Shown here: piece after piece, positions 1 to 64,000 of the stretch
Position numbering within the stretch: the first letter of the stretch is position 1
How the letters are laid out: every line of letters begins with the position of its first letter
Assembly: GCA_902573425.1 (NCBI GenBank)
Contig: CACGJO010000001.1
Location: 124,001-188,000 of the forward strand
From: an uncultured Pelagibacteraceae bacterium
GTDB taxonomy: Bacteria; Pseudomonadota; Alphaproteobacteria; Pelagibacterales; Pelagibacteraceae
Direction: 5' to 3'
DNA: 64,000 nucleotides
Position numbers and translations under genes: made by a program
The notes under the pieces: generated by a model
What the model saw: only the letters and a program-made list of their open reading frames with translations
What the model was told of the DNA's origin: nothing
The model's database searches: none

Positions 1-96
1 TCTATTGAAAAAATACTGGAAAGAAAATTAAGATATAATTTAGATTTAAATGAAATACATGATGTTCCGAATAAAAATTTTAAAGGTCCATTTTAG
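1..96 (+). CDS. 3' end of an upstream gene (partial)
   Basis: An open frame enters from the left edge and ends at a TAG after 31 codons. The residues are mostly charged or polar and carry no recognisable motif. The next gene begins 4 bases after the stop, so this is probably the last part of the preceding gene in the same glycan operon. The function cannot be judged from this fragment. Confidence 0.6.
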   Translation, partial: SIEKILERKLRYNLDLNEIHDVPNKNFKGPF

Positions 97-100
97 TTAA

Positions 101-1105
101 ATGAAAAAAAAAATTTTGGTGCTAGGTAGTTCAAGTTTTTCTGGAGCTTCTTTTATAAAACACCTGCTAGAAAAAAATAATTTTGAAATATTTGGAACTT
201 ATAGAAAAAATAAAAAAAAACCCCTACTTCCTTATAAGTTTTCAAAAAATTACAAAACTTTTAAAAATTTTCGAATCGATTTTTCAAAAAAAAACAAATT
301 ATTAGAAAAATTAATCTTGAAAATAAAACCAGAATATATTGTTGACTTTGCTTCAATATGTATGGTTAATGAAAGTTGGGCAAATTCTGATTATTACTAC
401 AAAGTAAATGTTTCATCAAAAATAAGTTTAATTAAAAGTATATGTAAATATAATTTTTTAAAAAAGTATATCTACATATCTACCCCCGAAGTATTTGGAT
501 CTTCCCAAAAATTTATTGATGAAAATTATTCTAATTATAATCCAAGTACACCGTATGCTAATTCAAAACTTTTAGCTGAAATAATATTAAAAAATTTTCA
601 AAAAAAAAATTTAGTTCCTTTAATAATAGCACGTTTTTCAAATTTTTATGGCCCAGGACAACCGCTATATAGATTAATTCCAAAAATAATTGCATGTATA
701 GATAATAACAAAAAATTTCCAATACAAGGAAATGGTAAGGCTAAGAGAAATTTTATTTATTCAAATGATTTTTGTGATGGTATATACAGAACTATTGTTA
801 AGGGGAAAGTTGGAAAAATTTATCATTTTTCTGGTAGTGAGTTCAAAAGCATTTTAGAGATAATCAATGCAGTGTGCGACTTAAAATCTCATAAAATAAC
901 AAATCTTATAGTAAGAAAGAAAGCTAGAATAAATGAAGATTTAGTCTATAAACTAAGTTCAAAAAAAACTGAGAAAGAATTAAAGTGGAAACCAAAGTTT
1001 AATTTAAAAAGAGGCTTGAAAGAAATGATAATCTACCATAATAGACACTTTAAAAAAATTGCAAATAATGAACTTATATATTTAGATAAAAATTTGAAGA
1101 AATAA
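101..1105 (+). CDS. NAD-dependent sugar epimerase/dehydratase (extended SDR)
   Basis: Predicted 334-residue nucleotide-sugar epimerase or dehydratase. The N-terminal Rossmann loop is GSSSFSGASF (residues 9-18), a variant of GxxGxxG. The catalytic YxxxK is YANSK at 152-156, preceded by STPEVFG at 127-133, which supplies the usual Ser/Thr region. The length fits UDP-glucose 4-epimerase, dTDP-glucose 4,6-dehydratase and GDP-mannose dehydratase relatives, and the substrate cannot be told apart here. It is followed 3 bases later by a DegT-family aminotransferase; the pairing suggests synthesis of an amino sugar or deoxysugar nucleotide for surface glycan. The start is an ATG followed by a run of ten A. 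Confidence 0.85.
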   Translation: MKKKILVLGSSSFSGASFIKHLLEKNNFEIFGTYRKNKKKPLLPYKFSKNYKTFKNFRIDFSKKNKLLEKLILKIKPEYIVDFASICMVNESWANSDYYYKVNVSSKISLIKSICKYNFLKKYIYISTPEVFGSSQKFIDENYSNYNPSTPYANSKLLAEIILKNFQKKNLVPLIIARFSNFYGPGQPLYRLIPKIIACIDNNKKFPIQGNGKAKRNFIYSNDFCDGIYRTIVKGKVGKIYHFSGSEFKSILEIINAVCDLKSHKITNLIVRKKARINEDLVYKLSSKKTEKELKWKPKFNLKRGLKEMIIYHNRHFKKIANNELIYLDKNLKK

Positions 1106-1108
1106 TTT

Positions 1109-2257
1109 ATGAAAAACTTTTTACCACAAGATTATAAAAAAAATCAAAAATTAAAAATAAACCATAGCTATTTAATCGAGCAGTTTGCTGATTACTCAAA
1201 TATTTTTAAAGAAGTCGAAAAAGTTGTAAAAAAAGGAGATTACACTTTAGGTAGTGAAGTTGATAAGTGTGAAAAAAGTTTTGCAAAAAGAACTGGCGCT
1301 AAGTTTGCAATAAGCGTTGGTAATGGAACGGATGCTTTACTGCTTGCCTTGAAAGCTTTGAATATAGGAAGTGGGGATGAAGTAATTACAGTTCCATACA
1401 CTTTTATAGCTACAGTTGGGTCTATCGTAACTGCTGGTGCCAAACCTGTCTTTGTAGATACAAAGTTTGATTACAATATGGATGAAACTCTTGTTGAAAA
1501 GGCTATAACTAAAAAAACTAAAGCTATTATGCCTGTTCACTGGGCCGGAAGACCTTGTGAAATGGATAAAATATATTCTATTGCAAAAAAGTATAAATTA
1601 CATGTGGTTCAAGATAGTGCACATATAATTGGAGCTAAATTTAAGAATAAACATTTAGTAAACTTTGGCGACGCTTGTACATATAGCATGCATCCTCTTA
1701 AAAATTTAAATGTATGGGGTGATGGAGGTTTCATAGTAACTAATAAAAAGCAACTAGCAAAGAAACTTTTTTTATTAAGAAATCATGGCTTAAAAAACAG
1801 AAATACCTGTCAGATTTTTGGTTATAATTCTCGTTTAGACACAATTCAGGCTGCAGTTGCTAATTACAAAATGAAAAATAAACTAGATAATATTACAAAA
1901 AAAAGAATTAATAACGCAAGAGCACTTGATCGCTTACTATTAAAAAATAAAAATGTTGAAACAATTAGAAGGTACAAACACTTAAAAGAAGTATTTCACT
2001 TATATCATATTAATGTAAAGAAAAGAGATGCACTGCAAAAATTTTTGATAAAGAATAATATTGATGCTAAAGTTCACTATCCTACTCCTGTACATCTTCA
2101 ACCAGCTGCAAAATTTTTAAAATACAAAAAAGGTGATTTCCCAGTTTCAGAAAAATTAGCTAAAACATCTTTATCTTTACCCGTTCATGAATTTATAGGA
2201 AAACGTGAGATTAATCATATGGCTAATAAGATTAATAAGTTTTATAAGGATAGATGA
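1109..2257 (+). CDS. DegT/DnrJ/EryC1/StrS sugar aminotransferase
   Basis: A 382-residue PLP-dependent aminotransferase of the family that aminates keto-sugar nucleotides. Visible family features are GNGTDAL (71-77) in the cofactor phosphate-binding region, the PLP-contacting Asp in QDSAH (Asp169), and the Schiff-base Lys198 in the SMHPLKNL segment. The family normally converts a 3- or 4-keto sugar to an amino sugar using glutamate. The upstream epimerase/dehydratase could make the keto sugar and the downstream GT2 could use the product; that order of events is inferred from adjacency only. The C-terminal part has the usual PTPVHLQP-type segment and the length is normal for the family. Confidence 0.9.
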   Translation: MKNFLPQDYKKNQKLKINHSYLIEQFADYSNIFKEVEKVVKKGDYTLGSEVDKCEKSFAKRTGAKFAISVGNGTDALLLALKALNIGSGDEVITVPYTFIATVGSIVTAGAKPVFVDTKFDYNMDETLVEKAITKKTKAIMPVHWAGRPCEMDKIYSIAKKYKLHVVQDSAHIIGAKFKNKHLVNFGDACTYSMHPLKNLNVWGDGGFIVTNKKQLAKKLFLLRNHGLKNRNTCQIFGYNSRLDTIQAAVANYKMKNKLDNITKKRINNARALDRLLLKNKNVETIRRYKHLKEVFHLYHINVKKRDALQKFLIKNNIDAKVHYPTPVHLQPAAKFLKYKKGDFPVSEKLAKTSLSLPVHEFIGKREINHMANKINKFYKDR

Positions 2258-2263
2258 TATTGG

Positions 2264-3004
2264 ATGATTTCTTTTTTCATACCTTTTTACAATGAGGTCA
2301 CGAAACAAAAAAATCTAATTTCTTTTTTAAAAGAATTAAATAAATTCATTAAAAAAAATAAAAACAATAAAAATCAATTTATTTTATATGATGATGGTAG
2401 TAATGATAAAACTTTGGATTATTTAGAAAATTTCAAAAAAAAAATTAAGAAAAAAAATGTAAATATATTACGCAATTATTCTAATAAAGGTGTAGGCTTT
2501 TCTTTTAAAAATAGTTTAAAAAAATGTAAAACTAGATTTATTTTTTTCCTGCCCGGTGACCATGATTTAGATTTCAAATATTTAGATGATATAAATAGTT
2601 ATACAAAGTTAGATTTAACTTTATTTTTCCCAATTAATTTTGAAAAATACTCATCAGGTAGATATTTTTTGACAATGCTCTTTAGAATTATTTACGGTGT
2701 AACTTTCGGAATAAGAGTAAATTATATACAATCACCTTGTTTATATTCTGTGAAAGAACTTTTAAGACACAAATTTAATTCTGACAGGTTTAGTATATGG
2801 CCAGAAATAAATACTAAGCTGTTAAAGTCAAACATAAAATTTACTGAAGTTCCAGTTAAGTTTAAAAAAAAATCAATTGTTGATAGAACAGTTTCGTTTA
2901 AGAATTTACTAGAAGTAATTCTAATGTATCTTCTCACTTTTTTTGAAATTAAAATCTTTAAAAGAAGAAAATATAATCAAAATGCCAAAAAAGTATATTT
3001 ATGA
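2264..3004 (+). CDS. GT2-family glycosyltransferase
   Basis: A 246-residue family 2 glycosyltransferase, GT-A fold. The N-terminus reads SFFIPFYNE, then YDDGSNDKT (residues 42-50) for nucleotide binding, and PGDHDLD (about 97-103) in place of the DxD metal site. The C-terminal third is hydrophobic and basic, suggesting membrane association as in dolichyl/undecaprenyl-phosphate sugar transferases. Its stop overlaps the start of the next gene (ATGA), so it is probably translationally coupled to two small membrane proteins. Donor and acceptor are unknown. Confidence 0.85.
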   Translation: MISFFIPFYNEVTKQKNLISFLKELNKFIKKNKNNKNQFILYDDGSNDKTLDYLENFKKKIKKKNVNILRNYSNKGVGFSFKNSLKKCKTRFIFFLPGDHDLDFKYLDDINSYTKLDLTLFFPINFEKYSSGRYFLTMLFRIIYGVTFGIRVNYIQSPCLYSVKELLRHKFNSDRFSIWPEINTKLLKSNIKFTEVPVKFKKKSIVDRTVSFKNLLEVILMYLLTFFEIKIFKRRKYNQNAKKVYL

Positions 3005-3450
3005 GTTTAATATTAAATACTTTTTATATTGTTACTATTACTGTTTTACTTAAAATTTTCTTTTTAAAAATAATCAAAATTAAAAGAGACTATTGGGTTT
3101 ATTTAACAATACTACTATATTTGTTATCCTCTTTTATTATCTTCTATTATAGAGATTTAAACTATTCTCTTATTGTTATTGTTATAGCTAATGGAATTTT
3201 TTTAGTTAGTTTTTTGCTCTTTTTAACAATAGTTTATAATGAAAGTCCAAGCGTTTATTTTTTGCAAAATATTAATAAAAGAAAATTGAAAAGCATTTTT
3301 TTAAAAAAAAAGTTTGTACAAAAAAGAATGCGATTATTAGTCAGAAGTAAAATGATAGATTTAAAGAAAATGAAACTTACTACTAAAGGAAAAATTTTGA
3401 AAAAATCTATTTTAATTCTGAGCAATATTTTGATCTATGACCATACTTAA
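3001..3450 (+). CDS. small membrane protein with a possible winged-helix tail
   Basis: No known family is recognised with confidence. The first ~85 residues form three hydrophobic segments (about 4-22, 31-48 and 56-79). The remaining ~65 residues are soluble and very basic. They contain a short helical stretch, then LVRSKMID and LKKMKLTTKGKILKKS, which resembles the recognition helix plus wing pattern (LT-x-KG) of winged-helix proteins. That resemblance is by eye only. It starts inside the stop of the glycosyltransferase gene and its own end overlaps the next small membrane gene by 14 bases, so the three genes are probably made together. Confidence 0.65.
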   Translation: MSLILNTFYIVTITVLLKIFFLKIIKIKRDYWVYLTILLYLLSSFIIFYYRDLNYSLIVIVIANGIFLVSFLLFLTIVYNESPSVYFLQNINKRKLKSIFLKKKFVQKRMRLLVRSKMIDLKKMKLTTKGKILKKSILILSNILIYDHT

Positions 3451-3835
3451 AGTATTAATTTTTTTTACAATAATCACAATTATAATTAATTTTTTTCCTG
3501 TAAGGTCTAATTTTAAAATTTTATATAATTTAATATTAAATGTTACTTTAATTTTTAATTTAGCAGTTAATATTGATGAATTGGTAATTTATATATTTAT
3601 TTACTTATCTTACTTATATATAATTTTAAATATTTATACTACAAAGTATAGCTCTATCAGATTGAAAATTATGGAAGGAATCGAAAATAAAAAACAATAT
3701 AGTGATCTTAAACTTTTTGAGGACAGAAAAAAAAGATTTCAAAGAACCTTTAAAAAAAAAGATCCAATTATGAGGCCAATTCTTTTTATAATACTGATCA
3801 AAGCAGTAAACTTTTTTAGATTTTTACTTACATGA
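3437..3835 (+). CDS. small membrane protein of the glycan locus
   Basis: Unrecognised 132-residue protein. It has hydrophobic stretches near 4-20, 27-46 and 49-66, a charged middle (about 68-108) and a final hydrophobic segment at 112-131. The middle contains SSIRLKIMEGI, and the gene overlaps both its neighbours. The pair of small membrane proteins between a GT2 and an SDR suggests a role in membrane-linked glycan synthesis or export, but nothing in the sequence proves that. It is not obviously GtrA, since the helix spacing differs. Confidence 0.6.
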   Translation: MTILKVLIFFTIITIIINFFPVRSNFKILYNLILNVTLIFNLAVNIDELVIYIFIYLSYLYIILNIYTTKYSSIRLKIMEGIENKKQYSDLKLFEDRKKRFQRTFKKKDPIMRPILFIILIKAVNFFRFLLT

Positions 3836-4449
3836 GAGAAAAGAAAAAATGTATAATTTTTGGAGCTTCTGGTAAAATTTCGAAATTAATAATAAAGTAT
3901 TTTATAAAAAAAAATTATTTTATCACTGGTATATCCAAAACATCTAGGATCTATGATAGCAAAGATTATCAACATATTTATTTTGACATTACTAAACCTA
4001 TTTCAAAAAAAATAATAAAAATTATTAATCAAAAAAACTTAAAATTTATTTTTTTTTGTATAAATAAAAATGAGAAAAAGATAGATTTTGAGAAGGATTT
4101 TATTCTTATGGCAAAATACCATTTATTTTTTCCTATTAAAGTAGCTAAACTTTTAAAAAAGAGGAATAATCCAAAAATAATTTTAATGAATTCAGATATT
4201 ATACTCAAAAAAAATGACAATTTTATATATTCTGGCATTAAACTTTTATCATCATACTTTATTAGTTTTACTAAATATTACTTGAGAAAAAAGATAAAAT
4301 TTTATTCTATTCTCATGGGTAAAATAAATTCTTCAAATATAAATAAATTGAACAAAATTTTAAATAAACTTAATAATTATAAAATCCAAAATAAATCAAT
4401 TAACATTAATTTAGATAATAAAAAGAGCATAGCTGTAAAGTTTGATTAA
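3832..4449 (+). CDS. short SDR-type Rossmann protein
   Basis: A 205-residue protein with a short-chain dehydrogenase layout. It shows the cofactor loop GASGKIS (11-17), a Ser at 121 and YSGIK (Tyr133 to Lys137), matching the Ser-Tyr-Lys triad spacing. The usual NNAG-like motif is absent (FFCINKNEK lies in that region), and the C-terminal substrate-binding part is shorter and very Lys/Asn/Ile-rich. It may be a reduced but active reductase or a decaying copy. It begins in the ATGA overlap with the previous membrane protein and ends in a 4-base convergent overlap with the dehydrogenase gene on the other strand. Confidence 0.6.
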   Translation: MREKKKCIIFGASGKISKLIIKYFIKKNYFITGISKTSRIYDSKDYQHIYFDITKPISKKIIKIINQKNLKFIFFCINKNEKKIDFEKDFILMAKYHLFFPIKVAKLLKKRNNPKIILMNSDIILKKNDNFIYSGIKLLSSYFISFTKYYLRKKIKFYSILMGKINSSNINKLNKILNKLNNYKIQNKSININLDNKKSIAVKFD

Positions 4450-5495
4450 TTTATTTTTATTAATGGGCGTAAAACTTTTCCTGATTTAAAATCTGCTATT
4501 GCTTTATTTATATGTTTGAATTGATAAGACTTATAGAATTTTCTTACTTTAGTGAACCCGAATTTTTTGAGGATATTTATATACTTTTTTAAATTTTTTT
4601 CTAACGATACATCGTTTCCTGAAAAACCTGACAAGTTTTTACCAAATATTAAATCATAAGGATTTAATTTTATTAAATTGCCCTTTTTAATATTTCCTGC
4701 AATTATAACTTTGCCTTTAACGTCTAAATTTTTAATTGCAGATTGTGTCATTTTTTCATTTCCAGAAATTTCAATGTTAAGAGCAATATTGCTTTTCTTA
4801 ATTTTCTGATCGACGATTTTTTTATTAAAATAATTCAAAGAACATGCATATTTAACACCAATTTTTTTTGCTATTTTCAGATTTTTTTGATTTTTATCTA
4901 TTGTTATAATTTTTTTAAAGCCCAATTGTTTTAATGCTATTAAAACCATTAGACCGACTCCTCCGATACCATAAATACTCACAAATTTGCCTTTATCAAT
5001 ATCTCTTGCAAATTTATGTACGATACCAAAACCTGTCGGAAGAGCGCATCCAAGTAATGCGGCAATGTCCATTGGTAAATTTTGTGGTATGCTATAAACT
5101 CTGTCTTTTGAAACAATAACGAATTCAGAAAAAGTGCTCACCATACCAGAATTAATCTTTTTATTATTTTTAGTTAGATAATAAGGAAGAATAGATCCCG
5201 ATTCTTTTTTTTTTATCCAAGATAAAACCACCTTTTGACCTTTCTTAAATTTTTTTACATTTTTACCTATTTTAAAAATTGTTCCGCTTGCTTCATGACC
5301 AAGCGAATGAGGAAGATATTTGTCTTTACCTCTATTGCCATAAATTTCATTCATTTGAGATCCACATATATATGTAAAATTTATCTTAATAACGATCTGA
5401 TTTTTTTTTGGATCTGGCACTTCTAGTTTTAGAATTTTTAAAGGTTTTTTAATTTTTTTTAATATTGCTATTGAAGTTTTTAATTTTTCACCCAT
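4446..5495 (-). CDS. zinc-type alcohol dehydrogenase family (MDR)
   Basis: A 349-residue medium-chain dehydrogenase. Catalytic zinc ligands appear as Cys44, the GHE motif (His67, Glu68) and Cys150 in LLGCALPTG, which resembles the class III alcohol dehydrogenase family. The NAD(P) loop is GIGGVG at 176-181. The structural-zinc lobe that normally carries four closely spaced cysteines (around residues 92-120) has none, so only the catalytic zinc is expected. The substrate is unknown; lying against the glycan locus it could act on a sugar alcohol or sugar nucleotide. It is convergent with the short SDR and has 200 bases of non-coding DNA before its start. Confidence 0.85.
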   Translation of the reverse strand: MGEKLKTSIAILKKIKKPLKILKLEVPDPKKNQIVIKINFTYICGSQMNEIYGNRGKDKYLPHSLGHEASGTIFKIGKNVKKFKKGQKVVLSWIKKKESGSILPYYLTKNNKKINSGMVSTFSEFVIVSKDRVYSIPQNLPMDIAALLGCALPTGFGIVHKFARDIDKGKFVSIYGIGGVGLMVLIALKQLGFKKIITIDKNQKNLKIAKKIGVKYACSLNYFNKKIVDQKIKKSNIALNIEISGNEKMTQSAIKNLDVKGKVIIAGNIKKGNLIKLNPYDLIFGKNLSGFSGNDVSLEKNLKKYINILKKFGFTKVRKFYKSYQFKHINKAIADFKSGKVLRPLIKIN

Positions 5496-5587
5496 CGGTT
5501 TTTAGAATATATACTTAACACCAAAAGGCAATAGTGTATTAGCTTACGAAATTTAAAAAAAATTAATTAATTTGATTTTAGGAAAGG

Positions 5588-5630
5588 AATAATGTTACAA
5601 GGTTAATGGCATCTGGCAACAGAACGCCCC
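5588..5630 (+). repeat. 43-bp direct repeat, copy A
   Basis: This 43-bp stretch matches 37 of 43 positions with a second copy at 6247-6289 in the same orientation. The core TGGCAACAGAACGCCCC is identical in both. The pair brackets the small gene at 5696-6067. It is not a recognised riboswitch, tRNA or transposon end to me. Confidence 0.75.
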
Positions 5631-5677
5631 TTCTTATTCTAATATTTTCTTTATTTTATTTAATTTAATTTATATTT

Positions 5678-5695
5678 GGCACACTGCCGGCACAA
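5678..5695 (+). repeat. paired GGCACA motif, left
   Basis: Two GGCACA hexamers 11 bases apart (GGCACACTGCCGGCACAA), ending directly at the stop of the small minus-strand gene. A similar pair in the same orientation lies at 6188-6205. Such short phased repeats resemble arm-type sites for a tyrosine recombinase or a regulator operator; which one is not known. Confidence 0.5.
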
Positions 5696-6067
5696 TTATT
5701 GTCCTTTATATTGACCGTAAGTACCCATAATTGCATTTTGCATCACTTCTTCAAATTTTTTATAATCTTTCTTTGAAAGTGCGTATCTTGGAAAATAATC
5801 TTTAATATTATATTCGTTAAATTTAGAATGCATTTCTAACTCTTTATCGTATTCTTCGGGCCAATTATTGTCTTTTGCAATTCTATACAACATATTTAAA
5901 CCTTTAAGATTATTATCATTAAACATTTCAGCTAAATTTAATATTTGATCTGGGTGATGTTTTGGATCAATTAAAACAATAGCTTTGGCATTATCTAATG
6001 CTTTTTTTAAAAATTTTAATGCCTTAGCAATATCCTTAGCTTCTTTTGATTTAAACAGTCCAAACAT
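5696..6067 (-). CDS. small soluble protein of unknown function between direct repeats
   Basis: A 123-residue hypothetical protein, mostly helical and charged, with no signal peptide or membrane segment. The first 35 residues (MFGLFKSKEAKD and following) look amphipathic. The rest contains aromatic and acidic stretches such as NNWPEEYDKELEMHS and DYFPRYALSKKDY. I do not recognise a family. The gene stands alone on its strand, with 200 and 230 bases of non-coding DNA on either side, which is rare in this compact window. Those flanks hold two direct repeats and two paired GGCACA motifs, so it may be cargo of a small mobile unit. Confidence 0.6.
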   Translation of the reverse strand: MFGLFKSKEAKDIAKALKFLKKALDNAKAIVLIDPKHHPDQILNLAEMFNDNNLKGLNMLYRIAKDNNWPEEYDKELEMHSKFNEYNIKDYFPRYALSKKDYKKFEEVMQNAIMGTYGQYKGQ

Positions 6068-6187
6068 TATAAAATTTTAATATTAATTTTTTAGTAAGTT
6101 TATATAAGAAGTATATTAGATAAGCTGGCAATATATAAAATAGAAATAATTCTGTTATCATTCATTTAAACTATCACAAAAAAGATT

Positions 6188-6205
6188 GGCACAATTCTGG
6201 CACAC
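6188..6205 (+). repeat. paired GGCACA motif, right
   Basis: Two GGCACA hexamers 11 bases apart (GGCACAATTCTGGCACAC), in the same orientation as the pair at 5678-5695 and about 40 bases from the second direct repeat. It lies upstream of the small minus-strand gene and of the plus-strand amidohydrolase gene. Confidence 0.5.
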
Positions 6206-6246
6206 TTTTCTTTAAATTTATCGTTTTTTAATTCAAATTATTCGCG

Positions 6247-6289
6247 AATAATGGTACAAAGTTCGGGGCACCTGGCAACAGAACGCCCC
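6247..6289 (+). repeat. 43-bp direct repeat, copy B
   Basis: Second copy of the repeat at 5588-5630. It ends 8 bases before the amidohydrolase start codon, so it forms that gene's leader. Here GGGGC (6265-6269) and GCCCC (6285-6289) could pair around a 15-base loop. In copy A the left arm is not complementary, so a conserved hairpin is not supported. Confidence 0.75.
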
Positions 6290-6297
6290 CTTTAATA

Positions 6298-7191
6298 ATG
6301 GAATTACCAATTGTAAATCATCCTGAATATGTTGCAAAAATAAATGAAAATAGTGTTTTTCCAATTAAAAAATTTAGTGCACTAGCCAATTATCTTTTAG
6401 AAAAAAAAATAGTAAATAAATTTTATATTCCAAAAGAGTGCTCAATTGAAACTCTAAGTAAATCACATTCAACCAAATATATTAATGATATTAAAAATAA
6501 AACTCTTGATAAAAAGTCTGAGGTTAAAATTGGTTTTCCAATAAATGATAGTGTAATAAAAAGATCTTTTTTAGCAACTGGGGGGACTGTTTTAGCGAGT
6601 AAGTTAGCGTTAGATTTTAAACTTGCATGTAATACTGCAGGTGGTAGTCACCATGCTTCCTATGATTATGGCGCAGGTTACTGTGTTTTTAATGATGTGG
6701 CAGTAGCTGCAAATTACTTAAAGTATCGAAAGAAAATTAAAAAAATTTTAATTTTAGACCTGGACGTCCACCAGGGGAATGGAAACTCTGAGATATTTAA
6801 AAATGATAGAAATATATTTACATTTAGTATGCATTGTATAACTAATTATCCAGCAAAAAAATCAAAGAGTGACTTGGATATAGAACTTGAAGAAAATCTT
6901 GAAGATAAAGATTATCTTAAAATATTAAAAAATAACCTTTTGAAACTTAATAAAATGAACTTTGATTTTGTTTTTTATATAGCTGGAGTTGACGTTCACT
7001 ATCAAGATAAGCTTGGAAAATTAAAATTGACTGATGGTGGTATAAACCAAAGAGAGAAGACAGTAATTGAAAATTTTTTTTCGAACAAAGTGCCTTTATG
7101 CGGTGTCCTTGGGGGTGGATATAATAAAGACTTTAATAAACTTGTAGAATTACATTCAATGTTACATAGAAATTGTTCTAAGTTATTATAA
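6298..7191 (+). CDS. histone deacetylase family amidohydrolase
   Basis: A 297-residue zinc amidohydrolase of the HDAC/acetylpolyamine/acetoin-utilisation superfamily. Catalytic motifs are GGSHHA (tandem His118-His119), DLDVHQGNG (zinc ligands Asp156 and His158), GVDVHYQD for the third zinc Asp, and GGGY near the end. The N-terminus ELPIVNHPEYV matches the start of bacterial family members and supports the ATG chosen, although the repeat copy ends only 8 bases upstream and no clear ribosome-binding site is visible. The bacterial substrate is not defined; acetylated small molecules or protein lysines are the family options. It is followed after 51 bases by a sugar dehydrogenase. Confidence 0.85.
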   Translation: MELPIVNHPEYVAKINENSVFPIKKFSALANYLLEKKIVNKFYIPKECSIETLSKSHSTKYINDIKNKTLDKKSEVKIGFPINDSVIKRSFLATGGTVLASKLALDFKLACNTAGGSHHASYDYGAGYCVFNDVAVAANYLKYRKKIKKILILDLDVHQGNGNSEIFKNDRNIFTFSMHCITNYPAKKSKSDLDIELEENLEDKDYLKILKNNLLKLNKMNFDFVFYIAGVDVHYQDKLGKLKLTDGGINQREKTVIENFFSNKVPLCGVLGGGYNKDFNKLVELHSMLHRNCSKLL

Positions 7192-7201
7192 ACCTTAAAT
7201 G

Positions 7202-7231
7202 TTGAAAGTAATTATTAATTAATAGTATAAA
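7202..7231 (+). promoter_or_regulatory. predicted promoter of the sugar dehydrogenase gene
   Basis: TTGAAA (7202-7207) and TATAAA (7226-7231) are separated by 18 bases and precede the gene start by about 12 bases, so the leader would be very short. The match is good, but AT-rich intergenic DNA produces such matches by chance. Confidence 0.4.
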
Positions 7232-7242
7232 AATTAAATATA

Positions 7243-8604
7243 ATGAAAAAAATTTTGATAATTGGATTTATAAATATTATATTTTTATCGCTGGTTGCTT
7301 TTTTTACTTATAACTATGTGATTAGTAAAAAAAATCGTGTGAAAATTCTTGAAGAAGAAATTATTAAACTTCAGAGTGAAATTGACTCTATACCAATTTC
7401 TCAAGAAAGCTTAACTTTGTCAGATTTTGTATCTCAGAAATTCACAGTAAAAAATATTAATTATACTTTGAGAAAAAAAAAAGTATCAGATTTGACAACC
7501 TCTAAACATCCGGGAAGTATTGGTAATAGTTACATTCAAAGTAATGAGGGAAAACTATTTGTAGCTTCTGCAAATGGAATTTTTAGTTTTATAGAACTTG
7601 AACAGTTTTTTTTAGAAAATGCCAAATTAAATATTATTCAATCAAATATTAAAGATATTATTAAAAATCCAAAATTTTATGCTCGTTCAGCCTATGGAAT
7701 AAAAGACCTGCTCATATACAAAAATAAATTTTACATTTCGTATACAAATGAATTAAAAAAAGATTGTTATAATACCTCAATATTAGTATCTGAAATAAGT
7801 ACCAAAAAATTAACTTTTAAAAAGTTTTTTGAACCGAAAGAATGTATTAAATCTTCAAATAAGGAGTATAGTCCCCATCAATCTGGAGGTAGAATGGTTC
7901 CATATGTAGGGGATAATATTTTATTTACAGTTGGGGAATATAGATTTAGAGATCACGCACAAAACAAAAAAAATATTTTTGGAAAAATACTATCCTTAAA
8001 TTTATCAAATGGAAGAAAAAATATTATATCTATGGGTCATAGAAATCCACAGGGATTATTTTTTGATAATAAAAAAAATATAGTTTTTTCTACTGAACAT
8101 GGACCAGCTGGTGGAGATGAAATTAACATAAATTTTTCCCCAGGTAAAAATATTGAAAATTTTGGGTGGCCTATATCCTCATATGGTGAGCATTATAAAG
8201 AAGGTGGTATTGCTTACCACACCGGTTATGAAAGCAATGAAAGAGAAAATAAGAAATACAAAATTTGGCCACTCCATAAATCTCATCAAGACCATGGTTT
8301 TTTAGAACCTTTAAAATATTTTACGCCCTCAATAGCTATATCAGAGATAGTTTCGGTTAATGAAAATTTCAATAATATTTCTGATGAACAAATTTTTGTT
8401 GCTGCTATGGGAAATAAAATTCAAGAAGGAGATTTATCTTTGCATTGGTTTATTTTAAATAAAAATTTTAAAATTCAGTCTCACAACATTATTAAATTTA
8501 ATGAGAGGATTCGAGATTTGGTCTATGACGTTAATTCAAATAAAATTTTTTTATTTTTAGAAAGTTCTTCATCGATTGGTGTTTTTCATGCTAGCGAAAA
8601 CTAA
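7243..8604 (+). CDS. membrane-anchored PQQ-type sugar dehydrogenase (GSDH family)
   Basis: A 453-residue protein. It has one N-terminal membrane segment (about 4-26), a short coiled-coil-like stretch (31-50) and then a six-bladed beta-propeller domain of the glucose/sorbosone dehydrogenase family. Family motifs include GHRNPQGL (about 265-272), EHGPAGGDEIN (285-295) and NFGWP (about 306-310). Relatives such as the soluble aldose dehydrogenase oxidise sugars using PQQ in the periplasm. Here the lack of a cleavable signal and presence of an uncleaved helix suggest an inner-membrane anchor with the propeller outside. Whether PQQ is used depends on a cofactor pathway or uptake not seen in this window. 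Its end overlaps the convergent MazG-like gene by 4 bases. Confidence 0.8.
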   Translation: MKKILIIGFINIIFLSLVAFFTYNYVISKKNRVKILEEEIIKLQSEIDSIPISQESLTLSDFVSQKFTVKNINYTLRKKKVSDLTTSKHPGSIGNSYIQSNEGKLFVASANGIFSFIELEQFFLENAKLNIIQSNIKDIIKNPKFYARSAYGIKDLLIYKNKFYISYTNELKKDCYNTSILVSEISTKKLTFKKFFEPKECIKSSNKEYSPHQSGGRMVPYVGDNILFTVGEYRFRDHAQNKKNIFGKILSLNLSNGRKNIISMGHRNPQGLFFDNKKNIVFSTEHGPAGGDEININFSPGKNIENFGWPISSYGEHYKEGGIAYHTGYESNERENKKYKIWPLHKSHQDHGFLEPLKYFTPSIAISEIVSVNENFNNISDEQIFVAAMGNKIQEGDLSLHWFILNKNFKIQSHNIIKFNERIRDLVYDVNSNKIFLFLESSSSIGVFHASEN

Positions 8605-8972
8605 TCGATAAATTTTTTTAAATTTGGTTCAAAGTAATTTGGGCCCTTCATAACTTTTCCATGTTCATTATAAATTGGTTTTCCATCTGCTCCTAGTTTG
8701 CTCATATTTGACCTTTGGACCTCATCAAAACATTTATCAAGATCTATCCCAAAAGCGTGTCCAGCCCCATAAGTAACGTATAGTATATCAGTTAGTGAGT
8801 CGGCAACCTCTTTTAAATTCTTATCATTTAAAGCTTCTCGAAATTCATCTAATTCCTCTTTTATCAAATCATACCTCAATTTAGATATTTTTTCAGATGG
8901 AAAAGCTGCTTTTGACTTTACTTCTTGTCCAAACGTTTCCATAAATTTTTTTACACTAATAAAATTTGACAT
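8601..8972 (-). CDS. MazG-like / PRA-PH-type NTP pyrophosphohydrolase
   Basis: A 123-residue all-alpha NTP pyrophosphohydrolase-like protein. The metal-binding pattern is visible as EELDEF (Glu39, Glu40, Glu43) followed by EVADSLTDILYV (Glu55, Asp58, Asp62), typical of the PF01503/MazG superfamily. The C-terminal half contains NMSKLGADGKP, seen in phage and bacterial members of this group. The likely role is hydrolysis of non-canonical or excess nucleoside triphosphates. It is probably a single-gene unit diverging from fumC. Confidence 0.75.
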   Translation of the reverse strand: MSNFISVKKFMETFGQEVKSKAAFPSEKISKLRYDLIKEELDEFREALNDKNLKEVADSLTDILYVTYGAGHAFGIDLDKCFDEVQRSNMSKLGADGKPIYNEHGKVMKGPNYFEPNLKKFID

Positions 8973-9020
8973 AAAATCTCCACAGTTAATTTATAAATTA
9001 TTTACAATTTTTAATGTTTA

Positions 9021-9037
9021 ATATAACTTGGTTATAT
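9021..9037. promoter_or_regulatory. perfect palindrome just before fumC
   Basis: ATATAAC-TTG-GTTATAT is a 7-bp perfect inverted repeat ending 2 bases before the fumC ATG and about 50 bases upstream of the divergent MazG-like gene. It could be a regulator operator or, in mRNA, a small hairpin covering the ribosome-binding region. No Shine-Dalgarno sequence is visible there. Confidence 0.5.
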
Positions 9038-9039
9038 CA

Positions 9040-10431
9040 ATGAAATATAGAACTGAATTTGATTCTATCGGAAAAATTAAAGTTCCTGGTGATAAGTATT
9101 GGGGTGCTTCTACCCAAAGATCAAATAAATACTTCGATATTGGAGATTTTTTAGTCAGGCCAATACTTATTCAATCAATAGCAATAGTAAAAAAAGCTGC
9201 TGCAATTGTTAATGTTAAAAATAAAGATTTAGAGAAGAAAATTGCTAAATACATTATCAAAGCATCAGATGAAATAATAAAAGGTAAATTAGATAGCCAT
9301 TTTCCCTTAAAAGTTTGGCAAACAGGATCGGGTACACAAACTAATATGAATGTAAACGAGGTTATTGCCAATAGAGCGATACAGATGATGGGTGGGAAGA
9401 TGGGATCTAAAAAACCAGTACATCCTAATGATCATGTAAATAAATCTCAGTCCACTAATGATGTGTTCCCAACAGCAATGCATATCGCAATAGCATTGAA
9501 AACAAAAAAAAAATTACTTCCTTCTCTGAAATTGTTAGAAAACGAATTAAAAAAAAAGACTAATGAATTCAAAAAAATTGTAAAGCTAGGTAGAACTCAT
9601 TTACAAGATGCTACTCCTTTAACTCTGGGTCAGGAATTTTCTGGTTATCACTCTCAATTAAATAAATGTATAGAGAGAATTGAAAGAGCACTTAATGAAA
9701 TTTTTTATTTAGCTCAAGGAGGAACAGCTGTTGGAACAGGTCTTAATACTAGAAAAGGTTTTGACAAAAAAATTGTTAGAGAAATAAAAAAAATAACAAA
9801 ATTACCTTTTCAACCATCTAGAAATAAATTTGCAGCATTAGCATCTCACGATCCGATTGTGAATTTTTCTGGAACAATGAATACTACAGCTGTATGTCTA
9901 ATGAAAATTGCAAACGATATAAGATTTTTGGGTTCAGGTCCAAGAGCAGGTTATGGTGAACTTATTTTGCCAGAAAATGAACCTGGATCATCTATAATGC
10001 CTGGAAAAGTAAATCCTACTCAATGTGAAGCCGTAACGATGGTATGTGTAAAAGTAATTGGAAATCATAACGGAATTACAATGGCAGGCTCTCATGGTCA
10101 TTTTGAATTAAATGTTTTTAAACCATTAATAATTCATAATATTTTACAATCCATAAATATTATGTCGGACTCGTCTTCGGCTTTTGCAAAATATTGTATC
10201 AAAGGACTTAAGGCAGATAAAAAAAGAATTAAATTTTTATTAGATAATTCTTTGATGTTAGTCACCGCACTATCTCCAAAAATAGGTTACGATAATGCTG
10301 CTAGAATTGCAAAATTAGCACATAAAAATGGAACGACTTTAAAATTTGAAGCTTTAAAATCTGGGTTGATTAAAGAAAAAGAATTTTTAAATATTGTAAA
10401 TCCTCTCAAAATGACAAAGCCCAATAGATAA
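9040..10431 (+). CDS. fumC: fumarate hydratase, class II
   Basis: Class II (iron-independent) fumarase that interconverts fumarate and L-malate in the TCA cycle as a cytoplasmic homotetramer. The superfamily signature [11 protein letters not shown] holds the mobile active-site loop (about residues 317-327). GSGTQTNMN and [10 protein letters not shown] mark the other two active-site regions. From the ATG at this position the protein is 463 residues, the normal size. An in-frame TTG 12 bases upstream lies in the middle of the palindrome and is unlikely to be the start. The two lines of evidence, signature and full-length collinearity, make the call secure. Confidence 0.96.
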
Positions 10432-10435
10432 ATTT

Positions 10436-11878
10436 TTAATAAATTTCTTTTAAAAATTTCTTAATTTTAAAGATATCAAAAATATCAACAATCTCTTCAT
10501 TAATTACATTTTTATTAAAAGAATCTTCTAAAAGTTTAATTTGATTTTTATTTTTTATACGAACCTGATCTTTTAGTAATTTTTTAATATTAATTTTTCT
10601 ATTTTCAATATCTATTACTCCTTCGGAATACCAATTTGCTTTTTTTTGACTAAAATCATAAATACTTAATTTTCTTAAAAATTTTTTAGCATTTGTAGAC
10701 GAAAAGTTTAACTTATATGCTATTATCGGTTTCTTATTATTAACTAATATCTGCAAATTAGAATTTAAGGTACTCTCGAATGGCAATTTGGCATTTATGT
10801 CTGTTATTTTCAAATCTCCATTTTGAAAATTAAGTTTCATTTGTGTGTCTTTTAATTTTCCAAATAAAGTATCTAAAGATTTTATTTTTACGTTCATAGT
10901 GCCGTTAATTTTTTTACTAATTTTTAGATTTTTATCATTTTCATAATTTTTAAATAGTTTTCTAAAGTTAATCTGATTAATATCTAAGTTAATATTAAAA
11001 TTAAAAGGATTTTTAAATGATATTGTCCCATCAATTTTTGAGTTTAAATATTTATTTCTTAAATATGATTTTGAAATTTCAAAATTATCTTTACCTTTAA
11101 AATTTAACAATAAAATACTGTCGAAAATATTGAGTTTGAGATCCCCACTTAATTTTTTTAACGTACTTTGTTTATCAAAATTGATTTCAAGTTTTTGCTT
11201 TAAACTGGGGATATTAATTTTAAGTATTTTTTCAGAGTCAATTAAGTTTTTAAAGTTTATTTTAATATCATTATTAGAAAAATTAAATTTTGCACTAATC
11301 ATATGTTTCTTATTTCTAAATTTATTATTTAAATTTATGTTCTCAAAATTAATTATATTTTTTTGATTATCTTGAAAAATAACTTTGGAATTTTTAAATA
11401 TTACTTGTCCTTTCTTGTGATATGCAAAAAAGGCAAATATTTCGCTTAAATGTAATGGACTAATCTTAATATTTTGATTTTCAAATATAATTTTTTTAAA
11501 TTCTAATTGATCAAGATTTGAAATTTTATTTATTTTGGTTCTTATTAAGATCTTTTTTATTTCTACTGTATTTAAATTATTTTTTGCTAAATTTAGTTTT
11601 AAATTTTCGATTATTATAGTTGGACTAGGAATTGGCGAGTAAGATATATTTCCATCAATTTTACTTTTTAATTTGAATTGATCGCTAATTTTTTCCTGGA
11701 TAATATATTTTTTTGTATTGTAATCAAAATAAAATGGCTTCAAAAAGTATACCAAACAAAGTGTTAGGAAAATTAAAGCAACACTTATAAAAAAAAATTT
11801 TTTATTTAGAAACTGCTGTGGATTAAAAATCTTTTTTTTAAGCAACTGTTTGACTATTTTTGTTAGTGTGACTTTCAT
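10436..11878 (-). CDS. AsmA-like inner-membrane-anchored protein
   Basis: A 480-residue protein with a basic N-terminus, one membrane helix (about 28-46, FFFISVALIFLTLCLVYFL) and a long Lys/Asn/Ile-rich beta-type periplasmic part. The segment after the helix (DQFKLKSKIDGNISYSPIPSP, then IIIENLKLNL) resembles the N-terminal AsmA module, in which a short domain binds near the membrane and a beta-groove follows. AsmA-clan proteins help move phospholipid between membranes or support outer-membrane assembly. It is shorter than E. coli AsmA. The two genes around it are on the other strand, so it is a single-gene unit convergent with fumC. Confidence 0.65.
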   Translation of the reverse strand: MKVTLTKIVKQLLKKKIFNPQQFLNKKFFFISVALIFLTLCLVYFLKPFYFDYNTKKYIIQEKISDQFKLKSKIDGNISYSPIPSPTIIIENLKLNLAKNNLNTVEIKKILIRTKINKISNLDQLEFKKIIFENQNIKISPLHLSEIFAFFAYHKKGQVIFKNSKVIFQDNQKNIINFENINLNNKFRNKKHMISAKFNFSNNDIKINFKNLIDSEKILKINIPSLKQKLEINFDKQSTLKKLSGDLKLNIFDSILLLNFKGKDNFEISKSYLRNKYLNSKIDGTISFKNPFNFNINLDINQINFRKLFKNYENDKNLKISKKINGTMNVKIKSLDTLFGKLKDTQMKLNFQNGDLKITDINAKLPFESTLNSNLQILVNNKKPIIAYKLNFSSTNAKKFLRKLSIYDFSQKKANWYSEGVIDIENRKINIKKLLKDQVRIKNKNQIKLLEDSFNKNVINEEIVDIFDIFKIKKFLKEIY

Positions 11879-11923
11879 TTTGTTGTTTTATAAGCAATTT
11901 AATGTAAAAATAAAATGTATATA

Positions 11924-13959
11924 ATGAAAGAAAAAACAAATTTCCTTAATCAACTTAATGAGCATCAGAAAGCCGCAGTCCTTAATGTTGAGGGTCCATC
12001 GTTAGTTGTGGCGGGGGCTGGTTCTGGTAAAACTAAGGTCTTAACATCTAAATTGGCTTATTTAGTCGATCAAAAAAAAGCATGGCCTAACCAAATACTA
12101 TGCGTAACTTTCACAAACAAAGCTGCAAAGGAGATGAGGGACAGAGTGATGAAAATGTTAGGTAGTAAGTTAAATTCAATGCCTTGGCTTGGTACTTTCC
12201 ACTCAATCAGTGTGAGGTTTTTGAGAAGACACGCAGAAGCTTTGGGTCTTAAAAGTAATTTTACAATATTAGACACTGAGGACCAGAAAAAATTAATTAA
12301 AAATATTTGCAAAGGTGAAAATATAGATGCTAAGAAAATATCGCCTCAATTTATAATTTCAATTATAGATAAATGGAAAAATAGAGGTCTTTTACCAGAG
12401 GAAGTAAAACTAAATAATAAAGATATTTTTGATAATCAAATATTAAAAGTTTATAAAATTTATCAAAATAAAATTAGAGATTTGAATTCTTGTGATTTTG
12501 GGGATTTAATACTTTATTGTGTAAAACTATTTGAAAAAAATATAGATATAAGAAATATTTACTCTAATAATTTCAAGTATATTTTGGTAGACGAATATCA
12601 AGATACCAACTTTATTCAAAATAAGTGGTTAAATTTAATTGTAAATAAAAATAATAATATTTGTTGCGTTGGAGATGATGATCAGTCAATTTATAGCTGG
12701 CGAGGAGCTGAAATAAAAAATTTCCTGGGTTTCGATAAAGTTTATCCCAATTGCAAAATTTTTAGATTGGAACAAAATTATAGATCAACAAAAAATATTT
12801 TAGATATTGCTTCACACTTAATTGGGCATAATAAAGATAGACTTGGTAAGAAACTTTGGTCAGAAGGTGAGCGTGGTGACCTTGTTAAGTTAAATTGTTA
12901 TAAAAATGGAAAAGAAGAAGCCAGAGGTGTAAGTAAAATTCTTGAGGAATATTCGAAAAATAAAAATTCTTTGAACGAAATGGCGATATTAGTTCGAGCC
13001 ATATATCAAACAAGAGAATTTGAGGAAAGATTTCTTAAAGTAGGAATTAATTATAGAATTATCGGTGGAATAAAATTTTATGAAAGAGCCGAAGTTAAAG
13101 ATGCAATATGTTATTTGAGAATAATAAATCAAAAGTTTGATGATTTAGCTTTTGAGCGAATTGTAAACACACCAAGAAGAGGAATAGGTGAAACAACAAT
13201 AAAACAGCTTCACGAGTTTGCATTAAAAAACAGAGTCTGTTTGGAGGACGCTAGTCGTCAACTTCTACAAAAAAATAAGTTTAAACCAAAAATAAAAATT
13301 ATATTTTCAAATCTTTTAGATTTAATAAATAAATGGAGATCTGATCTTAAAAAAAATAAACATTATGACCTTTTAAAAATTGTACTGGATGAGTCTGGAT
13401 ATTCAGCTATGCTTAAAAATAAAAAGGACTTGGAAAATGAGAATCGTTTAGAAAATTTAAAAGAATTATTAAGAGCAATGAATGATTATGATAACTTGCA
13501 AGGTTTCTTAGAACATGTGGCTCTAGCCACCTCAATTGATCAAGAATGGAATGATGACAAAGTAAATGTAATGACAATGCACGCTGCAAAGGGTCTGGAG
13601 TTTAGTACTGTATTTTTACCAGGATGGGAAGAAGGTTTATTTCCCCATCAAAAATCTTTAGAGGAAAAAGGAGACTTGGCTTTAGAGGAAGAAAGAAGGC
13701 TTGCTTATGTTGGTATTACTAGAGCGAAAAAAAATGCTTACATATCTTTTGCAACCCAAAGAGTATGGCATGGGGAATGGATGGACAGTCTTCCTTCAAG
13801 ATTTATTAACGAGCTTCCCGAAGAAGGGATTGAAAAAAATGAAGATCAATTAAAGGATACTTCAGATGATTTTGATTTTAATCAAGACAGACTTCTTGAA
13901 AATACTGAAGAGTTCCGAAGTCCAGGATGGGCTAGATTAAAAAAAAAATTGACTAAATA

Positions 13960-13960
<1 letters not shown>
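11924..13960 (+). CDS. uvrD: UvrD/PcrA-type DNA helicase
   Basis: A superfamily 1A 3'-5' DNA helicase of about 678 residues. Walker A is GAGSGKT near the N-terminus, motif II reads DEYQDTN, motif III is GDDDQSIYSWRGA, and motif VI is RLAYVGITRAKK near residue 605. Q-motif residues NEHQKAAV precede Walker A. It is expected to act in nucleotide excision and mismatch repair and in displacing proteins from DNA. An ATG 9 bases upstream is an equally possible start. Its stop overlaps the aminopeptidase start (TAATG), showing translational coupling. PcrA and UvrD cannot be separated from sequence alone. Confidence 0.93.
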
Positions 13961-18496
<4,536 letters not shown>

Positions 18497-18542
18497 TGAC
18501 TATTAATAACAAAAAAAATACTTCCCGTAAAATTATGTTTAA

Positions 18543-19472
18543 TTAAGCGTTTACTGCTATTCTTTTTTGATTTGGAGTGATCTTTTTTAGATTTGATATA
18601 TTTTCAAGACTTTCGACAATTACGAAGTTATCCTTGTTTGATAAAATCTTTTTGAGAAATTCATTTGTGAGTAAATGACCACCGTGCATACATGAGACTG
18701 ACCCAATGATTCTCATGCCTGCTAACATAAAGTCGCCAACTAAATCCAAAATTTTGTGATTTACAAATTCATTCTTTGATCTAAGACCCGTTTCGTTTAA
18801 AACTTTGTCTCCTTTTATCACTACCGCATTATCTAAATTACCGCCTTTAGCTAAACCTAAGGATTTTACTTTTTCAATGTCCTCGTATAAACAAAATGTT
18901 CTAGCAGAATATATATTTTCTAAATTTTTATTTTTAAAATCAACACAATTTGTTTGTGATTTTATTAAGGGACTGTTTTCATAACTGAGAGTAAAAGCAA
19001 CTTTCAAACTATCTGATGATGGTTCTATAGATATTGATTTATCGTGTAGTTTTAAATCTATTTTTTTAATAATTTTAATAAATTTTCTATTCTTGTTTAA
19101 TGTTTTTAAACCAGTTTTTTTAATTTTTTCGACGAACTCAATTGATGATCCATCCATTATGGGAATTTCACCACTGTCTATTTGTACTATCAAATTATCT
19201 ACTCCACAAATATAAAGTGCTGCCATCAAATGTTCGATAGTTGAAACTGAAACTCCATGATCATTTTCTATTTTTGTACAAAGTTTTGCGGAAGAAACAT
19301 TCTGATAATTAGCTTTAATCTCATTATTATTTTTGATATCTGTTCTCTTAAATATAATACCAGTGTCGGCCTCAGCTGGTTTTAAATTAATTGAAACTTT
19401 TTTACCTAAATGCAGTCCAGTACCTGCAAAACTTATGATTTTTTTAAGTGTTTTTTGTTTATTTTCAAACAT
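18543..19472 (-). CDS. lpxC: UDP-3-O-acyl-GlcNAc deacetylase
   Basis: A 309-residue zinc deacetylase that commits UDP-3-O-acyl-GlcNAc to lipid A. Zinc-site residues are visible in EHLMAAL (His) and HKILDLVGDF (His and Asp). FAGTGLHLGK at the N-terminus and the HGGHLLTN segment near the C-terminus (catalytic His region) are typical. The ATG before FENKQKT is preferred over a TTG 15 bases upstream, since it gives the normal N-terminus. Its presence shows the cell makes lipopolysaccharide. It follows ftsA after 73 bases, where ftsZ would normally stand. Confidence 0.97.
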   Translation of the reverse strand: MFENKQKTLKKIISFAGTGLHLGKKVSINLKPAEADTGIIFKRTDIKNNNEIKANYQNVSSAKLCTKIENDHGVSVSTIEHLMAALYICGVDNLIVQIDSGEIPIMDGSSIEFVEKIKKTGLKTLNKNRKFIKIIKKIDLKLHDKSISIEPSSDSLKVAFTLSYENSPLIKSQTNCVDFKNKNLENIYSARTFCLYEDIEKVKSLGLAKGGNLDNAVVIKGDKVLNETGLRSKNEFVNHKILDLVGDFMLAGMRIIGSVSCMHGGHLLTNEFLKKILSNKDNFVIVESLENISNLKKITPNQKRIAVNA

Positions 19473-19545
19473 AAGGAAAATATACAAAAAGTTGAAATTT
19501 ACTTAAAAACAAGAAATATTTCAAAAAACTACAATAAGTTAGTTT

Positions 19546-20733
19546 TTAAAAAAAACGCTCAAAAAATCTTGAAATTATTGACTTTTTTACTTTAATTAAG
19601 GGAATAGCTTCTTTGTCCCAGCCTTTATAAATAAGTTCTGCGGCCCCTAAAAGTGCAAAAAAATCATCTAAATGCATCAATTCAATCTGGGTTTTCATTT
19701 CATCGACTCTTAAATTTTCTTCAAATAATTTTCCCAAGTGTTTTAATACTTCTTTATCTTCAAAAAAAATATCAACATTTAAAATTTTCTCTCTCGTATG
19801 TTTTAAATTTATATTTTTATTAAATAAGTAATCTGACATTTCAATGACTCTCGCGTTTATTATCTCTTTAACATGCTGAATTGTTAATTTCTTAAACTTT
19901 GATTCTATAAAAAAACTTTTATCTATATATCTTTTTTCACTAATTGTTCCTGTAAAGTCAATTTCTTTTATTAGTAGCCTTATTTCATTTTCATTTATGG
20001 AACAGAGCTTGCTAATATCCTGAATAATAGAATTTGTTCCAAACGGAAAAATTTTTGTAAAAACTAACGCTGAGTTTTCAAAAAGTGATATACTGCTTAA
20101 TTCTTTGTCAAAGTTAATTAATAAAAAATCTTTATTTTTTTTATTTTTGTTAAGTATATTTATACCACATGCTAATGGCTTAATTATTATTCTATCAATT
20201 TTTAAACCACTATTATCAAACAGTGCCTTTATATTTTTTAGATTATTTTTTGGTAATGAAATAAATGTCATATTCAAGCTTAAATTATCTCCGTGTAAAT
20301 TAAGTGGAATCTTATTTTTTTTTATCTTATCTAAAATAAAATTAGAATTTATTATATGTAAAACAGAATTATTTTCTTGATTTTTTGATATTGATATTTG
20401 GGCTTCATTTAAAATATATTCTAAATCTCTTTTTTCTACTTTAGATCCATTGAGTATTTTGAATCCGGAAAGATTTGTACAAGAAATTTCAGGTTCATTT
20501 ATTACTAAGGATATATTTTTAAAAATATTCCCTGACTCTTTTTCAAGATCTTTTATATCTTCATTAATTTTTTTTGCTGTATGTTCGAAGTCAAGTATTT
20601 TACTTTTTTTTATACCGTTGTTTTTAAAAATCCTTTTTAATAAGATTTTATGATCAGAATTTTCATCAAATTTTGCTACAACATAACGTACGTTGTCGTC
20701 TACAATTTCAGCTATCAAAAAGTCTTGGCTCAT
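19546..20733 (-). CDS. ftsA: cell division protein FtsA (divergent)
   Basis: A 395-residue actin-like division protein that tethers FtsZ to the membrane. The sequence is diverged, but the order of domains fits: an N-terminal ATPase segment (LIAEIVDDNVRYVVA), an SHS2-like insertion, the second phosphate region PFGTNSIIQDISK, the late LLGAAELIYKG segment, and a C-terminal amphipathic helix KKSIISRFFERFF suited to membrane binding. Its position between ftsQ and lpxC supports the call. ftsZ, its partner, is not next door but 14 kb upstream at the head of the same run. Confidence 0.85.
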   Translation of the reverse strand: MSQDFLIAEIVDDNVRYVVAKFDENSDHKILLKRIFKNNGIKKSKILDFEHTAKKINEDIKDLEKESGNIFKNISLVINEPEISCTNLSGFKILNGSKVEKRDLEYILNEAQISISKNQENNSVLHIINSNFILDKIKKNKIPLNLHGDNLSLNMTFISLPKNNLKNIKALFDNSGLKIDRIIIKPLACGINILNKNKKNKDFLLINFDKELSSISLFENSALVFTKIFPFGTNSIIQDISKLCSINENEIRLLIKEIDFTGTISEKRYIDKSFFIESKFKKLTIQHVKEIINARVIEMSDYLFNKNINLKHTREKILNVDIFFEDKEVLKHLGKLFEENLRVDEMKTQIELMHLDDFFALLGAAELIYKGWDKEAIPLIKVKKSIISRFFERFF

Positions 20734-20739
20734 AATTAT

Positions 20740-21414
20740 CTATTCCAAAATAAGTTGACCATTTATTCTGAAATCAAATATTTTAAAATTATTAAAATTA
20801 TCTTTATCATAGATCGATATGAATTTTTCAATAGAACTTTCAAATCTTTCTGTTGGTAACTTTATAATTTTGCCACTCCTTAAAATGATATCCCATCTAT
20901 TAATATTAAAATATTTAAATTCTTCTATTAATTCTGTCTCAAAATTAACTTTTTTTAAAGTTTCATAGAAATTGAAAAAATTTTTTTTAGCATTCATACC
21001 TGAAACAGTTGGTAAACTATTAAATTTATCTAAATCATAATTTGAAACAATATTACCCATTTCTAATAGAAGTATTTTTTTATTATTTTCAATAAGTATA
21101 GCTATTGGTTCATTTTCTTTAAGAATTATATTTAAAGTGTCGGGATAATTTTTTTTAATTTTAATCTCTTTAATGAAACTAAATTCACTAGCTATTTTTT
21201 TTATTTCTTTACTGTTAAAAAAAAAGAGGCTTTCACCAAAAAACTTATTTATTTTGCTTTTAAAATCAGTCTCGTTAACATTTATTATTCCATTAATATT
21301 AATATTTTCTATTGAAAAAATTGAAATTTTTTTTTTTTGTGTTGAATTCAGACTGTATGTAGACAAAAAGACAAATATAAATAACCATATAAATAAATTT
21401 TTTTTTGTTTTCAT
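20740..21414 (-). CDS. ftsQ: cell division protein FtsQ
   Basis: A 224-residue single-pass divisome protein. It has one N-terminal membrane helix (about 7-22), then a POTRA-type domain (FSIENININGIINVNETDF to IKIKKNYPDTLNIILKENEP) and a beta domain. FtsQ bridges the early and late division proteins through FtsB/FtsL. The spacing is typical: it overlaps ddl by 4 bases and precedes ftsA by 6 bases. Sequence conservation is low apart from the POTRA motif, so position adds much of the confidence. Confidence 0.88.
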   Translation of the reverse strand: MKTKKNLFIWLFIFVFLSTYSLNSTQKKKISIFSIENININGIINVNETDFKSKINKFFGESLFFFNSKEIKKIASEFSFIKEIKIKKNYPDTLNIILKENEPIAILIENNKKILLLEMGNIVSNYDLDKFNSLPTVSGMNAKKNFFNFYETLKKVNFETELIEEFKYFNINRWDIILRSGKIIKLPTERFESSIEKFISIYDKDNFNNFKIFDFRINGQLILE

Positions 21415-22343
21415 CTGTTTAGGCTGGAATCATTTACCATCCACTTGACCAGTTTTTCAAAAGAAATTTTAGAATATTTTGCAATTTCTGGTACGAGAGA
21501 CAGACTCGTCATGCCAGGTTGTGTATTTAGTTCTAAAAGGTAAAAAGTATCTCTATAAAATCTAAAATCGCATCTTGCAATTCCTTTGCATTTAAGCAAT
21601 TTATATGCCTTTTCAGAAATTCTTAGAACCTCGTTGTATTTTTTTTTTCTAATTGGAGCAGGTACTAAATGAGAAGTATTAGCCGATTTTTTATATTTTG
21701 CTTTATAATCATAAAATTTTCTCTTAGGTCTAAGTTCAATAGCGCCGATGGACTTGCTGCCAATAAGTGCGACCTGTATTTCTTGACCAGGAATATATGT
21801 TTCAAATAGTAAATTTTCATAGATCTTATTTAATTTTTTAAAATCACGATTTAATGATTTAAAATTTTTACAAATTTTAACTCCTATACTTGAGCCTTCA
21901 TTATTTGGTTTAACAACTATTGGAAAGTTTAACCTATTTTTTTTTATTTCTTTTCTTAAGTCAATATTCAAATGATGTCTTTTACAATAAAAGAAATATT
22001 TGGGTGTTTTGATTTTATTTTTTTCAAAAAGTTGCTTTGATAAATTTTTGTTCATTGCTATCATTGAGGATAATACTCCAGAATGAGTATATGGTATCCC
22101 TATATACTCAAAAAAACTTTGAATATTTCCATCTTCACCATCTTTGCCATGAAGAGCATTAAATATAACATCTGGATTTATTTTTTTAATTTTAATTAGA
22201 GAATTTTTTTTTGGATCAAATTTTATTGTATTAAAACCAATTTTATTTAAAGCCATTGCACATGATTTTCCAGTCTCTAAACTTACATTTCTCTCTTCAG
22301 AGTTTCCTCCCAAAATTACTAAAATTTTTTTCTTACTTTTCAA
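21411..22343 (-). CDS. ddl: D-alanine-D-alanine ligase
   Basis: A 310-residue ATP-grasp ligase that joins two D-alanines for the peptidoglycan stem. Family signatures are HGKDGEDGNIQ near residue 64, the ATP-lid segment NEGSSIGVK and the C-terminal metal site LELNTQPGMTSLS. GGNSEERNVSLETG at the N-terminus is the D-Ala binding start. It sits 2 bases after murB and overlaps ftsQ, the usual dcw position. The next enzyme that uses the dipeptide, MurF, is encoded upstream in the same run. Confidence 0.97.
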   Translation of the reverse strand: MKSKKKILVILGGNSEERNVSLETGKSCAMALNKIGFNTIKFDPKKNSLIKIKKINPDVIFNALHGKDGEDGNIQSFFEYIGIPYTHSGVLSSMIAMNKNLSKQLFEKNKIKTPKYFFYCKRHHLNIDLRKEIKKNRLNFPIVVKPNNEGSSIGVKICKNFKSLNRDFKKLNKIYENLLFETYIPGQEIQVALIGSKSIGAIELRPKRKFYDYKAKYKKSANTSHLVPAPIRKKKYNEVLRISEKAYKLLKCKGIARCDFRFYRDTFYLLELNTQPGMTSLSLVPEIAKYSKISFEKLVKWMVNDSSLNR

Positions 22344-22345
22344 GT

Positions 22346-23218
22346 TTATTTTTCTCCTATTATTTTAATTTCTAATTCCAGGTTTGTGCCAGTTTTTAAG
22401 AAAACTTTTTTTTTAACTTTTTCAATTAATTTTTCAACATCTGACGAGGTAGCATTTCCGTTGTTCATGAAAAAATTACAATGTTTATCTGATATACTTG
22501 CCCCTCCTACTGTTAAGTTTAAACATTCAGATTTTTTTATCAGTTCCCAAGCTTTTTTATTTTTGGGGTTTTTAAAAGTACTTCCACATGTCTTTATTCT
22601 GTTTGGCTGACTTTCTTTTTTTTCTTTCAAAAAAGAGTCTTGTAAATTCTGAATTTGACTTTTATTTCCCTCTTTTCCCTGAAAAGTAACATTTAGAATA
22701 ATTAGTTTGCTATCTAAATTATTACCTCTGTAAAAAAATTTAATATCATCTTTTTTAAAAACTTTTACGTTTCCATTTAAATCTATTGCTTGAAGTGAAT
22801 GAAAAATTTTAGAGACATCCTTTTGATAGCACCCACTATTCATAGTAATTGCACCACCAATACTCCCTGGAATACAAGATAAGAATTCAAATCCTGAAAT
22901 TGAATTTTGACATGCAAAATCTGCTAATTTTTTATCCAGAGTAGCTGCGCCAACTTCAATTTTATTATCTCCAAGTAGTTTAATGTTCCTAAATTCTTTA
23001 CCCAATTTAATAACAAAACCATTAAAACCAGTGTCTCTAAAAAGTGTATTAGAGCCAGCCCCTAAAATAAAAATATTTTTGTTATTTATTTCTTTTTTAA
23101 TCAAAAAATTCTTTAGTTCATCAATTGAGTTTGGTTTAATTAATATTTCGGCTGGTCCTCCTAGATTGAACCAGCTATATTTTGAAAGTTTTTCTTTTTT
23201 GTATATTATGTTTTTCAT
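22346..23218 (-). CDS. murB: UDP-N-acetylenolpyruvoylglucosamine reductase
   Basis: A 290-residue FAD-dependent reductase that makes UDP-MurNAc. The FAD-binding motifs are GAGSNTLFRDTGF and IPGSIGGAITMNSG. The catalytic region shows CGSTFKNP with the reaction Ser, and the following Glu lies toward the C-terminus in TNLELEIK. The size and the short substrate-lid loop fit a type II MurB. Start and stop abut murC and ddl, so transcription and translation are likely coupled. Confidence 0.96.
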   Translation of the reverse strand: MKNIIYKKEKLSKYSWFNLGGPAEILIKPNSIDELKNFLIKKEINNKNIFILGAGSNTLFRDTGFNGFVIKLGKEFRNIKLLGDNKIEVGAATLDKKLADFACQNSISGFEFLSCIPGSIGGAITMNSGCYQKDVSKIFHSLQAIDLNGNVKVFKKDDIKFFYRGNNLDSKLIILNVTFQGKEGNKSQIQNLQDSFLKEKKESQPNRIKTCGSTFKNPKNKKAWELIKKSECLNLTVGGASISDKHCNFFMNNGNATSSDVEKLIEKVKKKVFLKTGTNLELEIKIIGEK

Positions 23219-24610
23219 TTAAAATTTCATTTCCCTCAACCACCTAGAAATTGATCCAGCTCCCATACAAATTACAATCTCATTTTCAATTAAATTTTTT
23301 TTAAAGAAATTATTCAAATCTTTTTGGTTATTAACTAATATAACTTGAACATTTGAGTATTGAGAAATTAATTTTGCAAAATTTATGGGGTCATATTTTT
23401 TGTCAATTTTTTCACCTGCGGCATATACTGGACATAGAACGACTAAATCTGAGTCTTTAAAAGAAGATGAAAAATCCTTATTTAATAATTTCAATCTAGA
23501 ATATCTATGGGGTTGAAACACTGAAATGATTTTTCTATCATTCGAAGTAACTCTTAAACTTTGTAAAACTGATTTAATTTCGGTAGGATGATGGGCGTAG
23601 TCATCAAAAAATTCTCTACCTTTAAAATTAAAAAGTTTTGTTAAACGTCTTTGAATTCCAGAAAAGTTTTTAAGTGATCTTTTTATTATTTTGATGTTAA
23701 TACCAATATGCAAACAAAGAGAAATTGCAGCAACTGAATTAAGAATATTATGACTTCCAATTAGGTTCAGTCTAATTTTTTTTATAATTTTAATTTTTTC
23801 TCCTGGTATAGAAATTTTCAAATCAAATACTGAATAATCTTTTCTATAGAGTGGGTTCAAAACTTGAAAATTAGCTTTTTTAGAAAAACCATAAGAGTAA
23901 AAATTTTTATTTTTTACTTTTTTTGTTAATTTATATAGTTCAGCATTATCTATACATACGAAAGATTTTCCTATTAGGGGAGTTTTATTTAAAAATTTTA
24001 AAAACGAATTTTTTAAATTTTTAAAGTTTTTATAAAATTCCATATGTTCCCTATCTATATTTGTCACAACAGAATAATTAATTGGGAAATTTAAAAAACT
24101 TCCGTCCGATTCATCTGCCTCTAATACTGCCCAATTACCTTTTCCTAACTTAGCATTACTGTTGAAAGAATTGATTATTCCACCATTTATTATTGTAGGG
24201 TCAAATTTTGCAGAGGATAATACATTTGAAATCAATGAAGTGGTTGTAGTTTTTCCATGCGAACCAGTTACTACTATATTTGTTTTTAATGAAACAACAT
24301 GTGCCAGCATTTCTGCTCTTTTTAAAATAATAATTTTTTTTTCTTTTGCTGCTTTAATTTCTGGATTGTTATTTTTAATAGCTGATGATTTTATTAATAT
24401 TGAAATATTATTTATATTTTCCTTTTTGTGAAATCTAAAAACTTTGATCCCAATTTTTCTACATCTCTCAACATTTTTGCTATTCACCATGTCACTCCCT
24501 TGAATTTTAAAACCCATGTTTTTCATTATTTGAGCTAATCCGCTCATACCAATTCCCCCAATTCCAACAAAATGAATTTTTTGATTTAAATTAATTTTAA
24601 TTTTGTTCAT
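23219..24610 (-). CDS. murC: UDP-N-acetylmuramate-L-alanine ligase
   Basis: A 463-residue Mur ligase adding L-alanine to UDP-MurNAc. N-terminal UDP-binding loop GIGGIGMSG, ATP P-loop TGSHGKTTT, DADESDGS-type metal region (LEADESDGSFL) and the C-terminal FDDYAHHPTEI segment are all present and in the right order. It overlaps murG by 14 bases and abuts murB. Confidence 0.97.
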   Translation of the reverse strand: MNKIKINLNQKIHFVGIGGIGMSGLAQIMKNMGFKIQGSDMVNSKNVERCRKIGIKVFRFHKKENINNISILIKSSAIKNNNPEIKAAKEKKIIILKRAEMLAHVVSLKTNIVVTGSHGKTTTTSLISNVLSSAKFDPTIINGGIINSFNSNAKLGKGNWAVLEADESDGSFLNFPINYSVVTNIDREHMEFYKNFKNLKNSFLKFLNKTPLIGKSFVCIDNAELYKLTKKVKNKNFYSYGFSKKANFQVLNPLYRKDYSVFDLKISIPGEKIKIIKKIRLNLIGSHNILNSVAAISLCLHIGINIKIIKRSLKNFSGIQRRLTKLFNFKGREFFDDYAHHPTEIKSVLQSLRVTSNDRKIISVFQPHRYSRLKLLNKDFSSSFKDSDLVVLCPVYAAGEKIDKKYDPINFAKLISQYSNVQVILVNNQKDLNNFFKKNLIENEIVICMGAGSISRWLREMKF

Positions 24611-25697
24611 TTAAAGTCTCTTTTATAAATTTTTCAATTTTGGGAAATATATTTTTATCAGAATGTTGTGACATCTTTTCCTTAATATCTTGAAGTTTGT
24701 TCTGATTTTTTGATAAATCGACTAAAATTTTATGTAAATTATCAAAAATAAACTTTTCTTCCAATAAAAAACAATATCCCTTCTCCCTGAAATAATTTGC
24801 ATTCATGAATTGGTGATTGTCTGCGGATGCTGGTAGTGGAATTGCTATAAATGGAATTCTAAGGTTTGTAAGCTCTGCTAAAGAAGAGGCCCCTGATCTG
24901 GTGATTGCTAAATCTGTTTTTTGATAGTACTTCATCATATCCTTTGAAAAGGAAAATAATTCATATTGTATATTAAATTTTTTATAGATATTTTTAATCC
25001 CATTAATCTGGTTTTCTAAACATTGTTGGTAGATGTTAAACTTAATTCCTTTTTCAAAACATTTCGTAATCTCTAAAGGTAAGATTTCCCCGAATATTTT
25101 GGCAGACTGGCTCCCTCCCATTATTAAAAGAGAAATTTCATTTTTCGAGTGAGATATTTTTTTGGAATATTCTGAATTATAAATATTTTCTTTCAATATA
25201 TAACCACATACAAATAACTTGTCTTTATATTTTGGGTCAATACCTTTGGTATTTTTTGTTGATAACATAATTTTTTTAACTATTGGTAGTAAAACTTTAT
25301 TTGCACGACCTACAATTAAATTATTTTCATAAATAATTACTGGAATCCTTAATAAAAAACCTGCAATACAAATTGGGAATGAAGAATAGCCTCCCATACC
25401 AATTATCAAGTTTGGTCTTGAATAAATTAAAAAATAAACAGAGTGAATAAAAGCAGTTATAATTTTTAAGGCCCCTAAAATAACATTAAGAAAGTTTTTT
25501 TTAAATATTGTATCTGAATTAATAATTTTTACTTTCATATTTTCAGTATTTTGTAAAAATTTCAGCCCTCTGTTATCAGAAACCATTTGTAAATTGTAAT
25601 TTTTGCTTAGGAATTTAGCTAAACTTAAAGATGGAAATATGTGTCCTCCAGTACCTCCGGTAGCAATTAAAATATTTTTATTTATTTTTTTCATCAA
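24597..25697 (-). CDS. murG: MurG lipid II synthase
   Basis: A 366-residue GT28 glycosyltransferase that adds GlcNAc to lipid I on the inner face of the membrane to make lipid II. The N-terminal GGTGGHIFPSLSLA loop, GGYSSFP and the C-terminal donor-site segment RSGASSLAEL are the MurG signatures. It starts 4 bases inside ftsW and ends 14 bases into murC. In this compact run the order ftsW-murG-murC is the ancestral one. Confidence 0.97.
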   Translation of the reverse strand: MMKKINKNILIATGGTGGHIFPSLSLAKFLSKNYNLQMVSDNRGLKFLQNTENMKVKIINSDTIFKKNFLNVILGALKIITAFIHSVYFLIYSRPNLIIGMGGYSSFPICIAGFLLRIPVIIYENNLIVGRANKVLLPIVKKIMLSTKNTKGIDPKYKDKLFVCGYILKENIYNSEYSKKISHSKNEISLLIMGGSQSAKIFGEILPLEITKCFEKGIKFNIYQQCLENQINGIKNIYKKFNIQYELFSFSKDMMKYYQKTDLAITRSGASSLAELTNLRIPFIAIPLPASADNHQFMNANYFREKGYCFLLEEKFIFDNLHKILVDLSKNQNKLQDIKEKMSQHSDKNIFPKIEKFIKETLNEQN

Positions 25698-26809
25698 TTT
25701 TTTTCGTTTAATGAGGTATAATTTAAAATTATTCCAGCTAGTATTCCGGTTGATAATAAAGATGAGCCCCCATAGCTTAAAAAGGGGAGCGTCATCCCTG
25801 TTGTAGGCAATAAATTTGCGTTAACACCAATATGAATGAATGTTTGAAAAATTATTAAAGATATTAAGCCGCACAGAGCCAACTTATAATAGTTGTTAGA
25901 AAAACTTATAACTTTTTTAATTATTCTAAATGCAACATATAAAAATATTATAATTATTAAAACTGAAACTGCTGATCCAAATTCTTCACTAACAACAGCA
26001 ATAATATAATCTGTATGAGCTTCTGGAACATTTTCTTTTAAGATTCCCTCCCCCATACCTCTTCCTTTTAAACCACCTTGTTTAATTGCCTCAATAGCTT
26101 TTTGTGATTGTGACCAACCAGACTTCTCAGAGTCCACAAAAGATGTAATTCTAGAAATGATGTAACTAAACCGCTCTGGTGCTAAATATAGTAGTAAAAA
26201 AAACAAAACAATAAGAAAAAAAAATATTAAAGTAAGAAATATTATACTGAAACCAGATACAAAAATTAATGATACCCAGGATGCAGCAAGTAAGATTGTT
26301 TGTCCTACATCAGGCTGAATTAAAAGCAATAAAGTTATTATTGACAAAAAAATAAAAGAAATAATATGTGATAAATTTAAACTTTTAATTTTGCTTGAAG
26401 AAATAATTTGTGCAACTACTAGGATGAAAAAAGGTTTTACAAATTCAATTGGCTGGAAACGGAATATATAGAAATTAAGCCATCTTTTTGCGCCTTTAAC
26501 TTCTACACCTAGAAATGGAACCAATAACAATAATAATACAAAAAATATAAATATTGGTATCAAACTTCTATTAATTAAATCAGTATTTAAAGTTGAAATA
26601 ATTATCATTATCAAAAATGAAGCACACGCATATATGAGATGTTTTTGAAAAAAGAAATAGTAGTTTTTATTTAAACGTTCATCTGCTAAAAAAGATGTTG
26701 AGGAGAAGGAAAAAAAAACTCCCAGGATAAACAATATAGAAAAGCTTGCTAAAATTTGTTTGTCAACATTTCTCCAGTAATTTTTTGTATTAAAAATTTT
26801 TTCTTGCAT
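25694..26809 (-). CDS. ftsW: SEDS peptidoglycan polymerase FtsW
   Basis: A 371-residue SEDS-family membrane protein with about ten hydrophobic helices. The conserved PEAHTDYIIAVVSEEFG segment and the FLSYGGSSLL loop near the C-terminus identify the family, which polymerises glycan strands with the class B PBP FtsI. Its position between murD and murG identifies it as FtsW rather than RodA. The start lies 20 bases inside murD. Confidence 0.96.
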   Translation of the reverse strand: MQEKIFNTKNYWRNVDKQILASFSILFILGVFFSFSSTSFLADERLNKNYYFFFQKHLIYACASFLIMIIISTLNTDLINRSLIPIFIFFVLLLLLVPFLGVEVKGAKRWLNFYIFRFQPIEFVKPFFILVVAQIISSSKIKSLNLSHIISFIFLSIITLLLLIQPDVGQTILLAASWVSLIFVSGFSIIFLTLIFFFLIVLFFLLLYLAPERFSYIISRITSFVDSEKSGWSQSQKAIEAIKQGGLKGRGMGEGILKENVPEAHTDYIIAVVSEEFGSAVSVLIIIIFLYVAFRIIKKVISFSNNYYKLALCGLISLIIFQTFIHIGVNANLLPTTGMTLPFLSYGGSSLLSTGILAGIILNYTSLNEKN

Positions 26810-28073
26810 ATTTTAAAACTAGTTTTTTAAATTTATTACCTCTTTCCTCAAAATTCTTATACTGGTCATAAGATGCACTAGCAGGACTTAGTAAAATATT
26901 TAAATTTTTATCTTTTATTTTTTTAATGTCTTTAAATATTGAAATCACAGCATTCTTCATGTTGCTACTAATTTCAAAATTAATATTTCCATTTAAAAAT
27001 CTTTTAAAATATTTAGTATTTTTTCCAATAATGTACGCTTTCACGATATTTTTTTTTACTTCATTAATTTTGATTTTGTCTCCTAATTTGGGTAGACCGC
27101 CAGTTATCCAAAAAATATTTTTGTTACTTTCTAATGCAAATTTACTAGACTGGAAACTAGTTGCTTTGGAATCATTAATAAAAGTTTTGTTTTGATTTTT
27201 ATAAAAAATTTCATGTCTGTGACTTAGACCTTTGAAGTTTGTCAATGACTTAGTGACATTTTTTGTTTTTATATTTAAAACTTTAGAAATTTCGTAAATA
27301 TAATTTAAGTTCTCATTATTCGCTTTTGAATTTAAATAATTATTTTTTATTTTTTTTTGTAAATTTTTGTATTTTTTTTTATTTACATATTTTAATTTGC
27401 TCTTGTAATTATTTTTTTTAAATTTTTTTATGAGACTCTGATTATTCAAAAATGCGAAATCATTGTTACTTTGATTTGTAAAAATTTTTAATTTTGAATT
27501 CATGTACTCTTTCATTGTACCGTGCCAGTCTAAATGATCTTTAGTTATATTTAGAATTGCAGCAAAGTTTGGTTTAATATATTTTGAATAAGCTAATTGA
27601 AAAGACGATGCCTCTATTATCACTACTGGTCTATTAATGAGTCTTAAATCTAAAATTGGTTTACCTATATTACCCCCTAATTTAACATTTATTCTATTTT
27701 TTTTAAGAACATGTTCAAGTATTTTACATGTTGTAGATTTACCGTTTGTCCCAGTTATAACAATTGATTTTATATTTGGATTAAAAAGATAAAAAAGATC
27801 AAGATCTGTTATAATTTTATGTTTATTTCTAAGAAGCTTATTTTTTAATTTTGATTTTTTTAAATTTATACCAGGACTAATTATTATAAAATCCGAAGAA
27901 TCTAGATATCTTAAAAAATTTTTTTTCTTTTTTTTTGTGCGCATTTTGTCATCCCAAATCTTAATATTATTAAAATTTTTGCTCTTTAAGAATTTAGCTG
28001 CTGACTTGCCTGTAGATCCAAGACCATAAATACAAAAATTCATTATTGAGGAATTCATTTTTAATAAATTCAT
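26790..28073 (-). CDS. murD: UDP-MurNAc-L-Ala-D-Glu ligase
   Basis: A 427-residue Mur ligase adding D-glutamate. It has the N-terminal loop GLGSTGKSA, ATP P-loop TGTNGKSTT and DSKATSF plus a C-terminal LSPASASYDQYKNFEERG segment typical of MurD. Three ATGs (codons 1, 6 and 11) could start the protein, and the third would give the most usual N-terminus. The sequence is unusually Lys/Asn-rich, even for this genome. It follows mraY after 3 bases. Confidence 0.95.
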   Translation of the reverse strand: MNLLKMNSSIMNFCIYGLGSTGKSAAKFLKSKNFNNIKIWDDKMRTKKKKKNFLRYLDSSDFIIISPGINLKKSKLKNKLLRNKHKIITDLDLFYLFNPNIKSIVITGTNGKSTTCKILEHVLKKNRINVKLGGNIGKPILDLRLINRPVVIIEASSFQLAYSKYIKPNFAAILNITKDHLDWHGTMKEYMNSKLKIFTNQSNNDFAFLNNQSLIKKFKKNNYKSKLKYVNKKKYKNLQKKIKNNYLNSKANNENLNYIYEISKVLNIKTKNVTKSLTNFKGLSHRHEIFYKNQNKTFINDSKATSFQSSKFALESNKNIFWITGGLPKLGDKIKINEVKKNIVKAYIIGKNTKYFKRFLNGNINFEISSNMKNAVISIFKDIKKIKDKNLNILLSPASASYDQYKNFEERGNKFKKLVLKYARKNF

Positions 28074-28076
28074 TAA

Positions 28077-29162
28077 TTATCTTAATTTTAATGTTGCTAG
28101 ACCTACCAATGCTAATATAATTGCAATAATCCAAAACCTAATAACAACAGTTGATTCTGCCCAGCCTTTTTTCTCAAAATGGTGATGAATTGGAGCCATC
28201 ATAAACACCCTTTTGCCAGTCAATTTAAATGATATTACCTGAATAATTACAGAGACTGTTTCTAGAACAAACAATCCGCCAATAATTGCGAGGACAATTT
28301 CGTGTTTTACAATAATTGCCACTGCTGCGATTGATCCCCCTAAAGATAATGAGCCAGTATCGCCCATAAATATTTTAGCTGGAGGTGCATTATACCAAAG
28401 GAAACCTAAACACGATCCGACAATTGAACCACAAAATATTGAAAGTTCTCCAACATCAGGGATGTATTGTATTTGTAGATAGTTTGCGAAAATTGAATTT
28501 CCTACTAGGTAACAAATCAGTGAAAATGATAATGCAACTAACATAACTGGAACAGTTGCCAAACCATCTAAACCATCAGTCAAATTTACTGCATTAGAAG
28601 AACCAATTATAACAAAAATACCAAAAGGTATAAAAAATAAACCCATGTGTAAAATAAAATTTTTAAAAAAAGGAAAATACAAATTTAAAATAGTTTCATG
28701 ATCGGTAAAATATACTAGCGTCGAAATAGCTATAAGAGAAATAATTAATTGACCAAAAAATTTAAGTTTTGCATTTATTCCTGAAGAATTTTTAAATTTT
28801 ATTTTTAGATAGTCATCTAAAAATCCAAGCAGCCCTAGGCTAGTACAAACAAATAGGACTATCCAGATATAAAGATTTTTAAGATCTGCCCATAGAATTG
28901 TGCTCACAATTATACCAATCAAAATCATTAGTCCACCCATTGTTGGTGTTCCACTTTTTTTGACTATGTGATCAATAGGTCCGTCTTGTCTTATTGGCCC
29001 TGTAATTTGTTTTCTTGCGAAGTATTTGATTAATGGTGTTCCAATTAAGAAAATTATAGTGAGGGAGGTAATAACAGATAACCCTATCCTGAAAGTAATG
29101 TATTTGAACACATTCAAAAAAGAAAAAGTGTCAATTAAAGAAGTTAAAAGGTTATAAAGCAT
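28077..29162 (-). CDS. mraY: phospho-MurNAc-pentapeptide transferase MraY
   Basis: A 361-residue polytopic enzyme (about ten helices) that transfers phospho-MurNAc-pentapeptide to undecaprenyl phosphate, making lipid I. The catalytic aspartate motifs are [18 protein letters not shown] and [12 protein letters not shown], with the MAPIHHHFE loop near the end. It abuts the murE/murF fusion gene with no gap. Confidence 0.98.
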
Positions 29163-31997
29163 TTAGTTGTATCTCCCAATAAAGTCCTTGGAAACCTTGT
29201 GCAATCCTGTGGCGTTAGAACCTTTTATCATTAAATAATCTCCATTATTTAAAATATTAGAAATTTTACCCGAGAATGATTTAAGATCCTTGATAACCTC
29301 TCCTCTCTTTTGTTTTCTTATTAATCTATATGTTTCAAATGCTTTGCTGCCATAAACATAAGTTTTATCAATATCACTATTATTAATAAATTTAGAGATT
29401 TTTTTATGATAAAAATTTGAGTTCTTTCCAAGTTCCAGCATATCCCCAAAAAGAAAGTATTTTCTTTTCCCCCTTTTTTTAATATTTGAAAAATTCTCTA
29501 TTGCGGATTTGACTGACAATGGGTTCGCATTATAACTTTCGTCGATTAAAAAAAATTTTTTATTAAACTTATTGATTTTATTAATTTTTCCTCTTCCTTT
29601 TAAAAGAACTTTATCTTTAAAAAAGTTTTTTATTTTAATTAATGGTAAATTTAACTCATTAATAACTGAAATCGATAATAAAATATTCATTATATTATTT
29701 TTGTTTCTATTATTAATTTTTATAATAAGTTTTTTTTTGTAAATAAGCAAAGATAGTATAAATGAATTTTGTTTTTTTCTTAAAGAGACAAATCTTATAT
29801 CTGATGCTTTTGAGAAACCAAATGAAGTAACTCTGATTTCATTTTGTTGTGCTATTTTTCTAAAATATTTAAAAAATTTATCATCCCTATTTAAAATAAC
29901 AGTACCTTCTTTTTGTATATTGTATATAATTTCACTTTTCGCTTTAGCAATATCTTTTATATTTCTAAAATTTTCTAAATGGGCCTCAGACACATTTGTT
30001 ATTATTCCAATATGTGGTTTGACCAGTTGTGAGAGTTTATTAATTTCATTAAATTTACTCATACCTACCTCAAAAACTCCATAACTAAAATTTGGATTGA
30101 AATTTAAAATACTTAAAGGAACACCATAAGAATTATTGTATGACTTGGGGGAAAAATAAGTATTAGTATACTTTTGCAAAAGGGTTCCAAGCATGGTTTT
30201 AACTGTAGTTTTTCCTGAACTGCCTGTTACTGCAATAAATCTACCAGAAGATAATTCTCGCTTATTTTTTGCTAATTGATTTAAAAACTTCATGGTATTT
30301 TTAACCTTAATCAGTTTTAAGTTTTTTTTATTTTTTTTAGAAACAACACTATAACTTGCCCCATTTTTATGGGCCTCTTTAAGAAAGTTATGGCCATCTT
30401 TATTTTTTCCTTTCAGAGCAATAAATAAATTATTTCTCTTAATTGTTCTAGAGTCTATAGAAACATTATCGAAAAAATAATTTTTATTGGTTTTAAGAGT
30501 CTTTTTTAAAACCAAACCATTATGTTTTAAATTATTAATTTTTAGGTTTGATGAAATTTTTTTATTTTTAAAATTTTTTATTATATTTTTGTCACTAAAA
30601 AATATTCTTTTATTACCCAAGTCTTGATAAGTTTCATGACCTTTCCCAGCAATTAAAATAATTTCATAGGGATCTGAATTTTTCATTGCATAAATAATCG
30701 CTTTTTTTCTATTCCCTATTTCTTTTGCTGGGGATTTTTTTAAGCCTTTCATGATTTCTTTTCGTATTTTTTTTGCATTTTCTTTTCTTGGATTGTCATC
30801 AGTTATATAAATTTTACCACAATTTTTTTTTGCAACCTGCCCCATTAATCTTCTTTTTGTTTTATCTCTTTCTCCACCGCATCCAAATAATATTGTAATT
30901 TTTTTGTGAAAATGTTCTTTTAGAGATATTATTGCTTTTTCTAATGCCTCAGGTGTATGTGCGTAGTCTAAAAATATTTTTGATTTATTTGGTAAAGTCT
31001 TAACTAGATGTAATCTTCCTTCCACACTCTTTATTTTATTTATTTTATTTAAAATTTTTTCTATTTTAATTCCACAAACTTTCGCTGCTAAAATTGCCAT
31101 CAATAAATTTTTAATCTGTATTGTGCCATATAGATTTATTTTAAGTTTATATACTTTGTTTTTATATTTGAGCTCAAGAAATTGATAATTTTCAAAAATT
31201 TTATGCTTTAAAATTTTAAAAGTATTGCCGTTTGATCCTATTGTTAAAATTTTTAATTTTTTTTTTAATTGAACTTTTTTTATATCTTTGAATTGTTTAA
31301 TATTCGAGTCTGTAATTATAGTTCCTCCTTTTTTTAACAAATCATTAAATAGTAATAATTTAGATTGTAGATAATCTCTCATATTTTTATGATAATCCAA
31401 ATGATCATGACTTAAATTTGTAAAAATACCCGCTTTGAATTTCAGAAAATTAAGCCTTTTTTGTTTTAAACCATGGCTTGAGGCCTCGATAATAACATTG
31501 TTTATATTATTTCTGCTCATTTCATTCAAATCTTTGTTAAGTGATAACGAATCCAAAGTTGTGAGGTTTCTTTTTTTTAATAATTTATTTTTTCTAAAAC
31601 CAAGTGTTCCTATAAAACCAGATTTAATATTTTGTAACTTAAAAATTTGATAAAAGAAATCAGATATGGAAGTTTTACCATTCGTTCCAGTTACAGCAAT
31701 TATGTTTTTAGGTTTATTTTTATAAATACTTGTACTTAATCTGGCCAAAATACTTCTGGTATCTTTGAAATTTATAAACTTAGTTTTTTTATTTTTTTTG
31801 ATTTTTCCTGAATAAATTACAGCTCTAGCTCCTTTTGAAATAGCCTGAGAAATATATTTATTCCCATCCTCTTTTTCGCCCTTTATAGAAACAAATAAAT
31901 CGCCTTTTTTAACCTTTCTGCTATCATTTGAAATACCGTTAATTTCAAGACTGCCAATTTTCGGGCTTAAATTTTTAATTAGTTTTTTTAACAACAT
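29163..31997 (-). CDS. murE/murF: fused MurE-MurF ligase
   Basis: One continuous 944-codon frame carries two whole Mur ligases. Residues ~1-475 are MurE, with ATP loop VTGTNGKTS (102-110) and DNPR (401-404), the motif linked to meso-diaminopimelate specificity. Residues ~485-944 are MurF, with SIDSRTIKRNNLFIALKG and a second ATP loop VTGSSGKTT (590-598). The linker (~470-485) is short and Lys/Asn-rich. So one polypeptide should add meso-DAP and then D-Ala-D-Ala. No internal stop or frameshift signal is seen. The ATG here overlaps ftsI by 23 bases; a TTG 18 bases further upstream is less likely. Confidence 0.95.
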   Translation of the reverse strand: MLLKKLIKNLSPKIGSLEINGISNDSRKVKKGDLFVSIKGEKEDGNKYISQAISKGARAVIYSGKIKKNKKTKFINFKDTRSILARLSTSIYKNKPKNIIAVTGTNGKTSISDFFYQIFKLQNIKSGFIGTLGFRKNKLLKKRNLTTLDSLSLNKDLNEMSRNNINNVIIEASSHGLKQKRLNFLKFKAGIFTNLSHDHLDYHKNMRDYLQSKLLLFNDLLKKGGTIITDSNIKQFKDIKKVQLKKKLKILTIGSNGNTFKILKHKIFENYQFLELKYKNKVYKLKINLYGTIQIKNLLMAILAAKVCGIKIEKILNKINKIKSVEGRLHLVKTLPNKSKIFLDYAHTPEALEKAIISLKEHFHKKITILFGCGGERDKTKRRLMGQVAKKNCGKIYITDDNPRKENAKKIRKEIMKGLKKSPAKEIGNRKKAIIYAMKNSDPYEIILIAGKGHETYQDLGNKRIFFSDKNIIKNFKNKKISSNLKINNLKHNGLVLKKTLKTNKNYFFDNVSIDSRTIKRNNLFIALKGKNKDGHNFLKEAHKNGASYSVVSKKNKKNLKLIKVKNTMKFLNQLAKNKRELSSGRFIAVTGSSGKTTVKTMLGTLLQKYTNTYFSPKSYNNSYGVPLSILNFNPNFSYGVFEVGMSKFNEINKLSQLVKPHIGIITNVSEAHLENFRNIKDIAKAKSEIIYNIQKEGTVILNRDDKFFKYFRKIAQQNEIRVTSFGFSKASDIRFVSLRKKQNSFILSLLIYKKKLIIKINNRNKNNIMNILLSISVINELNLPLIKIKNFFKDKVLLKGRGKINKINKFNKKFFLIDESYNANPLSVKSAIENFSNIKKRGKRKYFLFGDMLELGKNSNFYHKKISKFINNSDIDKTYVYGSKAFETYRLIRKQKRGEVIKDLKSFSGKISNILNNGDYLMIKGSNATGLHKVSKDFIGRYN

Positions 31998-33711
31998 GGT
32001 TGCCGTATAGATCAATTTTATTTATGGCTAAAATAGGTCCAATTTTTTCTATTATTTTGCCGGCTACCTCAACTGATGTCCATCCAGCGGTATTATATGG
32101 TGTCCCTTTAATTTTCCATCCGCTTCCATCTCTATAATTATAAATATAATCTTTATTTGGCTTTGGCTCATCCAATAATACCAATAAAATATATTTTGGT
32201 TTTGAGGTTGGAAATACAGCTACAAAGGTATTAATTTTATTTTTTGAGTAATTACCATTTATGATTTTTTGGGCGGTGCCTGTTTTTCCTCCAACTTCAT
32301 ATCCCTCAATATTTGCAAAATTTGCCGTTCCCTCTCTTTGAGTTACGATTTTACGTAGAATAGAATTCATTTCATTTGATATTCCGTCGTTTAATATTTT
32401 GATTTTTTTATCCCTATTTGATTCAGTCCTTTTAACTAATCTAGGTTCAATGTTATATCCGCCATTAGAAATGATTGAATAACCTTTGGCAAGTTGAAGT
32501 AAGGTAGTTGTAATACCGTGCCCAAAGGACGCTGTAGCAAGTTTGCATTTTCCCCATCTTACAGGCAAAGGTTGTCCTACTTCCTCTATGTCAAATTTAA
32601 TTTTTTTCAACAAACCTATTTTATCTAAAAAATTTTTCATTTTTATCTCTCCAATCTTTTGAGCAATTCTTACAGACCCAATATTTCCTGACCTAATTAG
32701 AATTTCTTCAGCAGTAAGGTTCGCTGGAATTTTATTATCGTATTCTGAAATGGACTTTCCTGCGCAAGTAATTTTTTTTGGTAAGTTATTAAATTTGGAT
32801 TTTGTTTCTATTACACCCTCATTTAAACCACCAGCTAGTGTAAATGTTTTAAAAACTGACCCAAGCTCGTAAACACCTTTCGTGGCTCTATTAATAAAAT
32901 TTAAATTATCAATAGTTTGCCTTTTATTAATGTCAAAATCAGGCAAAGAAACCAAAGATAGAATATCACCATTGTTCACATCCATTAAAATAGCAGCACT
33001 TCCAATATTTTTGAAAATTTTTTGAAAGTTTACGAGTTCTTCTCTTATTAAAAATTGAATATTAGTGTCCAACGTTGTTATCAAAGGTTTTTGATCTGAT
33101 TTGAGTCGGTCATTATAAGATTTTTCTACTCCAGATATACCATTATGATCCTCGTCTATTTGGCCAATCACGTGACTAAACAGATTTCTATGTGGATATA
33201 CTCTTGTTTGGGTTCTTTCGAATAAAATTCCTTTTTCGCCTAAGGACCATAATTTATACTGTTCTTCCTTGCTTATATTTTTTTGGAAATAAAAGTATTT
33301 ATTTTTTTTTAAATTTGAATTTAAAACTTTTATATTTATTTCGGGATAAAGTATTTGAATTTTTAATAAAAAATTTTTTTTATTTTTTATTAAATTTGGT
33401 TTTATGGCAGCATGAAATACTTCGATGTTTCTTGCTATAGGCAAGCCATTTGTATCTACAATATCATTTCTGAATGTTTTAAATTTTAAATTTAAATATA
33501 TTGAATTTTTTTGATATGTTATTGCATTCAAAGAGGTAAAAATAATTTTAATGGAGAAAATTGAAATAAGACAAAAAAATATAAAAAAAAGTAAATAAAT
33601 TCTATCCTCTTTAATCAAAAGTTTTTTTTTATTAGTTTTATCGTATGTTTTATTACTATTATCTTCAAAGAAAAAACTCTTTTGGTTATTATTAATATAT
33701 TTTTTACTCAT
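31975..33711 (-). CDS. ftsI: division-specific class B penicillin-binding protein FtsI (PBP3)
   Basis: A 578-residue transpeptidase that crosslinks septal peptidoglycan. A membrane helix spans about 39-60. The pedestal region holds RNDIVDTNG and HVIGQIDEDHNGISGVE. Catalytic motifs are S285VFK, SGN (341-343) and KTG (476-478). The N-terminal cytoplasmic tail of about 38 residues is Asn/Lys-rich. It starts 7 bases after ftsL and runs into the murE/murF start. Confidence 0.97.
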   Translation of the reverse strand: MSKKYINNNQKSFFFEDNSNKTYDKTNKKKLLIKEDRIYLLFFIFFCLISIFSIKIIFTSLNAITYQKNSIYLNLKFKTFRNDIVDTNGLPIARNIEVFHAAIKPNLIKNKKNFLLKIQILYPEINIKVLNSNLKKNKYFYFQKNISKEEQYKLWSLGEKGILFERTQTRVYPHRNLFSHVIGQIDEDHNGISGVEKSYNDRLKSDQKPLITTLDTNIQFLIREELVNFQKIFKNIGSAAILMDVNNGDILSLVSLPDFDINKRQTIDNLNFINRATKGVYELGSVFKTFTLAGGLNEGVIETKSKFNNLPKKITCAGKSISEYDNKIPANLTAEEILIRSGNIGSVRIAQKIGEIKMKNFLDKIGLLKKIKFDIEEVGQPLPVRWGKCKLATASFGHGITTTLLQLAKGYSIISNGGYNIEPRLVKRTESNRDKKIKILNDGISNEMNSILRKIVTQREGTANFANIEGYEVGGKTGTAQKIINGNYSKNKINTFVAVFPTSKPKYILLVLLDEPKPNKDYIYNYRDGSGWKIKGTPYNTAGWTSVEVAGKIIEKIGPILAINKIDLYGNHVVKKTN

Positions 33712-33718
33712 TAAAATT

Positions 33719-34042
33719 TTATTTCTTCGTTTGTTTAGAAGAAAAATTTATAAATTCCTCTGTTGATAAAAAAATTCTCGAAAAATCGAAGGTTGAATAT
33801 CTTTTTTGATTGAATGTTGATATTTTTTTTTCTAATTTATCTGGACTTGAAAGATAAATAAAATCCATTTCTGCATTAAATAATTCTTTATTTAATTTTA
33901 AGATTTCAGTATTTAGTTTTTCAATATTTTTTTCTATATTTCGTGTGTTATTTTTAATTATTGATGTAAAAATCATCAAAATTAAAAAAGTTGATAAAGA
34001 AAATATTAAAGCTTTGTTAAACAATTGTTTCCTCCAGTTCAA
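33719..34042 (-). CDS. ftsL: cell division protein FtsL-like
   Basis: A 107-residue single-pass protein: a short cytoplasmic end, a helix at about 11-29 and a heptad-like coiled coil at about 33-60 (NTRNIEKNIEKLNTEILKLN). FtsL sequences are poorly conserved, so the call rests on this architecture and on its place between rsmH and ftsI. It would form the FtsQLB complex with FtsQ, encoded 13 kb downstream. The start overlaps rsmH by 26 bases. Confidence 0.8.
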   Translation of the reverse strand: MNWRKQLFNKALIFSLSTFLILMIFTSIIKNNTRNIEKNIEKLNTEILKLNKELFNAEMDFIYLSSPDKLEKKISTFNQKRYSTFDFSRIFLSTEEFINFSSKQTKK

Positions 34043-35030
34043 GATAGTTAAAAAATCTTTTTTCTAAATCTGTGGGATATATAAAGTTGTCTTTACTTCT
34101 TACTGCATATCTAAGCTTTGCCGATCTTGAAGGATTATTTTCTTCTACCTCTTGATCATCAGGTTTAATAATTTTGTTTTTATAAGTCTCAAATAAAGTC
34201 TCTTTGTTGTTATTTTCAGGATAATATCTTGAAGTTTTAGACTTATTGGAAGAAAAATTAGTAAAGAAAAATTTTACTATTTTGTCCTCTATGGAATGAA
34301 AAGTTATTACAATTATTTTTCCACCTTTTTTTAAAAATTGTGTAGCGTTGATAAGCCCTTTTATTAGTTCTGTTACCTCTTTATTTACGAAAATTCTAAG
34401 AGCTTGAAAAACTTGAGTTGATAAATTTATTTTTTTTTTATAGTTTTTTATTTTACTTTTTTTTATAATTCTAATTAAATCTGGTATGGTTTTGATTGGA
34501 CTTTGTTGTCTCTCTTTAACGATATTTCTTGAAATTCTCGATGATTCTTTTTCCTCACCTAATAATTTAAATATATTGCTTAATGTTTTAGCATCTAGAT
34601 TATTTAACACATCTTTCGCACTATTTTCATTTAAACCCATTCTCATATCGGGTTCTTCTTTTGAGTAAAAAGAAAAACCTCTATTCAAGTCAAATAGTTG
34701 TAAAGAAGACAAGCCGAGATCAAATATTATACAGTCAGCTTCAGTATTTTTAGATAGGATTTTATTCAAATCGCTAAATTTTGAATTATGAAAGAAAAAT
34801 CTGTTTTTATAGTTTTTTTTTGTTTTCTCAACTAAACTTTTGATATTTGGGTCTCGATCTAATGCGATAACTTTTGTGTTTGGGTATGATAATATTGTAT
34901 TTGTGTATCCTCCTGCACCGTATGTGCAATCAATGAATAGCCCCCCTTTTTTTGCATCACAAATATTGATAACCTCCTTTAACATTACCGGATAGTGAGA
35001 AAAGGTTTTTGACGATGAAATATCTTTCAT
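34017..35030 (-). CDS. rsmH: 16S rRNA m4C1402 methyltransferase RsmH
   Basis: A 337-residue SAM-dependent methyltransferase acting on 16S rRNA C1402. HYPVMLKEV at the start, the SAM-binding DCTYGAGGYT, ALDRDP, FDLGLSSLQL and the ITFHSIEDK motif are all family signatures. In most bacteria this gene (mraW) follows mraZ; here ftsZ is inserted between them. Confidence 0.97.
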   Translation of the reverse strand: MKDISSSKTFSHYPVMLKEVINICDAKKGGLFIDCTYGAGGYTNTILSYPNTKVIALDRDPNIKSLVEKTKKNYKNRFFFHNSKFSDLNKILSKNTEADCIIFDLGLSSLQLFDLNRGFSFYSKEEPDMRMGLNENSAKDVLNNLDAKTLSNIFKLLGEEKESSRISRNIVKERQQSPIKTIPDLIRIIKKSKIKNYKKKINLSTQVFQALRIFVNKEVTELIKGLINATQFLKKGGKIIVITFHSIEDKIVKFFFTNFSSNKSKTSRYYPENNNKETLFETYKNKIIKPDDQEVEENNPSRSAKLRYAVRSKDNFIYPTDLEKRFFNYLELEETIV

Positions 35031-35041
35031 CTACTTTTGAG

Positions 35042-36487
35042 TTAAAATTTTTGTTTTCTTAAAAAAGCAGGTATTTCAAAGTCTTCATCTTCGCTTTTGA
35101 CGACTTCATCGTAATTACTTTCTGACGAGGCCTCGTTATTAACCTCATCAGAAAATAATTGGGGGGAAACTTCATTATCATTATCTGTTGTTTCTGTTCT
35201 ATCTTGGGATTTATCATCATAAAGAGAGATGTCCTCAATTACAGTTTCGTCTAAAGGTTCGTCTTTGGCGCTCTCTTGAATTTGATCTTGATTTAAATTA
35301 TTTTCGACAAAAGATGCATTCTCTAATGATATACCAGAAATTAATTCTTCATTTTGTTTTGGAGAAATTTCTTGGTCTAATTTTAGAGCTGTAGCACCTT
35401 GTATAGATCCTGCATCCGGAATTGAGGGCATATTTATATTATTATGAATATCCTCTGAATATCCTGAGCTTCTTGTATGGATTCTGTGAACATTAGTTAG
35501 AGTTTCTTTTTTATCGGGACTCTCACCATCAAGTGCTGTTGCTACAATTGATACTCTCATCTTTCCATTTAAATTTTCATCTTTGATTGCGCCGAAAATA
35601 AGCTCAGCTTCTGGGTCAACCTCAGCTCTAATTTTATTTACAGCTTGATCAACTTCAAATAACTTGATGTCATCTCCTCCAGTGATATTAACTAATAATC
35701 CTTTTGCTCCTTTTAAAGAGTAATCATCTATTAGAGGATTGTTAAGAGCGAGTTCAGTTGCCGTTAAAGCTCTATTTTCTCCCTCTGCTTCACCGGTACC
35801 CATCATTGCTTTACCCATAGAAACCATTACTGTTTCTACGTCCGCAAAGTCCAAATTAATTAATCCTGGTCTTACCATTAAATCAGTGACACTTTGTACG
35901 CCCTGTTTTAAGACATCATTTGATAAAGAAAATGATTTCTCAAAAGTGGTTGCTTCATTTGCAATTTTAAAAAGGTTCTGATTTGGAACAACTATTGAAG
36001 TATCAAGGTGTTTTTTTAATTTCTCCCAACCCTCGATTGCTCTTCTCATTCTTTTAGGGCCCTCATAAGAAAATGGTAAGGTGATTACTCCAATTGTTAA
36101 AATATTTAATTCTTTAGCTGCCCTTGCTATAACGTGAGAAGCACCAGTTCCGGTACCTCCTCCCATTCCCGCAGTTATAAAAACCATATTTGCACCCTGC
36201 AAATAAGTAACTATTTCATTTAAAGACTCATCTGCTGCGGCTTGACCAATATCATGTTTCGCACCAGCACCAAGTCCTTTGGTCAAATTCATGCCAATTT
36301 GTATTTTTGCATCTGCTTTGTTTACTTTTAAATCTTGTGCGTCAGTATTAACGGCAACAAATTCTACCCCTTGTAGTCCATCTTCGATCATGGCATTTAT
36401 AGCATTTCCTCCAGCGCCACCTATTCCCATTACTAAAATTCTTGGTTTAAGCTCTTTTAATTCACCGCCACCTATATTAATTGTCAT
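35042..36487 (-). CDS. ftsZ: cell division GTPase FtsZ
   Basis: A 481-residue tubulin-like GTPase that forms the Z ring. The nucleotide-binding GGAGGNA loop lies at 23-29, the tubulin signature GGGTGTG at 109-115 and the T7 synergy loop NLDFADVE at 211-218. After the core (~325) comes an acidic, poorly conserved linker and a C-terminal peptide DFEIPAFLRKQ for binding FtsA and other partners. The gene starts in an ATGA overlap with mraZ, so it is the second gene of the run. Its usual site between ftsA and lpxC is empty (73 bases). Confidence 0.98.
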   Translation of the reverse strand: MTINIGGGELKELKPRILVMGIGGAGGNAINAMIEDGLQGVEFVAVNTDAQDLKVNKADAKIQIGMNLTKGLGAGAKHDIGQAAADESLNEIVTYLQGANMVFITAGMGGGTGTGASHVIARAAKELNILTIGVITLPFSYEGPKRMRRAIEGWEKLKKHLDTSIVVPNQNLFKIANEATTFEKSFSLSNDVLKQGVQSVTDLMVRPGLINLDFADVETVMVSMGKAMMGTGEAEGENRALTATELALNNPLIDDYSLKGAKGLLVNITGGDDIKLFEVDQAVNKIRAEVDPEAELIFGAIKDENLNGKMRVSIVATALDGESPDKKETLTNVHRIHTRSSGYSEDIHNNINMPSIPDAGSIQGATALKLDQEISPKQNEELISGISLENASFVENNLNQDQIQESAKDEPLDETVIEDISLYDDKSQDRTETTDNDNEVSPQLFSDEVNNEASSESNYDEVVKSEDEDFEIPAFLRKQKF

Positions 36488-36948
36488 ACACCCTCCTTTT
36501 TAAATTTATTTTCCCATTTTAAAGTTGATCTATTTAAGTATGATTTCTTTTTTGCGATTGATTTAAATTTTTCAAAAGAAGTTGGATCCCAAATTTGAAA
36601 AACTTTTCCTAGCCCAACAAAAATTATATTGGTTTTAATTTTTGCGTGTTTAAGTAATTTTCCAGGAATAGTCACTCTTCCCTCGCTGTCAAAATTAAGA
36701 TTAATACTTTGAGACAAAACTGATGTTGCGAAATAATCTCTCTTGTCATCAAACGGTCCTAAAGAATCGATACTATCTGATAATTTTTCAATTCTGTCCT
36801 GAGCACAAGCCTCAAGCGCAGAATGATTAAATGAGGGATACGCAATAAAACTGTTGTATCCTTTTGAATTTAAAAAAGCTCTAAAACTGGATGGCACTGA
36901 CACCCTTCCCTTTTTGTCTATATTGTTTTCGAAACTTGACAAAAACAT
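36484..36948 (-). CDS. mraZ: transcriptional regulator MraZ
   Basis: A 154-residue double-AbrB-fold (SpoVT-AbrB) protein. The two copies of the fold are visible as DKKGRVSVPSSFRAFL and DSEGRVTIPGKLLKHA, the DNA-binding loops of MraZ. In E. coli it represses its own dcw operon by binding TGGGN repeats, and three such repeats lie just upstream here. It is the first gene of the run and overlaps ftsZ by 4 bases, so FtsZ dose may respond directly to MraZ autoregulation. Confidence 0.95.
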   Translation of the reverse strand: MFLSSFENNIDKKGRVSVPSSFRAFLNSKGYNSFIAYPSFNHSALEACAQDRIEKLSDSIDSLGPFDDKRDYFATSVLSQSINLNFDSEGRVTIPGKLLKHAKIKTNIIFVGLGKVFQIWDPTSFEKFKSIAKKKSYLNRSTLKWENKFKKEGV

Positions 36949-36989
36949 AATTCATCTTTCTTTCAAAATCTCCCAACTTCCCTCATATT

Positions 36990-37014
36990 TGGGAATTCAT
37001 GGGATAGTATGGGT
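36990..37014 (+). promoter_or_regulatory. three phased TGGGN MraZ-type boxes
   Basis: TGGGA, TGGGA and TGGGT start at 36990, 37000 and 37010, each separated by exactly 5 bases. This matches the TGGGN-N5 direct repeats bound by MraZ in E. coli. They are read on the strand opposite to mraZ. Box 3 directly abuts, and boxes 1 and 2 overlap or follow, the predicted -10 and start site. A further single TGGGA lies on the coding strand at 36971-36975. Confidence 0.75.
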
Positions 37015-37032
37015 ATATTTAATTATAGTCAA
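37004..37032 (-). promoter_or_regulatory. predicted mraZ/dcw promoter
   Basis: On the minus strand TTGACT (37027-37032) and TACTAT (37004-37009) are separated by 17 bases, placing transcription start near 36997. The -10 hexamer falls between the second and third TGGGN boxes, as expected for a promoter that MraZ blocks. Confidence 0.65.
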
Positions 37033-37101
37033 TACCTAATTTATTGACAAACTTTAGGGGATGTAGTTTTTAATGGATACAAACAGGGAACATTAAGTGG
37101 A

Positions 37102-37457
37102 AATGCTAGGCAATCTGTAAGCCGGGTTTTGTCATTTAAGATGTCATTTATCTAGATTTAAGCTCACGCTTAAATTCGAGCGACTAACCCTGATGACGAA
37201 CTAAAGACAGTTTTTAGTTTTCGCAATGTCATCTCTTTTTAGTCTTGCTCCCGGTGGGGTTTGCCGTGCGTTTTTTGTTACCAAAAAACCGGTGTGCTCT
37301 TACCACACCGTTTCACCCTTGCCTTGATAAGGCGGTCTATTCTCTGTGGCACTATCCCTAAGGTCGCCCCCGCCAGCCGTTAACTGGCACCGTGTCTTTA
37401 TAGAGCCCGGACTTTCCTCTACATTCTCATGTAGCGACAATCCAATTGCCTAGCAAC
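37102..37457 (-). ncRNA. rnpB: RNase P RNA, class A
   Basis: The catalytic RNA that removes tRNA 5' leaders. On the minus strand the bacterial class A core is readable: GAGGAAAGTCCGGGCTC (37403-37419), the GGGGGCGACC region, AGAATAGACCGCC, AAGGGTGAAACGGTG (37306-37320), and AAACCCCACCGGGAGCAAG (within 37242-37262). The ends pair as the P1 helix (GCTAGGCAAT at the 5' end with ATTGCCTAGC at the 3' end), which sets the boundaries to within a few bases. It fills most of the 540-base gap between ampD and mraZ. The far 3' part (37039-37101) shows no clear terminator. Confidence 0.95.
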
Positions 37458-37460
37458 TCT

Positions 37461-37488
37461 GCTATAATGATTATGAAAAAAAAATCAA
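37461..37488 (-). promoter_or_regulatory. predicted rnpB promoter
   Basis: On the minus strand TTGATT (37483-37488) and TATAGC (37461-37466) are 16 bases apart and lie a few bases upstream of the RNA 5' end, fitting between the ampD stop and rnpB. Confidence 0.5.
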
Positions 37489-37490
37489 GC

Positions 37491-38195
37491 CTAATTTGAA
37501 GATTTGCTTAAAATTTGGCTTAATTTAAGGGTTTCGAAGTCTATAATTCCATTAATCTTTTTTTGTCTATATTTTCTTTGAAAATTTTTGATTATTTTTA
37601 TCTTATATTTTGAGTTCAAATATCGATATCCTATTTTGTGGAGATTTTTAAAAAATAGATCATTATTTTGAGTTTCTTTATACTTGTTCTTTAGTTCAAT
37701 TTTTTTAGGATAATTTCCAATTCCATTGATAGACAAATACTGCCAAGGGAATTTTTCACCAGGATCTATTTTTCGGATCGGTGCAATATCTGAATGAGCA
37801 AGAATAAAATTATTTTTAATCTTATATTTTTTTTTTAATTTTTTGCAAAGTGAGATCAAACTTTTAATTTGTATTTTTGTAAATTTTTGGTACCCAAATT
37901 TGTGCCCCTTGTTAACAAGCTCAATTCCGATTGAATTTTTATTTAAATTTTCATTTTTTTTCCACATAGACTTTCCTGCATGCCAAGCTACATATTTGAC
38001 GTCCACTAAATTGAATATTCTGCCACTTCTCCCAATTAAGTAATGTGCACTCACTTTAGAGCTAACTGAGGTTAGTCTTTTTAAAGATTCGCGTTCAGAT
38101 TGCATGCCGGTATAGTGAATAATTATCATGGTAATACTTTTATCACTTCTCACTTTTTCCGCGTAATTCGGTGAATAATATTTTGTAATTTCCAT
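37491..38195 (-). CDS. ampD: AmpD-type N-acetylmuramoyl-L-alanine amidase
   Basis: A 234-residue zinc amidase (Amidase_2) that recycles muropeptides. Zinc ligands are His27 in IIIHYTG, His134 in AHSDIAP and Asp144 in KIDPG. WHAGKS and GIELVN are other family segments. After the catalytic domain, residues ~165-230 resemble a small peptidoglycan-binding domain. There is no signal peptide, so it should be cytoplasmic like AmpD. A second ATG 18 bases upstream adds a short hydrophobic stretch (MLYIFL) and is thought unlikely, though it could change localisation. It diverges from mlaA by about 26 bases. Confidence 0.87.
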   Translation of the reverse strand: MEITKYYSPNYAEKVRSDKSITMIIIHYTGMQSERESLKRLTSVSSKVSAHYLIGRSGRIFNLVDVKYVAWHAGKSMWKKNENLNKNSIGIELVNKGHKFGYQKFTKIQIKSLISLCKKLKKKYKIKNNFILAHSDIAPIRKIDPGEKFPWQYLSINGIGNYPKKIELKNKYKETQNNDLFFKNLHKIGYRYLNSKYKIKIIKNFQRKYRQKKINGIIDFETLKLSQILSKSSN

Positions 38196-38221
38196 TAAAA
38201 AAATATATAGCATAAAAATTG

Positions 38222-39004
38222 ATGCTTAAACGGTTTAAAATTTTTACAGCAATTACTGTATTAACAATGGTGTTTTTAACAAACACTAATGCTGACGAAA
38301 AATACACAGCTAATGAGTGTTTTGAGAAATTTAGCAGGGGAACCCTTAAATTTAATCAAGCTTTGGACAAAGCTATTTTTAAACCAATAGCTAAAGGCTA
38401 TAGAGTTTTGCCTCAACCAATTAGAACAGGAACAAACAACTTTGTATCTAATTTACGCTCATTACTATCTTTTTCGAACAATGTTCTTCAAGGTGATTTA
38501 AGAAGTGCAGGTAACACAGCTGGAAGATTTGCAATAAATACTACTGTTGGAATACTTGGGGTTTTTGATCCTGCTTCTAAAATGGGTTTCGAAAAAAAAT
38601 CTAGAGAGGATTTTGGTCAAACGCTTGGTGTATGGGGAGCTGACACGGGATGTTACTTTGTTTTACCTATTCTAGGACCAACCACTACAAGAGATGCAGT
38701 AGGTTTGATAGGCAATGTATTTGTTGATCCAGTTTATCATCTAACGCATAATAGCGAGACGGATATAGTAGTTGGTAACGAAAATTTGTCAGAACATAAT
38801 TATTATTATTATAGAGGAACAGATGCTGTTGACTTTAGATCAAAAAATATAGAGTCATTCGAAAGTTTAGAGGAAAATTCGATTGATTTTTATGCATCTT
38901 TAAAAAGTCTTTATTTACAAAATAGACAGCAAAGAATACTAAATTCACCAATTTCCAATAAAGATTCTAACGATAGTGATTGGGAAGAAATAGATAATCA
39001 ATAG
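38222..39004 (+). CDS. mlaA: MlaA/VacJ outer-membrane lipid-asymmetry protein
   Basis: A 260-residue MlaA-family protein that removes misplaced phospholipid from the outer leaflet. The mature sequence has the family segments FNQALDKAIFKPIAKGY, GRFAINTTVGILGVFDPA, DFGQTLGVWG and a TTRDAVG motif. It has a clear signal peptide (to about residue 24, ending TNADE), but no lipobox Cys at the cleavage site, unlike the E. coli lipoprotein. An ATG one codon after a TTG is taken as the start. It is followed 9 bases later by mlaC. Confidence 0.9.
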   Translation: MLKRFKIFTAITVLTMVFLTNTNADEKYTANECFEKFSRGTLKFNQALDKAIFKPIAKGYRVLPQPIRTGTNNFVSNLRSLLSFSNNVLQGDLRSAGNTAGRFAINTTVGILGVFDPASKMGFEKKSREDFGQTLGVWGADTGCYFVLPILGPTTTRDAVGLIGNVFVDPVYHLTHNSETDIVVGNENLSEHNYYYYRGTDAVDFRSKNIESFESLEENSIDFYASLKSLYLQNRQQRILNSPISNKDSNDSDWEEIDNQ

Positions 39005-39013
39005 TAATTAGTT

Positions 39014-39616
39014 ATGAAAAGAATATTTATATCTTTTCTTATTTTTTTTGCAGGATCATTGTTTATCCAAACAAAAGGAATTTCTTATAGTTCAAATCCT
39101 GAAAGTTTTATTTCTGAAGTAATAGAGGAGGCAAAAGTAATTTTAAGTAGTTCTTCATCGTCAGATGAAAAGGCAAGTAAATTATCTGAAATAGCGCTGA
39201 AAACTGTTGATGTTAAAGGCTTAGCTTATTACACCTTGGGTAAAAAAAGGAAAGAAATTACTCCTGAAGAACTAAAAAAGTATGAGAGTCTATTTGAAAA
39301 ATATTTTTTAAAAAGCTTTACTTCAAGATTGACAGATTACTCAGATCCAAAAATTAATGTTTTATCATCTGATGTTGTTAACGAAAAATATACAATTGTA
39401 AAAACAATGCTTCTAAAAACAGATAAAAGACCAGAGGTAAAAATTGATTGGAGGGTTTATACGAAAGATCCTAATAATCCACTTATTAGAGACTTAATTA
39501 TTGAAGGATTGAGTTTGGCAAGAACTCAGAAAGAAGAATTTGCTTCAGTTCTAAATACAAATAACAATGATATAAATGCTTTATTCTCAACACTAGAACG
39601 ATTTATAGAAAAATAG
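39014..39616 (+). CDS. mlaC: MlaC/Ttg2D periplasmic lipid carrier
   Basis: A 200-residue periplasmic protein with an N-terminal signal (FISFLIFFAGSLFIQTKG). It belongs to the MlaC family, which carries phospholipid between MlaA at the outer membrane and the MlaFEDB transporter at the inner membrane. Family segments are TLGKKRKEITPEELKKYE, VDWRV-like KIDWRVY, and RDLIIEGLSLARTQKEEF. Adjacent to mlaA; the inner-membrane transporter genes are not in this window. Confidence 0.9.
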   Translation: MKRIFISFLIFFAGSLFIQTKGISYSSNPESFISEVIEEAKVILSSSSSSDEKASKLSEIALKTVDVKGLAYYTLGKKRKEITPEELKKYESLFEKYFLKSFTSRLTDYSDPKINVLSSDVVNEKYTIVKTMLLKTDKRPEVKIDWRVYTKDPNNPLIRDLIIEGLSLARTQKEEFASVLNTNNNDINALFSTLERFIEK

Positions 39617-39673
39617 AAATGATTTGGTATTTAGTTATATCACTTTGGTTCGTTGGCATGATGTCTGAATAAA

Positions 39674-39750
39674 TGGTGGGCCCGCCAGGATTCGAACCTG
39701 GGACCAATACATTATGAGTGTACTGCTCTAACCAGCTGAGCTACAGGCCC
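39674..39750 (-). tRNA. tRNA with CAU anticodon, probably tRNA-Ile2
   Basis: A complete 77-base cloverleaf with encoded CCA. The anticodon loop reads CTCATAA, giving CAU, on a GTACA/TGTAT stem. The T-arm is GGTTCGAATCC. The acceptor stem has C4-G69 and C5-G68, pairs known to favour TilS lysidine modification of tRNA-Ile2, and the AGAGCAG and TTGGTC segments resemble E. coli tRNA-Ile2. Elongator tRNA-Met is the alternative. It is not the initiator (normal 1-72 pair, no GGG/CCC anticodon stem). No separate promoter or terminator is evident; it could be co-transcribed after rpoD. Confidence 0.93.
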
Positions 39751-39780
39751 ATTTTAAATTAACTTTTACAATATAAATAT

Positions 39781-41655
39781 TTATTTTTCTAGAAAACTTT
39801 TCAATTGTTTAGATCTGCTTGGGTGTTTAAGCTTTCTTAGTGCCTTAGCCTCAATTTGTCTAATTCTTTCTCTTGTAACTGAAAATTGAAGACCAACTTC
39901 TTCGAGGGTATGGTCTGTGTTCATGCCTATGCCAAATCTCATTCTTAAAACTCTTTCTTCACGAGGAGTTAGAGAAGCTAGAATTTTTGTTGTCGACTCG
40001 CTTAGGTTCGATCGAATTGCTGTATCTAATGGCTGCAAAGCATTTTTGTCTTCGATAAAATCACCTAAACTACTATCTTCTTCGTCTCCCACAGGAGTTT
40101 CGAGAGAAACAGGTTCTTTAGAAATTTTTAAAACTTTTCTCACTTTCTCAAGAGGCATTGCTAATTTTTTTGCCAACTCTTCTGGGGTAGCTTCCCTGCC
40201 GAATTCACTTAAAATTTGCCTTTGTGTTCTCACAATTTTATTAATGGTTTCAATCATGTGAACTGGGATTCTTATGGTTCTAGCTTGGTCAGCTATTGAT
40301 CTTGTTATTGCTTGTCTGATCCACCAAGTAGCATAAGTGGAGAACTTGTATCCCCTTCTATATTCAAATTTATCCACTGCTTTCATTAAACCAATATTAC
40401 CTTCTTGAATAAGGTCTAAAAATTGTAACCCTCTGTTCGTATATTTTTTTGCAATTGATATTACTAATCTTAGGTTTGCTTCAACCATTTCTTTTTTAGC
40501 AATTCTTGATTCTCTTTCTCCTTTTTGTATTCTTTTTACTAATTCTTTAAATTCTCCAACTGGTAACTCAATTTTCTTACTAAATTCAATTAATCTGTCT
40601 CTAATTTCATCAAAATCTTTTCTGTGTTTCTTGAAAAAATTTTTCCAAATTTTGTTCTCCTGTAAAAAGCTTTCGAACTTTGGATTAACTTCATTTCCAA
40701 TATAATATTTTAAAAATTCAGACCTTGAAATTTTACTTTCAATTGCTAATCTTAAAAGTACACCTTCAAGGGAGAGTATTTTTTTATTTTCTTTATAATG
40801 TGATTGGACTAATTCTTCGACAATTGAGCTACTAAGTTGTAAATTTTTAAAGCCTTCAACTAAAATAGATTGAATTTTTTTAAAATTTTTATTTTTTGAT
40901 ACAGATAATTCTTTTCCATTTAAAATACAATTTAGTTTTTCAATTTGATATTTTTTAAGTTTTACATAGTATTTTGATAAATTTTCAATAGTACTAAGTA
41001 TTTTGGGTTTAATTTCCTCCTCCATCGCCGCGAGAGATACATTAAATTCATCTTCTTCTTCGTATTGCTGCTCTTCCTGACTTTTTTCTTTATCATTTGA
41101 ATCTTTTTTTATTTCTTTTTTATCAACTGCTTTAGTTAATTTATTTTTTTTATTATTATTTGATGCGTCGTTCTCAAAATCCTCGTAGGTTGAATCGATA
41201 TCAATAATATCTCTTATGAGTAACTCTCCTTTTTCGAGTTGATCTTTCCATTCAAACATTTTTTTAGCTATAATTGGACTTTGGGTGAGTGCGTTGATCA
41301 TTAGATCTTTACCTGCCTCTATCCTCTTGGCAATTGCAATCTCGCCTTCTCTGGAAAGTAATTCAACACCTCCCATTTCACGTAGATACATTCTTATGGG
41401 ATCATCACTTTTTTCAGATGTTTTATCCGCTTGATCAGAAGATGCGTCTTTCTTTTTTGGTTTTTGGAAATCGCCTTTTTTTTGAACTAAAGAAACTTTT
41501 TTTTCAAAAATTATAAATACTGCCTTTTCAACATTTTCTTGGGTACTATTTCTTTTTCCTAGTGATTTACCCAGTTCCTCATAGGTAATAAAACCTCTTT
41601 GCAGTCCTTTGTCTAAAAGTCGCTCGAATGATTTTGTTATTAATTTTTTGATCAT
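39781..41655 (-). CDS. rpoD: housekeeping sigma factor RpoD (sigma-70)
   Basis: A 624-residue primary sigma factor. Region 1.1 (residues 1-50), a long acidic non-conserved insert, region 2 with [19 protein letters not shown] and the -10 recognition helix, region 3, and region 4.2 with [20 protein letters not shown] are all present. With dnaG and yqeY upstream it forms the classical macromolecular-synthesis operon lacking rpsU. It is the last gene, 61 bases after dnaG. Confidence 0.98.
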
Positions 41656-41716
41656 AGAGATTTAGATATGATGTGTAGTATATATATGTACAAATATCAA
41701 AAAATCTATACTTAAA

Positions 41717-43483
41717 TTACTCTTTGTTTATCTTACTTTTTAACTCGATTAAGTCGGAATAAGCCTTTTCATCAAAATCCTTCATTAATTTACTCTCCAG
41801 TTCATCTATTTTTTTTGAAAACTTAATTTCATTTAATTCTTTTAATATTTCATTGAGCAATTCAATTTGTTGATTATTGTCTTTCTTTAAAAAAATATTT
41901 TTTATAAATGAGTTTTGACCTATATCTTTTATTAGATTTGGGTATTTGTTTTGAAGACTTTTCAAGTTATTTTCATTAAAATTATTTGAAAGGATCAGAT
42001 CTAATAACTCTGACTTCAGGGAATTTAAGCTCTTTGAAGAAAATACAATATCTTTAAAAATTTCTATTCTGGGCGAAATAAGTTCTGGATAATTGAGCAT
42101 AATAAATAATATTGAATATTCTTTAATTTCTTCCTTTGAAAGATGTTCTTTTTCAGATGCGATTTTTTTTGTTTCATTAAGTATTTTAAAGTTATCTATT
42201 TTTTTTCTTTTACTATACTGCTGTAAAGGAGTTAAATTTCTAATCTTTTCTAAATAGAATTCTAAAATATGTTTTCTTAAAGTTTCGTCTTTTATGGTTC
42301 TGCAGAGACTCTTAAATTTTTTTTCAAATTTTGTTGCCGCAAATGGATCATTTCTATCGAGATCATTTGAATATATTTTCCATATAAAATCTTGAATAGA
42401 TAGTTTTGACTTTAAAAAATTCACAAATAAATCTTTGCCTTTTTCTTTAATATAATCATCTGGGTCAACTCCATTTCTTAAAGATACAAAATTAATTTTA
42501 TTATTTTCCCTTATAAAAGGGAGTAAACTCTCTGCTATACGGAGGGCTGCCCTTTGCCCACTACTATCACCATCAAGACAAACTATTGGGTCAGAAAAGA
42601 ATTTCCAAATCAAATTGATTTGATTTTCTGTTAAAGCAGTACCTGAATTAGATACCACATTTTTTATACCTGACGAATAAATGCTTATAACGTCCATATA
42701 TCCTTCAACTATAATGACTTCCTCATTTTCTTTCGGAAAAGATTTGGCTTTTTCTAAATTAAAAACATGTCTACCTTTTTTATAAAATTCTGTTTCAGGG
42801 GAATTAATATATTTTGCATATTTACCGTCTTTAATAATTCTTCCGCCAAAAGCAATAACATCTCCTGTTATATTTTTGATTGGAAATATTATTCTTGAAT
42901 TAAATCTATTTGCAAATCTATTTCGTTTTTCATCTTTAAAAAATAAACCAGTTTCCATAATTTCTTTATCCGAAAACTTTTGAGAAATAATATTATAAAA
43001 TTCTGAGTTATAGGGAACATATCCTAATTTAAATTCCAATATTGTAGTCTTGCCAATTCCCCTTTTTTCCAAATAGTTTAGGGCGCTTGTATCTTCTGAG
43101 AAGATTATTTTATTATGGTATTCAGCAAAATCTTTTAAAATATTTTTATATGTCTCGTATCTTTTTTCTTTTTCTGCATCAAATTTTGAAAATTTATAAG
43201 GTTGCATACCTGCCTGTAAAGCCAGTTGTCTTACAGCTTCTCCAAATTTGATAGATTGTGTTTTCATAACAAAATCAAAAATATTCCCATGCTCTCCTGA
43301 ACTAAAACAATGATAAAAACGTTTTTCATCGCTTACTGTGAAAGAAGGAGTTTTTTCAGTTGTAAAGGGAGATATTCCAATAAACTCTTTTCCCCTTTTT
43401 TTTAGCGCCACTGATTTTCCAACAACTTCTGAAACTTTTAATCTAAGCTTAATTTCTTCTAAATAGTTTTTCGGATATTTCAT
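41717..43483 (-). CDS. dnaG: DNA primase DnaG with a degenerate zinc site
   Basis: A 588-residue primase that lays RNA primers at the replication fork. The Toprim core EGYMDVIS and DGDSSGQRAA with the catalytic acidic residues is intact. The N-terminal zinc-binding domain is recognisable by its frame (EKTPSFTVSDEKRFYHCF) but three of the four usual ligands are changed: Ser38 and Thr41 replace the first Cys and His, and Ser62 replaces the last Cys; only Cys59 remains. So the fold seems kept while zinc is lost. The C-terminal helicase-binding region is low in conservation. The gene starts 1 base after yqeY ends. Confidence 0.95.
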   Translation of the reverse strand: MKYPKNYLEEIKLRLKVSEVVGKSVALKKRGKEFIGISPFTTEKTPSFTVSDEKRFYHCFSSGEHGNIFDFVMKTQSIKFGEAVRQLALQAGMQPYKFSKFDAEKEKRYETYKNILKDFAEYHNKIIFSEDTSALNYLEKRGIGKTTILEFKLGYVPYNSEFYNIISQKFSDKEIMETGLFFKDEKRNRFANRFNSRIIFPIKNITGDVIAFGGRIIKDGKYAKYINSPETEFYKKGRHVFNLEKAKSFPKENEEVIIVEGYMDVISIYSSGIKNVVSNSGTALTENQINLIWKFFSDPIVCLDGDSSGQRAALRIAESLLPFIRENNKINFVSLRNGVDPDDYIKEKGKDLFVNFLKSKLSIQDFIWKIYSNDLDRNDPFAATKFEKKFKSLCRTIKDETLRKHILEFYLEKIRNLTPLQQYSKRKKIDNFKILNETKKIASEKEHLSKEEIKEYSILFIMLNYPELISPRIEIFKDIVFSSKSLNSLKSELLDLILSNNFNENNLKSLQNKYPNLIKDIGQNSFIKNIFLKKDNNQQIELLNEILKELNEIKFSKKIDELESKLMKDFDEKAYSDLIELKSKINKE

Positions 43484-43484
43484 T

Positions 43485-43940
43485 TTAATTTAAATTAGCT
43501 TTTATAATTTTACTCACCTTAGAAAAATCCAAAACATCAGAATAATCTTTTTTCAATGCAGACATTACTTTACCCATATCTTTAACTGAACTGGCGCCAA
43601 CTTTTTTGATTGTATCTAAACATATCTTTTTTGTTTCTTCTTCATTTAATTGTTTTGGTAAAAATTCATTTATAATTTTTATTTCTGACATTTCATTTTC
43701 AACTAATTCATTTCTTCCACCCTTCTTGTATGCTTCACAAGAATCATTACGCTGTTTAACCATTTTTTTAAGAAGTGAAATCAGATCATTGTCAGACAAA
43801 GTTTGCTTATCTTTGAGCTTTTTAGCAATCAATGTATCTTTGATTGCGGCAACTACTAGGCGTAAAGTCGAATAGGTTTTTTTATCCTTATTTTTTAAAG
43901 CCTCATTGAGCTTAGTTTCTATTTTGCTTTGAAGGGACAT
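43485..43940 (-). CDS. yqeY: GatB/YqeY-domain protein
   Basis: A 151-residue helical protein of the GatB/YqeY family. Segments such as RLVVAAIKDTLIAKKL, KMVKQRNDSCEAYKKGGR and the C-terminal DMGKVMSALKKDYSD are typical. Family members share the tail domain of the amidotransferase subunit GatB and may bind tRNA, but the role of the stand-alone protein is not defined. It heads the dnaG-rpoD run and diverges from carA over 126 bases. Confidence 0.88.
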   Translation of the reverse strand: MSLQSKIETKLNEALKNKDKKTYSTLRLVVAAIKDTLIAKKLKDKQTLSDNDLISLLKKMVKQRNDSCEAYKKGGRNELVENEMSEIKIINEFLPKQLNEEETKKICLDTIKKVGASSVKDMGKVMSALKKDYSDVLDFSKVSKIIKANLN

Positions 43941-43996
43941 AAGATTTTATAAACTTACTTTAATCACATTTTTTTTCAAAAGAAAAAAGAATGGGG

Positions 43997-44025
43997 TTGA
44001 CGACTGTTGACCTTTTTCATATAAA
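43997..44025 (+). promoter_or_regulatory. predicted carAB promoter
   Basis: TTGACG (43997-44002), a 17-base spacer and TATAAA (44020-44025) form the closest match to a sigma-70 promoter in the window. Transcription would start near 44032. A second TTGAC lies in the spacer and may be a coincidence. Confidence 0.7.
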
Positions 44026-44029
44026 GCCC

Positions 44030-44051
44030 AAAACCTTAAATATAAGGTTTT
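44030..44051 (+). promoter_or_regulatory. hairpin in the carA leader
   Basis: AAAACCTTA and TAAGGTTTT pair perfectly over 9 bp around an AATA loop and are followed by TTCTTT. It starts at about the predicted transcription start, so it would sit at the 5' end of carAB mRNA. It could stabilise the mRNA or act in attenuation. Confidence 0.5.
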
Positions 44052-44066
44052 TCTTTAACTCATGAG

Positions 44067-45272
44067 TTGTATTTGAGACATATTAAAAATAAAAAAAAAA
44101 ATAATTCACATAATTTTTCAACAGGTATTTTAGTTTTTGAGGATGGCACCAGATTTTTTGGCAAAGGTATTGGCTTCGAAGGAAATGCGGTTGGGGAAGT
44201 TTGCTTTAATACTTCTATAACAGGTTATCAAGAAATTATTACAGACCCGTCTTATTCAGATCAGATTATAAATTTTACTTTTCCACATATTGGTAACGTC
44301 GGTACAAATCCGGAGGATAATGAAGCTGACAAAGCTTGGGTGAAAGGTGTTATTCTTAATTGCAACATAACGGAACCATCAAATTATAGATCCATAAAAA
44401 AATTAGATATTTGGCTTAAAAAGAGAAAAATTGTTGGGATTGTAAATTTAGATACTAGAATAATTACAAATTATATAAGGGACAAAGGTGCTCCAAAAGG
44501 AATAATACAATTTTCAAAAAAAAGTAAACATAATATAAAAGAGCTTGTCAAAAAATCTAAATCCTGGAAAGGACTTCTGGGTTTAGATTTGGCCAAAAAA
44601 GTTACTTGTAAAAATAGTTATACTTGGAATTCTTTAAAGTCTTGGGATAAAAAAAAAGGATATTTAAAGAATAAAAAAAACCTATTTAAAATCATTGCTA
44701 TCGATTATGGAATTAAAAAAAATCAGTTGAGATGCTTTTCTGATATTAATTGTAAGGTTATTGTTGTCCCTGCAAATTATTCGGCAGAAAATATAATGAA
44801 TTTTAAGCCAGATGGTATTTTTTTATCTAATGGCCCAGGTGATCCGGCTGCGACTGGAAAATATGCTATTCCAATTATAAAAAAATTGATTGGATATAAA
44901 ATTCCAATTTTTGGTATTTGTTTGGGTCATCAAATTTTATCATTAGCTCTTGGCGCAAAGACAAAAAAAATGTCACTAGGTCATAGAGGGGCAAATCATC
45001 CTGTGAAAGATTTGTTGACAGATAAAGTTGAAATTACAAGTCAAAATCATGGTTTTGAGGTTGACGAAAAATCTATTCCAAAAAATGTAAAGGTTACTCA
45101 TAAGTCTTTGTTTGATGGGAGCGTTGAGGGGATAGAGGTAAAAAATAAAAAATTATTTTCGGTTCAATACCACCCAGAGGCAAATCCAGGACCACAAGAT
45201 AGTAAATATTTATTCGAAAAATTCTTAAATAACATCAAAACAAAAAAAAATGCCAAAAAGAAAAGATATTAA
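44067..45272 (+). CDS. carA: carbamoyl-phosphate synthase small subunit
   Basis: A glutaminase subunit of about 400 residues that hydrolyses glutamine and passes ammonia to CarB. It has the N-terminal CarA domain ([18 protein letters not shown]) and a class I amidotransferase domain with the nucleophile in GICLGHQ and the catalytic His and Glu in YHPEANPGP. No in-frame ATG lies ahead of the conserved N-terminus. TTG at 44067 (or 44073) seems to be the start, an uncommon choice here; an ATG at 44062 is in another frame and stops after four codons. It overlaps carB by 23 bases. Confidence 0.93.
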
Positions 45273-48200
45273 AAAAATTTTAGTAATTGGAGCTGGACCA
45301 ATTGTTATTGGCCAGGCTTGTGAATTTGATTATTCTGGAACACAGGCATGTAAAGCTCTAAAAGATGAAGGTTATAAAGTAATATTAATTAATTCTAATC
45401 CCGCAACAATTATGACTGACCCGGATGTAGCAGATAAAACTTATATTGAGCCAATTACATCAGAAATTGTTGAAAAAATAATTAAAAAAGAAAAACCAAA
45501 TGCAATTTTACCTACTATGGGTGGCCAAACTGCTTTGAATACAGCGATCTCAATGGAAAAAAAAGGAATACTAAAAAAAAATAAAGTTGAGTTGATTGGT
45601 GCAAAAGCAAAGGCAATATCAAAAGCTGAAGACAGAGATTTATTTAGAAAATCAATGAAAGAGATTGATTTAGATTTGCCTAAGTCTGAGATAATAAACT
45701 CATTTGATAATTCAAAAAAAGTTTTAAAAAAAATTGGTTTACCAGCAATTATAAGGCCCTCTTTCACTTTAGGTGGTTCTGGAGGTGGAATAGCAAAAAA
45801 TAAAAAAGAATTTTTCAGTTTAATAAAATCTGGTCTTAGCGAATCTCCACAAAATCAAGTTTTAGTAGAAGAGTCGCTTGAAGGTTGGAAAGAATTTGAA
45901 ATGGAAGTTGTGAGAGACAAAAAGGATAACTGTATAATAATCTGTTCAATTGAAAACGTAGACCCGATGGGAACTCATACTGGTGACTCGGTTACGGTTG
46001 CTCCAGCATTAACTCTCACAGATAAAGAATTTCAAATAATGAGAAATGCTTCAATTGAATGCTTGAGAAAAATTGGTGTTGAAACTGGTGGTTCAAATGT
46101 TCAATTTGCAATTAATCCCAAAAACGGCAGGATGGTTATCATTGAGATGAATCCTAGAGTCTCTAGATCTTCAGCTTTAGCGTCAAAAGCTACTGGCTTT
46201 CCAATTGCAAAAATTGCTGCGAAATTAGCTGTAGGGTACACATTGGATGAGTTAACAAATGAGATAACTGGAACAACGCCTGCATCATTTGAACCAACAA
46301 TAGATTATGTTGTAACAAAAATTCCGAGGTTCACATTCGAAAAATTCAAATCAGCAAAACCTAAATTAGGAACATCAATGAAATCAGTTGGTGAGGCTAT
46401 GTCTATTGGCAGAAACTTCAAAGAATCCTTTCAAAAGGGGTTAGTATCGCTTGAAATAGGATACAAAGGTTTAGACTCTTTAAGTAAATTAACAAATAAA
46501 GAATTGAGAAATAAATTAGCTCAAAATTTACCTGACAAACTTTTAGTTATAGCGGAAGCATTTAGAAGAAGAATTACTTTGAAAAATATTTATAAAATTA
46601 CGCAGATTGATCCTTGGTTTTTAGAACAAATTTCAGATTTAGTTTTTGAAGAGAAAAAATTAAAAAGAAAAGGAATCCCAAAAACTTTTAAAGAATTATC
46701 TCATATCAAATCAATTGGATTTTCTGATGATAAAATTGCTGAACTTACAAAAAAAAGTATTAAAGTAGTTGAGAAACAAAGAAAAAAATTAGGTGTATTT
46801 CCAGTTTTCAAAAAAATTGACACATGTGCTGCTGAATTTAAATCTGATACTCCTTATATGTATTCAACTTATCAAAACTTAACATCTGATAAATCTGCAT
46901 GCGAGTCTAATCCAACAAATAAAAAGAAAATTATTATATTGGGTGGTGGGCCCAATAGAATAGGACAAGGAATAGAGTTTGATTACTGTTGTTGTCAGGC
47001 AAGTTTTGCTTTGAAACAAAAAAAATATGAAACTATTATGATTAATTGCAACCCGGAGACTGTTTCGACTGATTACGATACCAGTGACAGATTATACTTT
47101 GAGCCTTTAATTGAGGAAAATGTTTTAAACATAATTAATAAAGAGAGAGAAAATGGTAAATTAATAGGTGTAATAGCTCAGTTTGGAGGTCAAACCCCAA
47201 TAAAATTAGCAAAAGTTTTAGATGAAAATAATATCCCTATCTTAGGTACACAATTCGACTCCATTGATCTTTCAGAAGATAGAGAAAGATTCAAAAAAGT
47301 ACTTATTAGTGAGAATTTAAAACAAGCAGAAAGCGGAATAGCAAAAAATAAGTATGAGGCATTTAGAATTGCAAACAAAATAGGTTTTCCAATTGTAATT
47401 AGACCATCTTATGTTCTTGGAGGACGGGGTATGGAAATAATTTATAGTCAATTAGACTTAAGAAAATATATAGATGAAGCTGTAAGAGTTTCAGGTTCAA
47501 ACCCAGTTCTGATCGATAAGTTTTTAAATGATGCAATAGAGGTAGATGTTGATGCGATTTCAGACGGAAAAAAAGTTTTTATTGCAGGGATTATGGAGCA
47601 CATTGAGGAAGCAGGAATTCATTCAGGGGACTCGGCTTGTTCACTGCCTCCTTATACTTTGAAAAAAGATGTTGTTAAAGAAATAGAATATCAAACAAAA
47701 CAATTAGCTATTGCTCTTAAGGTAATTGGTTTAATAAACATCCAATTTGCAGTAAAAGATAAAGAAATTTATGTGTTAGAGGTAAATCCAAGGGCTAGCA
47801 GAACTGTTCCTTTCGTTTCTAAAGCCACAGGGCTCCCAATTGCAAAAATAGCATCTAGAGTAATGGCAGGCGAGAAATTGTCAAAATTTAGTTTGAATAA
47901 AAAAAATAAAAACTCTTTTGCTGTTAAAGAGGCTGTTTTTCCTTTCAATAGATTTCCCGAAGTTGATGTTCTTTTAGGTCCTGAAATGAAATCTACTGGT
48001 GAAGCAATGGGGTTTGATCAAAACTTCGGTTTATCCTTTGCAAAAAGCCAAATTGCAAGTAATAATAGCATACCACAAAAAGGCACAGCATTTATTTCGG
48101 TTAAAGATAAGGATAAAGAAAAAATTTTAATAAATGCAAAAAAATTAATTAAACTAGGTTTTTCTATTTTCGCGACCTCTGGAACCGCAAGGTATTTAAC

Positions 48201-48468
48201 CACTAATGGTATTAAATGTAAAAAGATAAATAAAGTAAGTCAAGGATCACCTCATATAGTGGAAAAATTAAATAACAAAAATATCTCTTTAGTAATTAAT
48301 ACTACCGAGGGTAAAGAGTCGATATCTGACTCATTCGGACTGAGAAGATCAAGTTTGATGAACAGAATTCCATATTTTACTACGATGCCTGCAGCAAATG
48401 CATGTGTTGAGTCTATTGATGCTTTAAAAAAATTTCCTATTAAAGTAAGAGCTCTTCAAGATAACTAA
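45250..48468 (+). CDS. carB: carbamoyl-phosphate synthase large subunit
   Basis: A 1072-residue synthase making carbamoyl phosphate for arginine and pyrimidine synthesis. It shows the two ATP-grasp halves ([19 protein letters not shown] near the start and [18 protein letters not shown] near residue 565), each with [11 protein letters not shown] or [10 protein letters not shown] motifs and the [13 protein letters not shown] metal site. A C-terminal MGS allosteric domain ([22 protein letters not shown]) is present. The end overlaps the convergent zinc-ribbon gene by 4 bases. Confidence 0.98.
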
Positions 48469-48656
48469 GCTGTACAAGTCATGTCCTGGCCACAACAAAG
48501 AGGCGACTTTATTTTTCCGTGTTCATTAGGACACTTAGATATCTGAACTTTTTTACCGTCCCCAAGACTTAAGTTGTCATTCTGCAAAGGAGAATTACAT
48601 TTAGCGCATGTAGCATTTACAGACATTCCGCATTTTGTACATTCGTATGTAGCCAT
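48465..48656 (-). CDS. small double zinc-ribbon protein
   Basis: A 63-residue protein with eight cysteines: CTKC, CAKC, then C-x(12)-CC-x4-C near the end (KCPNEHGK and LCCGQDMTC). Two CxxC knuckles suggest at least one structural zinc or iron site. The LCCGQDM end vaguely resembles desulforedoxin-type metal sites, but this is not a firm homology. It is a single small gene 19 bases downstream of the oxygenase-like gene on the same strand. I cannot give a function. Confidence 0.7.
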
Positions 48657-48675
48657 ATAAAATTATTATACTAAG

Positions 48676-49341
48676 TTATGCTTTAACTTTCCAGTCAGTA
48701 TTAAAGGATACATAATTGACTTGTACGCACCTTCTCTCTTTTTTTATCTCTTTTTTTTCCATTCCATGCCATGTATTTGGACCGCTTGAAAAAAAGTAGC
48801 CATAATTATTTCTATAAGGAACTGTTTTGACTAATTTTAGTTTTTCATCATAAAAATCTGTTCCTAAATTTTCAGACTCATTGAAGGGATTAACAAAAAT
48901 AAGTGAGGAGAGTAATTTTTCTTTTATATCACAGTGTGGTTTAAGCCAAAATCCAGTTCTATCACAAATAACTTCTACTCTCACGAAGGAGTCGGATAAA
49001 TCTTTTTGAATTAAATCACCTATATATTGATGGACATTTTTTGAGCAAAGTTCTTCTACAAAATTTGAAAGATAAGGAAAGTTCTTTGAGTTTTCCTTTG
49101 TAATAAAACATCTGTATTTTTTTGCTTTACCACCAGTTTTTATTCCCTCCCTGTATTTTCCTTCTCCTCCGTCAATAGCTCTTGTTCCGTCATAATTTAA
49201 ACCATCATTAATTGGGTTTGCAATCTCAGCATTGCATACTTCTTTAATTGCTAATTCTGTTAGAGGTTTATTTATTGCCCAATGTTTGAAAGGTTCTTCG
49301 TAAGACTGTAATCTTGATTTTAAAGAATTAAATAATTCCAT
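48676..49341 (-). CDS. 2-oxoglutarate/Fe(II) oxygenase-like protein
   Basis: A 221-residue protein with a likely double-stranded beta-helix core. The iron triad can be read as His136 and Asp138 in KPHCDIK and His192 in NTWHGM, with Arg203 or Arg204 for 2-oxoglutarate in KKERRCVQVNYV. It resembles the small 2OG-Fe(II) oxygenases that hydroxylate proteins, lipids or sugars in bacteria; the substrate is not known. It starts 14 bases inside the ELM1 gene, so the two are probably co-translated. The N-terminal ~40 residues are helical. Confidence 0.7.
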   Translation of the reverse strand: MELFNSLKSRLQSYEEPFKHWAINKPLTELAIKEVCNAEIANPINDGLNYDGTRAIDGGEGKYREGIKTGGKAKKYRCFITKENSKNFPYLSNFVEELCSKNVHQYIGDLIQKDLSDSFVRVEVICDRTGFWLKPHCDIKEKLLSSLIFVNPFNESENLGTDFYDEKLKLVKTVPYRNNYGYFFSSGPNTWHGMEKKEIKKERRCVQVNYVSFNTDWKVKA

Positions 49342-50278
49342 TTTTTTTCATCTTTTCTTTTACAAGTATAGCAGCTTTACTCACTTCGTCTAAGCCATTA
49401 TAGGTCCAGTGTTCAACTTTATTCTCTAAGTTTCTTATTATACCAAGATCCTGAAATAATTTATAAAATTTATTAAATCTGTGAATACTTCTTTTATTTG
49501 ACATTTGCGCAACGTATACTGGTTTTCCCGTAATAGCAGCCTCGGATATCATAGAGGTGGAGTCGCACGTTACAATAATTATATCCGCAAGTCCTAATGA
49601 GGATAAATACGCTTTTTTATCTCTTTCTTTAATCACTAAATGATCTTCGTTAAAATAGTTGTAAGCAAGCTTTAAGATATTTTCTGGTGTTCTATATGAT
49701 GGAATAATAATAAGTTTATATTTTGATGAAATAAACATATTTTTAATTTTTGCAAACATTCTTTGCATATGTTTTTCTGAAAAACTATAATATTTATTTG
49801 GACCTCCAATTATAAAAGCAACAATTTTTTTATCACCTTGATTAGGTTTTAAATAATTAATATTTTTCTGTATTTCTTTATTTGTTAAATAGTGGATAGC
49901 ACCTTTGGTTTTAATCACATTATCACCTATTAAATCATCATGCTCTGGACAAATAATCGAGTCAAAATTATTAAAATTTACTTTTGGATCTTGAATATGG
50001 ATATTAAATATTTCATTTTTAAATCTTCTTTTTAATAAAATTGACGGGATTACACTTTTTCTTCCACAAGAAATTATAACTTTAGAGTCGCAAATAAACT
50101 TCTTTTCAAGTATCCCATCAAAAACCGGGGTAAACTTAGGTGGGACTAGGTTCCAAATATTTTTAAGTTGTATTTTTTCATGCTTAAAACTTAAGCCCAA
50201 AGCATTTGCAAGACCTTCTACCTGACTAATCATGCCGTGCATACCTTGGGTCAAAAGAAGTGCTTTTAATTTTAACAT
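49328..50278 (-). CDS. ELM1-family protein (GT-B-like)
   Basis: A 316-residue member of the mitochondrial fission ELM1 / DUF1022 family. It has a GT-B-like layout with two Rossmann-like halves; IIGGPNKYYSF and the final VTCDSTSMISEAAITGKPVYVAQM segment are typical. In bacteria members are often annotated with nucleotide-sugar enzymes, but no reaction has been proved. It diverges from trxB by 21 bases, so the two promoters must overlap or sit inside coding DNA. It is coupled to the 2OG oxygenase gene. Confidence 0.8.
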   Translation of the reverse strand: MLKLKALLLTQGMHGMISQVEGLANALGLSFKHEKIQLKNIWNLVPPKFTPVFDGILEKKFICDSKVIISCGRKSVIPSILLKRRFKNEIFNIHIQDPKVNFNNFDSIICPEHDDLIGDNVIKTKGAIHYLTNKEIQKNINYLKPNQGDKKIVAFIIGGPNKYYSFSEKHMQRMFAKIKNMFISSKYKLIIIPSYRTPENILKLAYNYFNEDHLVIKERDKKAYLSSLGLADIIIVTCDSTSMISEAAITGKPVYVAQMSNKRSIHRFNKFYKLFQDLGIIRNLENKVEHWTYNGLDEVSKAAILVKEKMKKNGII

Positions 50279-50299
50279 TTATAACTATATATAAATATA

Positions 50300-51247
50300 A
50301 TGAATAATAAGTCCACTAAACATACAAAAGTGTTGATTCTTGGATCTGGTCCGGCAGGCTACACTGCAGCTATTTATGCGGCAAGAGCTATGCTCAAACC
50401 AATTTTAGTTTTTGGATCTGAACCGGGGGGTCAATTAACCACAACTACCGATGTTGAAAACTTTCCTGGATATTCAAAAGTTATTCAAGGACCATGGTTA
50501 ATGGAAGAAATGAAAGGTCAGGCTAAAGCGGTAGGAACTGAAATGATTCAAGACCATATAAGTAAGGTAGACCTTTCAAAGAAACCTTTTGAAGCAACAG
50601 GTAATAGTGGTCAGGTTTATACCGCAGACAGTTTTATAATTTCTACAGGTGCTCAAGCAAGATGGTTAAATTTAAAATCAGAACAAGAATTTAGAGGATT
50701 TGGTGTCTCGGCCTGTGCGACATGTGATGGTTTCTTTTTTAAAGAAAAAGAAGTTGCTGTTGTCGGGGGTGGGAATGCTGCTGTAGAAGAAGCAATGTTT
50801 TTGACAAAATTTGCATCTAAGGTTAAACTAATTCATAGAAGAAATGAACTAAGAGCAGAAAAAATGCTCCAAGCAAAATTAAAAGCTAACAAAAAAATTG
50901 AAATTATCTGGGATAGCGTTGTCGAAGATGTTGTTGGAGATACGAGTCCAAAATCAGTAAAAGCTATAAAAATAAAAAATGTAAAAAGTAATAAAACTAC
51001 TGAATTGAAAGTTGACGGACTTTTTATAGCAATAGGTCATGACCCGGCTACTTCGCTTTTTAAAGGTCAATTAAATATGGATAAAGAAGGATATATTGTA
51101 ACTAATCCCGACTCTACAATAACTAATGTGCCAGGAGTTTTTGCAGCTGGTGATGTTAAGGATAAAATATTCAGGCAGGCAGTTACTGCGGCTGGAATGG
51201 GTTGTATGGCTGCACTTGAGGCTGAAAAACATTTGTCTTCAAAATGA
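50300..51247 (+). CDS. trxB: thioredoxin reductase
   Basis: A 315-residue NADPH-dependent flavoprotein. The FAD loop GSGPAGYTAAIYAARA, the redox-active CATC (139-142) followed by DG, the NADPH loop VGGGNAAVEEA and the C-terminal FAAGDVKDK segment are all present. It reduces thioredoxin in the cytoplasm. It overlaps the next reductase gene by 4 bases (ATGA). Confidence 0.97.
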   Translation: MNNKSTKHTKVLILGSGPAGYTAAIYAARAMLKPILVFGSEPGGQLTTTTDVENFPGYSKVIQGPWLMEEMKGQAKAVGTEMIQDHISKVDLSKKPFEATGNSGQVYTADSFIISTGAQARWLNLKSEQEFRGFGVSACATCDGFFFKEKEVAVVGGGNAAVEEAMFLTKFASKVKLIHRRNELRAEKMLQAKLKANKKIEIIWDSVVEDVVGDTSPKSVKAIKIKNVKSNKTTELKVDGLFIAIGHDPATSLFKGQLNMDKEGYIVTNPDSTITNVPGVFAAGDVKDKIFRQAVTAAGMGCMAALEAEKHLSSK

Positions 51248-52266
51248 GTGGAAAAATATTACTTACAGGCATAAGTGGTTGGATTGCAAAACACACTGCT
51301 ATAGAACTATTAAATTCTGGCTATGAAGTTTTAGGAACTTTAAGAAACAAAAGTTTAATTGATCAAACAAAAAAAACTATAAGTAAATATGCTTCAATTG
51401 ACAAATTATCATTTGTTGAATTAGATCTTGTAAAAGATGACGGATGGAATGAGGCCGCAAAGGGATGTAAATATATATTTCACATTGCCTCACCTTTTCC
51501 AATGAAAGTTTCAAGAAATAGAGAAAGTTTATTGCCTCCCGCTGTTGATGGAACGTTAAGAGTTTTAAAAGCTGGAGTAAATGCAGGTGTTGAACAAATA
51601 ATTAAAACCTCTTCGATCGTTGCAATGTTTAGAAAGCCTAATCGAAGCAATCCTTATACTTTCGGAGAAAATGATTGGACTGATGAAAATTGGGTAGAAG
51701 GTGTGAATGACTACTTTTTATCTAAAACAAAAGCTGAAAGATTAGCTTGGGAGTTTATGGAAAGCAAAGGGTTAAAAAATAAATTAACTTGTATTTGTCC
51801 TGGTGGTGTTTTTGGAGATGCATTAGATAAAAAGGGGGGCACATCAATTGAATATGTTAGACAATTTATGGCAGGTAAATTTCCAGGCGCACCAAAATTT
51901 GCAGTTTTAATTTCTGATGTGAAAGACATAGCAAAAGCACATGTGGCTTGTATTGGAAATAACAAAGTCGGTGGAAGGAGATTAATTGTTGGAAAAGAGG
52001 TAAAAAAACTAGTTGAGTTATCTCAAATAATGGCTGAAGCGATGCCTGAGTATGCAAAAAAACTTCCCAAAAAAGAGCTTCCAAATTTCATGGTAAAATT
52101 AATAAGCTATATAGACTCAAGTGCTAAAATGATGATACCTGATCTAGGAATTTTAATGCAAACCGACACTGCTTATGCAGAAGAATTATTAGGTTTTAAA
52201 TTTAAGCCTGCTAAAGATTGTATGATTGAGAATGCTAGATCAGTCGTTAGACTAGGATTGGTTTAA
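51244..52266 (+). CDS. extended-SDR aldehyde/ketone reductase (dihydroflavonol-reductase-like)
   Basis: A 340-residue NADPH-dependent reductase of the dihydroflavonol reductase/aldehyde reductase branch. The cofactor loop is TGISGWIAKHTA (8-19), KTSSIVAMF carries the catalytic Ser region and DYFLSKTKAE the YxxxK. CPGGVFG supports the same branch. The substrate is unknown; aldehydes or methylglyoxal-like compounds are family options. It is co-translated with trxB, and overlaps the convergent aminotransferase by 15 bases. Confidence 0.85.
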   Translation: MSGKILLTGISGWIAKHTAIELLNSGYEVLGTLRNKSLIDQTKKTISKYASIDKLSFVELDLVKDDGWNEAAKGCKYIFHIASPFPMKVSRNRESLLPPAVDGTLRVLKAGVNAGVEQIIKTSSIVAMFRKPNRSNPYTFGENDWTDENWVEGVNDYFLSKTKAERLAWEFMESKGLKNKLTCICPGGVFGDALDKKGGTSIEYVRQFMAGKFPGAPKFAVLISDVKDIAKAHVACIGNNKVGGRRLIVGKEVKKLVELSQIMAEAMPEYAKKLPKKELPNFMVKLISYIDSSAKMMIPDLGILMQTDTAYAEELLGFKFKPAKDCMIENARSVVRLGLV

Positions 52267-53445
52267 ACTTTCACAAAAAGACTTAATTCTATGTAAAGCT
52301 TTTTTAAGATTATCCATCGAGGTAGCATAAGATATTCTAAAATATCCGTCCAAACCAAATGCGGATCCTTGGACTACCGCTACTTCTGCTTTTTCAAGTA
52401 ATTTTTCAACAAATTCTTTATCTGTTTTTAATTTTGTTTTTTTCCCCAGTAATTTTTTACAATTTGGAAATACATAAAAAGCTCCGTTTGGCTTTAAACA
52501 ACTCAGGCCTTTAATGCTATTTAAAGTGTTAACAACGTAATCCCTTCTCTCTTTAAAAGAATCTGCTCTAGTTTTAATAAAATCTTGAGTTCCATTTAAA
52601 GCTTCCACAGCTGCCGCCTGGCTTATAGAAGATGGATTTGTTGTAGATTGGGATTGAATTTTTGCAACAGCTTTAATTATATCTTTTGGCCCTGCACCAT
52701 AACCTATTCTCCACCCCGTCATAGAATAAGATTTACTTACACCATTCATTGTTAAGGTTCTATCTTTTAAAGAATTAATCTGTGCAATTGTAAAAAATTT
52801 AAAATTATCATAAGTTATGTGTTCATAAATGTCATCACTCAGAATAAAAATTTTTTTGTTGTCCTCTAAAACTTTTGATAATTGCTCTATCTCTTTTTTT
52901 GTATAACAAGATCCAGTTGGATTTGATGGTGAATTTATAATTAGCCACTTAGTTTTTTTTCCAATTGCTTTTTTTAATTCTTCTGGAGTTATTTTAAATT
53001 CGTTTTTCTCAGAGCATTTAACTATTTTAGGTTTTCCGCCAGCTAATAAAACCATATCAGGATAAGATACCCAATACGGTGCTGGAATAATAACTTCATC
53101 TCCAGGATTTAATGTAGCCATGAACACATTATAAAGAACTTGTTTGCCACCAGTTCCTACAGAAATTTGGTCAAGTTCGTAAGATAAATTATTTTCTCTT
53201 TTAAATTTTACTTGAATAGCTTTTTTTAATGTTGGGGTTCCGTCAACGGCTGTATATTTAGTGTCCCCTCTTTTTATAGCCTCTATAGCTGCCTCTTTAA
53301 TGTTGTCAGGAGTATCAAAATCGGGTTCTCCTGCGCCAAGACCAATAACATCTTTGCCAGCTTCCCTCATTTCTCTAGCTTTTGAGGTAACCGCTATGGT
53401 TGGGGAGGGTTTAATTCGCTTTAAACTATTGGAAACTATGCTCAT
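52252..53445 (-). CDS. aspC: aspartate aminotransferase-type (class I)
   Basis: A 397-residue PLP-dependent class I aminotransferase. PLP-binding features are the NSPSNPTG loop, ILSDDIYEHITYD, and the Schiff-base Lys in NGVSKSYSMTGWRIGYGAG. It is the alphaproteobacterial type (Iγ/Ib) that interconverts aspartate and oxaloacetate and may also accept prephenate. It diverges from uvrB over 35 bases and overlaps the reductase gene at its end. Confidence 0.92.
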   Translation of the reverse strand: MSIVSNSLKRIKPSPTIAVTSKAREMREAGKDVIGLGAGEPDFDTPDNIKEAAIEAIKRGDTKYTAVDGTPTLKKAIQVKFKRENNLSYELDQISVGTGGKQVLYNVFMATLNPGDEVIIPAPYWVSYPDMVLLAGGKPKIVKCSEKNEFKITPEELKKAIGKKTKWLIINSPSNPTGSCYTKKEIEQLSKVLEDNKKIFILSDDIYEHITYDNFKFFTIAQINSLKDRTLTMNGVSKSYSMTGWRIGYGAGPKDIIKAVAKIQSQSTTNPSSISQAAAVEALNGTQDFIKTRADSFKERRDYVVNTLNSIKGLSCLKPNGAFYVFPNCKKLLGKKTKLKTDKEFVEKLLEKAEVAVVQGSAFGLDGYFRISYATSMDNLKKALHRIKSFCESLNQS

Positions 53446-53480
53446 TGAAATTTATAATATTTTGTTATTATTAACATAAA

Positions 53481-55652
53481 ATGCAAAATACATACCAAGA
53501 AAAAATAGATAATTTAGAAGCAAATAATACGCCTGTTAGGAAAAAACTTGAAGGCGGAATTAATTTCAAAATAAAGAGCAATTTTCAACCTGCCGGGGAT
53601 CAGCCTGAAGCAATTAAAAAGATACTTAAAAATTTAAAAAGTAAACAGAGTGAGCAGGTTTTACTGGGCGTCACTGGATCTGGAAAAACATTTACTATGG
53701 CAAAGGTAATTGAAACTGCGAATCGACCTGCTTTAGTTTTGGCCCCAAATAAAACTTTAGCAGCACAGTTATACGGTGAAATGAAAAGTTTTTTTCCTGA
53801 TAATGCAGTCGAGTATTTCGTATCTTATTACGATTATTATACTCCTGAGGCATATGTTCCAAGATCAGATACTTATATTGAAAAAGAAGCATCTATAAAT
53901 GAGCAGATAGATAGAATGAGACATTCAGCAACTAGATCTTTGCTTGAGCGTGACGATGTAATTATTGTGGCCAGCGTCTCTTGTATTTACGGTTTAGGTT
54001 CTGTCGAAGCTTATAGTAAAATGACTTTGGCTTTGAAAAAAAATTATGAATATGAGAGGGATGAAATCATAAGAACATTTGTAAATCTGCAATATAAAAG
54101 AAATGATCAAAACTTTTTTAGAGGTACATTTAGAGTTAGGGGAGAAAATTTAGAAATATTTCCCTCACATTTGGAGGATAGGGCCTGGAGATTAAGTTTG
54201 AATGGAAATAAACTTGAAAAGATTGAGGAGTTTGATCCTTTAACGGGGGACAAAACAAACGATTTTGCGGTAATAAAGTTATACGCTAATAGTCATTACA
54301 TAACTCCAAAACCAACTATTGATCAAGCTATTAAAGAAATCAAAAAAGAGCTGGAAGTGACTTTGGAAGATCATAAGGCGAATAATAAACTTCTTGAAGC
54401 TCAAAGGTTACGAGAAAGAACCAAGTTTGATCTCGAAATGATTGAAGCAACAGGTACGTGTGCTGGAATTGAAAATTATTCAAGGTTTTTGTCTGGTAGA
54501 AAAAAGGGCGAACCACCTCCTACTCTATTTGAGTATTTCCCTGATAATACAATTATCTTTGTAGATGAAAGTCATGTTACCGTACCTCAATTAAATGGTA
54601 TGTATAAAGGTGATCATACTAGAAAAAGAACTTTGGCCGAATATGGTTTTAGGTTGCCGTCTTGTATGGATAACAGACCGCTTAAGTTCGAAGAATGGGA
54701 TGCTATGAGAACTCAAACTGTTTTTGTATCTGCAACACCTGGGCCTTGGGAACTAAAACAAACTCAAAATAAATATATAGATCAAGTTATAAGACCAACA
54801 GGTTTAATTGATCCACCAGTTGAAATACGCCCAGCAAAAACTCAGGTAGATGATTTATTCCATGAGTCTAAAAAAGTTATTGAAAAAGGATATAGAATTT
54901 TAGTTACAACGCTTACAAAAAAAATGGCAGAAGATTTAACAGAGTATCTTCATGAAAACGGTTTGAAAGTAAGATATATGCACTCAGACATAGATACGCT
55001 TGAGAGAATTGAGATCATAAGAGATTTACGAATGGGTGTTTTTGATATTTTAATTGGTATCAATCTACTAAGAGAAGGATTAGACATACCTGAGTGTGCT
55101 TTAGTTACAATTTTGGACGCAGACAAAGAAGGTTTTTTAAGATCAGAAACCTCATTGATTCAAACAATTGGTAGAGCTGCAAGAAATGTGGACGGCAAAG
55201 TAATTCTTTATGCCGACAAAGTAACAAAAAGTATCGATAAAGCTATTAAAGAGACAGATAGAAGAAGAAGTAGACAGGTCGAATATAATAAAAAAAATAA
55301 TATAAGCGCAGAGTCAGTTAAAAAGGAGATTACTGATATTTTAGAGTCTGTTTATGAAAAAGATTATGTAAAAATTAGTGAAGGCTCAAATGTTGGTGGA
55401 AACTTAAAAAAACATTTAAAAGCACTTAATAAGAAAATGAAAGAATCTGCATCAAATTTAGAGTTTGAAGAAGCAGCAAAAATTAGAGATGAAATAAGAA
55501 AATTGGAGACAAATGAACTTGAGATTAACTTGAGTCCAAAAATTTCACAGTACAATTTAAATAAAAAAGTATACCCTCAAGGGAGATCAAAAATGGGGAT
55601 GCCAGGTACTAAACCCAGAAAATCTATAAAAAAATGGAAGCCAAAAAAATAA
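53481..55652 (+). CDS. uvrB: excinuclease ABC subunit B
   Basis: A 723-residue helicase-like damage-verification subunit of nucleotide excision repair. Walker A is [10 protein letters not shown]; the beta-hairpin region [28 protein letters not shown], and motif VI-like QTIGRAARN are present. A C-terminal UVR domain ([21 protein letters not shown]) recruits UvrC. It is the first gene of a compact operon in which uvrC is separated from it by two pterin-related genes; its last 19 bases overlap the next gene. Confidence 0.98.
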
Positions 55653-56389
55653 TTATAACTGGTGGAGCTACTAGAATTGGTTCGGCAATAGCAAAAAGTC
55701 TAGCTGGATACGATGTTGATATAGTAATTCATTTTAATAAATCAAAAAAATTAGCACAACAATTAAAGGCAGAACTAGAAGAAATAGGTAGTAAAGTTCA
55801 TTTAATTAAAGCAGACCTGGGCAATATTAATCAAGTAAAGAAAATAGTGCCATTTGCTTTTAAAAAAATGAAAGGTTTAGACTGTCTTATTAACAATGCA
55901 TCATTATTTGAAAAAGATAACTTAGAAAACTTTAATGAAAAAAGTTTTTCAGAACATATAGATATAAATTTAAAAGCCCCTTCATTCTTGATTAAAGACT
56001 TGAAAAAATATGTAAAAAATAAAGAAGCAAATGTTATAAATATTATCGATCAAAGAGTAAAAAAACTTACCCCTTTCTTTTTTTCATATACTTTAAGTAA
56101 ATCTGCACTTACGACACTCACCACTATAGCTGCTATGAAACTTGCTCCGAATATAAGGGTAAATGGTATTTCACCTGGTCCAACTTTAAAAAATAAAAGG
56201 CAATCAGAAAAACATTTTAAAGCTCAATGGAAATCCACTATTCTTCAAAAACAAGTTAATTTAAACAATATATGTTCATCTGTTAAATATTTTATCGAAA
56301 ATGATAACATTACAGGTCAAATAGTTAGTGTAGATAGCGGACAAAGTTTAGCATGGAAAACACCCGATATAATAAACTCAAAAGAATGA
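55634..56389 (+). CDS. pteridine-reductase-like SDR (FolM type)
   Basis: A 251-residue SDR with the pteridine-reductase pattern. The cofactor loop is TGGATRIG, matching the TGx3RxG signature of PTR1 and FolM. Asp139 replaces the normal catalytic Ser (NIIDQRV) and lies 13 residues before Tyr152 in SYTLSK (Lys156), the same spacing as the Asp-Tyr pair of PTR1. It is therefore likely to reduce dihydropterin or dihydrofolate. The folB gene follows with an ATGA overlap, which supports a folate or monapterin role. Both ends overlap neighbours (uvrB and folB). Confidence 0.82.
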
Positions 56390-56790
56390 AAGTAATTAAA
56401 TTTAAACAAAAAAGATCTTTTAGTTATAAAAGAAAAATTCTAATAAAGGATCTGGTTTTAAAGATGCTTATTGGCATTCATAATTTTGAAAAAAAGAAAA
56501 AACAAAGAGTGAAATTTAATTTAATTATTAATATTGATCAAAATTTAATTCCAAATGATAAAGATTTAAAAAGTATTGTTAATTATGAGCAAGTAATTAA
56601 AACTATTATGAGGATTACATCCAGAAAGCATTACCCGCTTCTTGAAACTTTAGCTGAAAAAATATTCTCTAAACTTTTTGAAAATTTTAGAATAAAAAAA
56701 GTTCTTTTAAGAATTGAAAAATTAGATGTGATAAAGAATACTAGCTCTGTAGGAATAGAGTTAGAAAAGACTAGATCAAATGAGTATTGA
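56386..56790 (+). CDS. folB: dihydroneopterin aldolase-like protein
   Basis: A 134-residue FolB-family protein from the ATG chosen here, which overlaps the stop of the upstream reductase (ATGA). An ATG 33 bases earlier would add 11 residues not seen in the family. The conserved segments are [32 protein letters not shown], and [10 protein letters not shown] with the catalytic Glu and the pterin-binding loop. It should convert dihydroneopterin to hydroxymethyl-dihydropterin and glycolaldehyde, or act as an epimerase. It overlaps uvrC by 11 bases. Confidence 0.85.
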
Positions 56791-58615
56791 AAAAGGTAAA
56801 GAAATAATTCGGAAAAAAATCATAAATCTCACAAATAATCCTGGGGTTTATAAAATGTTAAGCGATAAAAATGAAATCCTTTATGTCGGAAAAGCCAAAA
56901 ATATTCCTAATCGACTAAAAAGTTATGTTGCGGATAGTCACCTTCCAATACGAACAGAAAGAATGCTTTCTCTAACAAGAAAACTTGAAACCACAACAAC
57001 AACTAATGAGAGTGAAGCCCTATTATTAGAGGCAAATCTTATAAAAAAACATAAGCCTAGATTCAATATTTTATTAAGGGACGATAAGTCTTTCCCTTAC
57101 ATATTTATTGGTCAAAAGGATAAATGGCCACAATTAACCAAACTAAGAGGAAAAAAAAATAGAGATGGATATTATTTTGGTCCTTTTGCATCCGTAGGAT
57201 CAGCAAACTGGACGATTAAAATTCTTCAAAAAATATTTTTACTCAGAGTTTGTGATGATACAGTTTTTAAAAATAGAGATAGAGCATGTATTTTGTATCA
57301 AATAAGAAGATGTTCTGCTCCGTGCGTGGGAAAAATTGAGGAAGAAAATTACAAAAGTTTGGTTGGTGATGCAGTTGATTTTATTTCTGGTAAGTCACAA
57401 AGAATTCAAAAAAATTTATCCACAGAAATGGAGAAAGCGAGCGAAGACTTAGACTACGAAAAAGCTGCTATTCTCAGAGATAGAATAAAAGCTCTTACAC
57501 AAATTCAGTCTTCACAAAAAATAAATCAAACTAACTTGAAGGAAGCAGATGTGGTTTCTGTTTTTAAAGAGTCCGGTAAAACTTGTGTTCAAGTTTTCTT
57601 TTTTAGATCAAAACAAAATTGGGGTAATCAAGCTTATTTTCCTAAACATGACCCAGACGAAAAAGAGGAAAAAATTTTATCATCTTTTTTAGGTCAATTT
57701 TACGAAAATAAAACTGTTCCTAAACTTGTTCTTTTAAATATTGAAATTAATGAAAAAACTTTGTTAGAAAAAACTTTTTCTTCTAGGGAAAAAAAAGAAA
57801 TAGTAATTAAAAAAGCCACTACAAAAGATGAAAAAATTGTCTCAGAAATGGCCAAGAAAAATGCTAAGCAAGCATTAACACAAAAAATATTAGAAACTGA
57901 AAGCAATTCAAAACTTATAGATAAACTTGCCGATAAATTTAATTTAAATTTTAATGTAAATCTTATTGAGGTATACGATAATAGCCACATACAAGGATCA
58001 GATTCTGTTGGAGCACTTATTACCTTCGGTAAAGAGGGCTTTGTAAAGAAAAGATACAGAAAATTTAATATTAAGTCAGCTAAAGTCAAAGGAGATGACT
58101 ATGGTATGATGAAAGAAGTTTTAAATAGAAGATTTGTAAGAGCACTTAAAGATGAAAATACAAATATGACATTGCCAGATTTAATTTTAATTGATGGTGG
58201 TAAAGGTCAATATTCTGTAAGTAGGGAAACTTTAAATGATCTTGGCTTACATGAGTTGCCTATAATTGCAATTTCCAAAGGTAAAAATAGAAATGCAGGT
58301 GATGAAACTTTTTTTCACGAAAATAAAATTATTAAGTTTAAAAAAAATGACCCTACCCTTTTCTTTCTTCAAAGACTTAGAGATGAGGCTCACAGGTTTG
58401 CAATAAGCACTCACAGAGCTAAAAGACGAAAAAATTTAAGCAAATCGTTACTTGATCAAATCTCTGGAATAGGTAGAAGTAGAAAAAGGGCTTTACTTCA
58501 TCATTTTGGTTCTGCAAAATCAGTAGAGTCTGCAAGTTTTGAAGATTTAAAATCGGTGGAAGGCATTGAAGAAAAAGTGGCAAAAAAAATTCATGATTTT
58601 TTTCATGAAGACTAA
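56780..58615 (+). CDS. uvrC: excinuclease ABC subunit C
   Basis: A 611-residue dual-incision nuclease. The N-terminal GIY-YIG domain reads [11 protein letters not shown] and [21 protein letters not shown] domain for UvrB contact ([16 protein letters not shown]), the RNase H-like endonuclease domain ([28 protein letters not shown]) and C-terminal helix-hairpin-helix motifs follow. It overlaps folB and is followed after no gap by pgsA. Confidence 0.98.
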
Positions 58616-58621
58616 TTGATT

Positions 58622-59191
58622 ATGAAAATACCAAACATTTTAACTATTGGAAGGATTATTATTGTTCCGATATTTGTTTTATCATTTTTTATTCCTGGTG
58701 TAGTTGGTGACCTGGTACCTTTTTTTCTTTTTGTTTTAGCAAGTTTTACCGATTATTTAGACGGTCTCTTAGCAAGGTTATATAAAGAAGAGTCTAAGTT
58801 GGGAGAGCTTTTGGACCCAATAGCTGATAAAATTTTGGTTGCAGCAGCTTTGGTGTTATTAATTATGAATGGTATAATTAAAAATTATGAGGTGATAGCT
58901 GCTATTGTTATTTTAACAAGAGAAATTATTATATCTGGACTAAGAGAATTTTTAGCTAAAGAAAATGATACTTCCCTTCCAGTTTCAGGTCTTTCTAAAT
59001 TTAAAACTTTTATACAGATGTTTAGTATCGCACTTCTGCTAACAGGCGACACAGGAAATAAGATTATTAATTTTCAGGACTATAATGCACAAACGATTGG
59101 AATCGTGCTTCTTTGGGTGTCTGCTTTTTTAACAATCTATACTGGATATCATTATTTAAAAAGGGGAATTAATAAAGTTATAAGTGATTAA
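58622..59191 (+). CDS. pgsA: CDP-diacylglycerol-glycerol-3-phosphate phosphatidyltransferase
   Basis: A 189-residue membrane enzyme (about five helices) making phosphatidylglycerol-phosphate. The CDP-alcohol phosphotransferase motif is readable: DYLDGLLAR, then a Gly and LLDPIADK, giving the DGx2ARx8Gx3Dx3D order. The ATG is preferred to a TTG two codons earlier. It is the last gene of the uvrB operon; in other alphaproteobacteria the same uvrC-pgsA link is common. Confidence 0.93.
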   Translation: MKIPNILTIGRIIIVPIFVLSFFIPGVVGDLVPFFLFVLASFTDYLDGLLARLYKEESKLGELLDPIADKILVAAALVLLIMNGIIKNYEVIAAIVILTREIIISGLREFLAKENDTSLPVSGLSKFKTFIQMFSIALLLTGDTGNKIINFQDYNAQTIGIVLLWVSAFLTIYTGYHYLKRGINKVISD

Positions 59192-59199
59192 TAATATAA

Positions 59200-60531
59200 T
59201 TAATTATTAGTTTTTTGTTCTGATAAAGCTATTATAACTGCTAATAATATAAAAATGAAGGTTGCTGTGGATGTCGTAAAAAAACTCCCCGAGGTTCTTA
59301 AGGGGAAAATCTCAGATATAAAAACGAAAATAAATGGAACTAAAATTTTATTTATCGATTTCCTAGGTTTTAGGAAATAATTTTTAACAAGTGAATTATA
59401 AATTGTTAAAATAAAAATTAAACACGATATTATCAAACCAATTAAGCCCATATCAGTTAATATTTCTAAATAATAATTGTGGGGATGCATATTACAAGTT
59501 GTTCTTTCATTGTGACTAAGAATTTTTCTTTTAGGACAATTATGCCTAAACGATTTTATACCTCCCCCGATATATTTATTCATCATCCATGTCCCATAAA
59601 AAGTTTTCATTTCCTGATAATATGTGGGTATTTCTTGTTCTGGAATCTTTGATGATTTAGTTATATTTTCAACGACGAAAACATTAATCATACCATAACT
59701 ATTACCTATAAAACTGTCAAAACTATTTTTTAATACTAAATTATTTTTATAAATTGTAAAAAAAATACTAGAAACTAAAATTAACGAAATAGGAATATAT
59801 TTACGTGTCTTATTTTCAAAAAGTAATATTAAAAATATTGATAACAGGAATAATACTAATGGCATTCTATTTCCACTTAGAACAATTGCTGTCATGTAAA
59901 TTAAAAAAAGTATAGATAAAATCAAACTCGAGTAAGTTTTTTTTAATTTTAAAAATGGTAAAACAAAAATACTGAATAAAGAAAATTTATGAATATAACC
60001 TCCTGCTACTAACTCATCTCCAAATGGGCCTGAAAGTTTTGAGGGATGAAGTGGTTCTAAACCAAAAATATCTGCAGAAAAAGTAAACTGATAAAAAATA
60101 TCTAAACTTACAAATAAGGTGAAAATTAAACTGGAAATAAAAAACCATTTAAAAATAATTATATTTTTTTCAACTAAATATCTTAAGATAAAATATAATA
60201 ATAGATACCTGAAAAATAATATTGATTTTATTAATATGGAATTATCATGGTTTACTGATAAAGGTTTGAGGGTATTAATAATTCCTGTGAAAAGTACAAA
60301 AACAAAAAAACATAAAATTATTTTATCAATTAGTAATAATTTGGTTTCAAAAATCTTCTTATTATAAATAATTAAGGAAAAAACAATCAAAAGAAAAACG
60401 TTAAGATTAATGGCAAAATTACCGATAATATAACTTAAAGGAATTAGGCAAAATAATACATTTAAAATTGTATAGTAGTTTTTGTAATGAAATTTTAAAA
60501 TAGTCATTAACTTTTTTAAGCCAAGAAGCAC
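59200..60531 (-). CDS. O-antigen ligase/polymerase-like membrane protein (Wzy_C)
   Basis: A 443-residue polytopic protein with about twelve hydrophobic segments. The long external loop near residues 300-360 contains HNERTTCNMHPHNYYLEILTD in two parts, and the PHNYYLEIL motif is typical of WaaL/Wzy_C family O-antigen ligases. This family joins polysaccharide repeat units to lipid A-core or polymerises them in the periplasm. It diverges from a GT2 gene 45 bases away. The exact activity (ligase or polymerase) cannot be settled. Confidence 0.8.
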   Translation of the reverse strand: MLLGLKKLMTILKFHYKNYYTILNVLFCLIPLSYIIGNFAINLNVFLLIVFSLIIYNKKIFETKLLLIDKIILCFFVFVLFTGIINTLKPLSVNHDNSILIKSILFFRYLLLYFILRYLVEKNIIIFKWFFISSLIFTLFVSLDIFYQFTFSADIFGLEPLHPSKLSGPFGDELVAGGYIHKFSLFSIFVLPFLKLKKTYSSLILSILFLIYMTAIVLSGNRMPLVLFLLSIFLILLFENKTRKYIPISLILVSSIFFTIYKNNLVLKNSFDSFIGNSYGMINVFVVENITKSSKIPEQEIPTYYQEMKTFYGTWMMNKYIGGGIKSFRHNCPKRKILSHNERTTCNMHPHNYYLEILTDMGLIGLIISCLIFILTIYNSLVKNYFLKPRKSINKILVPFIFVFISEIFPLRTSGSFFTTSTATFIFILLAVIIALSEQKTNN

Positions 60532-60576
60532 TTTTCATCAATAATAATTTAATCTATATTCGTAATTAACCGATAT

Positions 60577-61293
60577 ATGTTAAGCATAATAATACCACTT
60601 CGTAACGAAATAGATAATTTAGAAAATATTAAAGAGAATTTTAATAAATATCTTAAAAATATTAAATTTGAAGTAATATTTGTTAATGACTTCAGTTCTG
60701 ATGGAACTTTTCAAAAAGCAAGCGAAATAGCAAAAGGAAACACAAACTTCAAAGTATTTGATAATAAAAAAAAAGGTTTAGGCGGAGCTATAAATTTAGG
60801 AATTGAAAATACAGAGGGTGATTATATTTGTATTATGATGGCGGATTTATCTGATGATTTTAACGATTTAAAAAATTATTATGTAAGAATTAAGGATAAC
60901 AACTTGGATGCTGTTTTTGGATCCAGATTTATTAAAAAATCTAAAGTAATTGACTATCCTTTTAAGAAACTAATACTTAATAGAATATTTAATATAATTG
61001 TACAAATTTTATTTTTGAACAAATATAATGATTATACAAATGCATTTAAAATTTATAATGCTGAAGTTTTAAAAAATATGCTTCCATTCGTGTCCGAAAG
61101 CTTCAATATATTTTTAGAAATCCCACTAAAAATAATTTCAAGAAAATATTTGTATGAAATTGTACCTATAAATTGGTATAACAGAAAAGTTGGTAAAGCA
61201 AAATTTAATATAAAAGAACTAAGAGCTAAATACCTTTTTACATTGATTTACTGTTTTATTGAAAAAGTATTACTTAATAAAAAAATTAGATAG
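60577..61293 (+). CDS. GT2-family glycosyltransferase (DPM1-like)
   Basis: A 238-residue family 2 glycosyltransferase. SIIIPLRNEIDN, FVNDFSSDGT (about 35-44), LGGAINLGIENTEGDY and MADLSDD (88-94, the DxD-type metal region) fit dolichyl-phosphate mannose/undecaprenyl-phosphate sugar transferases. It lacks a C-terminal membrane pair. It faces away from the O-antigen ligase-like gene, and ends 1 base before the ilvE stop on the other strand. It most likely supplies lipid-linked sugar for surface glycans, but its donor is unknown. Confidence 0.85.
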   Translation: MLSIIIPLRNEIDNLENIKENFNKYLKNIKFEVIFVNDFSSDGTFQKASEIAKGNTNFKVFDNKKKGLGGAINLGIENTEGDYICIMMADLSDDFNDLKNYYVRIKDNNLDAVFGSRFIKKSKVIDYPFKKLILNRIFNIIVQILFLNKYNDYTNAFKIYNAEVLKNMLPFVSESFNIFLEIPLKIISRKYLYEIVPINWYNRKVGKAKFNIKELRAKYLFTLIYCFIEKVLLNKKIR

Positions 61294-61294
61294 A

Positions 61295-62182
61295 TTACGC
61301 TGCAAATTTTTTTCTTACTAGCTTTTGATAATTTTCTGACAAGTTTTTAATAGTTTCACAAACTTTAAAATTAAATTTATCAATTACTGAAACTGGAGTT
61401 ATTTCAGCTGCTGTTCCTGTTAAGAAACAACCTACAAAACTTGACATTTCCTCTGGTTTAATTTTTCTCTCAATAACTTTAATTCCTTTTGATTTTGCAA
61501 TTTCAATAACACATCTTCTTGTAATTCCATCCAAGAAAGAATCTGGTATAGGGGTATGTAATATCCCAGAACCATCTTTAAAAAAAATATTCGCTCCAGT
61601 CGCTTCGGCTATGTTTCCTTCGTGATCTAGCATAAGTGAATCTGTATAACCTTTGCTTTCTGCTTCGTGTTTTGAAAGCGTACATATCATATATAGACCT
61701 GCAGCTTTAGTGTCCCAAGGAACAGAATTTGGATGAGGCCTTCTCCAAGATGATATATTTAATTTAATTCCATTAAGTTTTAATTTTGGATCAAAATAAG
61801 AACCCCACTCCCACGAAGCAACAGCAACGTGTATCTTGTTTTTTTGCGCAGAGATTTGCATCATTTCACTTCCTCTCCACACGACCGGTCTTACGTATCC
61901 ATCATTTACTTTTTGAATTAAAATAGTTTCATTGCAAGCATCATTTATTTCTTTTTCACTATAAGGTATTTTGATTCCCATTCTATTTGCTGAATAGAAA
62001 AGTCTTTTTGTATGTTCCTCAAGTTTAAAGATTTCTCCATTATAAACCCTCTCGCCCTCAAACACACAGCTTGCATAGTGTAAGCCATGATTTAGTAAAT
62101 GGACTTTTGCATCTTTCCAATCCACCATATTGGAATTATACCAAATTTTTCCAGTTCTTTTGTCGTAGGGAATATTTTCCAT
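61295..62182 (-). CDS. ilvE: branched-chain amino acid aminotransferase
   Basis: A 295-residue fold-type IV PLP aminotransferase interconverting valine, leucine and isoleucine with their keto acids. LLNHGLHYASCVFEGER at the N-terminus, the PLP Lys in WDTKAAGLYM and EATGANIFF are typical. It is transcribed away from a MarR-OmpR-EnvZ gene set, with only 78 bases between starts. Confidence 0.95.
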   Translation of the reverse strand: MENIPYDKRTGKIWYNSNMVDWKDAKVHLLNHGLHYASCVFEGERVYNGEIFKLEEHTKRLFYSANRMGIKIPYSEKEINDACNETILIQKVNDGYVRPVVWRGSEMMQISAQKNKIHVAVASWEWGSYFDPKLKLNGIKLNISSWRRPHPNSVPWDTKAAGLYMICTLSKHEAESKGYTDSLMLDHEGNIAEATGANIFFKDGSGILHTPIPDSFLDGITRRCVIEIAKSKGIKVIERKIKPEEMSSFVGCFLTGTAAEITPVSVIDKFNFKVCETIKNLSENYQKLVRKKFAA

Positions 62183-62204
62183 TAATTTTAAATTAAATAA
62201 TTTT

Positions 62205-62234
62205 TTGCTAACAAAAAAGTATATTTGTTGCTAA
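62205..62234. promoter_or_regulatory. TTGCTAA direct repeats between ilvE and marR
   Basis: TTGCTAA occurs at 62205-62211 and 62228-62234, 23 bases apart. One copy falls in the spacer and the other just beyond the -10 of a possible ilvE promoter. They could be an operator, perhaps for the MarR protein encoded next door; MarR sites are usually palindromic, so this is weak. Confidence 0.3.
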
Positions 62235-62244
62235 AATAAGTCAA
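62218..62244 (-). promoter_or_regulatory. possible ilvE promoter
   Basis: On the minus strand TTGACT (62239-62244) and TATACT (62218-62223) are separated by 15 bases, shorter than ideal. They lie about 36 bases before the ilvE start. Confidence 0.35.
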
Positions 62245-62260
62245 TATATCTGACCAAAAA

Positions 62261-62704
62261 ATGAAAGAGCTTCTTTATTTAAAGGATGAGCAAATTAAAG
62301 ACTGCATTCAGCTACTTCTGTATGCTTATAGAGAAACTTTCTCAGATCCGAAAGATATTTTAAAAAAAAATTCGATGGGGGCAGCCCATCACAGGACACT
62401 TCATTTAATTGAGAGAAACGAAGGTATAAGTGTAAATGAGCTTTTGATTAAATTAAAAATAACTAAACAAAGTCTTAATAGAGTGCTCCAAGACTTAAAA
62501 AAAATGAAAATTATCAAACAATTAAAAGACAATAATGACTCTAGAAGAAAACTTTTATATTTAGACCAAATTGGAAAAAAATTTTACAATGAGGTATTTC
62601 AATCACAAAAAAAACGTATTTTTAATGCACTTAAAGATTCAGACTCCGACTCGGTTATAAAGTTTAAGCAAGTTTTAGAAAAAATTATAAATGGAAAAAA
62701 ATAA
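62261..62704 (+). CDS. MarR-family transcriptional regulator (PetP-like)
   Basis: A 147-residue winged-helix regulator. The HTH appears as GISVNELLIKLKITKQSLNRVLQDLKK in two pieces and the wing as NNDSRRKLLYLDQIGKKF with the DxRxR-type motif. Its order with an OmpR-type regulator resembles petP-petR of Rhodobacter, where MarR-type PetP precedes response regulator PetR. It overlaps the next gene by 14 bases. Its target is unknown, perhaps its own locus or ilvE. Confidence 0.85.
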   Translation: MKELLYLKDEQIKDCIQLLLYAYRETFSDPKDILKKNSMGAAHHRTLHLIERNEGISVNELLIKLKITKQSLNRVLQDLKKMKIIKQLKDNNDSRRKLLYLDQIGKKFYNEVFQSQKKRIFNALKDSDSDSVIKFKQVLEKIINGKK

Positions 62705-63368
62705 ATACCATATATTAGTAGTTGATGATGATGATAAAATTAAAGAATTAATTAAACAATTTTTAATAGACAAGGGTTTAATAGTTTCTACAGCATCTAA
62801 TGCAGATGAGGCAAAAGAAAAAGTAGAATTTTTTAATTTTGATTTAATTATTCTTGACGTAATGATGCCAGGACAAAGTGGTTATGAACTTACTAAAGAA
62901 TTGAAAGCTTCGAAAAATATTCCTATTATTCTTTTAACCGCGAAGGGAGAGCCAGAGAATAGAATACATGGCCTCGAAATTGGAGCAGACGATTATTTGG
63001 GTAAACCATTTGAACCAAAAGAACTTCTTCTGAGAATCAAAAATATTATTAGATCTAATAATATGAAAGATTTATTGGATGAGAGTAAAATTGGTGATGC
63101 TGAATTGAATTTAAATAAAATGACAATTAAGTTAAATAAAAAAGTTAAAAAAATTAATTTATCTGAAAAAAACATATTACTTAAAATGCTATCTTCACCT
63201 GGTAAAATATTTTCTCGGACAGAAATTGGAAAGATATCAAAAATATCACAGGAAAGATCTATAGACGTTATGATAACTAGATTGAGGAAAAAAATTGAAC
63301 TTGATCCAAAAAATCCTAAATTTTTACAAACAATAAGAGGTTCTGGCTATGTCCTTTGGATTAAATAA
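62691..63368 (+). CDS. OmpR/PetR-type response regulator
   Basis: A 225-residue two-component regulator. Receiver residues are Asp12 and Asp13 in VDDDDK, phospho-acceptor Asp56 in LIILDVMMPG, Thr83 and Lys105 in GKPFEP. The C-terminal winged-helix DNA-binding domain ends with ERSIDVMITRLRKKIE and IRGSGYVLW. The next gene is an EnvZ-type kinase overlapping by 20 bases, so the pair is cognate. Family members control osmotic or redox responses; the regulon is not visible here. Confidence 0.93.
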   Translation: MEKNKYHILVVDDDDKIKELIKQFLIDKGLIVSTASNADEAKEKVEFFNFDLIILDVMMPGQSGYELTKELKASKNIPIILLTAKGEPENRIHGLEIGADDYLGKPFEPKELLLRIKNIIRSNNMKDLLDESKIGDAELNLNKMTIKLNKKVKKINLSEKNILLKMLSSPGKIFSRTEIGKISKISQERSIDVMITRLRKKIELDPKNPKFLQTIRGSGYVLWIK

Positions 63369-64000
63369 TTTTTTAAAAAAATTTCTACCTAAAAGATTGT
63401 TTTATAGAGCATTAATTATTGTTGCTGCTCCAATTATACTTTTACAATTAACAATTTCGATCGTCTTTTTTGATAGTATTTGGATTAAAGCAAATAAAGG
63501 TATGACCAAATCTCTTGTAGGTGAAGTCAAGACATTATTTGATTCTTTTAATTCAGCAGATACTGATACAGTTATATTTTTGACGAATTTATACAAAAAA
63601 AATTTTGATTTTGTGATAAATATCAAAAAAACTGAGGGCTTGCCAACTACAAAATCGGATAGACGTTTCAGTCCAATGGATAGATCACTTAGAAGAGAGT
63701 TAAAACCCATATTTGGAAATAATTATTGGTTTGATACCGTAACTTATTTAGATCTTGTTGATCTTAGAATTAGAACTAATGATCAAATTATTCAAATCTT
63801 TTTTCCAAAAAGTAAAATTGCTCCGTCATCTGTAAGGGTGTTTGTGTTATGGATAACTCTGCCTTCATTAATTTTAATTCTTATAGCAATTCTCTTTTTA
63901 AGAAATCAAACTCGACCTATCGTGAAGTTGTCTAAAGCTGCAGAGAGATTTGGAAGAGGTGAAAGGGTTGACGATCTGAGACCATCGGGTGCGTCTGAAA
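63349..64000 (+). CDS. EnvZ-type sensor histidine kinase (partial, cut by window end)
   Basis: The first 217 codons of a sensor kinase. It has a membrane helix at about 20-44, a periplasmic region of about 115 residues, a second helix at about 163-183 and a HAMP domain, beginning with NQTRPIVKLSKAAERFGRG. The end LRPSGASE matches the HAMP-to-DHp junction of EnvZ (LREYGASE). The catalytic His and ATPase domains lie beyond the edge. The ATG begins 20 bases inside the response-regulator gene, supporting co-translation. Confidence 0.85.
   Translation, partial: MSFGLNNFLKKFLPKRLFYRALIIVAAPIILLQLTISIVFFDSIWIKANKGMTKSLVGEVKTLFDSFNSADTDTVIFLTNLYKKNFDFVINIKKTEGLPTTKSDRRFSPMDRSLRRELKPIFGNNYWFDTVTYLDLVDLRIRTNDQIIQIFFPKSKIAPSSVRVFVLWITLPSLILILIAILFLRNQTRPIVKLSKAAERFGRGERVDDLRPSGASE

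Follow-up and report, generated by a model that had tools for sequence, protein, structure and literature searches.

The single ingredients of the arrangement that we describe here are already known: integration at ssrA (PMC3146451), the accretion of CIMEs (PMC5704250), additive islands with tRNA ends (PMC10872708), and satellites and CALINs (PMC11389934). CIMEs have been described as decayed ICEs or IMEs; they keep attL and attR, lack integration genes, and accrete in tandem at the 3′ end of a gene by site-specific recombination (PMC5704250). The ssrA genomic islands of Dehalococcoides integrate at the ssrA 3′ end with tandem ssrA direct repeats and varied cargo, and sixteen of them encode the serine integrase DsiB (PMC3146451). 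Methylopumilus, a streamlined aquatic bacterium, has an additive flexible genomic island in which 20-bp ends of tRNA-Lys recur, and the islands, from 330 bp upwards, hold mostly unknown genes (PMC10872708). Phage satellites and tycheposons have the att architecture of a tyrosine integrase at an RNA gene, and integron cassettes and CALINs are small gene cassettes in tandem arrays that lack an integrase and are mobilised in trans (PMC11389934).

The unit that we compare with these systems measures 659 bp and lies in the window, by which we mean the whole 64,000-nucleotide stretch of DNA analysed here (C1:124001-188000 of a SAR11 genome, Pelagibacteraceae; coordinates without a contig prefix are those of the window). 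Like a CIME, it retains attL and attR, in the form of core copies and arm pairs at both ends, and has neither integration nor transfer genes, its one ORF encoding 123 aa. SAR11 units differ from CIMEs, however, in their size (0.1-2.8 kb), uniform ends, arm pairs at fixed distances, exchangeable cargo, and lack of any sign of a link to conjugation. No remnant ICE or IME genes were found in the unit, and the closest relative with an integrase is a satellite at tRNA-Met that carries a terminase. As in the Dehalococcoides islands, the borders are direct repeats of the ssrA 3′ end, but the unit has no recombinase gene, DsiB-like or other, and its arm sites are of the tyrosine type. The Methylopumilus islands resemble SAR11 units in their short direct repeats of an RNA-gene end and their mostly unknown genes; the part of that source available to us describes no arm-type sites, integrase-bearing partner or ssrA target.

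A core in the 3′ end of an RNA gene with flanking arm-type repeats is the organisation of RNA-gene-targeted tyrosine integrases (attP arms), and the unit has both. It shares this architecture with satellites (PICIs and tycheposons) but fails to qualify as one, since it carries no integrase or replication and packaging genes of its own; only a 5.67-kb element in genome G005, which does carry satellite genes, meets that definition. Cassettes without integrase, AAA/primase-like or terminase genes would instead parasitise such satellites or phages. Integron cassettes are similar in format, but the SAR11 core duplicates the ssrA 3′ end and has its arm sites at a distance, in place of an attC site (no attC model was run), and no IntI was detected in the host genome (79.5% complete), where the sole PF00589 protein found scores 30 bits against an integrase_gron cut-off of 265. 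An integrase-bearing element in tandem with a cassette was seen only at tRNA-Met in G005, and none at ssrA. Our literature search found no earlier description of SAR11 ssrA cassettes with arm sites, which is weak evidence of novelty given that most subscription papers lay outside the search.

Composition of the 659-bp unit

The original prediction had described two 43-bp direct repeats bracketing an orphan gene, with a GGCACA pair of 11-bp spacing inside each end, no integrase, and a variable glycan locus alongside, and all of these features were confirmed. The repeats occupy 5588-5630 and 6247-6289 and, by count, are identical at 37 of 43 positions; both match the 3′ end of the Rfam alpha_tmRNA model (E 1e-6 and 3e-4). 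An intact ssrA, the permuted alphaproteobacterial tmRNA gene, occupies C1:112871-113169; it falls outside the window, some 16 kb left of the unit. A full mismatch scan of the host genome located core copies, all in one orientation, at C1:113145 (inside ssrA), 114977, 115957 (3 mismatches), 129610 (1 mismatch) and 130269, the last two being window positions 5610 and 6269. Core copies mark off four units in this genome, among them the 659-bp unit. Because both repeats score as the ssrA 3′ end, and the intact gene and further copies of its 3′ end occur in the same genome, the repeats are not a product of chance, and the identity of the core is demonstrated. A weak tmRNA match at C7:39539, next to a resident recombinase, overlaps the start of the recombinase coding sequence and was judged to be fortuitous.

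The left core (5610..5630, plus strand) reproduces the final portion of the permuted tmRNA gene (CATCTGGCAACAGAACGCCCC), with 1 mismatch to the ssrA core. The 22 bp to its left (5588..5609, plus strand) resemble the right-end family of these elements, ATAATGnTACAARGTT, and represent what remains of the preceding unit's right end; that unit is the glycan block. The right part of that block occupies 1..5609, directly left of the left core; the block spans 13.65 kb between the core copies at C1:115957 and C1:129610 and belongs to the same array, outside the 659-bp element. The left arm-type pair, GGCACA-N5-GGCACA with a spacing of 11, lies at 5678..5694 on the plus strand (hexamers at 5678-5683 and 5689-5694), its first base 68 bp from the core start, and is abutted by the stop codon of the cargo gene, which encodes the 123-aa orphan protein on the minus strand (5696..6067). 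This is the single ORF of the 659-bp unit, in which integrase-family matches number zero. The right pair, of the same sequence and spacing, lies at 6188..6204 on the plus strand (6188-6193 and 6199-6204), ends 65 bp before the right core, and is followed at 6205..6268 (plus strand) by a conserved right-end stretch, TTTTTAATTCAAATTATTC-CG-ATAATGnTACAAAGTTCGGGG, that is common to elements with other cargo. The right core (6269..6289, plus strand) is an exact copy of the ssrA 3′ end, CACCTGGCAACAGAACGCCCC. The first chromosomal gene past the array is histone-deacetylase-like (HDAC; 6298..7191, plus strand), and it is directly preceded by a core copy in the relatives G015, G006 and G026 as well. 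No second genome with the window's own 659-bp unit was found, which counts against the interpretation that follows. Our favoured interpretation, which we hold to be likely, is that 5610-6289 is an integrated, non-autonomous integrative cassette, mobilised in trans, with an ssrA core, a GGCACA pair inside each end, and one cargo gene.

Tandem arrays and empty sites at ssrA

Across the Pelagibacteraceae, we analysed the ssrA-downstream DNA of 82 loci, amounting to 1.16 Mb. At least one extra core copy is present at 51 of the 82 loci, and the 106 extra copies are arranged in tandem, all in the orientation of ssrA; not one minus-strand copy occurs in the 1.16 Mb. Single-contig genomes, such as G032, also have arrays. 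The 100 units of at most 3 kb range from 98 to 2776 bp (median 931), and most contain a few small genes. Several relatives have empty sites, for which the original prediction proposed a search, and a filled counterpart with a homologous downstream flank was found: identity directly after the core is 94% over 497 bp for G034/G082, 85% for G053/G094, 84% for G038/G058 and 82% for G061/G143. Both same-orientation arrays and empty and filled sites are therefore matters of observation. An identical arrangement in all relatives, with no empty site, would have refuted the prediction, and arrangements in fact differ among relatives. The predicted likeness to attL and attR with arm sites of a tyrosine recombinase, in the absence of an integrase, agrees with this comparative evidence, but the supposed core repeat is the ssrA 3′ end, and the element is one unit of a tandem array rather than a solitary insertion.

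The prediction would likewise have fallen had the repeats been ordinary leader elements. A role as regulatory leaders or terminators, duplicated by chance or slippage, would suit sequences that are GC-rich for this genome and located between genes, but it is practically untenable for repeats that match the ssrA 3′ end, whose copies always lie downstream of ssrA and in its orientation, and for which empty sites exist.

The farther a core lies from ssrA, the more mismatches it tends to have (rho 0.41, P 3.5e-5, n = 93), a pattern that insertion of new units at the ssrA end would produce; the mismatch difference between the last core copy and the middle copies is not significant (P 0.40). More mismatches in distal cores would also be compatible with strict-sense CIMEs, units left over from the decay of once autonomous phages or satellites integrated at ssrA, now immobile and exchanged only by homologous recombination in their flanks, and the large glycan blocks between core copies fit such homologous exchange. 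Replication or packaging gene fragments would be expected among such leftovers, but none were seen among the unit ORFs listed.

At one locus (L157, on the reverse strand of G158:C4), core copies at 2207 and 2327 delimit a 120-bp unit with little beyond the core and the left arm pair, which is perhaps an emptied cassette.

Arm-type hexamer pairs and candidate integrases

To count as an arm pair, an exact hexamer containing three or more G/C had to recur at 11 bp; 78 comparable units and 437 interior windows were scored. Only 2 of the 437 interior windows have such a pair, against 45 of 78 left ends (Fisher P about 8e-41) and 33 of 78 right ends, and other hexamer spacings are at background, except for 12 and 15 in right ends. 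The pairs are not universal, as the exact left pair is absent from 33 of 78 left ends. Measured from the core start, the left pair begins at 66-68 bp in 30 units and at 76-80 bp in 15, the two classes lying about one helical turn apart; the near-constant position in the 30 units is difficult to reconcile with decayed leftovers. The array motifs are GACGCA, GGCACA, GATCAC(A), GTCACA and GACTCA, and the longest ORF is on the minus strand in 45 of 45 units with an exact left pair.

Rare phage-type tyrosine integrases adjoin tRNA genes or tRNA fragments in this family, and we inspected 11 of them, 10 from genomes and one from a viral contig. In every case, the 60 bp upstream of the start codon include a pair at spacing 11 (exact 5-mers in ten, 5/6 in L167; control about 1%), so that the same geometry is demonstrated at both ends of the units and at real integrase genes. 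The upstream motifs are GACACA, GACGC, GACGTC, TGACGA, GCGTC, GTCGTC, GTCGCA and GTCACA, together with the window's own GGCACA, which precedes the G110 integrase with a spacing of 11. An RKRxGKW...TF..K.DA..WA block is common to the integrase N-termini and precedes the core-binding region; by analogy with known integrase architecture, we infer that this block is an arm-binding domain. An aligned set of eight integrases was too diverse to serve as a search profile. Two further integrases, of 463-464 aa, sit at tRNA-Leu (L210 and L211, in G306 and G302); both were examined and lack the 11-bp arm pair, and they seem to represent a different type of SAR11 integrative element.

The G005 locus (L165:8719-15805, G005:C2) has three tandem tRNA-Met 3′ ends that bound two elements. 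The first, the 5.67-kb element, encodes an integrase, an AAA/primase-like protein and a small terminase (Terminase_2, E 1.7e-9), and the second, of 1.39 kb, has the same core and two small minus-strand genes without an integrase. GACACA pairs stand at both ends of both elements. An autonomous element here adjoins a non-autonomous one, and the two have their core and arm motif in common. A further arm pair follows the last tRNA copy.

Having no integrase of its own, the window's cassette probably borrows one. In the mechanism that we propose, the cargo gene would occupy the place of the integrase gene in autonomous relatives, and an integrase encoded by a satellite or phage would bind the arm pairs (hexamer binding is inferred) and join the core of the cassette to the ssrA 3′ end by recombination, with the tmRNA gene regenerated each time; repeated integration events would then produce the tandem array. 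Supply of the integrase in trans and excision of the cassette as a circle are likewise inferences, as is the route from cell to cell, with which transduction with a helper, vesicles and transformation are all compatible.

An integrase beside the ssrA copies, which the original prediction proposed to look for in the same genome, was sought in the host assembly (79.5% complete) and not found. No ssrA-targeting integrase appeared among the integrase and ssrA positions listed for family genomes, or in viral contigs or phage records. The right-end 29-mer and the 19-mer core plus T had no match in viral scans, and a composite attP had no credible match among phage records. Exact core scans of IMG/VR matched only 8 marine phage contigs, through their own permuted tmRNA gene rather than an attP. 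This missing integrase supports the view that the units are decayed leftovers and, together with the fact that neither excision nor a circular form has been seen, counts against the cassette interpretation. The contigs matched (L064-L071, one of them 242 kb) are T4-like. Their tmRNA gene terminates in a 3′ sequence that does not differ from the SAR11 ssrA core, and a target site may thus be present in phage genomes as well.

Another potential agent is the resident Pelagibacteraceae tyrosine recombinase of 309-326 aa, which might move cassettes as IntI moves those of integrons. It is the only PF00589 protein found in the incomplete host genome, and such a protein occurs in 13 of 14 family genera; its core-binding (SAM-like) domain match, however, begins at residue 17 and leaves little room for an arm-binding domain, no hexamer pair lies upstream of the two copies examined, its scores fall far under the integron-integrase and Xer cut-offs, and its gene is unlinked to ssrA. 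Without an arm-binding N-terminus, and without upstream arm pairs in those two copies, we regard this protein as a quite improbable agent. Pelagibacteraceae genomes mostly have one such divergent recombinase (G000:C7:39886-40428 and homologues), and genomes of the sister family f2 mostly have two strong matches; the Pelagibacteraceae may have lost the usual XerC/XerD pair.

Cargo and its movement between species

If the repeat marks a mobile unit, it should bracket different genes elsewhere, and we found this in other genomes. The window unit has GGCACA ends in common with two units elsewhere, one of 1087 bp in G013 and one of 709 bp in G179, a member of another genus; identity is 82-85% on the left and 83-86% on the right, and the three interiors are unrelated. 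The G013 unit encodes a 214-aa protein with an HNH-like C-terminus (a putative assignment from our own reading of a WHIDHIxP motif, with no Pfam match) together with a 77-aa gene, and the G179 unit encodes a 165-aa secreted protein. Equal ends with different cargo are thus demonstrated, and such conservation of ends while cargo is swapped is not what decayed leftovers predict.

Module 1 of the host array encodes an inverse autotransporter beta-domain (E 3e-35) and a 238-aa secreted protein. Its genes are 97-98% identical to those in G013 and G006, whereas the same genomes match the window at only 77-82% identity in fumC, the HDAC gene and an NTPase-like gene, with fumC and the HDAC gene at 77-81%. 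The contrast between roughly 98% for module 1 and roughly 80% for core genes suggests that horizontal transfer between species has recently taken place at one and the same site, and we consider the transfer of this neighbouring cassette demonstrated. Near-identity across species about 20% diverged is a further argument against immobile, decayed leftovers, an explanation that we regard as unlikely compared to the mobile cassette.

The 123-aa protein belongs to no Pfam, NCBIfam or PHROGs family, a PADLOC CARF match was weak (E 0.003) and not convincing, and a single-sequence fold was of low confidence (pLDDT 47) and uninformative. Across 197 family genomes it has one credible partial homologue (74% over 35 aa), located where a contig of G158 ends. 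At the right end of that stretch (L156, G158:C18:3500-7425) there is a truncated tRNA-Gly 5′ half and then a GACACA-N5-AACACA pair, possibly a cassette site at tRNA-Gly; the proximity of the homologue to the truncated tRNA and arm-like pair suggests that the orphan travels on similar elements. A surface or defence role for the orphan is plausible, as sister units carry small secreted proteins, nuclease-like and restriction genes, but it is untested.

SAR11 bacteria are among the most abundant marine cells, with streamlined genomes that seem poor in mobile elements, and to our knowledge their route of gene gain is an open question. A broader proposal, on which we find the evidence evenly poised, is that SAR11 runs a family-wide cassette system that is integron-like without integrons, in which minimal phage-type att/arm cassettes at ssrA and tRNA genes use the integrases of passing satellites or phages in trans and move secreted-protein, nuclease-like and restriction-modification genes between species. 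A borrowed integrase would explain gene gain and swapping in these very small genomes. The precise site at the ssrA 3′ end, the cassette format, the arm sequences and the integrase-bearing partner make the proposal directly testable in single-cell and metagenomic data, and such a system could offer a handle for gene insertion into hosts that are hard to manipulate.

Larger units of the ssrA arrays carry restriction-modification genes. A 7.5-kb unit (L121, in G125) and a 5.6-kb unit (L127, in G104) at ssrA encode what is probably a Type III restriction-modification pair, and a C5 DNA methyltransferase with neighbouring genes, and these large units are defence cargo at the ssrA array.
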